Shown one piece after another: positions 1 through 64,000 of a stretch of DNA of 64,000 bases; position 1 is the first letter of the stretch; each line of letters starts with the position of its first letter. The stretch covers positions 30,588,527 to 30,652,526 of the forward strand of contig OX485808.1 in assembly GCA_950295325.1 (NCBI GenBank). Reading direction: 5' to 3'. The position numbers and the translations under genes were made by a program. The stretch comes from Polytrichum commune. Taxonomy: Eukaryota > Streptophyta > Polytrichopsida > Polytrichales > Polytrichaceae. The notes under the pieces were generated by a model, which was not told where the DNA came from, did no database searches, and was given only the letters and a program-made list of their open reading frames with translations.

Positions 1-2403
1 AAAAAAAAAACTTGCTCAACGAGAGATTGAGTTCTTGAGGTATGTGATGACAAAGGAAGTTGGTGGATGAACATGACAAATGTCAAGGCAATCCAAGAGG
101 AGAATTGGCCCTTGACTCAAGAGAAGGGCTAAGGTCATTTGTTGGCCTAGCCAACTACTACCACCACTTCATTCGAGGTGTTTCTAAGGTTGCTAGGGCC
201 TTAGTCAACTTGTTGGAAAAATGGCTATCCCAAGAGTGGGATGAGCCTTGTCACCAAGCCTTTGGGGAGCTCAAGAGCAAGTTTCCTTCACAAGATGTGG
301 TTAAGTTCCCGAGCTTTCACAAGCATTTTGAGATGCACATGGAGGCAAGTGACTTTACCATTGGCGGATGTTGATCCAAGATGGATGCCCATTGCATATG
401 GGAGCATTAAGCTTAAAGGTTGTCAAACCTTGTGCGACTTGTGAAAGAAATGGCTATCCCAAGAGTGGGATGAGCCTTGCCACCAAGTCTTTAGGGAGCT
501 TGAGAGCAAGTGTTCTTAGACGCCCGTGCTCAAGTTCGCGGAGCTTGACAAACCTTTTGAGGTGCATACGGGGGTGATTAACTTTGCCAATGGCGGATTG
601 TTGATGTAAGATGGATGGCCATTGCATATGGGAGCATGAAGCTCGATGGTTGTCAAAGAAGACAACCAACTCATGACAAAGAACTTCTTTGTCGTAGTGC
701 ATTGCTTGAAGATGTGGCGACACTATTTGGGGTCGCACAAAGCAAAGGTCTACATGGACAATGTGTCCTAAAAGAATTTTGACATTCAAGCGCAAGTAAG
801 CGCCAAGTCATTGCGGTGGCATGATAGCTTGGCGCTTATGAAGGTGGATTTGATCCACAAACCGGACCGTGGAAATGTGGTGCCGGATGCAATAAGTAGA
901 CGGGAAGAGTTCCAAGCAATGAGAACCATCCAAACCTTGTGGCTAATGTGTGCCGGTGAAGGAAACTTGTGATGCAAGATACGGGAGGGGTAAATTTACT
1001 ACCCCAAAACACAAATGCTTTTAGGTGAGCTTCGCAAGAGCAAGGTGCTCAAAGAGGTTAAGTTGGTGGACGGATTGTTCAAGTGCAAGCAAAGTTGGGT
1101 GTATGTGCCACAAGGCAAGTTGAGGCTATCGGTTTTGAAGGAGGAATATGATAGTCTTATTGCCGGCCATAGAGGAGAAAGAAACAACCGCCGTAGAATG
1201 GTGTCAAGGAGGTACCATTGGCCGTGCATAAAAGAAGATATAACCCACTTTGTAAAGGCTTGGATGAAGTGCCAAGTGAACCGAGCCTCTTACCAAAAGC
1301 AAGGCGGTTTCTTGCAACCGGGGCCATGGCATAGTATGTGCATGGACTTGATCACAAGTTTGCCGGAGTCACATGGGTATGATGCCATCTTGTTGATGGT
1401 AGAGTGGTTTGCCAAGTTGGCACACATGGTGCCGATTGTGGGAACCGCCACCGCGTTGGAGACCGCATAGCCTTTTCTCAAAGGATGGTTGAGGCACCAC
1501 GGGTTGCCAAGAGTGATTGTGTGGGATCAAGATTCAAAGTTCACAAGTGCATTTTCAATGCATTTCTCTAAGGAGGTCGCAATGAAAGTAAGGTTTAGCA
1601 CGGCCTTGCATTCCCAAATATTTGGGAAAACGGAGCGTGTGAATGGAGTCTTGAAGCAATACTTGAGGAACTTGGTGGGGGCGGACCAAGGAGATTGGGC
1701 GGACTATGTGGGTCGAGCGGAGTGTAATTGCAATGTAGCCACGCACTTGGCTACCAAGGGGTGGTCTTTGGTGGTGGCTTATGGAGTGGATGCGCTCCAA
1801 CCTATTAACCTAGCTCTCGAGGGGGCACATTCAACACTAGAGTTCAACCAAGATGGTGAGGACTTGGCCAAGGATGGTAAACAAATCTTGGAGATGACCA
1901 AGTTGTTGGTGGAGAAAGCCCGAAGGTGCTACGGAGTGCAAATCAATGCCGGAAGACGCGAAGTGGAGTATGAGGTGGGCCAATAAGGTGTTGTTGAATG
2001 TGGACAACTTCACCTTGCCCAAAGGCCTTACTTCAAAAGTTCATGTCCAAAATTGGAACTTCGTTTTCCATTGTGCAACAAGTGTTCAAGGACATGTATA
2101 AGTTGGAATTACCGCCGGACATCAAAGTGCATCCGACATTTCATGTCTCATTACGAAAGTCATTTTAGGACGACACCTTGTGGCCCGATCACAAGCAAGT
2201 GATTAGGCCACGTCCCGACCTTGTGGAGGTCACTTGGAACATGAGGTAGGAGGGCATCCTCAAGTGTAGGAAGCCCAAGTGAAAATGAAAAAAAATGTAC
2301 AAATGAGTACTTGGTGAAATGGTGAGGATACCATGAGAAAGAAACCGCTTGGGTGGCGGCAAGAGACATGGTCAACACCAATGAATTGGTGAAGCACTTT
2401 GAA
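1..2403 (+). pseudogene. Ty3/gypsy chromovirus pol, decayed: RT/RNase H tail, integrase, chromodomain
   Basis: The 3' half of a retrotransposon polyprotein, broken by stops and frameshifts. Positions 60-374 resemble the RT-to-RNase H connection of Ty3/gypsy (motif GLANYYHHFI, then HQAFGELKSKF). Positions 1015-1470 carry an integrase zinc-binding region and the first catalytic aspartate (MDLITSLPES). After one in-frame TAG (1468-1470) the same frame continues at 1489-1986 with the second aspartate (WDQDSKF) and the glutamate (GKTERVN), so the DDE triad is still visible. Around 2230-2403 frame 1 reads EYLVKW, stop, GYHEKETAWVAARDM, a chromodomain; this puts the element among chromoviruses, whose integrase carries a chromodomain for target choice. 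The 5' part lies outside the window. It cannot encode a working enzyme. Confidence 0.85.
221..657 (+). repeat. Internal tandem duplication inside the RNase H region
   Basis: Two diverged copies, 221-427 and 450-657, offset by 229-230 bp. Both begin with ATGGCTATCCCAAGAGTGGG and share GCATATGGGAGCAT and GGTTGTCAAA near the end. The duplication lies inside the pol pseudogene and is not part of normal gypsy architecture. Confidence 0.75.
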
Positions 2404-4165
2404 GAAACTAAGGCTAAGGATTCCAATAAAATGAAGCGTAGGCATTGATGAGGACATCAATCTCCTTTAGTGGGGGAGAGACGCTAGTAGCACACTTAGC
2501 TTCGAGGTTAATTGCTCCACGACATGAACTTGTTCTTTGGCTTGAGGGAATAAAATCCAAACTTTAGTGGTGCAAAGAGAAAAGTATGAGATGAGGTCCT
2601 AGTCTTGTACTTGTGCTTGGTTAATGGAAGAGGGGGAATAGACATGCCAAACTAGGTTGGGTAAGCCGAGTAATTGGGGGCCATGGCTTGGAGGGGCCTT
2701 GGATAAAACCAAGAAACTTCTTAATTGTGGGCTTGTCCGGGCGGGGACAAGGTGATGGCGCGTGCTCATAAAAGTGCTACCCGCGAGCTAACGAGAGTTG
2801 GCGCATGGGAGTCATGAACCCATGTCTCGAAAGAGCAAAGTGGGAACCGAGTCGGGCGGGACTTGGCATCACCCCCGTGCGATCGAGGCGTGGCTTAACA
2901 ATGGAAAGCCATCTCGGAGTTGCAACCGAGACAACTTAGTGGAAGCGTTGAGGTCTCGCCTAGATGTGTCACGTTAGGCTAGTGGAGCCTAACGGGGGAG
3001 GCCCCAAAGGAGGGGCAACCCAAGTGAGTCCCAAAGTAGGTGGGTCTAGTGTAGGTTAGGTCCTTGGATGAGAGATCCAAGGTCGCTAACGGACCACCTA
3101 GGAACGACACCTTTGGGACTATGCCAAATTTGAAGATGCATTGTGGGGGTCGCGCCCTAAGGTAAACACAATGCCGCACCATAGAGGATGGCAACTTGAG
3201 AATTGGTGTGCCGACTACGAGTATAGTCGATGAGGGCATCGACTCCGTTTGGTGGGGGTGAGTGTCGCGCACCTCTCCATGAGGAGTGGCCGAAACACCA
3301 TGGGCACAAGGGGGACCCCGGAGTGACACCCGGGACTTGTGGCGCCGTTGGTGAGAGGGCCCAAGTGATCCTAGTGTGGGTGAGGGCCCCGGGCGTTGGG
3401 AACGCCTCCCACCCACGAAGATTAGGAGGCACAAGGGTAAGGCCATGAGTTATGCGTAGCTCATGGCGTGGTGATTCTAGAAAGCTCAAGAACACCTCAA
3501 TCGGAGGTGTGAGCTAGGAGTTATGGCCATTTGAGTGGGGCGCTGTCCCGGGACAGCGCCCTGGTACAGCAGTGCCTGGGAGTGATTCCCGGGACTGCCA
3601 AGGTTCAAACAGGCATAACTTCCTCAAGACTTGCTCAAATGGAGCAAGTGAGGAGTCCATCGGCATCTACGTGAAGCGTAGATGAACATGGAGTGGTTGG
3701 TTGTTATGATCAGACATCATACAAGGAAGTTATGATGGTCTGAAGCTGCTGGGGGGGTTCTAGGCCCAGCAGCTAAAGGAAAATGTCCACTTGGCCCCAA
3801 CTCTTGGTAGAGAGACAAGAGGTTGGTTGACGGTGGGGTAGGGGCCCCGCGTGAAGTCCTAGAGGCTTATATGGGTGAGGTGGTGTGGCCTCACCCACCC
3901 GAGGCCGAACGGCACGGCCTCCATGGGCTTTGGCCCATTGTGAGGCCATAGTTGCCTAGTATGGTTCGGGTTGTTGTAGTGTTGCTCCGGCAATGCGATG
4001 ATCAACATAGGATTGGACTTCCACGGATGGAAGTCCACATCTAAGAATTGGTTACCGATCAAGGGGTGAGTCCCGAAATCAAAGTAGGAGGGTTGGTTCC
4101 CCTCCTATGAACTATATGGTCCGGGGTAAGAGGAGCTAACCATTAGCATGGCGGAATGCGAAGGG
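2404..4165 (+). other. Probable 3' non-coding end and LTR of the chromovirus
   Basis: There is no supported gene here; the open frames on both strands are short and look like nothing known. A purine run at 2469-2481 (AGTGGGGGAGAGA) sits just after the chromodomain, where a polypurine tract and the start of the 3' LTR are expected. The stretch is more GC-rich than the surrounding DNA. Only one copy is present in the window, so the LTR limits cannot be set from repeats and I give none. Confidence 0.4.
3538..3561. repeat. Perfect 24-nt palindrome
   Basis: GGGCGCTGTCCC is followed directly by its exact reverse complement, with no spacer. It lies in the presumed LTR. It could be a hairpin in RNA or a dimer-binding site; the sequence does not say which. 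Confidence 0.9.
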
Positions 4166-5291
4166 TTAGCGCTCGTAACCTTTGCTAGAAAGGAAAATTG
4201 GCAAGATTGCTAAGGGGGCTAGCAAGGGTTGCGACACGGAGGGGATTTCCGGGCTCGTCACGATTGGCAAACCACCTGCACCACCAGACTCTACTACCTT
4301 GCTTGTGGGCTCCTTTGAAGCTGACCGTGCAAACGGAGATACACTTCTACGAGAGTTGGATTTTCCCGCATCAACACTGCAAGGGTGTCCTCCACGTGAC
4401 GGTGTGCCTACCTCTCTTTCCACTGGGATCCCAAGCTTGGCCATCACCGCAAGAAACGAGCTCTGAATGTTGTTGAATTTTTCATCCAACTGCCAAACCT
4501 CTGCCCTTATCTCCTCAAGACCTACACTCCTCGTGCGACTTACATGAGGAGATAATCTTAAACCCCATTGTGCATCGCTTACCCCTCCCCCCCCCTTTGA
4601 CAACGTGGAAGACGCTGGACGGCCACCTTTTGACCTTGACGTGTTTTTGGGCCTTTCAAGCTTCACCTCAATCTCTTCTTGGCGGGGGTCCCTCTTCAAA
4701 CATGACGCCTACACAAACAAAGTGAGTTAGCAAAAATTATAACAACAACTGCACATCATTTGCTATTTTGACCAATATTATATAGATAAATGTTAAAAAC
4801 TAATTTGCTATTGCCAAAGTGCTTACCAACCTAGCCCGCACCTCACCCTCGGATCGGCCGAATGTTGACATTTTTTTCATACATTTCCGTGTCTCCCTCA
4901 TAACATTTGTCTACTCGATCTTCTTCGGATCGCGAGTGTGCTCCACCATGTTCAACCAATGATCAAGCCGGATAAATTCTGGTTTACACAAACCTTTCAA
5001 AATGCGCATTTTCATTTGAGTTATTTTGCTCTTCAACTGTTGGCCAAAGTTGCTTTTAAATACCTCGTACCTTAACACACGCCTTTGTATCCTCGATATT
5101 CCCAGTTCTCCCTCATTCGCGTATAGATGTTGTCCAATGTTGTCCCATCCTGGTAATTTATGTTGTCGACGCTCCAGTCCAAGTCGCTGGAGTAGCCACG
5201 CAGAGCATTCAGCCATTGTGGCCTGTACACACCACTGGGAAATCCTGCAAAACAATCCACACCAACCACAATCCACATTGACCACCCACAT
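4166..5291 (-). pseudogene. Relic of a plant transposon accessory protein (Transposase_24 / En-Spm-like)
   Basis: On the minus strand a first block (5278 down to about 4830) reads DNINYQDGTTLDNIYTRMRE, then after a frame change LKSKITQMKMRILKGLCKPE, DHWLNMVEHTRDPKKIE, a stop, and TNVMRETRKCMKKMSTFGRS. A GTAAGC donor at about 4830 and an acceptor ending TGTGTAG just before 4712 join it in frame to a second block (KRDPRQEEIEVKLERPKNTS, down to 4166), which is low complexity. The pattern of a Lys/Arg-rich stretch, a W-containing block, then 'NR..RS..G..E....L' is what I know from plant Transposase_24-type ORFs carried by CACTA-like elements. At least one frameshift and one stop break it. The family call is by pattern only. 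Confidence 0.4.
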
Positions 5292-6180
5292 TAGCGATAA
5301 CCTAAATTAATTTCAACTGTGTAGAGTAATGTGGATCTATGCATAATAACTGTGCATAGTCATATACAACTCTGCATGTTCAAAGCACTACAATATGACC
5401 TATAGTAAGCACGACACATTCTTCAATATTCAACATATACAAGTCAAGGATGGCAATTTCACAATCTGATAGTACACCTCCAACTGTACTTAGGAATCCC
5501 TGATCAGGTTAATGCTAGGGCAATTGAGGTTCCATAGCAAATTCCAGAACCTATTATAATACTCATACTGCACCACCAAAGTTTTCAGCTGGACTAAGGA
5601 CTAATAACCTTATTAATAACCTGACTGGCACAATTTCAGGAAAACTAAGAGCATATCTAGTAAGGGGAGTTTTTGAGTAGGAAGTGGTGCAGGTCTTATG
5701 AGAGACCGGGTTGAAACATCAAGGAGATTGTCAAGAAAACAAAAACCAGGCTCCCTGAACAAAAATATAGTCCACAACACATCAAGCCTTACACTATTTA
5801 TGCAAACGTGACATTAATCTGCAAGCCCATCCCAGCCCGACAATGCGAGATAAAAGCAATAAATGCACTGCAAGTACACCAGACATATCAACTTAAAGAA
5901 GGGAATAAAGGTAGTCTAATGAGCCATGTCTACATAGACTAGTATTCATGCCATCTTGATCCACATTTGTATACAAGCAGCATGTTATGTAGAGAATGCT
6001 AGAGAACACCTTCAACCACAAGCACATCTACTAATTGGAGGAGTAACTATTAATTGGAGGAGGAGGAGTGTTCTGCAACAAAGTAATCAGCAATGTCACC
6101 CAGACCATACAGACCGCATTTACTCTCTGAACCCAGAAAGAGTAGAATATATACCCAGAGGGTGCAGGCCAGTAAGGAAA
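5292..6180. other. No gene seen
   Basis: AT-rich sequence between the minus-strand transposon relic and the first recognisable LINE reverse transcriptase residues. It could include the 5' part of the LINE, but no motif supports that. Confidence 0.5.
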
Positions 6181-6199
6181 CATATATTCACACTCCAAC

Positions 6200-7128
6200 A
6201 CTATATTCACCGGAGAATGCTTTGGCCAAACAAAAGAAGTACCAATTCAAAGAGGTACTATACAAGGGGACACCCTGAGCCCATACCTCTTTATTATATT
6301 CCTAGAACCACTACTAAGGTGGCTACAAAAAGACAAGTATGGATACACCCTCGGGGGGGGGGCAATGTGTTAAAAAATTAAGGATATAGGTGCGAACAAC
6401 CACTATTTTATAGGGGGTATTACTTTCAATTCTCTTCTTTTTTTCACATACTATCATTATGTAAATTTCTACTTTGGATTAATAGAAAAATGGCTTGCAT
6501 TACTTATAATTCCAAATTACCTATTATTCCATACCTTATAGTATTTTAAAGATGTCCAGTGTCATTTTTGATACCCTATATTACTCCTTAAGTCCATTTA
6601 TAATTTTTAGCCCCCATGTTTTTAAAATACCCTATCATTTGTTCGCACGTATATTGCTACTCCAACCAATGACTACCCCCCCCCCCCCGAGGATACACCT
6701 TTGTAACATCTAATTTCACAATCAACTCTACATCATACGCAGATGATCTAGCCACCGTCACCAACAAACTCACATCAATACAACCACAACCAAACAAAAT
6801 AGATAAATATTGTGAATGGACAGGTATGGACCTTGGAATATCAAAATGTGCAGTCACAGGATGCCCTAACAAATCCAAACTGAATCAAATAACATTCAAA
6901 AGACAAATACAAACCGCCAACATTACATACCGAAACAAGACTGTCCCAGTGCTACACCAAAACGAACCATATGTATACCTAGGCATTCACCTAGTCCCTT
7001 CCCTCAAATGGAAGATACAAATACACATCACAACCACTAAGTTAATAAGCCAATGTAGCCAATTAGCAAACTGCCCAACAACAATCAAACAAAAAATTAG
7101 CATAGTAGATAAAGTAATCAGAGCTTGA
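6200..7128 (+). pseudogene. LINE reverse transcriptase, interrupted by a DNA transposon
   Basis: From about 6218 the frame reads IFTGECFGQTKEVPIQRGTI, then QGDTLSPYLFIIFLEPLLRW, the typical non-LTR RT block around the fourth conserved motif. The frame is cut at 6350 by an inserted element. It resumes at 6700 and reaches the catalytic YADD box at 6736-6747 (YADDLATVTN), followed by GISKCAVTG and YLGIHLVPSLKWK, the usual blocks after the active site. Subtracting the insertion and one target duplication joins the two halves without a frame change. The frame ends in TGA at 7126-7128. The residues upstream of 6200 are frame-shifted or lost. Confidence 0.85.
6350..6691. mobile_element. Small non-autonomous DNA transposon with CTC-G(n) ends, member 1 (342 bp)
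   Basis: The left end reads CTC followed by 10 G (6350-6362), the right end 13 C followed by GAG (6676-6691). It is flanked by a perfect 8-bp direct duplication GATACACC at 6342-6349 and 6692-6699. Both subterminal regions carry ATATA then GTGCGAACAA: on the plus strand near 6384-6400, and inverted near 6637-6656. The interior is AT-rich with no ORF. An 8-bp duplication is typical of hAT and some other cut-and-paste superfamilies, but a CTC-poly(G) end is not a terminus I recognise. Confidence 0.9.
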
Positions 7129-9218
7129 ATCGTATACAGTTTTTATGCAGTCTCATATTCACTGGCCGGAATCATAAAATTAGATAAAAAATCATAGCAA
7201 TGCAAAAGAAAATATGCGGACTCCCCAAATGCACATCAAATATGGTCACTCAATTACCCCATGAGCTGTTTGGAATAGAAGCATTTTCACTAAAAATGCC
7301 TACCTTAGATGTATTGGGGAACAACTCAGAAATGCACTAAATGACAAAGGTAAACTTGGAACAATCTACAGAGGGCTTACACACTATATACTTGCCAAAC
7401 ATGGAGGAGCAAAAAATATACCTAGAATCAAACACCACGATTGTAACCGATCACCCACTACTAGAACAATATACCTTATAAAAACAACAGGTGGAGCCCA
7501 CCTCAGAAGCCATTTAGAAACATTCCCTCTTGAAGCAACACCACTCGAAAAAGAATGGCACAAACTATCCACAACACCACCTCCACAAAAAATCTCCAAT
7601 CAAAACCTAAAACACATACACAAACTACTCTTAGAGAACATATATGACATAAAACAACTCACTTTAAGAGATGGCACACACATGATGTCCCATACTGAAT
7701 ATATAAACTACTACAAAAAACCAACACATATGCTAAAACAAACACTAAAAATAGCAAAACAACTATTTTGCCACCCAGGATGCAATAAAAATTGCCTAGA
7801 GTCATGCCAAAACCATTACCCACCACACACACTAAAACAAGAATACATTATAGCAAGACACAACATAGAACCTGTAAACAATGACACCCACACACATCCA
7901 CCATTCCCAATACACCCGCCCGCACCAATACACATAATAAACAACCCAACAAAATACCCTATACACTCAATATATAATAGACCACTATATAGTACCAACC
8001 AAAGATAAACATAAAATCATAAAAAAACAATACACATATCTATGCCAATGGGTAGTACCCAATGGTACAACTTATAACAAAAAACTCGCGCAAAGAGAAT
8101 TATTCCCTTATAACATCCCAAGAGTCATACAACATAATACAAACATAATACTCACATACTTCACTAAGAAAAAACACACAATATACGAAAATATAATACG
8201 AGGAAACGATTTCTTTACCCAAAACAAAGACCCAAGACACATATCCCCACCCCTAAACATTCCCCTTGTAAATATATCTACACAAGAATGCAACCCGGAA
8301 AAAGATATCAACACTAACACAAATAAAATTCAAGTACAAGGTGAAAGCGCCCACATATACGACGAAACAGGAAAACACCTTATAACCATTCCACGGGATA
8401 GACTCACATGGCTATGGAATCAATACAACCGAATGCTACATCAACCACACGACCTAATACCCCCCACCCAAACATTCGAAATAGAAATAACCTGGCTATA
8501 TCAACGATACAAACACAAAAACCCAAAGAACGACCCACTCAAAAACTCACACCACACCTTACCCAAAGTATTACTAGACTACATTACAACGTCCTTTAAG
8601 ATTACCCATTCCTACTTCTCCTCACCAGTCACATGCTCCACTCAATTAACAAAATTATGCTCACCATTTCCCAGAGATAAAATATTTGGATCCATAGGTA
8701 CTGCATTCTCACATAAATGGCACGGAATAGGTTATGCCCACCCTCACAATGAAAGAGAAGCCCAAGAAGCCATCCACTGGGCTAGGTTAGCAGCTAAACA
8801 CAACCCAAACTCCATCACAATACTCACCATCCCAGACTTAAACTGGTATCAAAACCCCACCTCATACATAGGCCCCTTCCCAGACACACATGTAATCACC
8901 CATATACCAGCAGACACCACTAAATACGAGGAACCAACAAAACCACCAGAACTCAGTGAAACACGAATAGAAACACTTGTTATAAGAATCCTATGCGTAC
9001 ACCACCAACTCAATAACATAGGTACATCCGAACAAATGAACACCATAAAAAACATATGCAATAACCTTGACATAACACGCATAACCACGCAAATAACCCC
9101 TCCTACCCCACAAAATATAGAAGTTAACATAAGCAAAAAAATGGAATGCCCTTACAAACTTAAGCCCAAACATACACTATCACAACACAACCCCACCAAT
9201 CCCAAACTACGAAAATGA
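7129..9218 (+). pseudogene. LINE linker region with an unidentified conserved-looking domain
   Basis: After the RT stop the frame continues with HELFGIEAFSLKNAYLRCIG-like sequence, typical of LINE RT thumb regions, and goes on through 8010 with interruptions. From about 8350 to 9000 the translation is clean: HIYDETGKHLITIPRDRLTW, then HTLPKVLLDYITTSFKITHS, then FGSIGTAFSHKWHGIGYAHP, EAIHWARLAAKHNPNSITIL and PADTTKYEEP. This is not RT, RNase H or a known LINE endonuclease. I recall similar strings in proteins of other streptophyte or algal LINEs, with a faint resemblance to PCIF1-like adenine methyltransferases, but cannot verify it. No intact methyltransferase NPPF/DPPY motif is visible. Confidence 0.55.
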
Positions 9219-9246
9219 AACACCCCTTAAATTCCCACCCCAATAC

Positions 9247-9780
9247 TGCTTCTACATGGACGGATCCTTCAACCCACCGAAAAAAGTAGGAGATACTTGG
9301 CTAAGGGAGGAAGCTGGTTATGGTATATACAATCAAGAAAAAAATATCAAACTTGCAATGAGGCTACCATGCTTACAAAATATTTTTAGAGCAGAATTAA
9401 TGGCCATACACCACGCCCTTACAATAATAAACAATGACTTCCCAAATGAACCCACCCATATCTTCACAGATTGTCTCAATGGCCTATATGTGATAAAAAA
9501 CCAAATAAAACACCCCACACTACATAACAACCACCCGGATAAAACCATCTTAGAAGAAATTGTTAAGTTCCTTGTCCACAGAATGCAACCCACAACACTA
9601 TGTAAAGTCAGAGCACATGCAAACATTAAGGGAAACGAAGAAGCCGACGCACTTGCCAAAGAAGGAACAGCTATGGAACACCTCAACGCTCCCAACCACA
9701 TGAATTTGCCCACTCAACCCCATACTACTACCAAAGAGATGAATGGCCATCAATGGACTCAACCCCCGACAAAGGACCCA
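9247..9780 (+). pseudogene. LINE RNase H domain
   Basis: The four acidic RNase H residues are visible in order: FYMDGSF (first D), FRAELMAIHHAL (E), HIFTDCLNGLYV (second D) and GNEEADALAKEG (last D). A HAN motif (RAHANIKGNEEAD) matches the His-containing loop. The spacing fits type-I RNase H of LINE and LTR elements. It is part of the LINE rather than a host RNase H gene: it lies in line with the RT and the C-terminal finger and has the same A-rich composition. Confidence 0.85.
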
Positions 9781-9930
9781 TCAGATTCCTTGAAAAACAC
9801 CTTATAAAATCCGATAAAAATATAAACCTATAATTAATCCCTACACTATATCCCAACATAGATAAATGGATAGCCAATGAAACAATAGATAATGAATTAT
9901 CAAATAAATTTTGGACAAACAAAAACATTA

Positions 9931-10573
9931 CGGATGCTCAAAAAACATGCCTTCTAAAACTAAGACATGGCCAATACATGGGGAACGCCAGAAAACAATT
10001 ATTCTTCGGTAGGGAAGCCTTCCCATCAATCACATGTCCCATATGTAACTCCCTAGACCCAGACACATGGCTACACGTACTCCTAAAGTGTAAACAACAC
10101 CACATACATGCCCTCATAACCAAAAGACATAATAAGGCAATGTGGGAATTAAGAAAACTAATAGTGGCATCAAAAAAATCAAGATGTTTTGTTCTCATAA
10201 ATGCAAGCACATATAACAATAACCCACCAGACAACACAGTCCCCCCATGGCTACTACCCTGCATGTGCTGCCAACAAGATGTCACTGCAATGCCAGATTC
10301 AAACCCGACCTCCTATGTGTGAAAGGACTGCCATACCAATCCCCACCACCGGCAGAACCAAACGAGAACCTCGCAATACAATTCATAGAATTCACATACT
10401 GCAATGATAGAATACCAGATGATACTATAATCAGGAAAACAGAAAAATATAAACCATTAATAGACAACATACTCAATAGAGGCTGGAAGATAGACCCACT
10501 ATTAGTCATTACGGTTGGTGCTAGGGCAACCACACACATCCCCTCTATGAAGAATATTGAAGGAATATTTTAA
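9931..10573 (+). pseudogene. LINE C-terminus: CCHC finger and restriction-like endonuclease-like block
   Basis: After an interruption near 9810-9930, the frame at 9978-10320 carries LRHGQYMGNARKQLFF and then CPICNSLDPDTWLHVLLKC, a C-x2-C...H-x4-C finger in the usual LINE position, followed by HHIHALITKRHNKAMWELRK. A frame change near 10285 leads to RFKPDLLCVKGLPYQ, then FIEFTYCNDRIPDD, then RKTEKYKPLIDNIL and GWKIDPLLVITVGA, ending in TAA at 10571-10573. The succession PD, then E-x-T, then K..KY resembles the PD-(D/E)XK-type endonuclease (REL-ENDO) that follows the CCHC finger in R2-like and Dualen elements. Active-site residues are not certain. Confidence 0.6.
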
Positions 10574-10799
10574 ATCCCTAAGGTAAATATCAAACACACA
10601 TTTGAGGAAATTAACGTTATTGCCATACAATATGCTATGTCCATAATCCTACACAAAAGAAGAATAGAAAACAACGAACCACTACCAACAAACGCATAAC
10701 CACTATTAGATTCCCAGATACACCAACTAGCCAACTAATAAGTAGGATGAAAAAAAAACAAAAAAAAATGCCAACGAAAGCTAAGGAAGTATACCCAAC

Positions 10800-10910
10800 T
10801 AATAAGTGCCCATAGGCACATGGCTAGTCTGGTTACTATAGTGCCCACCCCGAGAGGGGTTAGTAGTCCTACACCACTGGTATTATGTCCTGAGGGCATA
10901 ATACCAAGGG
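10800..10910 (+). other. Cluster of three hairpins in the LINE 3' tail
   Basis: Three inverted repeats follow each other: GTGCC-CATA-GGCAC (10806-10819); ACCCC-GAGA-GGGGT (10847-10860), whose loop is a GNRA tetraloop; and TGGTATTATG (10878-10887) pairing with CATAATACCA (10897-10906), extendable by one G-U and two G-C pairs to a three-base loop. They lie between the ORF end and the presumed LINE 3' end. Many LINE reverse transcriptases recognise such 3' structures, which is the likely role. Confidence 0.65.
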
Positions 10911-10990
10911 TGGGTCGAACGGGCATTCCAATCACGCTGATCGCAAGGTCAACGTTTCTTCTCTTCTCTCTCTCTCTGCTTATGATCATG

Positions 10991-11469
10991 CAAAGATTCC
11001 TCTGAACTGGGCCCTCAACACCCTCGGGAATTCAAGGAACATAATGTCCCCACAAGACCCACACAACGTTGGAGGTGTGAATGCCATTCCGTGTTGTTGT
11101 TGTTGGGTCACACTTGTCAACAAGTGGGAGAGTTTTGAGCTTCGAGCTTCGAGTTATTTGTTAGGTGGAAGGTCGTTTGTTGTGGTTTGGTTTGATTTGG
11201 TTGTGGTGCGGTGCTCCGTCTTTTGAGTTGGAGTCTATTTGACACGTGAAGTTTGTGGTGGACATCAACCGCATGCAACTCGACCAAATTCGTCACCACT
11301 TGAAGCAAAGTTTATGAGAATCGGATGCACTCATGAAGTGCCTCGTTAGGGCGATCCCATTCATTTTCAAAGTACTTACAACCCTTCTTGTGACACTCTA
11401 TACGAAAGTTCTCAAATGAGGTAACTATATTGAGGGCTCAACCTCCTCTTTATGGTGTCATATAGGTGA
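10991..11469. repeat. Repeat remnant shared with 48378-48500
   Basis: No gene. About 11085-11225 matches 48378-48500 (shared words ACTTGTCAACAAGTGGGA, GTTATTTGTTAGGTGGAA, GGTTGTGGTGCGGTGC). Both contain the near-palindrome ACTTGTCAACAAGT. They are probably fragments of one LTR element family. Confidence 0.6.
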
Positions 11470-12560
11470 CATTAGCCTATCTCTTGCGGAGGCTACTGCA
11501 CTCCGCCACTTTAGGGTATTAACTCATTTGAAGCCATCATGATGTACTTTCTATCCCATTAGCCTCTTTGGTGTCCTGGACTTTAAAATCAATTTCGCTT
11601 CATATATCATTTGATCCTAAATAAAAATATTTGAAACTTTCCATGCATTAATTCACATACCATTTACATTATAAGTAACTCTTACAAATGTCATTAAGAG
11701 TAGACACACTTAAAATCAACATTGAACCTAAAATGATCATTAGTTGCCACAATTGTACAGTTGAATCTCCTAAACATATCAATTTGGTGCATAGTGTTGG
11801 ATTTTGGTAAGTACACATACCTTAGCCCCTAAATGCTTAAGAAGCCAAAAATGGCTGCGACGTTTTTCAACAATATTTTTCTCAAGGAAAACTTGAATTT
11901 TGTGTCTGGTTTTTCCCCACTTTGAACAAGCAAACTGATACAAATGAATGTAAGATATGCACTTAAAAATGATGGAAACAGAAAGTTCCTTTGTTACAAA
12001 ATAAATAAGGTCAACACCATGAATAATTTTAATTTCTTCCACCAAGTTATGAAATGCACACTTTCAATCAGACCACAAAAAATGCAGTGATTTTAATTCA
12101 TCCAGAAAAATAACTACCATGTTATAGAGGGATATACAATTAGATTTTTCTGGCGGAGATCAAGGATAATGATCTTTATTAGAACCATGTGGATGTGGTC
12201 TAAAATTTTCTCTTCAAATTTTTTCCTCCAACTCCAAATATGATCCCTATTTCATATTTCATGATACATGTTTAGTTTAGGCTTTTAGGGGTTGAAGCCA
12301 TGCCTTTAGAGACATGATAGCCCAATCAATTTAACCATGAGGCATCACTTAATGAACGATTCTAACATGGTTATAAAAGGTTTCCAAGTTCTTAGGGAAA
12401 ATAACAAGGACAAGTAAAGGTGTATGAGTACAACTCTAATAAGAAAGGGTCAACTTCTAAAGGAGGTGGTCCCCCAAATGGGTCAAGCAACATATAGTAG
12501 TGCTCACAATAGACAAGAGTAGTATAAGCCCAACTTGAAAAATCTAAAACTGAGCGATCC
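11470..12560 (+). repeat. Dispersed repeat, sibling of 40403-42040
   Basis: 11470-12360 matches about 40403-41340 (same words in order, including TTGAAGCCATCATG and CCATGCATTAATTCA, estimated high 80s percent identity by eye). 12371-12560 then matches about 41850-42040. Compared with the 40-42 kb copy, roughly 510 bp are missing at a CATG microhomology near 12366-12371. No coding capacity is seen. Confidence 0.7.
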
Positions 12561-12849
12561 TACATTTCACGCAAGGGATTGTAGGGCTGGGCATTCCATG
12601 TTGGCAATCTGCTTTATAACATACATATATAAACTAACAAAAATAAAATCAACATGTCTTGATGGTGATGTGCACATTCCCTTAGACAAAGATAATCATT
12701 GAAACTAAATTGTAGGATGTGTTGGACAATTCAAAGTTGTCCTTATATTATTCTTAGTCGTTGCATGTCTCTCTTAATTGCTGTATTGCTTCTTGCAAAC
12801 TTGTGTTTTGTTTTAACCTTGGAATATACTAAGGTAAGTGGGTGTTATT
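12561..12849. other. No gene seen
   Basis: AT-rich spacer. The only link noticed is CATGTCTTGATGG at 12653-12665, which also occurs at the end of the 39-42 kb repeats. Confidence 0.4.
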
Positions 12850-13155
12850 TGGTTTAGAGCAAACACCATAAAAAACACATATTTAAAAGAGATTGGATTA
12901 TGTCTTCAAATGCTTATTCGGTATTCTACACTCAATAGTGAACACAATTAGGAAGATTTATGTATTCAGTTCAAGCATCAACAAATGTGCACTTCCAATA
13001 ACCATAACTAAATCATGTGAGGGTTGATTTTCACTCCAATTTTTGCCGATGCTTAATCGTAGGTTTGCTTATGCGACACACATTTTGTTGTGTAAACCTA
13101 ATCCGTAGAAGTTGGAGAACATGAAAAACGAATGGAAAAACACCCACATACCTTG
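12850..13155 (+). repeat. Dispersed ~300-bp repeat, sibling of 25085-25383
   Basis: Shares with 25085-25383, in the same order, AACACCATAAA, TTTAAAAGAGATTG, CACTCAATAGTG, TATGTATTCA, ATCAACAAA and GTAGAAGTTGGAGAACATG. Diverged copy; no coding capacity seen. Confidence 0.65.
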
Positions 13156-13930
13156 AACCCACTTGAACACAATGTATGTGAGGGCAAAGAGAGACCAAGG
13201 AATGCACATGATATGAAGAAAGAGGGAAGGTAGATTTGGGTGGAAGGTTATTTTCTTGAAGACACAATTTGATCTCCTTTCGAAATCAAGCATTGATGCC
13301 AAATTTGATATATACCGTTGTGCTTCTAAAACCTTCCGAAAGATTCTGTAGCATTTGTAGAGGACAATTTATTGAGACGTTGCACTTTTCCGTTCCAGAA
13401 CAAGAGAGATTGATTTATAGGCTGACCCGTTTCCACACGCATTTCCCGTTAGGAGAATCGAAGGGATTTGTCAGTTCGGATCGCAGTTTGACGGCGGAGC
13501 CACCGATGGGAGCGATCCAGTTTTTTGAACACAATTTCAGAAACGTTTGCCCTATCGACAAATTTATCCGTTTCGAATGAAGCTTCTGCACGAAGGAAGT
13601 GGCCGGACTCTGTAGAGTCACGGTATGTCAGCTGAATAGGATGAAAGGGAGCAGCCGCGCCGTCACACACACCTGCCCTGGTTATGAGTACTTACCGTTC
13701 TTCATCGATCGGGAGTTCTGTCGAAGTCCCCCCTGTTTCCTGTTAAACTGTGCGCTTGATGATTCGTGAAGGGGAGATGCTCTCGCAATTCCGAGCCAAG
13801 AAGAGCAGCCAGGAGATGATCGCATTGCTGGAGTAGTCAGCGATCGGTCACACGCTCAAAGGAATTATGAACGTATGAACTCAGCCTACTCTTCATCTCT
13901 GACATTGTTGCCACGCTGATTTCCCCACAT
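13156..13930. other. No supported gene; GC content rises towards the next gene
   Basis: An open frame at 13269-13580 on the plus strand has no recognisable motif. The region after about 13370 is less AT-rich and may include upstream or promoter sequence of the 14580 gene. Confidence 0.35.
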
Positions 13931-14570
13931 TGAGCATGCTTCTTCTTTTACTGCCAATTATTGAGCAATTTTTTACGGAATTCTTGTGAACTACGAACTC
14001 TCGCAAGTGACTTGCTGTTAATTGTGCTCGCCTTCGTTGATTTTTATGTAGTTGTGCCTTGTAAACATACTTTTCTAAAGCGAATCGTAGAGAGCGCGAA
14101 AGAACTTTGCACGCACATACTGGTGTAAACTCGGATTGTAGTTTCGCGCAATGAGCATGCTTCTCTTACTGCCAACTTGTGAGCAGTCTTTCACTGAAAT
14201 TTTGTAGGCTTAGCCTATTGCTGGTGATTTGCCGCAAAGTGTGCTCGCCTATACTGAATACGCATTGTGCATGTAAACAGATGTTCCTAGAGATCGATTC
14301 GCAGGGAGTGAGAGAGGAAGTTTGCACACACATGCTGCGATGAGCTTGGATTGTAGTTTTGCGCATTGGGCATGCTTCTCTTACTGCCAATCCTGCGAGT
14401 AATCTTTCCCTGAATTCTTGTGAACTTCGCCTCTTGCAGGTGGTTTGCCGTAGATTGTGCTCGCCTAAATTGAATAAGTAACTGTGCATTGTAAACAGAC
14501 GTTCCTAGAGAGCGATAAAGGAAGTTTGCACACACACACTTCGGTGAGCTCGTATCGTAGTTTTTTTTTG
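13931..14570 (+). repeat. Three imperfect ~215-bp tandem repeats directly upstream of a gene
   Basis: Units at 13931-14151, 14152-14366 and 14367-about 14570. Each starts TGAGCATGCTTCT (TGGGCATGCTTCT in unit 3), then has TTACTGCCAA, a TGTGCTCGCCT block, GTAAACA with a following TTCTAAAG/TTCCTAGAG block, TTTGCACRCACAYRCT and a final TCGTAGTTT or TTGTAGTTT. The last unit ends about 10 bp before the ATG at 14580, so it probably forms promoter and 5' leader. The units have clearly diverged, so the array is not new. Confidence 0.85.
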
Positions 14571-14579
14571 CTAGTCGTC

Positions 14580-15923
14580 ATGGAGCCGTTGCCTGCTCTG
14601 CACCCGATCGTCTTAAATCTCATCGCTTCCCCGCCGTTCGAGTACTCTCCTAATGGCCTCACCTTCAAGGGCCACGCCAGAGCTTCCGTTCCCGACCTCA
14701 AGAAGTGGCTGTTCCCGCGCAAAAATGCGCGAGGGAAGCAAGTGAAAGAATGGTGGCTGGCGCAGTTGCGTTTATACGGTGTAGAGGTCAAATCATCCGC
14801 CAAAGTGGCGGACCTCACGGAATCTCTCAAACATGCGTACGCGAACGGCAAGATCAAGCCCTCGGCGAACATTCTTGCGCTGGAGCAACAGCTGGAGAGA
14901 CGATTCTTGCTCGAGAACTTCGAGGCCAGGGAGAAAGAATATGCATCCTCCAGCGACGAGTGCAAAGCACATACGGACACCGATCGGTTCCTGAAGGAGA
15001 AATTCTTCAATGGCAAAAAGGAGGGGACTCTGGTGGCTCTGGAGGTTATCGATTCCACGAAGCTCCTTCGCGCTGCTAAAGAGCTCGGGTTAAGAAGCGC
15101 GGGTGCATGCGGTCCTGGAAACCGAGACTGGATAATTCTTGGCAAGAATGAGCATGACGTTGAGAAGAGGAAGCGAGAGATTGAGAGAGATTTTGTGGAG
15201 TGGGAGGTGGAACATAACAAAGTGATGAAGAAACGGATGCGTGAGTATGAGGAAGAGTGTAAAAGGGAGCGTGAACTTGAGGAGAAGGAGCGAGCTGCGA
15301 AGCGGCAGAAGCTGGAGTCGATGCGGCAGGAATGCGAGGCAGGCAGCGAGGGCAGATTCAAGGATGTAGGAGGAGAGTGGAGGATCGAGTGCCCAGAAAT
15401 GGACAAAACATACGGGAAAGCCACCAGATCGATGTCCATCTTCTTCGCTACGCCTTCGACGCGAAGAAGAGATTACTCCGACGATGAATATTATGAAGAG
15501 GATGAACTTTGCAGTGACGACGAAGCTGAGTGTCGTGGAATGAGGAGGGCCAACATCCCCGAGGCAGTGTGCTCGGCTCCCATGCTGTGTGCGAACTTCA
15601 AGATGGACATCTTAGAAGGCACGCTCCGATCGGGCAAAACGCTCCCTCCAGAATCTGCTAAGTTTCCCGTTGCAAAGGTTTCCTTCACTTGGCGAGGTTG
15701 TGAGACGGGCGAGGGTGAGATTGAGTTCGACGATGTCGACACAAACTCCGGTTCCTTCAATTTTCTGAGCAAGACAAAGCTGGAAGGCGTCCTGAAGAGC
15801 ACGTTTGGTGCTTTTCCCTTCACGGGATGCAAAGTGTGCAGAGAGCCGGTGGACAATCGGGATGACAAGTGGGACGATTACAGTGAAGAAGCATATGAAA
15901 TTGCACGAGTTGGTAGATGGTAG
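14580..15923 (+). CDS. Hypothetical protein, 447 aa, SAP-like N-terminus and WRGxETGEGEI C-terminal motif
   Basis: Intronless ORF. The open frame extends upstream to a GTG at 14484 inside the tandem repeats, but the first ATG is 14580, which I take as the start. Residues about 59-86 (AQLRLYGVEVKSSAKVADLT and on) have the L..L...G...K..L...L spacing of a SAP DNA-binding motif; confidence in that is moderate. Residues about 195-255 are highly charged, probably coiled coil, with basic KRQK. Residues about 298-318 are acidic. Around W371 lies FTWRGCETGEGEIEFDD, and near the end CKVC. I associate a WRGRETGEGEI-like motif with uncharacterised ascomycete proteins, from memory only. It is GC-richer than its neighbourhood. 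Likely nuclear, function unknown. The continuous frame with no stop and ordered composition argue that it is real. Confidence 0.75.
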   Translation: MEPLPALHPIVLNLIASPPFEYSPNGLTFKGHARASVPDLKKWLFPRKNARGKQVKEWWLAQLRLYGVEVKSSAKVADLTESLKHAYANGKIKPSANILALEQQLERRFLLENFEAREKEYASSSDECKAHTDTDRFLKEKFFNGKKEGTLVALEVIDSTKLLRAAKELGLRSAGACGPGNRDWIILGKNEHDVEKRKREIERDFVEWEVEHNKVMKKRMREYEEECKRERELEEKERAAKRQKLESMRQECEAGSEGRFKDVGGEWRIECPEMDKTYGKATRSMSIFFATPSTRRRDYSDDEYYEEDELCSDDEAECRGMRRANIPEAVCSAPMLCANFKMDILEGTLRSGKTLPPESAKFPVAKVSFTWRGCETGEGEIEFDDVDTNSGSFNFLSKTKLEGVLKSTFGAFPFTGCKVCREPVDNRDDKWDDYSEEAYEIARVGRW

Positions 15924-18143
15924 ATCCAATGTACTTTTCAACGAATTTTTCTTTCGATTCTGTCAAGGTCTAGGTTCCTTCGTTGTATTATACCTCGCAA
16001 CACAAAGCCTTGCCACAGATAGACAGAAGGACATCGTCCTCATTTGACCAGGTTGTACAGGGATTTTTTTGCTCACGTAAGTGGAATCATCTTACACATA
16101 CTTCGTTGCATACTAGTTGTCGTTCCGATGAACTTTGTTAAGTTCAGTTTCAGTTTCCTAAATTACCTAGGGTTATCAATGAGTAGTCTAGGACTTTGCA
16201 ACTGTACATTACAGACCGCTACAATTCGAGAATGGCATTCTGAACAGTGTGGTTTCTTGTATTGAGCATCAATATGGTCCACAGTACGTTCTGCCTTCAT
16301 CCTATTCGTACGAAAGTAAAATCTCTTTCTTGTCTGTACGTACGATCTGTGCAGCTGTTCGAGGTTGCAAAGTCCTAAATGCTGATGAAGTCATACTGAG
16401 TACTTCAAAGGCATGTGTTTTACTTACTATTCTGCCTTGACTGCTCCGCTAACTTAGCAATCCAATTATGGCAGGCTTTCGTCTCTATCTTTTCTGCACA
16501 AACTCCTACCCAGAAAATTTCCTATGATTGATGCTCGGTGAGATTGACTGCTCTTCTCACCATGTGTTCCGAGTGTGGGAGACTGGATATATTATTGGAA
16601 GTATGGGTAAGTTGTCTATAGAAGATTATGGTTTTCTGGATACTGTAAATTGCAACATACCTATGCTAGAATGGTGAATGTGACAAGGAAAGAAACTTAA
16701 TTTCAGTATAGTGTTGCAAGGGATTTGATCATTTAGAAATCTCCTTACTGACATGGGTGCATGCACGTCACGAGGGAAACCAGACGCGCACGTCAACATC
16801 TGAAGAGCTCCTGTGAAGAGGATGTTGGTTCAATAGACATCTCAATCTGTTCTGGCAAGGCGATGGGGTTGAGGTTAATCCTGAACCAAACTCGAGTCCT
16901 TCTTTCTTTATTCATGCCAAAGTCGTCTGTGGAGCACAGTGCTCAAACAAGGTTCGGAGAAGATGCTGTAACCATATAATATATACTGATAGTTGTTTTA
17001 ACCTGTTTTTGTCAAAAGTCTTACACTTCAGGTATGTGCGCTCTAAAACCTCAGTCTGCAGTTCATTTTTGACAGAACACGCATTCCAGTTTGTGAACGT
17101 TGCGCAATCCATGCTATCATAGTGCAGAAAGGATTTGAGCAACCTATGAATTAAAAAGGTGAGCCCAATAAGTATCAATGGTAGAAACTGGTCTTCTGTG
17201 AATTGAGAAACAGTTTTCACTCTTGCTGGTCAGCCAGTCAGAGGGTTTTTCTTCAATTGGCCTGGTCTCAGGAAGAACCAAGTCCTTCGAGGTCACTTAC
17301 CTGCTCATTTTTGCTATGGAGAGATTAGTGTGTTGTGCAGGTCCTCTAATGATGCAACTTCTTTGCAAAATGAAGCTCACATCAGTAAGAGAGATCAAGA
17401 TTTTCTGCTCCAGCGTTCGTGTTGTTCCTGACTTCGCACAAAAGGGTATTGATACACTCAATCTTCTTTCCTTTTTTCTTTAAAGAAAAAACTAAAAGAA
17501 AAACCGTTCTGCCATTCAAATATTTCCATTTTGATCATACTTAATCAGATCATCTTGTTTATTATGTCACATAAATCACATTATCTTGTTTAATGTTGTG
17601 TCACACAACAGGAATAATTATCTCCATTTGATTTTCACCCCTAGAATAATAGCAGATGGTGAGACCAAGGTTGGTGAATGAGCTTTCAAGAGTCCTTGCT
17701 CTATCGGGCTTAGGGTTTTAGGGTTTAGATGCGGAGGAAAAACGATCTCTTATTTGTCGTTATTTCAATTGGTTCAAGCGCCACTTGTAGGTGAACTTGA
17801 AACAATATTTGGATAGATAATTGCATGTAGCTCGTAAGAAAGCAGTTAGTCACTGCAACACTTCAATGCTTGAGAAATGAAAGGCGGTTGTGTGCACACA
17901 TATAAGAGAGCAAACTTCTTCAAGAGGATCGCTTTTTTTTTATACTACTCGTGCAATCACATGTTTGTGAGAGGGATTATTGATTTTCTAAATAAACCTC
18001 TACAACCCAAGTCCAAATCACTCTGAAATGTTCTAAAAAACGAGGACCAACTGTGGACAATTTTTAGAAGCAATCTTGGAATGGCATTTGACATCCACCT
18101 GTCTTGTAGCACAAAAGAGACCCCGAGAAATATCTATTGTGTG
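15924..18143. other. No gene seen; one short telomere-like run
   Basis: The start will hold the 3' UTR of the 447-aa gene. At 17709-17727 there is a short plant telomere-like run (TTAGGGTTTTAGGGTTTAG), too short to be a telomere relic. Short open frames here have no recognisable content. Confidence 0.5.
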
Positions 18144-18840
18144 CAGTCCAACCTCATTAATACGACACTCGTGTATACCACATCCTTGATATTATACACA
18201 TATTTGCGAGATCAGACTTTTTAGTTCAAAACTCCCTCTTTTATACGGCTACGACACTTGATAATGCGACATTTAGAATCTCCGTTTTGTCATATTAAAG
18301 AGGTAGTTAATGGTAAAATTCATTTCATCTATGTTATGTACATCTAAAATACATCCATTTTCACTTGGGAACTACTTGGGAACTTCACTTATCATTGGGA
18401 ACTTAATGATAATTAGGGTTACTTGTGTAGAATGGACATGGTATGTTGCCTTGTATGTTGCCTTGTACACGGGTGATATACTATCACCAATATCTTGATG
18501 CTAAACGTTATGCATCATTATTGTCTAGTTTCTTATTAAAGAACTTTGTATATTTTGGTGTTAATGAAAATATTGGTTTTCAAAAGTTAGTAGGGAATTC
18601 ACATAAGATGATAATTGTTAACTTGGGTAGGCAACACCATAAATCTTTGCACTCCTAATTCAAGAATATTTGAAAATATTTGTATTTGATTGGAATTATA
18701 AGTTATTATTTCATAAACTCTATGTTGCTTAAACTCATTGTATATAAGCTCATATTACTTATGTTTTTGTATCCCCTCAATAATACGACAACTTTCACCA
18801 TTTGTCATATTAATGAGAAGATGACACCTTGATAATATGA
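18144..18840. mobile_element. Possible pogo/Tigger-like element remnant
   Basis: At 18144 the sequence CAGTCCAACCTCATTAATAC resembles the CAGT..AACCTC termini of pogo/Tigger elements. The motif TAATACGACA recurs at 18158-18167 and 18781-18790, and its inverted form TGTCATATTA at 18288-18297 and 18803-18812, which fits subterminal repeats. No transposase and no clear TA duplication were found, and the right end is uncertain. Confidence 0.4.
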
Positions 18841-20083
18841 TTTTTATTTTTATTATTTTATTATTATTAATTTTTGGTGTTTCCCAGACACGTCATACAA
18901 AAAAGGGAGAACAATACATGTATTTAAGATTTGGGAATTATTATGAAATTGCACAAGATGGTGAGTCATTTTGGACTATTGTATGGAAAACCTTTTATGT
19001 CATATCAGAACAATGGATGGATGATGGAATGAACTTTCTTTTGGATGAATGACTTTGAAGTTATCTAATGGACATGCTTTGAATTTTTCTGGGCCCTGGC
19101 CAATATGAAATGCCGAGAAGTATTGATTCGCCTAAAAGTTCAAATTCATCCATATACATATATAATATATATATACACATACGTGGATATTAATCTTGTT
19201 GATCATCTTAATTCACCAATGTTGGATGTCTTTCTAATAGAATGGTACAAATCATTGCTTAATTGCAAATCATGTATTTAATGACAATAGATGTCCATAC
19301 CAATATCACCCCCCGAAATGGTTCAAAATGGTCATTCAACAAGTTGATCATTGGCGTAACCACATGATGACACTTGGCATCAATGTACCCAATAACACCT
19401 TCCTCTTGCAAACTAAATAAAATCTATTCACTCCAAAGAGTTACTTATATTGACAAACAATGTGATGATAAATTAGTGGACACAATATTTATAGGCCTCT
19501 AGACAATTTAGTGTTGATTTCATGTAGGTTGCTCGCCCTCCATCATATTCTAGTGGAAAATGTAGATTCCACCAGGATTTGCAAATAATCTTAGTTCCAA
19601 GTCAAGAAACACAAAACAAAAGCTAAGAAAAGATGGTTATTTCTTGAGAAAAATAATCCATGAATATAATCCACTTTGGCTTCTTTTAGGTTGTATGCCT
19701 CATACTATTTGGAGCCAAAGTACTTCGTTTCTAAGTATCATATGTCGGAGACTGAAGATCTTCTCGCAGATTGTTGCTTAGGTTTAGATTCACACTAATA
19801 CTGAAATTTTCGAAGTGACGCACAATTTTCCACTTCAGTTGTTTCTTCTAATCCTGCCGTAAGTCTTGAAAATGGATTTTAACTTCTAAACGAATCACTA
19901 ACAATCGAATCGACAAGGGAAGTCTGCGAATATTTTTTGGTGAGGTATCAGTTGTTGTTTGGATTTGATCCATGGTCACAAATCTTCGAAGCCGGAATCT
20001 GCATCGTAAGTTGATGGCATCGTGAGTTTTCGGATTCGAGTTGCAGATGAAATACGAGACGATTTGCATCCGAAGGCTGAAAA
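18841..20083. other. No gene seen
   Basis: Very AT-rich, with a short (AT)n run near 19151-19177. The last 250 bp become richer in GC and probably belong to the promoter of the SNF8 gene. Confidence 0.45.
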
Positions 20084-20092
20084 TTAGGGTTT
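20084..20092. promoter_or_regulatory. Telo-box-like element upstream of SNF8
   Basis: TTAGGGTTT (complement AAACCCTAA) lies about 120 bp before the start codon, followed by a second partial TAGTAGGGTT. Telo-boxes are common near the 5' ends of plant housekeeping genes; the role here is inferred from that. Confidence 0.45.
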
Positions 20093-20210
20093 AGTAGGGT
20101 TCGATTCGCATTCACAAAGCTTCGGAGCGTTTTATTTTGTCATTCAGAAGCGGAACTGGATTGTGGAGGCGATTTTTTTTGTTTTGTTTTGTTTAGAATC
20201 GAAGGTGACA

Positions 20211-21423
20211 ATGAGGAGGAGGCCGGGGATCTCCGGGCTGCAGGGAGCTGCAGCTGCGAGGGATCAGTACCGATCGCTGGGAGACAATGTGGCGAAGGTG
20301 CGAACAGATTTGATGAAGGAGCAATTGGCCACTTTCCGGCGCCAGCTTGAAGAATTTGCTTCCAAGCATAAGAACGACATCACGAAGAACCCTGCGTTCC
20401 GAGCACAGTTCCACACCATGTGTGCCAAGTGCGGGGTTGATCCTCTCGCCTCCAACAAAGGGTTCTGGGCCGAGCTTCTGGGAATTGGTGACTTCTACTA
20501 CGAGCTTGGTGTGCAGATTGTGGACATCTGCCTTGCCACCAGGTGCAATTCTCTGTCTCATACCATCATCGCAAATGCACGGATTTTAACATGTGGTGAC
20601 AACTGTTCTCTGTGCTAGTATGGATGTTAACCTTCGACACATATTAGAGTTATCCTCTAACTAAACATGACTTTTGGTTGGGAGTTGGTTGTTTTGCATA
20701 GAGTACGTCCATGTATGTTACGAAAAGTCCCATTGCGGTAAAGGACAACTCTATTTCCACACTTCTGTAGATTTTCTTAGGGTTTCAAGTTTTTCCATGT
20801 TGATATTGACGCGTTCAGAATGTCCGTTAGTTGTCTATGATGCACTGCAAACCGGGCACATTATTTGAGTATGTGTATATTGATCTTATGATTGGGGTTA
20901 GTATGAATCTGGATATGGGTTTGCAAAGTTGGATGGCTATGTGTTAAAGGAAAATTTACCTTTGGGTTTTGATTATGTGAATAGGCCTCGTAATGGTGGT
21001 CTTATTGACCTAGAAGAGCTTCGGAGCTTGCTTGCGAAGCGACGCAGAGCTTCCCGGGAGCCTATAACAGAGGATGATTGTTTACGAGCCATCGGTAAGC
21101 TGAAGAAATTGGGAGGAGGATTTGAAGTTTTTAGTGTGGGACGGCGGAAGCTGGTGCGTTCAGTCCCTATGGAACTCAATAGGGACCACAATATGATCCT
21201 TGAACTGGCGCAAGCACGCGGGCACGTTTCAGTAGAGGAAGTTGAGAAAGAGCTCTCTTGGAAGGCAGGGCGTGTTATTGACTCCCTTGAAAGCTTACTT
21301 AGAGAAGGCCTAGCAATGGTGGACGACGGAGCACCCGATGGGAAGCGCCTCTATTGGTTTCCTTGCGTTGGTCCTCCTTCCCCAGGGGGTACCGATGCAG
21401 AGGCAGATGCAGGCTTTCTGTGA
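20211..21423 (+). CDS. VPS22: ESCRT-II subunit SNF8/VPS22 (two exons)
   Basis: Exon 1 is 20211-20542, intron 20543-20984 (GT...AG, 442 bp), exon 2 20985-21423, giving 256 aa, close to the roughly 250 aa usual in plants. The ATG at 20211 begins [10 protein letters not shown], the conserved SNF8 N-terminus. Then come [40 protein letters not shown] and [20 protein letters not shown]. The junction codon AG|G gives [19 protein letters not shown]. Exon 2 continues with [35 protein letters not shown] and YWFPC, the tandem winged-helix domains. ESCRT-II acts on endosomes: it bridges ESCRT-I to ESCRT-III when ubiquitinated membrane proteins are sorted into multivesicular bodies. No defect is visible and the gene should be functional. 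Upstream in-frame codons are not ATG. Confidence 0.96.
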
Positions 21424-24400
21424 CCATATTGTGGAGGTTACTTCATTCATGCAACTTTAGGTGCAATTAATTCACCGGAGACATAGCTGGGCACTTCAGC
21501 ACAGGTGGACGTATGAAGCCAATCTGATGCAAGCTGAATCGATTTGGCAGAACTTGAGATTCACATTGGTGTCTCCTCGGGAATTGTTGCGGAATGCTAC
21601 GTGATGGACCTCAGCAGTGTATAGTGCAGTCTCAAAGATCGGTATTACGTTGTGGAACAAGAGTTTATGGTCGATGGCAGATATATAGGCACTATTCTCA
21701 TTCTGTAGGTTTGACTCATTCTGCATGCCAGAAGCCAGTACTAATATTTGCCATCTACTCAAGGGGAGGACATTCAATTTATCCCCAGTCACTGCCACAG
21801 ATCACTCACCTTGCTGAGCGTGTGCTGTGTGCCAATACCTACTAAATGTATCATGACTAAGTGCTCCATCCAAGTGAAGGCTCAGTGTTCGGAGGCAATT
21901 TGTACGATTTCAACATCAGGTCAGAAGTGATTTATACTATAGGATTAAGCAAAACGGTTCAACTTCTACTTTATTTTCTGCTAAGTGTTGAGGTGGAAAC
22001 ACTGCTGAGGCGATTGCAATAAGATTTCTCTGAAACTGAGATGAGTCTTAGTAAAGAGGTACTACCCTTGTATGTATACATGAGTTACCTTTTATGGAGT
22101 GTCTTGCATACATTTTGAGGGATATTCCAGAGGTGGTCTTTCTTTGAGCAGCAATCTGTCTTGCTATCGGTTCTTCCTTAGTATCTGCAAGTTCCAAGTA
22201 GCAATGGCTCATGCGACCGGATCTTATCTTTTAGACTACAATTGACCAGTGTGGGTTAAGAGTTTGGCAATTCAGTGGATGGCTTCTGCAGGTATGGCCC
22301 AGCAACTGGATGATTGATACCATCCTAAGAGAGGCTCCAAGGATTGTATGTGACTGAATTTGCTAAGAGAGGATTTACTTAAAGCTACTGAAGGAAATTA
22401 GCATTGGTTACACAGCATTGCCCAAACAGCTGTGATGTCCTCCAAAAGATGGTGCAATTGTTGATTTTCATAATGCAAACATGCTCCAACATTCTTATGT
22501 ATCGATCTCAGGAGACACTGCAGTGGCAATCTATCCACCCGGACTCACTTAGCCTTCCCGAGAGGAATTCATAAGTGGCGACTTCACGACACTGGTGAAG
22601 TACACTTCAATTGAGAAGAACAAGAGATCGTTCCCATGGTTAAGGCATTGCAATGGAGGCCTTCTGCACAGCAGGTGGCAGAGTGAATGATGATAATGGC
22701 AATGGTGGGACAGGAGGGAAAGTAACTGGAGATGGTGGAAATGTGATCGGTGGTGGGAGAAATGGTGGGAATGTGAGTCTTGGAGGGCTAAGAATGGTGA
22801 GTGGCAGAGCTGGTGGAAGTTGTTTCATTGCACGCTGGCTATGGACAACAGGTATAACTCCATCCGAGTTCTGAGTTTTTTTCGCTGGGGCCTTGCTGAT
22901 CTTTGTTGTTGTGGTGCAAAGGAAGAAGAGCTGCATGGGATGTAATTTGAACATGTACCCAGCCCGGAGCCATTGAGCTCGCCATGATCTGTAGCTGCCT
23001 GTTGTTGCAAAGGTGACTGCATTACAAACCCAAGTGAGGAGGAAGCTGCCATCAACAGTCGGCGTGCGGCAATAGCTCTTCAAGTTGGTCTCATGAAAGC
23101 TTCCCAGGCCAGCATCACGTGGGGATGATTCTAACGCTCATGCACTAATTGCTGTTGCAGGTTTAACCAGTCCTCCTTACCCACATGCTGGAAGCTGCTC
23201 CTGGTGGTTGTTATTGTTGTTGTCCCAGCATCTTTGTTTCTGTCTGCTGCAAGAAAACATAATACTATCTATACCATTAACCCCTAAAAGAGTCCAGTCT
23301 AATTCAGAAGCTTAGTAAAGAAATATGGTACCTCTTTTGGTAGATTCGACCATAAGGATGGATTGTTCACACAAGTTTCGAGCTGTCCATGTGTTTAAAA
23401 TGGGAAGATTATCACGTAAATGTGTATGCTAGTACTGTTGGGCAGAAGTCACTACATGGACAAAAATGTCTGCCTCAGCCTGTAGGCATTAAGATGCTTG
23501 GAAACATCTAAGACACAACAAGAACGTTTGAAAGTCAGGATATCTTTACATATCAGGTGGTATCGACTAGGTCGGAATTTGTTGTAATAAGATTAGCAGG
23601 GAGTGCCGAGACTCACATGCGACCTACTGCTCTCTTTAAAAGGTGTACTCGGAATAAATACTGGACATGACCGATGATTGAAATGGTGAGCCACAAAATT
23701 ATCCACGATGAGGCCAAATTTGATGTGTGTACATCATTACCAGGTACAATAGAAAGGTAGGAAAACCTAGGTTGATGTTGAGACGGATATTAGGCCTGCT
23801 CTAACCTAGTTTAGGAGTGTGACCTTAAAATCCGATTAAGCATGGCAATTATCACTTAGATTCTTGGGGTAGGTCACTCATATGCAGGATATCTTGTTTT
23901 GAGGTTCTTGCAGGGAATCTTGAAGGCTGGCCCAAACTTGTTTTGGCTTTTGTAAGTAAAAAATGATGAGGTAGAAGGTGAGCAGTACAGAGGTACACTA
24001 AAACTGTCGTAATAGTGTGGGTGAAAAATCCATGTTGAAACAACTAATGTGGCCACCTCTAATTATCTAGTTAGTTATGGTGGAAAGAATGTGGGCCCAA
24101 TGGCCCCTGGTAATCTCCTAAATCTTCCAGGAGACTTCTGACCAATATCTTAAGTATTAGTTCAAGGACATAAGTAGCATAGAGTAAAATAGTCACCCAC
24201 ATTAATTTCCTACCAAAACAATTGCTGTGATCCACACTAATCCCAAACTAGAGATTTAGCGTGAGTTGACAATTATTGCAGCCCACATCAAATCTCATCA
24301 TGAGTCCCAAGGAGACGGTATAGAGGGGCATAGAGGGGACCTATCCCACGTGCAATACTTGTCCCTGCATTTGTCTTTGGGTTAAGCAATCTTGCATGAC

Positions 24401-25084
24401 ATTTTGTTTAGCGGAACTCAATGCAGGTGAGAATAATCTTGCCATAACATAGCCAATTGATGAACTGCTCTCCCTGACATGGCATACTCCCATTGGCTTA
24501 GATCATGCCTAATATCCGTTTGAACATCCGTTTGAACATTTCCTATCTTCGTATTGGATTCAGCAGTGATGTACATGAATTGCATTTGGCCTCATTAAGA
24601 ATGATTGTTGGATAATTTTGTGGCTCAAGCATGTCAATCATCAGCCATGTCTAGAAATGTTCACAATTTGGCCATATCTCATCATAAGAAACACCTAATT
24701 CATAGCTGATTTTTGGAATGCATACTCTCAGAATGATGATGCTGAGTACCAAAACGAATGTGACATGCAGGAAGCCGCCTAGATGTAAGCAAGCATCAGA
24801 AATGCGAGGAAATTTGGACCTGTGCGGTGCTGATTTGGTACCATGAATTCGGGGTGCAATGCGTAAGGCCACCTCGACTGATGCATTGCCACACCTGCCA
24901 CCTACCGATCGGTTGAGGCTTTGCTTGAGATGCACGGTGTTGGCACCATTGATGTGATTGTCAAAATTATCGCCACCATCACCAAATTATTCCTTGTCGC
25001 CCTCGACGCCATCATTGACATCTCAAGCTATGCAGGTGGTTTTTTGTCACTTTTCTTGATTGGACCCCTATATTGGATTGGTGG
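21424..25084. other. No supported gene
   Basis: The start will be the SNF8 3' UTR. At 22640-23083 the minus strand has an open frame whose end is Pro-rich (repeats of the type TFPPxxP). It reflects a GGTGGGAATGTG-like run on the plus strand and has no homology I can name; I do not call it a gene. Nothing is recognised from 23084 to 25084. Confidence 0.4.
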
Positions 25085-25383
25085 GTGGTTTAAGTGAGGA
25101 TCAAAGAACAAACACCATAAACATACATGTTTAAAAGAGATTGCACCACGTTTTCAAATTCTCTTAACTATCCACACTCAATAGTGTATCCAATTGAGAG
25201 GACCTATGTATTCAAGTAAAGAATCAACAAACATGCACTTCGAATAACCACAAACTAAATCAAGTGAAAATTGTTTTGATGTTGTATCGTAGACTTGCTA
25301 ATGCCACACAAATCCCATTGTTTAGATCCAATTGGTAGAAGTTGGAGAACATGAAAAACAAGCCAAATAACACCTGCATACCT
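25085..25383 (+). repeat. Dispersed ~300-bp repeat, sibling of 12850-13155
   Basis: Same words in the same order as 12850-13155, including GTAGAAGTTGGAGAACATG and AACACCATAAA. The boundaries are approximate. Confidence 0.65.
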
Positions 25384-27363
25384 TAGTCTTGTCTTCAAAA
25401 CTCAGATGCTTGCCACAAAATTCTCTTGCTGATTGATTACGTCGCATGTTTCTTGACCTCAAATCACACATCAATCAACTCATGATGAGATACTCTTTAT
25501 GACCAAGCTCCATATTCCTATCCAGCTGATTACGTGGGTGGTGATAAGCAGGCTCAACGCAACTTAACTCAAAAGTTGGGCAAAGTGTTGTTTTACTATT
25601 GACAATAACGCCTACAAAATCTCATGTGTCAACCCCAACATAGTATCATTTCAACATCAAAGTGTCGAACCTGGCAGATGCATCTTGGCTTTATCTATAA
25701 TAATTGTGTTCTCTATTTGGTCTCTAGAATGAAGAAACATGATGGGCAGTGATGCATTTTGTAGGGATTTTCGAGCCAGGCGTGCACAGGGTGAAGGAGA
25801 CTGGCTGGCTTGGGTGGTTAATTTTTGACATGAGAAGTGGCTCGGGCTCTGTGACCCGTCCTTGAACTGGACCTCCGAGCGCACTCTAATGCTTTCCAAA
25901 TTCGATGTTTACGTACTGTCACCCAAGCATGTCCTTGATAATTGACGATTGCAACAACACTTGCATGATTAACATATTCTTAAGACCAAAGAAACTCCAA
26001 AATCAAGCAATCTTATTACTTGAGAGTAAAGTCTTAGATTTAACGAGTTAACATTAGAGGTTTATTTAAAGTATGAGAAAATGAAGTGATGTTAATGTGA
26101 CATCACTTTATTGTCAAATTTTGCGGTCCTTGCTCAAGAAAACACTCCACTCAATTTGAGAAATCAAACTTCAACGTAGGGTCCAATGTTGAGCTCAAAA
26201 ATAAGGACCATTGAAAGAGGTGTTTTGGATCCAAGTTTCTTGGATTGGGACTCCAATGTAAATCTACTCTAGGAGTTGAAAACTTGATAAGTACATATGA
26301 CTATGAACTCACATATTATGTTTTTTCCATAACAATCTTAGAGAGTATTACATTGTTTTTGTTTGCATTGCATCTTGTTTGAAGTTATTGTTGTCAGAGG
26401 AGCCGTTTTGCATGTGTGGGCTGCTTGTGTGAAACCCATATGATTCATCTTGAGGACCATGCAACACAACTGGAATACATGCGTTCTCTTAGTATTTTAG
26501 GTGCTAACTATTTTTCAATCATCAATTACATGAGACCCACAAAGTGTCTTAGTTGTAGTTTAAATTTGTTGTTGCTTTGACTCTTACGTTTATATTGCTC
26601 CCTTGGTTTTGCTTAAGTTGCATGTCTTCATCTGCTTATTGTGTTGGCACCCTCAAGTTGTTTGCATGGTTTTGGTGCGTTGGAATGACGCACTTGGCAT
26701 ATGTTTTCCCTACAATGACTGAAAGCATGGTTATTGCCCCCACTTCCTTCTTTATTGCCTACATTTTTGGGTTTTTGGTCTCTATAACATTACTTGGTAT
26801 TTCTACTTAGTTCCGTAGGCCTTAGAAGTTTGGAGGAATTGTACTTCTAGAAATCTTGGTGGATTCCTACATATTCAACTTGAATTATGATTGCCACATG
26901 CTAACATCAAGCCACATATGAACCCAACTTCATTTGGAAAGGTAGAAAGCATCATCATGTGAATAATGTCATCGTTTTATCTATGCAATAAAAGAGCAGA
27001 AACAATTATATACATCCATCAAATTGTAACATGAACAATTAGGATTATAACATGGTCAAGGTAAATTGCAAATTATTACCATGGGCAATGTGGCATGCAT
27101 CTGGGGTCCTTGTTGAGGTTGAGGTACCCTGTATTGTTGGTGAGGCATCCTCAATTGGGAATTATCCTAAAGGAATTTCCAACATTGGATAGATCACTTT
27201 CAAGTATTTCTTTCATTAAAATCATGCATACCATAGTTACCAGCCTCTACAACATCTTCACGATTGGAACATAAAGCCTAGCACATGAAATCGAGAAATT
27301 CCAGCAATTTAATTTGTCTTTGATCATTTTAAGATAAGAAATGATACGTAAAGACTAACTGAA
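25384..27363. other. No gene seen
   Basis: AT-rich. A 77-aa hydrophobic open frame at 26577-26810 starts at a non-ATG codon and has no recognisable motif, so it is not called. Confidence 0.45.
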
Positions 27364-27574
27364 CCCCTAAATGCCCAACGGTTTTTTTTTTTTTTTGATT
27401 GATTAGAAACTTTGACTTTTTGGTCTCTGAAGACATTTCGCCTTTCTACAAAGTTATCAATGATTAATAGATAGATCACTTATATACAAATATGTAACCC
27501 ACTCAAGCTAACCCTACACATGACTTCAAAGTCCCAAAAAATGGTTGAAAACAACCCCTTTGGGCATTTAGGGA
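27364..27574. repeat. Inverted repeat (~18 bp arms) flanking ~175 bp
   Basis: Left arm CCCTAAATGCCCAACGG (27365-27381); right arm CCTTTGGGCATTTAGGG (27557-27573). They are inverted with a small mismatch. A T-run follows the left arm. No target duplication was found, so the limits of a possible MITE are uncertain. Confidence 0.5.
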
Positions 27575-28703
27575 TTAAGTATATACATGATAGCGAGGCA
27601 TTTGTTCATGGGACACTTGATTATGGAAGGGGGACCCTTGGGCCGTGTTTGGTATATTTTGAAAACTATTCCCCCTCGCTATTGCACTACACTGAAAATT
27701 AAATCCCAAAACACACAAAATAATGCATATAAGAACATCATGATTCATATTTAATAGATGTAATGTGCTTGAGCTCAAACATTAAAAAATCACATGTTCA
27801 ACTAAACTTTTTTCACATAGATATAAATCATCACAATTTCAAGAAGCTCAAAGAGCGTATCCCTTACTTGCTATCGATGAAATTGTTTGCCATGTTATTG
27901 ACTCCATGTGATAATTGACCCTACATTCACAATCATAAAATGAATAATAGATTGCTTTGCATGTCATTTTAGATAATAGTGGGTGGTCTTTCCTACATGG
28001 ATGAACCTTAAATGATTTCTAGCAAATTTGTACATATCTGGAAGAAAAGAAAGGGAATCTATGAATGACTCACTTCAAAACATAAACTCTTTGACTCCAA
28101 AATTAACAAAATTGAACTCTCAGGGTTGTCATTTTGAAGTTGGCCACAATTAAATATTAACATACACAGAAGCATATTTGTGCAATAAAGAAACCCTTAG
28201 ATAGTGTCCATTCAAGACTAAGTCCATCTTATGGCAAAAAATTTTTTTTTAAAAAATGGTCGGTTGTTGTATAAAATTGTTCTACCAGGTATAACATAGA
28301 AAAACAAAAACGATGAAAATAAATTGATTCGGCCTGAAAGAGTGGCTTGAAATTTGTGCAAGATTTTTTCAGTGGTGGAGTAGAGGAAATGACGAGGAAT
28401 GCAAGTTGTTTGTAATTTTATTCCTTGTAGACAATTAGTTACAACTTGTCAAAGAGGCAAGTAAGTCAAACCCCCTACTTGTATAGTAGAGTCCCCCTTA
28501 TTTAAGCATCAAAATGTGATACTCCGCATACAAATGCACATAAAATGGTTAACTCAATGGCCCACATGTGTTGTTGTGACCTCTCATCATTTTAGAATTG
28601 ACTCCCCATTCTTCACTCATTCAAACATAAAACACACGCTTTATTGAGAAACATGAGGTGGCCAGTATTGAAGAATACTTTCCTTCATTTCTTATAAAGA
28701 TGC
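27575..28703. other. No gene; contains an 80-bp repeat shared with 48304-48376
   Basis: 28449-28528 matches 48304-48376 (CAAAGAGGCAAGT, AGTCAAACCCCCTACTTGTA, TAGTAGAGT, GCATCAAAAT). These look like LTR fragments. The rest is AT-rich with nothing recognised. Confidence 0.5.
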
Positions 28704-29926
28704 ACACATGTGAGCCCAAAAGGGTGCCCACATTTAGTCTTAGACCCTTGAAACGTTAGTTGATGCACTTTGAAGTAGCATGTTACTTCACAAAAATATA
28801 AAAAGAGTGAAATGTTAGTCTTAGAAGTACCATGTTGTAAGAGGCTAGGATGTGAGTTGTTATTGTGTTTTTACCTTCGGAAGGATTTGAGTGAATGAGG
28901 ATAGGTAAGGAGAACTTGGATTGAGTAGTTAGTGAGTAGGCTAGTACAAATGGATGGAGACAACCAAAGTGACTCAAGAGGCAAGTGCATTCGAATTGGG
29001 ATGAATGGAGGATCACATGGAGCGCACAAGTGGACCACCTCATCATGGCCACTTAATGGGGAAGGCCCAAGGAAGAATGCAAGGTGGAGGATAAGCAAAT
29101 TCTCAAAGCACCAATCAAATCACGAGCTAAGCATCGTGGTTTGAATTAAGTGGTGAGCGACGATTTGGGAAAGTAAGGGGAGAAAGTTATGGCGGCGGAA
29201 AGCGAAGGAGGCTAAGTTTGGGTTGAAGCATCCCAAGTTTGGTAAAGTGTGGTAGGTAGAAAGCCAAGGCTAGTTAAATGTTCGAATTAGGATCCTTGTT
29301 GATCATTTGAGGGAGGAAGGCTTAGAAGATAGGATTGGCGCCTACTAAGTAGGAGGAAATCTCAAGGGCTTATCGTGAGCCTTGAGGATGCTCACCCCCT
29401 CAAGCTTACTATATAATCCCTCATTCTTCCCTCACTCATCCTCTCTTTCCTTTGTGCTCCAAGGCACCCCACGAGTTATAAGTGTGGGTGTGGGAAGCCA
29501 TATTGGAGCACATGTGTGTGCTTAGTTTTTAGTTTGAGAGCCAAGGCTTGTTAGCCTTGAAGAGGGCTTGACCTCTTGGTAGAATTAGTGTTGACGTGAA
29601 GGATTTTAAAGTTAATTCATGATTCCAATTTGTGGTACTTAAAGTTCATGTTTTGAATACACGTGGTTGCAAGTTCCATGTTTAAGAGTTGAGCACTTGA
29701 TGTTGTGATGAGTGCAAAAATATACTTGTGTGGATTAGTTAGTCTTAGTGAAGTTAGGAAATTCTCTCTCCCCCTCTCCTCTCTAGGATTTTAGGATTTT
29801 AGGATTAGAGAAGAATTGTGTGATTAGAAAGGGGTTGTTAGTAGAATTAGGGAAATTAGGTAGGAAGATTAGTTAAGGGCTTGAATAATTAGTGAGGTAG
29901 TTGGGGATTACAACTACAAAGTTGTG

Positions 29927-30336
29927 GGTTCATGAAGGAGCTGGGTTTATGAAGGAGCTGGGTTTGTTTAGTTAGAAAGTAAAGAGCTGGGTTTATGAAG
30001 GACCTGGGTTTGTTTAGTTAGAAGCTAAGGAGCTGGGTTTATGAAGGAGCTGGGTTTGTTTAGTTAGAAAGTAAAGAGCTGGGTTTATGAAGGACCTGGG
30101 TTTATGAAGGAGCTGGGTTTGTTTAGTTAGAAAGTAAAGAGCTGGGTTTATGAAGGACCTGGGTTTGTTTAGTTAGAAGCTAAGGAGCTGGGTTCATGAA
30201 GGAGCTGGGTTTATGAAGGAGCTGGGTTTGTTTAGTTAGAAGCTAAGAAGCTGGGTTTATGAAGGAGCTGGGTTTATGAAGGAGCTAGGTTTATGTAATT
30301 AGAAAGTAAAGAGATGGGTTCATGAAGGAGCTTAGT
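29927..30336 (+). repeat. Minisatellite array in the LTR (GAGCTGGGTTT units)
   Basis: Two alternating unit types, one built on GAGCTGGGTTTATGAAG and one on GAGCTGGGTTTGTTTAGTTA followed by GAAAGTAAA or GAAGCTAAG. Spans 400 bp here and in the 5' LTR (52791-53190), but 245 bp in the 3' LTR (60271-60515). Confidence 0.9.
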
Positions 30337-30558
30337 AGATAGCCTACCTAATTAGCTCATAGACAAGTAGTTAGTTACATTATGCTAGTTAGTGTTATGT
30401 GTGGCTTTCACAAGTAAATGTATTTGAGATTGACTATAGAGAATAGTGTTTTTTTTTTAACACTTGCATCCTCTCTTTAAAAATAAACCACGTGCACAAC
30501 TTAATGGAGAATGTGGAGCACTCTCGCGATGGCAAGACAAAGGAAGCAAAGACCAAAG

Positions 30559-30893
30559 GTGCGAGGGAGAGATTGACATAAGTCACATAAGTATTTCTTA
30601 ATACTTAAAGGCTTATGTACGGTATGGAGACACCAAGTGAGACCTCTTATAGTAGCGATACGGAATACACAAGTGATAGTTCAAGTGGTAGTATAGAGTC
30701 AACGGCACGGACTCCATTTAGGAGAGGGATATCCTTAAGGGCTTGTGTAGCTAAAGCAGCCGGATGGACGTTAGAAGCAAACAAAGACAAAATAGCACCC
30801 GAGCATAAGGAGGTTAAAATAACATAGTTAACTTGTGCATTCTCCACATACGTATTGAAATCGTACATTGAGTTGTTAAAAGTGAAATCCCAG
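30559..30893 (+). other. 335-bp GT...AG segment in the LTR, absent from the other copies
   Basis: The solo LTR reads ...GACCAAAG|GTGCGAGG...AATCCCAG|TTAAATCC..., whereas both LTRs of the full element read GACCAAAGTTAAATCC without a gap. The extra segment therefore starts GT and ends AG exactly. It holds a 70-codon open frame from about 30615 without recognisable content. It has no target duplication. It is either an intron removed from the RNA that gave rise to the full element, a deletion, or an insertion. Confidence 0.75.
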
Positions 30894-31035
30894 TTAAATC
30901 CAAGACCACTTGAAGGGTGAACCTTGCACTATGGACTCATCCATGTCCAAATCCAATACCGCGGAGGAATGTGAGCCCAAACCCACTACTCGGACTACGG
31001 ACGCTTAAGGGTGGGGGGTTTGGCCTCACAACACA

Positions 31036-32160
31036 CACACATTTTTAATGAGCCTACCTACTCCACTCAAATATCCTAACCTAACCTAAGAGTCATCTTA
31101 AGTGAATCCCCTGGCCCTGCTAATGTGAACCCTTGCGCCCCCGCCGCTTAACTCAACTCGGTCTAAGATTGAGCCTTCTGTTCCCAGGCTGCTCCGCCAT
31201 CGTGAGCCCTGGTGTCATCCCCTGCTGGTGTCTGCCCTGGATTCACCGGGATTACCCTCTGATGACCGGTTCGCCCAGCACAACTACCATCCAGCAGTCT
31301 ACTTCCGTCTAGCTGCTCGTCAGCTCCTCTTCCCTAGTCTCAATTGCCGCCTGCCTACCCATAACCAGCATTGCCGCCCTGGCAGCTGCGCCGTTCAATG
31401 CTGACCCAGGGGCGAGTTATCTCTCGCCCTACCTCCCGATCTTGCGGTCTTCCTCTCCGAACTCAAACTATGTCATCCTCCCTGTGATCTTTCGTCCCAA
31501 CTCCAAGTCGTAAATTTCAATGCACCTGTGAGATCAGGCCCTCACTGATACCGTGGATTCCTTTGCCATCTGCACTATCCTCCTAGCAAGGTAGAGCCGC
31601 ATTTGTAGAAGCGATTCAACCATTCAACCTCTCCCTCCTGGTTGACCTTTTGAGTCGAAGATTCCTCTGGCTGGACAACAATGTAGAATTTTGCTTCCTG
31701 CCTCCTCATCAAATGCACACAGTTGAACCTCTCCAAGGAGGCTAAATGGCCGAGACTCATCCCTTGCTGAATCCAGCAGCACAGGCTCGCTTGCGTGAGT
31801 AGGCCTCGGCTGATCTCTCCCCAAATCCTTCACTAGCTACTCCCTTGTCACATTGGGCTCCCAACCATGAAATGTCTTCCTGCAAAAACACAGCTGCTAC
31901 TGTGCAGTCACCGAAATTCCCAGTCTCCTTCCCGAGTTTTTTCTAATCTGCCCATGGCCAACACCTCCTTGCTTTCCCCGGCAGGGCTTCCTCTCCGTTC
32001 GCTCATACTGCCCTACTGGTCTACCAGAGAGAATGACAGCTGGGACCCAGGGCTTACCGGACCCCTCCTGGGCCACCCCGGAAATCCAGCCCACACCTTA
32101 TCTGCGACCTAACTCCCTCCCTTACCTAATACAGCTTGAGCCTAATACAAACAATAAAAC
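31036..32160. other. GC-rich block, possible old LTR-retrotransposon part; no gene
   Basis: Much richer in GC than its flanks. On the minus strand GGTATCAG at about 31546-31553 resembles the usual methionine-tRNA primer site TGGTATCAGA, and short open frames (MSLGHLASLERFNCVHLMRR and LKDLGRDQPRPTHA-like) run through 31575-31833. This would fit the 5' part of an old minus-strand retroelement. The evidence is weak. Confidence 0.3.
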
Positions 32161-34028
32161 TGGCCTAAGCCACAACCATCAAGTAACTAGGCCTAGACCT
32201 TAACTTCCCATACTTCTAAGCTTCCAAATCCTAAAATCTAATCTCTCATTCCAATTCCGAACAAAAGAACTAACATAAGTGCTTCACAACTCTTTACTAA
32301 AATGCAAATCCAAGCACTAAGTTTTCACTCTTTTTATTGTGTTGAATAATTGAATAAGCCTCAATTTCCAATCTTTAATAGTTTTGAAGGGTAAAGAGCA
32401 TATGTGGGCACCATATTGGGCTCACAGTCCCAATATGAGAAAGAAAGGGATAAGGCTTGTACTCTGGGAGATCAGTGGTGTAGCCACATACCAAATACAA
32501 CACATGTACTCTACTATAATATAAGAGTCGTACAAATGGAGAAGGACTCATGGAAATAAAAATAGGGTAGAAATATTACCTTTCTATTTTCATGCATTTT
32601 TTCCATTCATAATTTGCAAGTTTCAGGCATGTTTTCAGCCTTTTTTTGGCCCTCACAAGCATAATTTAGAAACATTTTCCCCAAATTTTTAAATCAAGTA
32701 AGAAATGTACTATTGAGTTGGTATCATATACATAACATTACTCAAAACCCCTAAATCTCTTTCTAATTTTGATCATCACTGGAACTGGGCGCATGGTGAT
32801 TCAAATTTAGATTAAGTTCCCAACAACCTGCAGAATCCCATAATACTATTGTTAAATAATTCGTTGGGATTTGCTAGCCCCACTGGGCAGGGCAAGTCCC
32901 TTGTGTATATTTATGTAAAAAAAAACTAGATTTTCTATTTTCATATATAGTAGACAAACAAATGAGAAGTACCCAACTTGGAAATGTAAATACTACCTCT
33001 GAATTTCAAGGACTTTTTATTTTCCATCAATTATCTACAAGTTCCAAGCGCATTTTTTTGGACTCAACATAGATTTTGCCCCTTGCAAGCATTGGAAAAT
33101 ACTCCTTTAGAAAAGTCAAATCATGTAAGAAATTTATCATTGGGTTGGGGCCAGGGCTAGATGCCAGAGAGAGGGAATAATTTTTTATACAAGCGTACTG
33201 TACCTCTCATTCATGCAACATATAAGACAAATTGACCTTCTATAGGTTTGTTGCTTATTCATCTCAAATGACTTCCAAAAGGTTGACTCAAGGTCTTTAA
33301 AATAAATTCCAATGCCAAATCAACTAGAAAACATAACCTCCAAGCTGCATACTATTTCAGAGCTTTTATGTTGTATGAATGAAAGTTACTCTCTTATATA
33401 ATAAGGCCCTCTCTCCCTAGACACCCACCCAGTGGTGCATTTTTTTAAATACACATTTTAAAATGCATTTTGCAATACTCGGCAAATTTTGAGGCATTTT
33501 TTATGTATTTTATTATACATTTACGACTAGAGTCAATCCAAGCCAGTAGGGCAAGTATAAACACGCTCAACTTTGCCATTTGTTCCATATTATCATATAG
33601 CATTAGTACATTCTAACTCAATGATAGTGTCTGAGCCTTGAGTGTTGCCACACGAACTGACAAATACTAGAATATATAGTGCACCACATGGTACACCAGA
33701 CAAGTCGTGAAAGATGGTTTGCATTTGCAATGTCTTCATTCTTGGATCAATACTTGGGTGGAGAAGAGCTCGAAGAACTGATCTTAGAAGAGGATGATGT
33801 TTTCGATAATGATTTGCCATAAAGAACCTCACGGATTGATGTCTTTGATGATTTTCAATTAAAAAACATAATTTAACATAATTTAAAATTTAAAACCTTT
33901 TATAATGTTGCCTCCGACCTCTAGAATAAAAAATGCAACACAACACCCACCTCTTTGAACATTCCTACCACTATTACCAACATCAAGGGGGTATAGTAAA
34001 ACTTAACCCTCATAGGTATGTGATTGAA
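32161..34028. other. No gene seen
   Basis: AT-rich. About 32930-33180 loosely repeats 32560-32720 (similar order of ATTTTC, AAGTTCC/AAGTTTC, AAGCAT, GTAAGAAAT, TTGGG words), perhaps an old duplication. Confidence 0.4.
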
Positions 34029-34035
34029 TCATCTC

Positions 34036-34445
34036 CATGGGGAGGTCACTCCATTGTCAAGTTGAACACCACGTGCGAACAAAGAAAATATAATTTTTAC
34101 ATAAACCATCACCAAAATAGGTCAACATTTTTCAATTTTTTTTCATGAGTAGATATACACAATATTTATTACATAATAAAAAAGTGTAAGAAAATTTTAT
34201 GATTGGTTTTATTTTATAAAACATATCATTTCTAACTAGAATGACGCAAAATTGAACTAAAAAATTTACTAAAAAAATGAAGAAGACTAAAAAATTCAAA
34301 AAAATATCAATGGTTATGTATATGTAGGAAATTTTAAAAATTATGTATATCATAAATTTTAAAATTATCTATGGCATGTAATATAGGGGTAGCAAACTTT
34401 GCTCGCACGTGGTGTTCAACTTGACAATAAAGTGACCTCCCCGTG
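34036..34445. mobile_element. hAT-like MITE, 410 bp
   Basis: Terminal inverted repeats of about 50 bp: left CATGGGGAGGTCACTCCATT, then GTCAAGTTGAACACCACGTG and CGAACAAAG; right end ...CTTTGCTCGCACGTGGTGTT, then CAACTTGACAATAAAGTGAC and CTCCCCGTG. It is flanked by TCATCTC (34029-34035 and 34447-34453), an 8-bp duplication with one mismatch at its first base. The interior is AT-rich without coding capacity. The CA..GGG start and 8-bp duplication fit hAT. Confidence 0.85.
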
Positions 34446-34453
34446 TTCATCTC

Positions 34454-35869
34454 AAGTGGGTCCCTCTGAAGTAATTCAGGCTTTTGATATTGATTTTGGG
34501 GTCAAAGTTTCAGAAAAGTAAATATACATGCTCTAATAAAATCGCCTACGTTTTCAGCTCCGGTAATAGTGGCGGGGGCCCAAACTCAAAGAGGTGAGCG
34601 TCTACCTATAGCCAAGTTGGGTTGGTAGTATGTTCAACCAAATAAAATATGTGAATTAGATATGCAACAGTCAACTTGTCATTGTACATTCCACAATGAG
34701 GGTTGGTTTACACTATCTCATGATTCCCAAGTTACGATTTCCTACATGGCGGTAAAGAGTTGGGACTTACTCTTGAATGTGGGTTGGCCAAAGGTGTGAC
34801 CCAACTCCAAGGGTAAGTCTTGACCCGGGTCCCAAAAAAGAACTTAACAATGTACATGACGAAAATCATCAAACACTTGACATTTTACATGACAAAACTC
34901 CCCAAAATGGGAGTATCAACTTCAAATTGATAAATATTTTCAGAAGAGGTAATTTTTAGCAAAAGACTTCTTGACTTGTAGAAATTGGAGTTATCTATTG
35001 CTTATAAAAGCTTGATTGTAAGAAATCATCAATGGTTATCCTCAATGTTTCAGATATGTTTACAGTGAACAACATATTCTAACTAGTCTAGCACTCGAAG
35101 AACATAAAATGCAACCCCCTAGCTGTCTATGGTGTTTATAATTTTAACCCTTCATTTAATTTTTTCTTCAAAACAATGAGAGTTATGTTTACGATGTTTT
35201 TTGAAATCAATTACTTCTAAATACAATACAGGATGAATAAAAATTGATTTATAACCATATGGAGGTGATCCTATCATGGTATATTATAATTTCTTTTGTC
35301 ACAATTCTTATAGGACCGTTGAAATTGTACTTCTATAACACAGGATTAAATGAAAAAGAAAAAGAATTGTCGGTGGCTTTGCCCCGATGTGAATGTAAGC
35401 CCGTTCTCTTTGCATTGATCATGGCTTACCATGATGCAATACATGGCATATTTTCATCCTTTTGAAAGATGAACTCTATGGAAGCATATCCAAATTAAAA
35501 GTAGAACAATTTATACTGGTGGTGTTGCTAGTGTCTGTTAGCGGTCTAGTCTTCTTTAATTTAGTATAAGGGTTGTGAGGTATTTAATGTCATTTTCGTG
35601 GTTGGATTTCATTAGAGGTTGTTGAGCTTTGCTATTTAGTGTTTGTGTATGACAGCTCTCATGCCGATAGTAATGGTAATTAGGGGGAATACTTTCCATT
35701 GGTTAGTTTTGAGTGTCTATCAATGGGTCATATTTCTTGTGCTTGGTTGCGAAGGCCAATTCTGAATATTGGTCATGGTAGTATGTGATTCTATGAATTC
35801 TATTGTGAGTGATGGGGAGGAGGTTAGTAGTGTTTGGTTTTGGTTGGGGGCACATAGCAACATATTTTT
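34454..35869. other. No gene seen
   Basis: AT-rich spacer. Possible 5' remains of the following MULE-like pseudogene could lie in its last few hundred bases, but no motif supports this. Confidence 0.4.
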
Positions 35870-38800
35870 TTGCCAGTCCAGAGACAAAGTATTTGTCTTC
35901 AAATGTCCGTAGATCTTCAAGAAAGTGGTGTGGACCTTGTTAAATGTATGCAGGTTGGAGGAGATATGGAAAATTCATGGATAATGTTTAACCATGTCAA
36001 ACGTCTAAATGATTGGACCACCCCCGCGTGCCATGTGTACAATAGCAAGTATTGTAAGATGTTGATTATTGTCTCGGGGGGGGGGGCACTCCCTTGTATA
36101 TTTTGCATACACCTGCGATAATGACCTATTAAAATGGGGGCTATTTACCTATGAGAAAGGATTATAAGGGATGCTAATTTTGAAATAATGGTAAATTGTT
36201 GTGATTATTTGCACCCTATTGGTAATTATAAATTCTTGGATGGTTGATTTTATGGTACCCTATATTACTTATATGTAATTTTTTCCCCTGATTGCCTCCA
36301 TTCCTTAAAGTGTATGATACAGTAGAATTCTCGTTAGAAGCACGTGTACAGAGTAAGAGAAACAAACATTTACTAGGGTTTAGGGTTCAGGGTCACACTG
36401 AAGTCCGGGCAAAGCAAAACACTAAACATTAACAACAAAAGATTGCAATTACATGTCATTAAGCAACACGAGCCAACGAATAAAAGTTGTGTTGGATAAC
36501 ACAGTTAGAAACCTTGAGGTCTCAGGGAACAGGCCAGCCACATGTGTCTCAAAGTCACATTTACAAGGTTTGCAGAAGCCCTACAATTGATGCCTTGATC
36601 TTCCAATCCTACACATTGGAGGAAAATCCCATGCCATGCAAGCAAAATCCACCTAAACTAGCTAGGCTACCATTTACACATGTGCACTACAAGAAAACGT
36701 GAAGGTAGCCAACTGAAAACCAAGTAAACTCTGTTGGAAGTAAGAGGAAATTGGAAATGGCGATGAGGTTGCAAAATTTATCGGTTGATAGCCCCCATTT
36801 ATCGGCATTTTTTTTTCATTTATGCAATTTCCAAAAGGTCTAAAGTGGGGCCGGTTTTATATTTTGGTGGCAAAGTATTTAATTTTTTAAACTATCGCTT
36901 TTTTCCATGCTATTTTATATGTACCACTTAGGTAATTTAATCATATTTTGTCAAATGCTATATTACATATAATCATGTTTCACAATCCCAGAGCACCCTA
37001 TACTACATCTAATAATTTTACAAATTTTACGCCAAATTTTCATACAAGACCCTATATTTTATGGCACGTAGTTCCTACATTTTTCGCCAGTGCCCCCCCC
37101 CCCCCCCGAGATTATTGTGTGTTATGACATGCAATCTCAAGATGGCGCAACTCGACTTTTATTCTGGGAAAATTTGAACTCTGTCATGGCGGAAAATGGT
37201 GTGTCAAACATAAATTTCCAAGGTTTTATGGCAGACAGTACGCAGGCCAATTGGATTGCGGTGAGAAATATGTTTGGTAAAGGTGATCAAACTTTGCCAA
37301 TGTTGGGTCGCAAGCGCACTTGTATTTTTCATTAGTCACAAAGTTTGGATAAGGTTACACAGAAATACATCACGGTATCTTTACAATTTCAACACAAACA
37401 TCTATGCAACGACTACAAGGATGCAAAAACAATGGATGAAGCCGAAACTAAATATCATGTCATTCGTTCATGGTGGTTGTCATATGGAGCTGCCACATAG
37501 GAAGGCATTCTCAGGCTTTCTGAGTGGTTGGGTTTCTGGCACCTCCATTTTATGTAATGGGGTGGTCGTATGATTCTTGTGAGTGCATCACCACTTTGTT
37601 TTTTGTAATATGTTTTTTTTATGAATTTCCATGGTATATGAAGTTTACTATAATTTGTGTGATGTTTGTAGGAGATGACTATGAATGAATGTGCAAAAAT
37701 GCTAACATGTAACCTTGTAGAGACGGTGCACAACGAGTGGCTCCAACAATTCGGAAATAAAATTACTTGTTTGTACAAAGCGACAGTGGACGATTTGATT
37801 CGTGCATTCATGCAGATTGCAAATTACATGTCGTGGTTGAGAGGTGGTTCTGCTGGTAAAGGCCTTGATACCGCGTCCTTGATTTTAAATGTTGCTGCTA
37901 TGTGTGGAGATCCAAAACTATTGGCAGAGGCCATGATATACTATCTAGGGGTGGAAGATCTCAATACTAGAAATTGTGCTCTGAAGGGTTTTGAGCTTTG
38001 TGGATCTACCAGACGGAAGCTTAATCTGTCACCAGGTGCAGATTGCGATTCACATTGATTTGACAAAGTGAACATTCAATTCCTCGCCCATATACAAGAG
38101 CTAAAATGGCATGCATAGAGGAGTATTCAAATTCTACAGAGCATGGTGTGGCACAAACCACATCCCTGTTAGAATTTGATTGTCCCCCTTCCCATTGGCA
38201 CATTGCAAGATTACCACCCAACTCTGGCAAAAGATATTGGGCCATGCAAGCCAATACCAGGGTCTTTGCAACGCCAAAGTCAGGATGGGAAAACATGACA
38301 CCCTTGCTCCTACGTACAAGGGATTGAAGAACAAGTATCGCTCCACCAACAGTGTGGAGTACAAGTTTTGATTTTGCCGTGACGACATCAAGCATTGTGT
38401 AAATGGTAGCAGGGAAAAAAAAACAAAATAAAAACGTATTAGATTGGCTTGTAGTACCCAACACATGGTCGGTGAGGATAGGCACCAATCTCTTAAAGCA
38501 TGAGGCATTGGCACTCGAAGACATTGGGTTCCAATTGCAGTAGAGGGAGGTTCTCTCTCCTCGCCGCAGGCTTTCCACAATCACCACACTTCCAATCCCT
38601 CGAATTGGTTTCCGTGCTTCACTAAACCCGATGTCCACCCAACTTTTAGGTTTGGAAAGACAGTGCACCGTAATCTAGTAGCACCAATGGCAGAACACAA
38701 AAACAAATGGGAGAGCGTTGGGCTCACGGTCGGTTATTTATGTGGTTGGAGTAACTACCATTCCATATTCTGGATTTGGATAGTTAATCAACATTGTCTC

Positions 38801-39055
38801 CAAGGAGGATATTGCATACCGTGTCACAATTGATGATATATTGCAATGCACATGCCCTGACTCTACAAAAATGTCAGCTCAATCTTTGGGAAGAACAAAA
38901 AAAATGGGTGTATTGCAAACATTTTTATTATGTGTTTAGAGTTCAATGCAAGGTGGATTACAATAGTGACAAGTTCCTTCACGCTCCAACGTACGCCTAT
39001 AATGAGGTCATGCGGCTACTTGAACTTGCAGGTATGGTAGACTGTGAGTAATATT
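35870..39055 (+). pseudogene. MULE-like / SWIM-finger transposase-derived pseudogene
   Basis: In order: MENSWIMFNHVKRLNDWTT and VYNSKYCKMLIIV (to 36072); a 1038-bp transposon; then VCYDMQSQDGATRLLFWENL and GFMADSTQANWIAVRNMFGK (37111-37335); RTCIFH, stop, SQSLDKVTQKYITVSLQFQH, KYHVIRSWWLSYGAAT, stop, EGILRLSEWLGFWH, stop (to 37580); after a likely intron ending TTTGTAG at 37671, TMNECAKMLTCNLVETVHNE and on to 38058. Near 38800-39050 comes DIAYRVTIDDILQCTCPD, then after a frameshift KWVYCKHFYYVF: a C-x-C...C-x-H SWIM zinc finger, typical of plant MULE transposases. The three stops, the frameshift and the insertion make it dead. Assignment to MULE rests on the SWIM finger and the ADS-type block. 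Confidence 0.55.
36073..37110. mobile_element. CTC-G(n) DNA transposon, member 2 (1038 bp)
   Basis: The left end is CTC plus 11 G then CACT (36073-36090); the right end is AGTG then 15 C then GAG (37089-37110). A perfect 8-bp duplication ATTATTGT flanks it (36065-36072 and 37111-37118). It shares with member 1 the words TACCCTATATTACT (36256-36269; 6572-6585) and ATGGGGGCTA (36134-36143, inverted at 36789-36798; inverted at 6608-6617 in member 1). Its middle, about 36330-36780, is unlike member 1, contains a telomere-like TAGGGTTTAGGGTT at about 36375-36388, and has no recognisable ORF. Confidence 0.9.
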
Positions 39056-39364
39056 GTAAGGGTTGTATTCAACCACATGTTTGACAATTTCAGTGAAATA
39101 TATTAGTGTGGATTGTTATGATAAAAATCAACAATGAATTGATAGTTTATAATTGTCCATGGTATTAGGATCCCTTCATTTTTCCCCCCAAAATGCAGAT
39201 ACTTTATAATTATTTTTTTCCAAATACACATACCACATTTAGAATGTATACCCTATAACCATTTGTATTTGCTAAATTTGGTAGTTTTTACTGCTCACTG
39301 CTCATGTGTCACAACTCACCGCTTATTGCTCACTACTCATCACTCATGTCTTAACTTCCCTCTA
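39056..39364. other. No gene seen
   Basis: AT-rich spacer with a run of short CTCACTGCTCA-like words at 39290-39350. Confidence 0.4.
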
Positions 39365-40214
39365 ATTACATTAGCCTCATCTACCTTATATTCAACATGA
39401 AAAACGAGTGAAATTTGGGTGAAGCATTGTCATTGAATATCATTAGAATGGAATGGTTGATAACAACCAAATAATGTTATGAACGTGTGACCTCGGCTTG
39501 GAAGTTGATACACGTGTTCTTTTTTATTACCATGGTTATAAAAGGTTTCCAAGTTATTAGGGAAATAAACAAGGACAAATGAACGTGTATGAGTTACAAA
39601 TCTAATAAGAAAGGGTCAACTTCTAAAAGAGGTGGTCACTCAAATAGGTCAAGTGACATATAGTAGCACAATGGACAAGAGTACTACAAGCCCAACTTGG
39701 AAAATCTAAAACTGAGCGATCCCATTACTCAAGACTCAAGAGCAATGCATTGGTCTCATGATCTTTATGCTAGGATCCCAAGACCAAGATATCATGAAGC
39801 AAAGCGCCTCCAAGGCGGCATGGTTATGGCGTGTCAAGGTTTCAATACCGTATGGCCTTGGCCCAAGGAAGCATTACATCTAGCAAATGGTACCTTGTCC
39901 TTGGTTCGGCATAACATGTTTCTAGAAAAAGTGGAAGATTTTTATGATGTTTCGGTTGATATGGTTTCCTAACATCTATCGAGGGGATTATAATAAAAGT
40001 AGATTCCATGTAGGTCGGTTGTTGATTCATCCCAAATTAACTCACTAGACTTATTTTGGGGACCTTTGGAACAAAATTAGGGGTTAGTTTAACCATAAAT
40101 AATAGTTACTAAAACATGATTATTGAGTAAACCCAATATTTAGCATGTTTAACCTCCCCTCCCCTTATTCATCTTCCCACTTGGTAGGTGTTGTGAATAC
40201 ACCATGTCTTGATG
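39365..40214 (+). repeat. 850-bp direct repeat, left copy
   Basis: Matches 41695-42541 from ATTACATTAGCCTCAT to ACCATGTCTTGATG at roughly 95 percent or more by eye, offset about 2330 bp. A shared open frame (39697-39972 and 42017-42331) reads AMHWSHDLYARIPRPRYHEA but starts at no convincing codon and resembles nothing known. The ends are not TG...CA, so an LTR identity is unproven. Confidence 0.8.
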
Positions 40215-40402
40215 GATAGTACAATTCCATAACTCCCACCAACTTTTGCACACTTCCGCAACTTTTGGATAACACACACAAGATATTTATTACAATTTGT
40301 AGCCTATTATACAAAAACAAGTTCATGATCATTGAGCTTGCAAAGAAACCAAAATAATGGGACTCTATTTACCGTTCAAGTCAGTATTACACTGGCTCAC
40401 AA

Positions 40403-41340
40403 TGACATTAGCCTATCTTTTACGTTGGCTACCGCACTCCGCCACTCTAGAGAATTAACTTATTTGAAGCCATCATGGTGTACTTTCTGTCCCATTAGCC
40501 CTTTTGGTTTCCTAGACTTTAAAATCACTTTCACTTCATATGAATCCATCATTTGATCCTAAAAAATATTTGAAACTTTCCATGCATTAATTCAGGTATG
40601 ATTTACATTGCAAGCAAGTCTTACAAATGCCATTAAGAGTAGATACACCCAAAATCAACATTGAATCCAAAATGATCACTAGTTGCCACAATTGTACAAT
40701 TCAATCTCTCAAGCATATTAACTTGATTCATAGTATTGGATTTTGGTAGAAACACATACCTTAGCCCCTAAATCCCTAAGAAGCCAAAAATGGTTGCGAG
40801 CATTTTTCAACAATATTTTTCTCAAGGAAAATTTGAATTTTGTTTCCAAATTTTTCTCACTTTGAGCTAGAAACATTATGCACCATCTATACCAAACAGA
40901 TTCAAATGACTGTAAGATATGGACTTTAAAAATGATTGGAACTAAAAAAATCCTTCGTTACAAAATAAACAAGGTGAACACCATGAACATTTTTTATTTT
41001 TTCCACCAAGTTATGAAATACACACTTTCAACCATGTCATAAAAAAGATGAAGTGATTTTAATTCATCCAAAAAATTAATTATCATGTTATAGAGGACAA
41101 TACAGTTAAACTACTTTGGTGGAGGTCAAGGATAATGATCTTTATTCGAACCATGTGGATGTGGTCAAAAAATTTCTCTTCAAATTTTTTCCTCCAACTG
41201 CAAATATGATCCCTATTTCATATCTCGTGATACATGTTAGGTTCAGGCTTGTAGGGGTTGAAGCCATGCCTTTAGAGATATGATAGCTCAATCAATTTAA
41301 CCATGAGGCATCACTTAATAAACGATTCTAACATGCTATA
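40403..41340 (+). repeat. Spacer between the direct repeats, sibling of 11470-12360
   Basis: Non-coding sequence between the two 850-bp copies. It matches 11470-12360 in order. Together with the flanking repeats it forms a unit that has at least one relative in the window. Confidence 0.7.
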
Positions 41341-41694
41341 ATGAAAAAAACAATTCGACAACATTTTATCTTACATATGACCACTTTTATAGACATGACA
41401 CAACCACTATTGGTCTTAAACTTGGTTTTCATTGGCAAACGACCTATGTAGAATCTACTCATGATGTTGTCCACTTACACAACATTGAATAATAAAAGAG
41501 TTTCCCCCTTATAACACCACATTTGGAAGTAGAGAATCTTTGATTTTGGAGCCTAGATCAACACCATCCTCAACTCCGATTTTTAACGATTTCAAATTCT
41601 AGGGTCTTGATTTGCAATCGCTAACATGCTCAAGCTTCTAATGCTTGAACCCATTGACTGGACGATGCCATAGAGCTCATGGTGATTACATTAG

Positions 41695-42541
41695 CCTCAT
41701 TTCCCTTATATTCAACATGAAAAACGAGTGAAATTTGGGTGAAGCATTGTCATTGAATATCATTAGAATGGAATGGTTGATAACAACTAAATAATGCTAT
41801 GAACGTGTGACCTCGGCTTGGAAGATGATACACGTGTTCTTTTTTATTACCATGGTTATAAAAGGTCTCCAAGTTATTAGGGAAATAAACAAGGACAAAT
41901 GAAGGTGTATGAGTTACAATTCTAATAAGAAAGGGTCAACTTCTAAAAGAGGTGGTCACCCAAATAGGTCAAGGGACATATAGTAGCACAATGGACAAGA
42001 GTACTACAAGCCCAACTTGGAAAATCTAAAACTGGGCAATCCCATTACTCAAGACTCAAGAGCAATGCATTGGTCCCATGATCTTTATGCTAGGATCCCA
42101 AGACCAAGATATCATGAAGCAAAGCGCCTCCAAGGCGGCATGGTTATGGCGTGTCAAGGTTTCAATACTGTATGGCCTTGGCCCAAGGAAGCATTACATC
42201 TAGCAAATGGTACCTTGTCCTTGGTTTGGCATAACATGTTTCTAGAAAAGTGGAAGATTTTTATGATGTTTCGGTCGATATGGTTCCTAACATCTATCGA
42301 GGGGATTATAATAAAAATAGATCCCATGTAGGTTGGTTGTTGATTCATCCCAAATTAACTCACTAGACTTATTTTGGGGACCTTTGGAACAAAATTAGGG
42401 GTTAGTTTGATCATAAATAATAATTACCTAAACACGATTACTAAGGTTACACCCAATAATTTGCATGTTTAACCTCCCCTCCCCTCCCCTTACTCATCTT
42501 CCCCCTTGGTAGATGTTGTGAATATTCACCATGTCTTGATG
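41695..42541 (+). repeat. 850-bp direct repeat, right copy
   Basis: See the left copy at 39365-40214. About 41850-42040 also matches 12371-12560. A CCCCT run at 42475-42490 is expanded relative to the left copy. Confidence 0.8.
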
Positions 42542-44267
42542 AATAAGTTAATGTACAATTTCAAGTGGAAAATTATATTTTAACGCAAATTAGGGCAAAC
42601 CAAAGAGCATACATAATTTAAATTACATAAATTTAAATTACATTACCCTATATGTAAGGGTTTGACATGGAGAAGAGTGTTAGCCATGACTTCTAGGTTA
42701 ATTATGTTCTTAAAGGGGAACTTTCAAACATCCACAAACATTCTAGAGTGTTTGATATTCATCACCACTTTGAGATAAGATCTTGCGCGGCCTAAACCTT
42801 CTAGATGACGATTTGCTTAGAGGTGTTAACTTTCTTGAGCACAAAACATGCAATTCTAAGTCACTCGACCACGAGTTAATTTTGTATTTATTTTAAGGCT
42901 TCCGTGATGAAGAGAGCAACACATTTGTATGGCATTGGTCAGTCTATAGTTCCGTGGCCTCCACGCTTTAACTTACACGTTTGCCTTGATACCTTGTTGA
43001 GAGCCCCGGCTCTCAAGATTGGCAAATGGCATAAACCGTCTAGGTCATAGTGGGGTTGCTTCACACAGGAATGTTTTTAAGTGGCCAATGCGAAAAAAAA
43101 GGGTTTCCAGTGTCATTCCTAGCTATTTTATCATGAGAATTTCTTCTACCATTTCATTGAGGGCCAAACTCATTTTGGTATGTTAAAAGGTGTTGAAATG
43201 AGCTTGGCCCCCCGATAAACCAATACAAAATGTTTGTATTCAAACCAACACATCAACTTCACACATGCACCAAAATTTTACCGAACATGGAAACTTTTGT
43301 ATACAAAACAACCAACTCCCGGCCGAAATTTAGTTGAATTAAATGATCATTGTAATGTCTATCAAAACATGTGTTTTTTAAGCATTTTATTTTTGTCGAT
43401 AAGTGCAGTGCAATCAATATCGACATGCCTTTATAGCATTTGAGGTCTACACCATTGAAGTTAGACTCGTGTCCCCTTTAAAAAATCATAATAAACCACT
43501 CATATATTTGTGATGAGGTTTTCACATATTCTTTACCAACGCGTTATGGATATTTGAAGAATTTTTTGTTTTCGATGCCATTGGGGTTTATATACCATGC
43601 AAGAACTTCCATAACTACGTAAAACCGTCCCAGTAGTAATATGGTTTATTATGGCATTGACCCAAATAATAAATAGGATACACTAAGATTCTCTCACCTT
43701 GAGATGCCACCATATATCAATATTTGGTTAGTATGACAATTTTGATAGCCATGGGTGGAATCTTTGCTACCATTATTGTTGTTGATTATTGAAACCATGT
43801 TTGTCACCTATATACCAATCCAACATTGGTCTATATGTGTGAAATGATCTTGTTCCTTATCTCTTACCAACTGCCAAATTTGTGGAAATGGACCATGTTG
43901 TCAAGGGGTCACAATAAGTTCTGATAGTCTTAAGAGAGCATTTGGGATGAGTTTCATCCATCATATCTATTGTGTATTTAGAAAAATGGAAAAAAAAGGA
44001 GCGTCAATGTGTGCACATTGGCATACAATGTCCCTTCACAACCTCCTATCCATGACCATGTCATAATGAAGGGGCGCCATTGGCCGGGGGGAGGGGGCGT
44101 TGGGTAGCTTAACGCCTACATTCAGTAGGTGGACCTTGTTTAATAGTTAGTGGTTAGTGCTCAATACAAATGTGGTATATTGTTACAAAGAATGGAAGGT
44201 TTTCACAAGTAAAGTCGTTTATGTTCTACATTGTCCAAACAACTTATTGGAGCTTTGCTACATTGAT
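42542..44267. other. No gene seen
   Basis: AT-rich. An open frame at 43234-43443 has no recognisable content. Confidence 0.45.
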
Positions 44268-44475
44268 TATCCCAATTAGTGCGTGTTACTATTCAAAATT
44301 ACGTAGTGCAATAACATCTTACTCATGATTTCAATATTTACTAACGAAAGTTCATTATAATAGGTTGTTCAAACATTATTGAACATTAATGACTTTGCTC
44401 GGTAGAATATTGCAATCTCATTAAATAATTATAGCATTACGTAATCCCGCATAGTAATACACACTAATTGGGATA
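44268..44475. mobile_element. Foldback / MITE-like element, 208 bp
   Basis: The left arm begins TATCCCAATTAGTGCGTGTT (44268) and the right arm ends with the inverse ACACACTAATTGGGATA (44475). Pairing continues imperfectly for about 80 bp on each side. TACATT occurs on both flanks (44259-44264 and 44476-44481), which could be the remains of a 9-bp duplication. It has no coding capacity. Confidence 0.75.
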
Positions 44476-44639
44476 TACATTTTAATGTGTCACGTGATGT
44501 TTTCAAAAACAAAAATGAATGTCAATTGACATTTACATTTTACTTTAAAATGACACGTCAATTTTGGGTTGCACAATATTTTAGAAAGAATAATATTTTG
44601 AATAATCAAATACAATCTTGATTTTAACAAAGAAAAACT

Positions 44640-44934
44640 ATCAATTGAGCGTACGTATCATTTGGTCTCGCATGTTTCTCTAAACGTTGAAGATGGTAGC
44701 CCAATCCATTACATCCACTTCAAGACCACAAAGAGAGATCCTCATAAGAGCATCAAGGGTCTTCAAGTTCAACCTATTATGCAAGTGGCTTTTGATTGCA
44801 TTTTGTTTGGAAAGTCCTCTCTCACAAATAGCTATACTTGATGGAATGAGTATAATTTTTTGGCCAAAGTTGCATAAGTTTAGGCCGATTTGTGTGCCGT
44901 TCCAAAGTACTACCACACATGCGTCAAGCCTCAA
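44640..44934 (-). pseudogene. hAT transposase C-terminal (dimerisation) fragment
   Basis: The minus strand reads IILIPSSIAICERGLSKQNA, then IKSHLHNRLNLKTLDALMRI and SLCGLEVDVMDWATIFNV, a stop, then RNMRDQMIR. The pattern P-S-S..A..ERG-S..N.IK...RNRL....L..LM.I is the conserved hAT dimerisation block. A stop stands at the position of an expected tryptophan (FNVW). Only the C-terminus remains. Confidence 0.75.
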
Positions 44935-45004
44935 ATATCATTTTGTTCTCACACTCATGTCAAAGCATCACTCTTCGAGATCTGCTAGGAAAAATTGTTC
45001 ATTC

Positions 45005-45142
45005 ACATACCTACACAAAACAATCGTGCAAATACATTCGCAAGAGACCGGGAACAATGGTCTTGTCAGCCTTGTACTTAGTCTCCACCACCTCTCTAAT
45101 CACTATCTCCATTGTAGAGCCTTCTAGGTTACAAAGGAAATC
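45005..45142 (-). pseudogene. Class III peroxidase first-exon fragment
   Basis: The minus strand from 45142 reads DFLCNLEGSTMEIVIREVVE, then TKYKADKTIVPGLLRMYLHD and CFV, then TAG followed by GTATGT. LLRMxxHDCFV holds the distal Arg and His of plant secretory peroxidases. The usual next residue is Gln, so TAG is probably a mutated CAG at the exon end, with a good 5' splice site next to it (45005-45010). The next exon (GCDAS block) is not found. It lies just upstream of, and in the same orientation as, the hAT transposase fragment. Alternative: chance resemblance. Confidence 0.5.
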
Positions 45143-46408
45143 ACAATAACAAGATTGAACTTAAGTATGTAAGTGAGTGTAGGAAATTTTCCTACTGTTA
45201 TGAGTTATGATTTCTGGATAATTGAGCTGCAATTTATAGTACTTAAGTTGCCTAATAGTACATGTCATTTCAAAACTCTAATGTATCAATTGATGTGTGT
45301 TTTTTTTCTTCACAAGTCACAGTGCGTGTCAACTTCTAAATTGGACGTATCAATTGACTTCTTTTTTTTCTTTTTTTTTCCATGCGACTTGCAAAAACTT
45401 TGTCAAACATACACACTGGTAGCAGGTGCGCTTGCTTGACCCTGATTCGTCGGCGCTTGTGTCCCCAAAATTTTCCTATTGGGAAGGGGGGGGGCAAAGA
45501 TTATATAAGTACCAAATTCCAATGCACCTCAAGTGGGGCCCACCACTATTGTGTTGCACCAAGTGTACTAACTTACCTTGTGAGCTTGCTTTCGGTGCTA
45601 AGGGCCCATCCTCACATGGCTTTACCAAAATAACCAAAGACTTTTCTAGAAACCGGGTAAAGCGTAATCGGTTATAGCCGAGGCACATGACTATCTCAAT
45701 GCACCTAAGAGAACTTGCTCCGGAGATTTTCGAATAGGTTTTGGTTAAGTAGTTTTCGCACATGTTCATTGTTTTATCTACCGAGTAATGACATGTTGGA
45801 TAGATTTTGGCCCATCCCCAAATGCCTTACCGCTCATCTATCTTACCATCATTTTTTGTTAGTGAAGATAATCGTGCCCTCATAACTAAGACTAAAAGCA
45901 ACCAATCACAAGGGCGGGAGGGGACACTTTTAAAGGTCCTACAATGTTGCCTCATATCTAGGTACCAATTGTACTACCTTGTGAGGTTGCTTTCGGTGCT
46001 AAGCAACTTGATAAGCTATGATATTTTCATAGTGCGGCGGGAGAAGGTGTCAAGGGCAGTTCACCTTGACACCTTCCACCCAACCACATTGTCAGCCAAG
46101 GAGGCTCTCGACCCAATTTACGGGCGCCACGATGAACAACAACAACAACAACAACAAATAAATTGGTGGTGGGGTTGGAGCCCGCATTTGTCGTAAGTAG
46201 CCCAAGGTTACACTTTCACCAAGAAAAAGTAAAACTGCACTCGTGTACATCCGGCTATCTTAAAAGTTGTGACTTTCCAAGTGGAGTGTTATACATTAGC
46301 TTAACCCTTAAGGTATGCATCATGCAAGTCTAGTGGATGCCAAAATAAAACCGGCGTCCATGATTTAGAATAATCTAATATTCAAGAACATATATCTCTA
46401 CTAGGTAG
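45143..46408. other. No supported gene; (AAC)n microsatellite at 46134-46157
   Basis: Several overlapping open frames occur, none with recognisable content. A G run at 45486-45494 was compared with the CTC-G(n) ends and does not match them. Confidence 0.45.
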
Positions 46409-46562
46409 CCATAGAGGGCTCCCTATTCCGACAGAAGTTCATTATTTTCCCTCAAAATTTGCCATGTACAATATGATGCTCACATTCAACATAACCCACT
46501 TGTATCCCACGTGGTAACTACATTCCGGCACATGTAAAAATGAAATAGGGAGCCCTCTATGG
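46409..46562. mobile_element. 154-bp element with perfect 19-bp inverted ends
   Basis: CCATAGAGGGCTCCCTATT at 46409-46427 is repeated in perfect inverse at 46544-46562. The interior has no ORF. TA stands close outside both ends (TAG before, TA after), which might be a TA-type target, but no longer duplication is seen. Confidence 0.75.
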
Positions 46563-47249
46563 TATGTGTGACAATATTGAGGACTTTATTTTGTTATTCA
46601 TTATATTTGAGTTCTTTCCTTATTTTAGAATGTAGTACTTGGTAGTCTCAAGTCTTTCTTCCAACTGGACCATCAAGTAGGTATTGGCTTCCATCATATA
46701 GAAGCCAATCTAGGGGGTTAGCCTTTTTGACACTATGTTGATGTACTTCCAGTCCCATGAGCCTTTTGGGCTTATCCGATTCTATCATCCATTTCATTCA
46801 ATTACATTGTATAGGTCGCTTACCATAGATCTCTTAAAGGACCATGTAGGTCGGTGGATTTTTATTTTTTGGGCATGTATTTCCATAACCCTAATATGAC
46901 TTAGCCCTTTGTCACATCCATGAGGGGTTGGGAATGTCTTCTGCCATGTCCCATGATCAACTAAAGAATATATAGGGGAAAGTTCAGGCCATTGTCGGTC
47001 TTGTATAACGGTGAATGCATGGTATCAATAATCAACATGATTCAATAACAATGTCAATATTTCATTATCAATCAAATATTGATATTTGGTTGGGTTGTCA
47101 AGGTGAGAAAATCTTTGATACCCGAATTATTATTTGGAGAAATGCCATTTTAAAACCAATCGACTTTACCTAGGTATGGAGATTCTTGCATGGTATATGG
47201 ACCCAAATGGTATCAAAAACACAAATATCGTCAAATACTCATATCCTAT
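46563..47249. other. No gene seen
   Basis: AT-rich. The word TGATGTACTT with a following CCCAT.AGCC near 46740-46770 recalls the 11.5/40.5 kb repeat but is too short to assign. Confidence 0.4.
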
Positions 47250-47415
47250 TGGTATCAAAAAAACATGAAATCCTTATCATAGATACATGAATGATTTCTA
47301 AAGATATGACATCCTTATTATAGAAACATGAATGGTATCAAAAAATCCTTATTATAGATACATGAATGGATTTAAAAACATGAAATCCTTATTATAAATA
47401 CATGAATGGTATAAA
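47250..47415 (+). repeat. Four imperfect tandem repeats of 34-42 bp
   Basis: Units have the form TGGTATCAAAAAA-CATGAAATCCTTATTATA-GATACATGAA, with point changes and a short deletion in the third unit. Confidence 0.8.
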
Positions 47416-48303
47416 AAAGACAATACCAGTCCAACATTAGAGTCGACCATAACATCTCTCAACATGTGAGCCTTGTTACCATTCTAACCTTCATGAAAGT
47501 ATGCTCCCTCTCTTTCATCCACTTCAAATTCAAGCTAGAATTGACTCAAGTTTTCATATCCTGCACTTTCATATCAGAATCAAAGTGTGATTATTCTAAA
47601 AGAAAGAAACATGCGATCTTTTCACTTAATAATGTTATCACTTTTTGTGAAGTCCAACTCCCTTTCCGTGATAATAAGGATCCCCGTGAAATTTTGGTGG
47701 TACTAGTGCATTATTTTGAATTCTAAATAAATAAAATTGGAGTGATGAGACCATGGATACTCCATGAGTTATGGGGAGCATTCATGCCATGTACTGTGAA
47801 CTTTTCAACAAGAGATTGTAAATCATCATAGTATTTCAATCCCAACCTCTATCTATTATCATCGTCATCATGTCACTTCTTAGTCATGGTATGTTCAAAG
47901 TCCTTGAGTCAAACTAGCATGGCACAAATGAGGTTGATTAACCACAAATTTTAAGGGAGATATTTCCAACATGGATGGATGAGAGGTACGTCCATATGCC
48001 AAGTTTTCCTCGTGGTGGTTGAAACCTCCATAAAGGCATTCAATGAATCCCAAAACACATACTCATTCAACATCAAAGTGCTAAAAGTTGCTACTAGGTT
48101 ATATCAACCATTTGTTCCCACAGAATAATATTTATATTGTGTTGATTTTAGTTGATTTTTATTCATATTTTGCAAGACCGTGTGGATCCTTTAAATGCAT
48201 GAGAGGTAAGGCGTACTTTAATACATATATTAAAGTATGTACCTAAAGGTTTCTTGAGGAGTCTAATTTAAATCATTTCTTTCAAATAATTAGTTAGATT
48301 TTT
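47416..48303. other. No gene seen
   Basis: AT-rich, with nothing recognised on either strand. Confidence 0.45.
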
Positions 48304-48500
48304 CCAAAGAGGCAAGTTAGTCAAACCCCCTACTTGTATAGTAGAGTCTCCCTAATTTGAGCATCAAAATTTGGTCCATGTTGTTGCCGGGTCGTACTTG
48401 TCAACAAGTGGGACCGGTGTGATCTTCGAGCTTTAAGTTATTTGTTAGGTGGAATATTGTTTGTTGTGTTTTGGTTGTGGTGCGGTGCACACGTCTATTT
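48304..48500 (+). repeat. Two abutting repeat fragments (matching 28449-28528 and 11085-11225)
   Basis: 48304-48376 matches 28449-28528, and 48378-48500 matches 11085-11225. Their adjacency here suggests that the two fragments belong to one element, for example an LTR end and the sequence after it. Confidence 0.6.
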
Positions 48501-51500
48501 AGTTGGAGTTGGAAGTGGAGGCGAGTGTGGAACAAAATGCGCATTGTGTTGGTTAGGTTGGACAGAAAATCCAATGTGTTCTCGACTGCGGTGGCTTCTT
48601 GTGGATGTGTAGGTTTTTTTGCTCTGTGCGAGTTGCCAATGTCCTACAACTATATATCTCAAGTGGTTGTTGTTAAGCGTATTTTTACAAACGTTGAATT
48701 TCTTTGAGCATCAGGTGGGGGAAGGGGTCCTTAGGAGCTCCGTGCTGATGTTGTGTGTCTATTTCTATTGGAGTTGGCATGTCAAGGTTTATGAACCAAT
48801 ATAAGGGAGTTTTTGGGGTCTCTAAGTGAAAATGGATGTGCCAAGATCCTCGTATGACATGATTTAGGGGGCCTTGATCACCTGCAAACCGGTTCTCGGT
48901 TTCTTAGAACAGTTGGTACTCCAGCCTTCGAATATGTGATACTCTTCTTTCTCTCTAATATTCTGGCGGTACGAAAGTGTCTGAGGGGGTTCAGACCATT
49001 TCATGACCTAGTCTTAGCAAAGTTGTGTGGGGAGTGAGGAACTGGGCTCCCTTACTTTTTGTACTCTCTCGTGCAGATGATTGAAAACTGTTCCACGGTT
49101 TGAACACTTAAACTGTATACTTTGAGTATGCTTCCACACATCTGAGCGAGAAAGACTTCAAGCTTGGAGAAGAATTCATGTAGAAATTTTTATATCTCAA
49201 ACTCATCGAAGTACCGTAGTTTAAAAAAAAATGTTGATAATGACCTGGTTCACGAGGCTATAGATAGAATAGTGTGTTGATGGGATATTGGTATTGCCTT
49301 TCTTACAGAATGATTGATTGCGACGATTGAAGATGCATGAATTTGTTTCAAATATCTCCATGATGTGGGTTTCCTAGATCTTTGTCGGGAATACCGAAGT
49401 TGTGAGTATTGATGTGTATCTTCATGAGCTAGGATCAATGGTTGTGGAGGAAGCCAACAGTGATTGTTGGAACATGGGTGTTCGAACTTTAAAGCAACTT
49501 GATATTTTCTTGTGTTTAGCGAAAGGGGACTTCTTTTGATCAGGTTAGAGACTATTTGTGGGGCCTTTTTCATGGAGGTATAGATATCAACATAAATTCA
49601 CAAATGATTGTTCATCGTTGTATGAGTACTGATGGTGGAGGCATGTACTATATGCTAGCCAAATACTGCGACTAAATGTTTTTGCATCTAATGGTGTCTT
49701 CCAAGTGTACATTTTAAGACATCATAGTTGTGATCATCATTGTACAACCCGCGGGCTGTATGATTCTTTGAAAGGGAGCAAAGTTGTGGCAAGTAGTTAT
49801 CCTCTTGTAGGTGGTGCTGAAGGAGATGGCGCCGGACTACAAGGTGAGCATTCTTAAACCTTCAAACTTATGACGAGTTTGTTAGCTCCAAATCATTTGA
49901 AGAGACGTATGTAACAATTTTGGTTCAATCATCTACTCGTTTGGTTCGTTTGGGTGAGGGTTTGTAGTTCTTACTTGTGTAATTTTTGTTGTTGTGAAGA
50001 ATTGCCTTTGTGGAAGGTATGGATATACCTAATCCACGAGGATTTGGCATGCCAAAAGATGAGGAAGTTGAATTTTTTGTTGGACATGTGTGCGCTTGGC
50101 TAGTGGGAGTTCACATATTGGGCACTCAGTTGGTAGAATCCTACCCAAGTTTGTCCTCTTGGCCCAAAGTTGAACCTATCAACTTGCTTTGTTCCTTGGC
50201 ATAGTATTGTTACAATCCCTTGGGGCCACTTGTCGTAGTACTTTCATTGTCCCATGGGCAACCTGCTCTCATGTTGTGGTTGTTGCTCTTGAACAAGTTA
50301 TGAACTAAAGATCTTGTTGGTGGTACTTTATGCAATGTTGTGATAATGCACACATGGGTACGCAACTCTTATATTCTACGCAGGGGGCATCAACATTAAA
50401 GGGACTTAAGAGGACACCTTTTTAAAAAATGATATCAAATTATACAAAAATTAAAGGAGCAAAAAGTTGGGTGAAGACCAAACTATATTAAATGAGATGT
50501 AGAAAAAGTTGGGTTACATATTTATCAAAAAAAAACCAGATAATGTATATAAAGAATTAAAACACCCATTTTTTTAACCTTGTAGAGTGTCTAATTTTAA
50601 AAGATCCACACGAGTAGTTGCCTCCAATTAAAATTAACAGTCATTCGCAATGTTTTGTTTATAATAAAAAAACTTAAAATTTTACTTAAAAACCCAAAAA
50701 GTTGGGTAGTTTAGCCTATGAAACATGTAATATAATCATATAATTAGTTTTCTAATGAAATTATATACTTCAAGGAATATTCATTTCCTCTATATAGTTA
50801 TATTCTTGGATTCCTTGTTAGAAGCGCTACAAGACTTTTCTACATTAAAACAAATTCTATTTGAATTTGTGAAAGCATTTTTATCTTGAGTGTTTTGAAA
50901 CTTCATAAGGTAATTATCTAATGAGAGGAAGGAAAAAGAATAATACTAATATGGGACATTGTTGATCAACATACATATTATATATGTGCTTCCACGACGT
51001 GTATTTGAATCAGTAACATTACACCAAACTTCAAAAGTGCATTTGAAGAGACAATCACATAGGGTTGCTTATAAAACAATTGTCCAACAATGGATGTAAT
51101 TAGCTTAAACACAAGTTTTTGTGCAAGGGGGTTAAGGTGTTGACTTGCGATACCAAGTAACTATGGTAAAGTCACATTTCACTTCAACTAGTGGATCCAT
51201 GTAAGTGTACATGCTATTGTGAAGACTAGGATGTAAGATGTTTTTTTAATATTACCACAATAATCTTGTTGCTTATTTACCAATAGATATTTTCTTGTAG
51301 CAATTTGAGTCCAATATGAGATTCAATACTACAATATTTGTAATATATTCATGAAATGTTGGGGGATTAAAAATCTTGTCATAATGATGAGCCAATTTAG
51401 TATAGTTGAAATCCTAAGCTAGGAATGTTCTTAGGAAGTTAGAGGAAGTCAACTAGTAGGATCATCGTTCCATCCTACAACATGGTCTCCTTGAACTAAG

Positions 51501-51567
51501 AATCCAAGATTTGTCAAGCAAATACAAACTATAGAATAAACAACACTATGTAGACATTATGCAAAGC
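48501..51567. other. No supported gene
   Basis: Mixed AT-rich sequence. Short open frames (for example 48471-48707 and 50010-50204) show no motif. Confidence 0.45.
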
Positions 51568-51572
51568 TAGCT

Positions 51573-53556
51573 TGTGAGCCCAAAAGGGTGCCCACATTTA
51601 GTCTTAGACCCTTGAAACGTTAGTTGATGCACTTTGAAGTAGCATGTTACTTCACAAAAATATAAAAAGAATGAAATGTTAGTCTTAGAAGTACCATGTT
51701 GTAAGAGGCTAGGATGTGAGTTGTTATTGTGTTTTTACCTTCGGAAGGATTTGAGTGAATGAGGATAGGTAAGGAGAACTTGGATTGAGTAGTTAGTGAG
51801 TAGGCTAGTACAAATGGATGGAGACAACCAAAGTGACTCAAGAGGCAAGTGCATTCGAATTGGGATGAATGGAGGATCACATGGAGTGCACAAGTGGACC
51901 ACCTCATCATGGCCACTTAATGGGGAAGGCCCAAGGAAGAATGCAAGGTGGAGGATAAGCAAATTCTCAAAGCACCAATCAAATCACGAGCTAAGCATCG
52001 TGGTTTGAATTAAGTGGTGAGCGACGATTTGGGAAAGTAAGGGGAGAAAGTTATGGCGGCGGAAAGCGAAGGAGGCTAAGTTTGGGTTGAAGCATCCCAA
52101 GTTTGGTAAAGTGTGGTAGGTAGAAAGCCAAGGCTAGTTAAATGTTCGAATTAGGATCCTTGTTGATCATTTGAGGGAGGAAGGCTTAGAAGATAGGATT
52201 GGCGCCTACTAAGTAGGAGGAAATCTCAAGGGCTTATCGTGAGCCTTGAGGATGCTCACCCCCTCAAGCTTACTATATAATCCCTCATTCTTCCCTCACT
52301 CATCCTCTCTTTCCTTTGTGCTCCAAGGCACCCCACGAGTTATAAGTGTGGGTGTGGGAAGCCATATTGGAGCACATGTGTGTGCTTAGTTTTTAGTTTG
52401 AGAGCCAAGGCTTGTTAGCCTTGAAGAGGGCTTGACCTCTTGGTAGAATTAGTGTTGACGTGAAGGATTTTAAAGTTAATTCATGATTCCAATTTGTGGT
52501 ACTTAAAGTTCATGTTTTGAATACACGTGGTTGCAAGTTCCATGTTTAAGAGTTGAGCACTTGATGTTGTGATGAGTGCAAAAATATACTTGTGTGGATT
52601 AGTTAGTCTTAGTGAAGTTAGGAAATTCTCTCTCCCCCTCTCCTCTCTAGGATTTTAGGATTTTAGGATTAGAGAAGAATTGTGTGATTAGAAAGGGGTT
52701 GTTAGTAGAATTAGGGAAATTAGGTAGGAAGATTAGTTAAGGGCTTGAATAATTAGTGAGGTAGTTGGGGATTACAACTACAAAGTTGTGGGTTCATGAA
52801 GGAGCTGGGTTTATGAAGGAGCTGGGTTTGTTTAGTTAGAAAGTAAAGAGCTGGGTTTATGAAGGACCTGGGTTTGTTTAGTTAGAAGCTAAGGAGCTGG
52901 GTTTATGAAGGAGCTGGGTTTGTTTAGTTAGAAAGTAAAGAGCTGGGTTTATGAAGGACCTGGGTTTATGAAGGAGCTGGGTTTGTTTAGTTAGAAAGTA
53001 AAGAGCTGGGTTTATGAAGGACCTGGGTTTGTTTAGTTAGAAGCTAAGGAGCTGGGTTCATGAAGGAGCTGGGTTTATGAAGGAGCTGGGTTTGTTTAGT
53101 TAGAAGCTAAGAAGCTGGGTTTATGAAGGAGCTGGGTTTATGAAGGAGCTAGGTTTATGTAATTAGAAAGTAAAGAGATGGGTTCATGAAGGAGCTTAGT
53201 AGATAGCCTACCTAATTAGCTCATAGACAAGTAGTTAGTTACATTATGCTAGTTAGTGTTATGTGTGGCTTTCACAAGTAAATGTATTTGAGATTGACTA
53301 TAGAGAATAGTGTTTTTTTTAACACTTGCATCCTCTCTTTAAAAATAAACCACGTGCACAACTTAATGGAGAATGTGGAGCACTCTCGCGATGGCAAGAC
53401 AAAGGAAGCAAAGACCAAAGTTAAATCCAAGACCACTTGAAGGGTGAACATTGCACTATGGACTCATCCAAGTCCAAATCCAATACCGCGGAGGAATGTG
53501 AGCCCAAACCCACTACTCGGACTACGGACGCTTAAGGGTGGGGGGTTTGGCCTCAC
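51573..53556 (+). repeat. 5' LTR
   Basis: TGTGAGCC...GGCCTCACA, 1984 bp, with the 400-bp minisatellite array at 52791-53190. It lacks the 335-bp GT...AG segment of the solo LTR; the junction is at about 53418-53424 (GACCAAAG|TTAAATCC). Confidence 0.92.
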
Positions 53557-53580
53557 ATAATTGGTGCGTCCGCCGGGAGC
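53557..53580 (+). other. Primer-binding-site region
   Basis: Immediately after the LTR stands TAATTGGTGCGTCCGCC. The TGG at its centre would pair with a tRNA 3' CCA. I cannot name the tRNA with confidence. Confidence 0.55.
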
Positions 53581-54466
53581 GAAGCGGAAGGTAGTTACAA
53601 GACTTGGAGGCGACTAGGAGACTTGGAGGCAACTAGGAAAAATTGGAGACACAAACTTGAGAGAAGGGAAGGAGCACCCGAAACTCGGTAAGTATTCTCT
53701 CTTTGGGTTACATTTGAATTCATTGTATTTCAACTATTCCTTGGAATGAATTGCATTGTCAATTACGCAAATTCAATTTTGAGGAAGGAGCGCGGCGAAG
53801 GTACGTCCTCAACCTTTTTGGGGATTTGCTAAGAACTTAAAAGGAACCTATAACCGAGTAGCTCATTAAAACATTAGAGGGTAAATTCACCTTAGGACAT
53901 TGAACTTTGACACTCACCTCGGGGTGAGTCTCAAAGTTTTGGGAGTTGTCATTTCATGCTCTAGATTAAATTAATATTTCACAAAGTTTATGGTGTTGTT
54001 ACATTGAGTCACGATTGAGGGGAGTGCTAACTCACAGGGGGATGCGATTGCTCAAGGTATGTTTATTTCTTCAAAGTGAACTCATTAACTAATTAAGGAA
54101 TGCCTTTTGTACTCGTGATTGTTGTTATCCGTTGTAGAGGGTAATTCCCGAATTGTGGATGGTGTGAGAAGTTGAAGGGTGAAGCCTCGACTTTTAACAT
54201 AATCTACTCGGAAGGTCACCCCCTCACAATCGGTATTGTGGTGAGTGTTAATTTGCGGGAAGGTGCGGAGGTGATGCTCCGACTTAACCAAAAAATTAAC
54301 ATGAACATGCCTATCCCCTATTGGGATTCTTTCACCTAAGTGGGCTTGCAGGTTCTTTTCCTCACCTCCTAAAAAAATTATAACCACACCAAGACAAGTG
54401 AAAATATTAAGAGGGGAATTGCTAGGATTATGTGTGGTCAAGTGAGGGTCGATCGATTCTTATGGA
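53581..54466 (+). other. Untranslated leader of the gypsy element
   Basis: About 890 bp between the primer site and the first ATG of the gag frame, with no ORF of note. Confidence 0.7.
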
Positions 54467-57400
54467 ATGCAAGGTAGGACTCGCTCACAAAAACCAAGTT
54501 TGATAGTAGGACTAGAGAAATCTACTCGAAAGAGGCGGTCCTCTAAAATCAGTGATAGATTAGAACAAGATAATGTTAGAATAGAGAGTTGTTTGAACGT
54601 CGAACCTAGGACTAGGTCAATTCTAGACACCTTAGAACTTGGAGCTCAACTTGAAGAGGAGATCACTCCCTCCAAATTGAGTGGTGAAACTTCTTCGGAA
54701 AATTACACACTTAGAGAAGAATTCCCGGTAGAAGTTGATAGGGGATTGTTGAATAGTTCACCGGTCACCATGGCCGAGGAACGGGGGATGGATCCACCAC
54801 CCATACCCCCAATTCCGCCCATACCTCCTATACCTCCAATAGACCCATTGGTTAGGCCAAGAGGCCTACCAATTGTGGTTCCACAAAATTTAGCGGCGAT
54901 GGATATGCCATCTCATCTCCCTAAATTTTATGGGACCAAGGATGAGGACCCCTCTCGGCACATGGAACGGTATATCGAACGGTTGGCTAGCTTCCTCATA
55001 ACCGACCCGGGTTATTGGTTAGTGTGGTTTCCTACCACTCTAGAGGGGGAAGCCTATGAATGGTATCGGGATCATGCCGAGGGACATTTTAGGGGATGGG
55101 AACAATTACAAAGGGAGTTTCTTAACGAATTTAGGCCGGAAGTGGGTCAAAGTACCGCATTAAGGGCATTGTCGTCATTGAAGCAAGGAAGGGAGGAAGA
55201 AATTTCGGCTTACATTAGGAGGTTTGATTTAGTGTGCACTAGATTTGTGGGTACCATGCTCAACGACGACACGCTAAAGCAATTTTTCATTCAAGGGTTT
55301 TTTAAGTCCGGAACTATTAGGGGTGTTCTAGAAAGGAATCCCTTGACCTTGGCGGATGCCAAGCGTGCGGCTAGAGATATTGAAAACTTGGATAAAGATC
55401 ACGAAAGGCTATGGAGAAGGGAGGATGAATTGATCCCACAATTCATCCCCATACGCCCTAGGGTGGTAGCGGTAGAACCCGCTAAGTATGAGAACCAAAT
55501 TCCATATGCCATTGTGGACACCGGTCCCCGACCTTTAGCGGTTAGGGAACCGGCACCTCTTTTGGCACTACCGGCCCCTAGAACGGATCCACACTTGGAG
55601 GAGGTTGAGAGAAGACTAGGTGCTAGCCAACTAGGATTCCAAGAGGCTATGATAAAACAAATGCAAAGCCTCACGGATCAAATGTCATTAATGATCCGGA
55701 GTCAACAACCGGGGCCTCCACCCCCGGTTGAGTCGGGTAGGCATTCTTCCGGATTATGGTGTGTCCAATGTGGCCAACCGGGCCACACGCGTCAATTTTG
55801 TAGAAGTGGACAAAACCGTGACCAAAGAGGAAACGGTAACCCACCTCAACAAAATCAACGAGGTCAAGCGCCACCTCACTATGGAAATGGAAGCAATAGA
55901 GGACCACAACCTAGAGGGCAAGGTGGCCAAAATTTAGAGAAGAAGGAATTTCATCCCTTTTGTGGAAGGTGGCACGCTCAAGGACAATGTTGGTCCGAAG
56001 GTCAAGAGTTTAATTGTAGCAATTGTGGAGGAAGTCATCCCTCGGATACGTGTCGCCAACCGGACAAAATAATTAATGTCCCTTACCCGGTGGCTAATCC
56101 GCAACAACAAGCAAGGGATAATATGCGAGGTGCTAGGCCACAAGGAGTACCGGCCAATGAACTTAGGCCACCTAACTTATACTATGACCATAGTAATGCT
56201 AGGCAAACTTTTCATCCACCGGCGGGCTTGCAAACTACAACCGGTTACATTCCAATACAAAATAGACAAGGAGTTCCACCTAATGGTAGTAACGGGAGAC
56301 AAGCGCCTCCAACGGATCCGGGACCATCTAACTCCCAAGATGTTAGGTTCATGGATGGAGTGTTGGAGGCCACATGTGAGGACATGCTTCCTCTCCCAAC
56401 GAGAATTGGAGAGGAGCAAAGTCAATGGCCTCCTCACACCAATGCTATTACATATGAGTTAGTGAAGGGTAAGGGTGTGGTTGAAGAAGCACCTGCACTA
56501 GCGGTAACTACTAGGGCTAGGAGAGGGGATGCCCCGTTGGAGGTAGGAATAGGAGAGCAAGGAAATTACTCTTCGGATGAAGAGATTAATCTCTCCGAGT
56601 TGGATAGGGTAGCTAGAAGAGCTACTAAGGATGTGGAGAGGGAAAATATAATTTTACAAGATAGGGAGAGGACTAATGCGGTACATGACTTGGATAATAG
56701 CGATGTGGGTGAATGGGAAGGACCGGGGGTTCCCGTAGACGAATTCGACGTAGTGGGTAATTCTAAGGTGGAAAGATCTACCGGGTACGACTTGTGGGCG
56801 GACCTTAGTACACTCAAGGCGGATATTACTTTCGGCCAACTATTGGAAATTTCACCCACGGCAAGGAAAACATTAAAGGAGGGAATGCCGGTACACAAGA
56901 GGATGAGGAAGGTGAAAGCTAAAATAGCCGCTAGGATCCAATCACAAGGTGGAAGAGACGTGAAAGCTATAGAAATAGAAGTTGTTATAGTAGATAAGGT
57001 GGTTCCTAATGTGCTAGTCGACGGAGGGAGTAGTCTAAATATACTACCGGAGGATACTATGAAAAAATTGGGACTTGGACTCACGGGGCCTTCACCTTTG
57101 GTCATAAATATGGCAAATCAAAGTTCGACTACGCCTTTGGGGATGATCAAGGATTGTAGAATGACTACGGGAGGTGAGGAGTACTTGGTCACCTTCCATG
57201 TCATTAGAATGCACTCCAACAAGGACACCTTCCCCATTTTGCTAGGTAGGCCTTGGTTGCGGATGGCGAATGCTATGGTCAATTGGGGTGGACCTAAACC
57301 ATCCATCACTTATGGTCCGGAGGGTAATAGGGTCATAGTGTCCATTGGTTCATTAGAAGGATGGATGAAGAAGGAGATGTATTTGCCATTGGAGAAGGAA

Positions 57401-58432
57401 ATTGATGACTTAAACGAGAATGAGATTGGCAAGGCATTGGTGGGAGTCGTCCATCCCGAAGGTCAAAGGGTTGTTATAGATTCGGGCTCGGGAAGTCTAG
57501 GTCCTAATTTTTACAATTATGGGGATAATGGGGATTATGCCCAATGGCTAAGGGAGTACCCCGAGTCCGAGGTTGATGTAATGGTTACATTTCACCAAGT
57601 AGGCTTAGGGAGTGAATTTCCTAGTGTTAGTTTAGGAGAGGGCTCATTGTTGGAGCCATGTGAGGTGCTCACCGAGGAAGAGTGGGTTAGCGGTGGGTTA
57701 ACACCTTGGGTAGATGACGTGGAAGAGGGTGAGGTTAGTTTAATTCATGTAGATGGGACTCAAGAGGAGGATGTGATTATTGAGTCATCGAAATTGGAGG
57801 AGCCTTTACATTTCAAGACCACGTCTACGGGGATAGTTGTAGGTCAAGATGTGAAAGATTACCCCAATGTGCCTTCCGATTGGTATCGGAACAAAGAGGA
57901 ACAAGCACATGTGTCGGAAGCGGATTGGCGGTACGTGGATGTGAAATTAAAGAATGGAAAAACCCGACAAATGAAGATGGGCTCCAAATTGGGGGAGAAA
58001 GAGGTTAGGGAGTATAGCAATTTGGTGGATGAGTTTAGTGATACTTTTGCATGGTCCTACGATGAGCTTAAGGGAATTCCTAGGGAAATGGTAGAGCACC
58101 GGATTCCTTTAATTCCGGGGGCGAGGCCAATTAGACAAAAGGAGAGGAGGATGAATCCTCAATTGCAATTGTTGGTGAAAGCGGAATTGGAAAGGTTATT
58201 GAAGGCCGGGTTTATCAAGCCGGTGGAAATCACGGATTGGGTTTCTCCTATGGTCTTAGTAAAGAAAAAAAATGGGAAATTAAGGGTTTGTGTCGACTAT
58301 AGGAAATTGAATTCGTGCACACAAAAGGATCACTTCCCCTTACCTTTTATCACCTTGTTGCTTGAGGAGGTTGGAGGTCATTCGCGATATACCTTTATGG
58401 ATGGGTATGCGGGTTATAATCAAATTTCATAG
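54467..58432 (+). CDS. Gag-protease-RT(N-terminal) polyprotein of the gypsy element
   Basis: 1321 codons from a true ATG (MQGRTRSQ). Residues about 109-125 are a PPIPPIPP repeat. From about 146 to 310 is the retrotransposon gag domain (LPKFYGTKDEDPSRHMERYI, EWYRDHAEGHFRGWEQLQRE). Zinc knuckles: C432-C435-H440-C445, canonical CX2CX4HX4C, and C517-C520-H524-C529, with only three residues before the His. The protease has NVLVDGGSSLNIL with D852 as the likely catalytic aspartate, and ILLGRPWL after it. RT starts near residue 1240 (FIKPVEITDWVSPMVLVKKK, LRVCVDYRKLN). The frame ends in TAG right after GYAGYNQIS because one base is missing. Gag packages the RNA, and protease and RT mature and copy it; this copy cannot make full RT. 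Confidence 0.92.
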   Translation: MQGRTRSQKPSLIVGLEKSTRKRRSSKISDRLEQDNVRIESCLNVEPRTRSILDTLELGAQLEEEITPSKLSGETSSENYTLREEFPVEVDRGLLNSSPVTMAEERGMDPPPIPPIPPIPPIPPIDPLVRPRGLPIVVPQNLAAMDMPSHLPKFYGTKDEDPSRHMERYIERLASFLITDPGYWLVWFPTTLEGEAYEWYRDHAEGHFRGWEQLQREFLNEFRPEVGQSTALRALSSLKQGREEEISAYIRRFDLVCTRFVGTMLNDDTLKQFFIQGFFKSGTIRGVLERNPLTLADAKRAARDIENLDKDHERLWRREDELIPQFIPIRPRVVAVEPAKYENQIPYAIVDTGPRPLAVREPAPLLALPAPRTDPHLEEVERRLGASQLGFQEAMIKQMQSLTDQMSLMIRSQQPGPPPPVESGRHSSGLWCVQCGQPGHTRQFCRSGQNRDQRGNGNPPQQNQRGQAPPHYGNGSNRGPQPRGQGGQNLEKKEFHPFCGRWHAQGQCWSEGQEFNCSNCGGSHPSDTCRQPDKIINVPYPVANPQQQARDNMRGARPQGVPANELRPPNLYYDHSNARQTFHPPAGLQTTTGYIPIQNRQGVPPNGSNGRQAPPTDPGPSNSQDVRFMDGVLEATCEDMLPLPTRIGEEQSQWPPHTNAITYELVKGKGVVEEAPALAVTTRARRGDAPLEVGIGEQGNYSSDEEINLSELDRVARRATKDVERENIILQDRERTNAVHDLDNSDVGEWEGPGVPVDEFDVVGNSKVERSTGYDLWADLSTLKADITFGQLLEISPTARKTLKEGMPVHKRMRKVKAKIAARIQSQGGRDVKAIEIEVVIVDKVVPNVLVDGGSSLNILPEDTMKKLGLGLTGPSPLVINMANQSSTTPLGMIKDCRMTTGGEEYLVTFHVIRMHSNKDTFPILLGRPWLRMANAMVNWGGPKPSITYGPEGNRVIVSIGSLEGWMKKEMYLPLEKEIDDLNENEIGKALVGVVHPEGQRVVIDSGSGSLGPNFYNYGDNGDYAQWLREYPESEVDVMVTFHQVGLGSEFPSVSLGEGSLLEPCEVLTEEEWVSGGLTPWVDDVEEGEVSLIHVDGTQEEDVIIESSKLEEPLHFKTTSTGIVVGQDVKDYPNVPSDWYRNKEEQAHVSEADWRYVDVKLKNGKTRQMKMGSKLGEKEVREYSNLVDEFSDTFAWSYDELKGIPREMVEHRIPLIPGARPIRQKERRMNPQLQLLVKAELERLLKAGFIKPVEITDWVSPMVLVKKKNGKLRVCVDYRKLNSCTQKDHFPLPFITLLLEEVGGHSRYTFMDGYAGYNQIS

Positions 58433-60000
58433 CCCTCCAAGATATCCATAAAACGGCTTTTACTACACCTTGGGGTACTTTTGTGTGGGTAGTGATGCCA
58501 TTTGGGTTATGTAATGCCCCGGCTACTTTCCAACGATTAGTAATGCATATCTTCACCGACTTGTTGTTCAAATCCATGACCGTCTTTGTGGACGATTTTA
58601 GCACACAAAGTAATGTGGATGATCACCTACATTGTGTTAGGGAGGCATTGGTTAGGTGTAGGAAGATGAGGTTAGCATTGAACCCGGATAAGACATTTTT
58701 GGGAGTGAATAAGGGAGTGTTGTTGGGTTATGTTGTTAGTGAGAAAGGTAGAGAACCCGATCCGGATAAGATTGCGGCCATAAGCGACTTGGCAACTCCA
58801 ACCAATTCCAAGGGGATCTCTAAGTTGTTAGGACATGTGGGATGGTACCGGGAACTTATTCCTAATTTTTCAAAGATAGCGGTGCCCATTACCCATTTGC
58901 TCAAAAAGGATGTCAAATTCGAGTGGACGGATGCTTGTCAAAAAGCCTTTGAGGAATTGCGGGATAGGTTGAGCACCTATCTCGTGTTGATACCACCCAA
59001 TTGGGGTAAACCTTTTCACGTCTATTGTGATGCTAGTAATGTGGCAATAGGGAGTGCGCTTTGTCAAGCAACGGGAGAAAAAGAGAAGGATCAACCTATA
59101 GCTTATGCGAGTAAGCAATTGACCCCCGCCGAAAGAAACTACTCTACAACGGAGAGGGAGTGCCTAGCCATGGTGTTTTCCGTTAAAAAGTTTAGGCATT
59201 ACCTCATGTGCAACCCGGTTGTATTTTTTGTTGACCACATGGCTATCAAGTATCTAATTAACAAGGCGGAGTTAAGTGGTAGGTTAGCTAGGTGGGTTTT
59301 GCTATTAGAAGAATTCGACTACACGGTGGAATATAAACCGGGTCGTATGCATTTACAAGCGAACCACTTGTCTAGGTTGTCGGAGGAGATAGGAAAAAAT
59401 CCGGTAAATGATATGTTAGTAGATGATAGCCTCTTTGTGGTCACTTCTACACCGGAGTGGTATGCGGGCATAGTGGAATTTCTAACAACCCACAAGTTGC
59501 CCAAAGAGTGGACAAAAGAAGAGAGAAGGAAGGTGAGGGTAAATAATAGGCAATTTGTTGTAGTGGGCCATAGGTTGTTTAGAAGGGGGTCCGATGGTAT
59601 TTTACGACGATGCGTGTCAAAAACGGAGGTTGAAGCGATTTTAATCGCTTGCCACGATAGCGCTTGCGGCGGTCACTTCTCGGGTCAACTCACCGGGCAA
59701 AAAATACTTAGAGCGGGCTACTTTTGGCCTACACTATTTAAGGACGCCCATGACTATGTAAGGAAATGCGACGCTTGCCAACGGTATGCCCGAGACGACC
59801 TTAGCATGGAGATGCCTTTACATGTATCATTACCCTTAATTCCTTTCGAAAAATGGGGCATCGATTATGTGGGTGAGGTCCATCCCCAATCTTCAAAAGG
59901 AATGAAATATATTGTGGTGGCAACCGAGTACCTCACCAAGTGGGCGGAAGCCAAAGCGGTGAAGACCGACACGGCGGGGTACTTAAAGTTCATGTTTTGA
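58433..60000 (+). pseudogene. RT(C-terminal)-RNase H-integrase(truncated) of the same element
   Basis: Continues the polyprotein in another frame: ALQDIHKTAFTTPWGTFVWV, VVMPFGLCNAPATFQRLV, then the catalytic VFVDDF at about 58582-58599. RNase H follows (FHVYCDASNVAIGSALCQ, TERECLAMVFSVKKFRHYL, FFVDHMAIKYL). The integrase has its H2C2 finger (CGGHFSGQLTGQKI, KCDACQRYA) and the first catalytic Asp (EKWGIDYVGE). The next two catalytic residues are absent, because the frame runs into LTR sequence at 59978 and stops at 59998-60000. The GTG at 58483 is not a start; no separate protein is expected. Confidence 0.92.
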
Positions 60001-60882
60001 ATACACGTGGTTGCAAGTTCCATGTTTAAGAGTTGAGCACTTGATGTTGTGATGAGTGCAAAAATATACTTGTGTGGATTAGTTAGTCTTAGTGAAGTTA
60101 GGAAATTCTCTCTCCCCCTCTCCTCTCTAGGATTTTAGGATTTTAGGATTAGAGAAGAATTGTGTGATTAGAAAGGGGTTGTTAGTAGAATTAGGGAAAT
60201 TAGGTAGGAAGATTAGTTAAGGGCTTGAATAATTAGTGAGGTAGTTGGGGATTACAACTACAAAGTTGTGGGTTCATGAAGGAGCTGGGTTTATGAAGGA
60301 GCTGGGTTTGTTTAGTTAGAAAGTAAAGAGCTGGGTTTATGAAGGAGCTGGGTTTGTTTAGTTAGAAGCTAAGGAGCTGGGTTCATGAAGGAGCTGGGTT
60401 TATGAAGGAGCTGGGTTTGTTTAGTTAGAAGCTAAGAAGCTGGGTTTATGAAGGAGCTGGGTTTATGAAGGAGCTAGGTTTATGTAATTAGAAAGTAAAG
60501 AGATGGGTTCATGAAGGAGCTTAGTAGATAGCCTACCTAATTAGCTCATAGACAAGTAGTTAGTTACATTATGCTAGTTAGTGTTATGTGTGGCTTTCAC
60601 AAGTAAATGTATTTGAGATTGACTATAGAGAATAGTGTTTTTTTTAACACTTGCATCCTCTCTTTAAAAATAAACCACGTGCACAACTTAATGGAGAATG
60701 TGGAGCACTCTCGCGATGGCAAGACAAAGGAAGCAAAGACCAAAGTTAAATCCAAGACCACTTGAAGGGTGAACATTGCACTATGGACTCATCCAAGTCC
60801 AAATCCAATACCGCGGAGGAATGTGAGCCCAAACCCACTACTCGGACTACGGACGCTTAAGGGTGGGGGGTTTGGCCTCACA
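59978..60882 (+). repeat. Truncated 3' LTR
   Basis: Equivalent to 52498-53556 of the 5' LTR. The first ~925 bp are missing and the minisatellite array is about 155 bp shorter (60271-60515). It lacks the GT...AG segment, like the 5' LTR. Ends GGCCTCACA at 60882. Confidence 0.93.
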
Positions 60883-60887
60883 TAGCT

Positions 60888-61695
60888 TGTGATGACCAAT
60901 TTGATAGTCTACAGTAATAGTGTCTTTGAGACATATATATATAGACATTGTGATTATTGTTGTTTTTTAGTGGGCAAACATTTAGAGGTAGGCATGTGCC
61001 TATTGCAAACAAGGGGATCTCTTAATAGAATCAATAATGCACAATCAACTTGTTGAAGTTGAATTGCTACTTCAACGACAATGACTTTGTCTCAACCAGT
61101 CATGCTAAGTGTATCTAGTTTGACATGTTTGGTTTGGTATGTTGATGAGCGGGCATGGCTTAAATGTCTAGCCATGGCCTAGATCAAGATAATTTTTTTT
61201 TTCATGATTTAGAGTTATTAGAGGAAAATATCGTGCAGTAATAGTTGTAAATCTTTGATTATGTTGGTTGATTTCATTAATGTACTTCTTGAAGAAAAGG
61301 TGAACTCTATAGTTCAACTTTCAGTTTTGAAATTTTGTTCATGGAGTTGTGTGCATAGAAGGAAAACATTGTGTCTTGACATTGTTAACAATGTGAGTTG
61401 TCATGTGGAAAAGGCTAAAGCATTGAAGGAGAATTGTCATTGTAGAATCGACTATAACTATATGCTTTCAATTAAGCATATTGTATCGATTTCAATTTGA
61501 AGAGGTTGTGGTTGGTATGTCGAATATCACTCACAAGCTTCATACAAATATGAACATTAGTGGTTCTAAGTTTGCTTAGCTTGAGAACGTTTGTAGTTTT
61601 ATTCTCTGCAAAGAATAAAATATAAAATTTGTGTCTTGCATATTGGTATATCACATAATTATGTTGATTGTGATGTTTTGTGTATGATTTTCCAG
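60888..61695 (+). other. Upstream region or first intron of the kinase-NBS gene
   Basis: AT-rich, ending in a good 3' splice site (TGATTTTCCAG at 61685-61695). An open frame from ATG 61261 to 61500 has no recognisable domain and could be a first exon or chance. The gypsy element ends only about 0.8 kb before the kinase exon. Confidence 0.4.
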
Positions 61696-63423
61696 GAACA
61701 TATGCAAATTATGACAAACATACAAGGCCTACTAGAGGAAGTTACAAACTTCCCTAAAATAGAGGAGAATCCAAAGGTTTTGAATAGTAAGCAATGCAAG
61801 AATTTGTTGGTGAATATTCAAAATGGTGTGGAAACAATTCAAAGCATGATCGATGGTTCCTATAGCGCGGATGTGTTCCACCAAGTAGAGCAAAAGATGC
61901 TTGGTATTATGAAGAAAGCAAGGCATATGGTTGAAGAATGTTGCAAGGTTGGTGATTGGTGTCGAGTGGTGGTAATGCAATTGAATAACAAAGAATCCTT
62001 CAGAGAACTTCTCTTGGATTTTGAGTATTGTTTCCACACAATGTGCGAAATATTTTGCCAATCTTTTCCCAGTCGTGAAGTTGAAATCCGAGATATGGAA
62101 AAGTCTACAACATTCTACCCAACATCCATTGATGACGTTGAGCAAGACCAAAATGCAATATTTGAACGACTATCCATGGAGGTGAATTTGTGTAGAATTG
62201 ACAATTGCAAAGATCATTGCATGCTTTTGCGATATTTAATGGAACGAATAACGGGGTTGCAAAAGGTTGCGGGTGGTGAATTAGATAGCATTGTCTTTCC
62301 ATATATTTATGAACCCCCTAACTATGGGAGGAGACCTAAGCCTTTGGGTAAGGGGGGTTATGGGAGTGTATACTCAACCCAATGGTTAGGATTTGAAACT
62401 GCTACAAAGGTTATCAAAGTTGAGAACCCTGAGCATGAGACAATCGTTCGCAAAGAAGCTAGTATTTTGGGCGGATTGAATCATCCCAACATCATCAAGT
62501 TTTTTTGGTGTGGCTTAGCAACAGATGGTGATGCACATGGAGGAGAAAGTCAAGGACTTGAAATCGTCATGGAACGAGGAATTATGAGCTTATCAAGTTT
62601 TTTGGAAGAAGGTGTGCTCACAGAAGCCGTGGTAATTGACATTATGATACAAATTGCAAGTGGAATGTGTTATCTTCATGACATGAAAGTGGCGCATCGT
62701 GATTTGAAGCCCGATAATGTTATATTGACCTCAAGGGGTGGCTCAACTTTGAAACATGTGCATGTGAAGATACTTGATTTTGGGATTTCAAAGATTGAAG
62801 TGAAAAACTCCCCACAAGTGCCTACAAATGGAGGTTGTTTTGGTACTTGCGGATATATGGCACCTGAAGCTCATACACAACGAAGTTCAGAGGTGGATGC
62901 ATTCAAAACGGATGTATTTAGTTTTGGCATGATGTGCTACGAGATTCTTTCGAACAAGAGAGCTTACACTGGAAAGATCTTACGCGACTATGTGAGGTTT
63001 TTGGAAAACAAGAGACCGGAGTTACCCAAAACTTGTTCTAAAGATTTGAAATCCTTGATACATGAATGTTGGTCTTCGGAACCTTTGAATAGGCCCACAT
63101 TCCTTCATATCTTTGAGAGGTTGAGAAAAGTCAAAAGTGATGCAATGCTCAAGGTTGCTAGTGATGTGAGAGTGGCTAGAATTTTGCACAAATCCACAAC
63201 TCCTAGCAATTCTATTGAATATCCAAAGCGATGTTGGACAATGGTCAAACAAAAACTCCATGCATTCAATATATGGGCAATTCTTCTGTTGTGGCAAATG
63301 TTTATCACCTTTGCTCAATGGTTGCTATGTCACATATCAAATTTCTTGGAGGCATTTTCCATTTCATCATCAAGTGCTCAAGAGAATTCAAACATCACAA
63401 CATCAAATAAAATAGCTCATCAG
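61696..63423 (+). CDS. Kinase exon of a kinase-NB-ARC (PK-NBS) resistance-type gene: DUF1221 plus TKL kinase
   Basis: Starts after a 3' splice site, with a first internal ATG at 61702 (an ATG at 61684 would serve only if that site is unused). The N-terminal part (QCKNLLVNIQNGVETIQSMI, DWCRVVVMQLNNKESFRELL) matches the DUF1221 region that precedes certain plant kinases. Kinase elements are all intact: glycine loop LGKGGYGSV (62344-62370), Lys of VIK (62416-62418), HRDLKPDN (HRD at 62695-62703), DFG (62776-62784) and APE (62860-62868). After the kinase comes a hydrophobic stretch (WAILLLWQMFITFAQWLLC, about 63274-63330), possibly membrane-associated. The exon ends CATCAG|GTAAGC at 63423. The joined protein would sense or signal pathogen attack; such kinase-NBS fusions are known from mosses. 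Expected catalytically competent. Confidence 0.88.
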
Positions 63424-63580
63424 GTAAGCATTGAATGAGGTCAACCTTCATTGTCAACTTTTAGTAGGGGTCTAAAGGTTGTGCATTGTGACTTTATTGG
63501 AAAAATTTGGAATTTAGTGGTATTTTTCTAGTGAGGATTGTTGGATGGCAATGAAATTTTTCATTTGGCATTTTATGCAG

Positions 63581-64000
63581 GTCACTAAGGAAACAAAGCG
63601 AATCTCCAAATTGATCGGACTCGAAGGAAAGAAATTGGAATTGGAGAAGAAACTTCACGACCTTGGTAGTTTGGGGATTGTTGGCATGGGAGGAATTGGC
63701 AAATCAACTTTGGCAAATGCTCTAACCGACCATGTTTCCCACAAATTTGGTGCGACATGCTTCGTGGGTGACTTTACATGTGAAAGTTGTACCATTCACG
63801 TGAAATACAAACTACAAGATGTGAAAGAGCCACCTCAAACCAAAACATTGAAAGAAGGGCACACATTTTTGAAACAATTGCAAGAGACCAAAAAAATCCT
63901 TATTGTTTTGGACAATGTGGGCAACGCAAGGCAAGTGGAAGAACTATTAGGTGATCGCACATGTCTTGATGTTCATGGTAGCAAACTTATTGCTACGTCC
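63581..64000 (+). CDS. NB-ARC exon of the same gene, cut by the window end
   Basis: Follows a 157-bp phase-0 intron (63424-63580, ending TTTTATGCAG). 140 codons without a stop: VTKETKRISKLIGLEGKKLE, then the P-loop GIVGMGGIGKSTLANAL (GMGGIGKST at 63683-63709), the kinase-2 motif KKILIVLDNV (about 63886-63915) and an RNBS-B-like GSKLIATS at the very end. These are the ordered nucleotide-binding motifs of plant NLR proteins. The MHD motif and leucine-rich repeats, if present, lie beyond 64000. That it joins the kinase exon is inferred from the matching splice sites, phase and orientation. Confidence 0.88.

What the first reader, a model, noticed from the sequence alone, without database searches (positions are those of the whole stretch)
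36065..37118. Second CTC-G(n) member, also with a perfect 8-bp duplication and frame-restoring empty site
1038 bp, CTC-G(11)-CACT at the left and AGTG-C(15)-GAG at the right, flanked by ATTATTGT. Subtracting it makes KMLIIV run into CYDMQSQDG of the MULE-like pseudogene with no frame change. Two independent insertions with the same ends make this a family. G-run lengths vary (10/13 and 11/15), and the longer member holds unrelated middle sequence, possibly captured DNA.
Basis: seen in the sequence. Interest (0 to 1): 0.9.

Follow-up and report, generated by a model that had tools for sequence, protein, structure and literature searches.

The report
Short jumping element with poly-G ends
This is one inserted copy of a family of short 'passenger' DNA transposons whose two ends hold a run of Gs inside an inverted repeat; the insertion is real, its interior is a patchwork of family forms rather than DNA that this copy captured by itself, and the enzyme that moves the family has not been found.

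Summary
Window 36073-37110 is 1038 bp, CTC-G(11)-CACT to AGTG-C(15)-GAG, between perfect ATTATTGT repeats. In 12 of 12 aligned relatives (of 38 hits) the interrupted frame runs through the insertion point without a gap. The ends define a genome-wide group: 43 exact matches to one end pattern, 0 to its reversed control. With ends set by anchors only, 21 of 30 elements have an exact 8-bp duplication, 4 one mismatch; empty sites exist for three other insertions. The middle is not private: 406 bp belong to the ~1.3-kb form of family A, the right arm has the ~0.8-kb form's extension, and 85 bp between start with a CACTA-like 13-mer. Another mosaic exists (L038). I read it as a non-autonomous cut-and-paste transposon reshaped by internal deletion or template switching. 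Transposase and superfamily are unknown; KDZ gave no match, under a control that rang nowhere. The window copy is one insertion, later segmentally duplicated. I found no description of such ends.

The parts
36065..36072 (.). target-site duplication ATTATTGT, left copy
36073..36090 (+). left terminal inverted repeat CTC-G(11)-CACT
36073..36276 (+). family A left arm (207 positions in the L form), shared by the L, S and mosaic forms; about 72% like family D
36279..36684 (+). first 406 bp of the interior of the ~1.3-kb L form, 97.3% identical to L001
36685..36769 (+). 85 bp found in no other fetched copy except the segmental copy L046; begins CACTACAAGAAAA, which resembles a CACTA-transposon end (motif recalled)
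36770..36858 (+). right-arm extension that the S form has and the L form lacks; 21 bp missing here relative to the S form
36860..37110 (+). family A right arm, shared by the L, S and mosaic forms
37089..37110 (-). right terminal inverted repeat, read inward CTC-G(15)-CACT
37111..37118 (.). target-site duplication ATTATTGT, right copy
35858..36072 (+). interrupted coding frame of a repeated protein family, left part (ends KYCKMLIIV)
37120..37332 (+). the same frame, right part (CYDMQSQDG...)
6350..6691 (+). family B member, 342 bp, duplication GATACACC, G10 and G13 ends

Best explanation
A non-autonomous DNA transposon of the terminal-inverted-repeat kind. SHOWN: fixed ends (CTC, a run of G, CACT, then asymmetric arms of about 205 and 250 bp), insertion with duplication of 8 bp of target, empty sites, at least 78 other scored family A places (38 L-type, 40 with the S interior), sequence-related families A-D, only short open frames in the three A copies examined. 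INFERRED: a transposase supplied in trans recognises the arms and ends, cuts the element out and inserts it at an 8-bp staggered cut without a target consensus. INFERRED: this copy is a mosaic made when gap repair stopped early or jumped template. It kept the left arm and 406 bp of the L-form interior, then 85 bp resembling a CACTA end, then the long right arm of the S form. Either all forms are internal deletions of one unseen longer parent (order: left arm, L interior, S interior, extension, right arm), or L and S copies exchanged pieces.
For: Ends: 43 exact matches versus 0 for the reversed pattern. Duplication: 21 of 30 exact and 4 of 30 with one mismatch when ends were set by arm anchors alone, against 0.09% (<=1 mismatch) for shuffled pairings; in the other five my outward rule overshot, and the nearer end gives an exact repeat. 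Empty sites: the B element inside the A copy of L024 is absent from 18 other A places that span the site at 94.7-99%, 9 of them without any gap and 9 with 1-2 gaps whose position I did not look at; L037 is empty in L023 (96.7%, no gap); L033 has an empty relative next to it (90.9%, one gap). Window target: frame continuous in 12 of 12 aligned relatives. Copies: 1486 first-look candidates, 40 scored; S interior 248 candidates, 40 scored, all at 96% or more. Youth: 18 L-type copies differ 1.06-2.59% from their consensus. Mosaic; second mosaic L038 joined near a GAGGT that both forms have. Coding: only short frames in L001, L022 and the window copy.
Against: No autonomous copy or transposase was found, so cut-and-paste in trans is inferred. 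No longer parent holding both interiors was seen; only 40 of 1486 and 40 of 248 candidates were scored and the letters of most of those places were not read. Six of 42 end-bearing places gave no partner end. Only two mosaics are known, too few to choose between deletion and exchange. The identity of the 85 bp rests on a 13-base motif; the match is exact, but 24 of 100 shuffles of the window hold one at up to one mismatch.
Confidence: 0.85

Rival explanations
1. The interior is host DNA captured by the family (Pack-type element).
For: L and S interiors differ completely between nearly identical arms; the S interior has 53% G+C against 29-31% in the arms, and the L interior 39-40%.
Against: The 406 bp of this copy's middle are common to the L form at 98-99%, so this copy did not capture them itself. 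No donor outside the family was recognised; only the best 40 of 1486 and 40 of 248 candidates were scored. Only short frames in three copies.
Confidence: 0.25
2. All A forms are internal deletions of one longer, perhaps autonomous, parent that holds both interiors in a row.
For: L038 and the window copy both run left arm, L interior, then S interior tail or extension, then right arm, in that order.
Against: No such parent was seen; the window copy also carries 85 bp absent from the other fetched copies apart from its segmental copy. Joins were not tested systematically for microhomology.
Confidence: 0.45
3. Exchange between existing L and S copies (gene conversion or template switch in gap repair) made the two mosaics.
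For: Both forms are present in many copies, and the arms of L001 and L022 are 100% and 98.8% identical.
Against: Does not explain by itself how the L and S interiors arose, nor the 85 bp.
Confidence: 0.4
4. An assembly or sequencing artefact at homopolymers.
For: Homopolymer lengths are prone to error; run lengths vary.
Against: Arms, duplications and empty sites do not depend on run length; the segmental copy L046 has the same duplication and is 99.7% identical over 1666 bp.
Confidence: 0.02

Closest known systems
MITEs and other non-autonomous TIR transposons (for example the Ds group of maize)
   Same: Short, no transposase seen, common ends and subterminal arms, different interiors. [quoted passage not shown]
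   Different: Ends are CTC plus a homopolymer of G; superfamily not assigned.
hAT superfamily
   Same: 8-bp target duplications are usual for hAT (PMC12730594, passage).
   Different: The recalled target preference nTnnnnAn is not seen: T at position 2 in 14 of 40, A at 7 in 9 of 40. The recalled CA/TA-type terminus is not met. No hAT search was made.
Merlin superfamily
   Same: 8-9-bp duplications (PMC8101967, passages).
   Different: Merlin ends begin with GG (same passages); these begin with CTC.
KDZ (Kyakuja-Dileera-Zisupton)
   Same: 8-bp duplications in Zisupton and in a Dileera family (PMC12730594, passages and section 11).
   Different: No KDZ match in this genome (the 14 control genomes did not ring either, so absence is not shown).
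Mutator-like elements and Pack-MULEs (recalled)
   Same: Variable interiors between conserved ends.
   Different: Long terminal inverted repeats and mostly 9-bp duplications are typical (recalled); here the inverted repeat is about 20 bp and the duplication 8 bp.

Membership tests
TIR-order DNA transposon, non-autonomous | terminal inverted repeats at both ends | tested here: met
   CTC-G(n)-CACT at both ends of the window copy; ends of other copies
TIR-order DNA transposon, non-autonomous | target-site duplication of constant length | tested here: met
   8 bp: 21 of 30 exact, 4 of 30 with one mismatch, 5 of 30 with mis-set ends; no exact 7-, 9- or 10-bp repeat
TIR-order DNA transposon, non-autonomous | precise empty sites | tested here: met
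   L024 inner element, L037, L033; window target, at protein level
TIR-order DNA transposon, non-autonomous | an autonomous partner with matching ends | tested here: inconclusive
   none recognised among 42 end-bearing places; of the two longest resolved elements, L023 (2212 bp) and L026 (2263 bp), five frames were scanned against Pfam: one weak RING-finger match (E 0.044, under its cut-off), no transposase
hAT | 8-bp duplication with nTnnnnAn preference (preference recalled) | tested here: not met
   length met; preference not seen
hAT | hAT transposase in the autonomous partner | not tested
   no autonomous partner; no hAT family search was made
Merlin | ends begin GG | tested here: not met
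   ends begin CTC; definition from passages of PMC8101967
Merlin | IS1595-type transposase (PF12762) | not tested
   the request did not complete
KDZ | KDZ transposase (PF18758) in the genome | tested here: inconclusive
   0 matches, 0 candidates; control rang in 0 of 14
P element | P-type transposase (PF21787) | not tested
   requests did not complete
Pack-type (gene-capturing) element | interior traceable to a host gene | tested here: inconclusive
   no donor recognised among the 40 scored candidates each; requests for the 85-bp piece did not complete

The most novel reading that the evidence does not exclude
An undescribed lineage of DNA transposons whose recognition end contains a homopolymer G tract that changes length between ends and copies, tolerated or even needed by its transposase (for example read as a four-stranded or otherwise distorted G structure that pairs the two ends), with 8-bp duplications and no relation to known 8-bp superfamilies.
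Probability: 0.2. Interest if true: 0.65.

Novelty: new variant of a known kind. Interest (0 to 1): 0.42.

Why it matters
A transposon end with a built-in variable G run (4 to 19 at freely observed ends) asks how a transposase finds an exact cut site beside a sequence that slips. Because copies are young and many have clean 8-bp duplications and empty sites, the run-length spread and the mosaic interiors make internal deletion and template switching measurable copy by copy.

Tried and rejected
Capture of a private middle by this copy: rejected, the 406 bp are the common L-form interior. KDZ as driver, suggested to me by a dioxygenase-like frame in the family C element L026: PF18758 gave nothing in the own genome. 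That frame has no Pfam match and one chance-level match among solved structures (E 3.4; none for the alignment); its relative P0002 has no Pfam match, P0001 and P0002 no NCBIfam match, and P0002 one weak PHROG of unknown function (E 0.23). The AlphaFold model of P0002 is useless (mean pLDDT 31.7). hAT target preference: not seen. Merlin ends: not met. L009, whose end has no partner and no repeat within 9.5 kb: ten peptides, seven of them from L009, gave no Pfam hit at E<=0.1; unexplained. No description of such ends was found in the paper library: full-text search for the letter strings (13 papers, none about a transposon by title or abstract start in the listing) and word searches (listings); most subscription papers are not held.

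Full report
CHECK. The window holds four CTCG8 sites, two per element, against none in 100 shuffles. Element 36073-37110 has CTC-G11-CACT and AGTG-C15-GAG ends and ATTATTGT on both sides. The own genome (408 Mb in 64 contigs) has 43 exact matches to CTCG8N5CACT and none to the reversed pattern. That pattern fixes the G run at one end, mostly to 12 or 13, so it undercounts, and it misses the window copy itself.

FAMILY. I fetched all 43 matches (42 places). In 36 of 42 places a partner end with an 8-bp repeat of at most one mismatch was found; six (L009, the first end in L014, L015, L028, L042, L043) gave none. Because the repeat helped to choose the partner there, I repeated the test with ends set only by arm anchors: of 30 elements (both window elements among them), 21 have an exact 8-bp duplication, 4 one mismatch and 5 four to six mismatches; shuffled pairings give 0.09% with at most one. 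The five failures (L014, L019, L030, L035, L038) are cases in which my outward rule ran into letters of the duplication; the nearer end gives an exact repeat. L019 and L030 share flanks and count as one insertion. No exact repeat of 7, 9 or 10 bp was seen.

EMPTY SITES. With flanks joined in a script, 36 elements were compared with all held DNA. The family B element in L024 sits inside a family A copy; 18 other A places span that site at 94.7-99%, 9 of them with no gap and 9 with 1-2 gaps whose position I did not look at. L037 has its empty site in L023 (96.7%, no gap); L033 has one next to itself (90.9%, one gap). Other spanning hits were of 68-83% identity and I do not count them. For the window copy no empty DNA site was found in held DNA; its joined coding frame has 38 relatives, and in 12 of 12 that I aligned the frame runs through the insertion point without a gap.

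SUBFAMILIES. A (window 36073; L form about 1.31 kb; S form 812-855 bp in L020, L022, L025, L033, L035), B (about 340 bp; window 6350), C (259-280 bp and 2.2 kb), D (about 0.6 kb). Arms of A and D are about 68-77% alike over 130-210 bp; shorter stretches of B and C arms match A at 70-76%. The six-base motif CCCTAT occurs four times in each of three A elements counted, always in the arms, against 0.65-0.82 expected; 2-4 of 500 simulated sequences reach that. One D element has four (0 of 500), D_L021 and C_L026 have none. It may be a protein-binding repeat (inference).

THE MIDDLE. Against the L form, the window copy matches to element position 612 and again from 787; against the S form it matches the left arm and again from 698. 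So 36279-36684 is L interior, 36770-36858 is the S-form extension lacking 21 bp, and 36685-36769 is in no other fetched copy except the segmental copy L046. These 85 bp start with CACTACAAGAAAA, the recalled end of CACTA transposons; it is the only hit in the window at up to one mismatch (0.32 expected at that tolerance, 24 of 100 shuffles have one or more) and none of the 45 loci then held has it. L038 (862 bp) is another mosaic: left arm, part of the L interior, tail of the S interior, extension, right arm. L039 (1198 bp) and L007 (1282 bp) carry deletions.

GENOME-WIDE. The whole element as query gave 1486 first-look candidates, of which 40 were scored. Two places match it end to end: the window and C6:30198335-30199370. 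The second has the same flanks and duplication and is 99.7% identical over 1666 bp, so it is a segmental copy and not a second insertion. The other 38 scored places match from about 4 to 612 and from 787 on, as the L form does. The S interior gave 248 candidates; the 40 scored are 96-100% identical over at least 249 of 251 bp. How many of the unscored candidates are real copies is not known. Eighteen L-type copies differ 1.06-2.59% from their consensus, which suggests recent spread.

MECHANISM. Shown: ends, 8-bp duplication, empty sites, many copies, mosaics. Inferred: transposase in trans, 8-bp staggered cut, interior change by incomplete gap repair or template switching. No transposase was seen: the three A copies examined (L001, L022, window) have only short frames. 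The 2.2-kb element L026 carries a 167-aa frame with eight relatives in public data and an HxD...H pattern that reminds me of 2OG-Fe(II) dioxygenases (recalled). The frame has no Pfam match; another L026 frame has a weak RING-finger match (E 0.044, under its cut-off); the relative P0002 has one PHROG of unknown function at E 0.23. That frame led me to test KDZ transposons, which in fungi can carry TET/JBP dioxygenase genes (PMC12730594, passages and one section): none found here, with a control that rang nowhere.

KNOWN OR NEW. What it works like: a MITE-like or Ds-like non-autonomous TIR transposon. Membership in a superfamily is open: Merlin ends are not met, the recalled hAT target preference is not seen, KDZ is inconclusive, the P and Merlin transposase requests did not complete, and hAT and MULE transposases were not searched. 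I found no description of CTC-G(n) ends in the paper library (listings only). The host looks like a land plant, possibly a moss, from the gene content and from seven large contigs (lengths); this is recalled knowledge and was not tested.

Noticed in passing
window 6350-6691: Family B element (342 bp) interrupts a reverse-transcriptase-like frame just before STSYADD; by reading, the flanking frames (..YGYT and FVTSNF..) fit together across the GATACACC duplication.
   Followed up: partly
L026 7239-9501: A 2263-bp family C element with exact duplication GATTAACA carries a 167-aa frame (8782-9285) with 8 relatives (P0001-P0008) and a dioxygenase-like HxD...H pattern; a stop codon separates it from a frame upstream; no family match.
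   Followed up: partly
L009 9501 (minus strand): CTCG13CACT end with no partner end and no 8-bp repeat within 9.5 kb; either a broken end or a very long element.
   Followed up: partly
window 35773-37434 and G000:C6:30198035-30199700 (L046); L042, L043, L044: Segmental duplications within C6:30.2-30.7 Mb: the window stretch at 99.7%, L042 and L043 at 99.95% over 4000 bp, L044 at about 93-95%.
   Followed up: partly
L010 8209-8466: An L-type family A copy is interrupted by about 256 bp flanked by a 5-bp repeat of the L interior (positions 76-80).
   Followed up: no
window 61597-63438: A 613-aa frame that looks like a plant protein kinase (recalled).
   Followed up: no
A elements, both arms: The motif CCCTAT occurs at fixed arm positions of A elements and in some B, C and D elements, a possible binding repeat.
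   Followed up: partly
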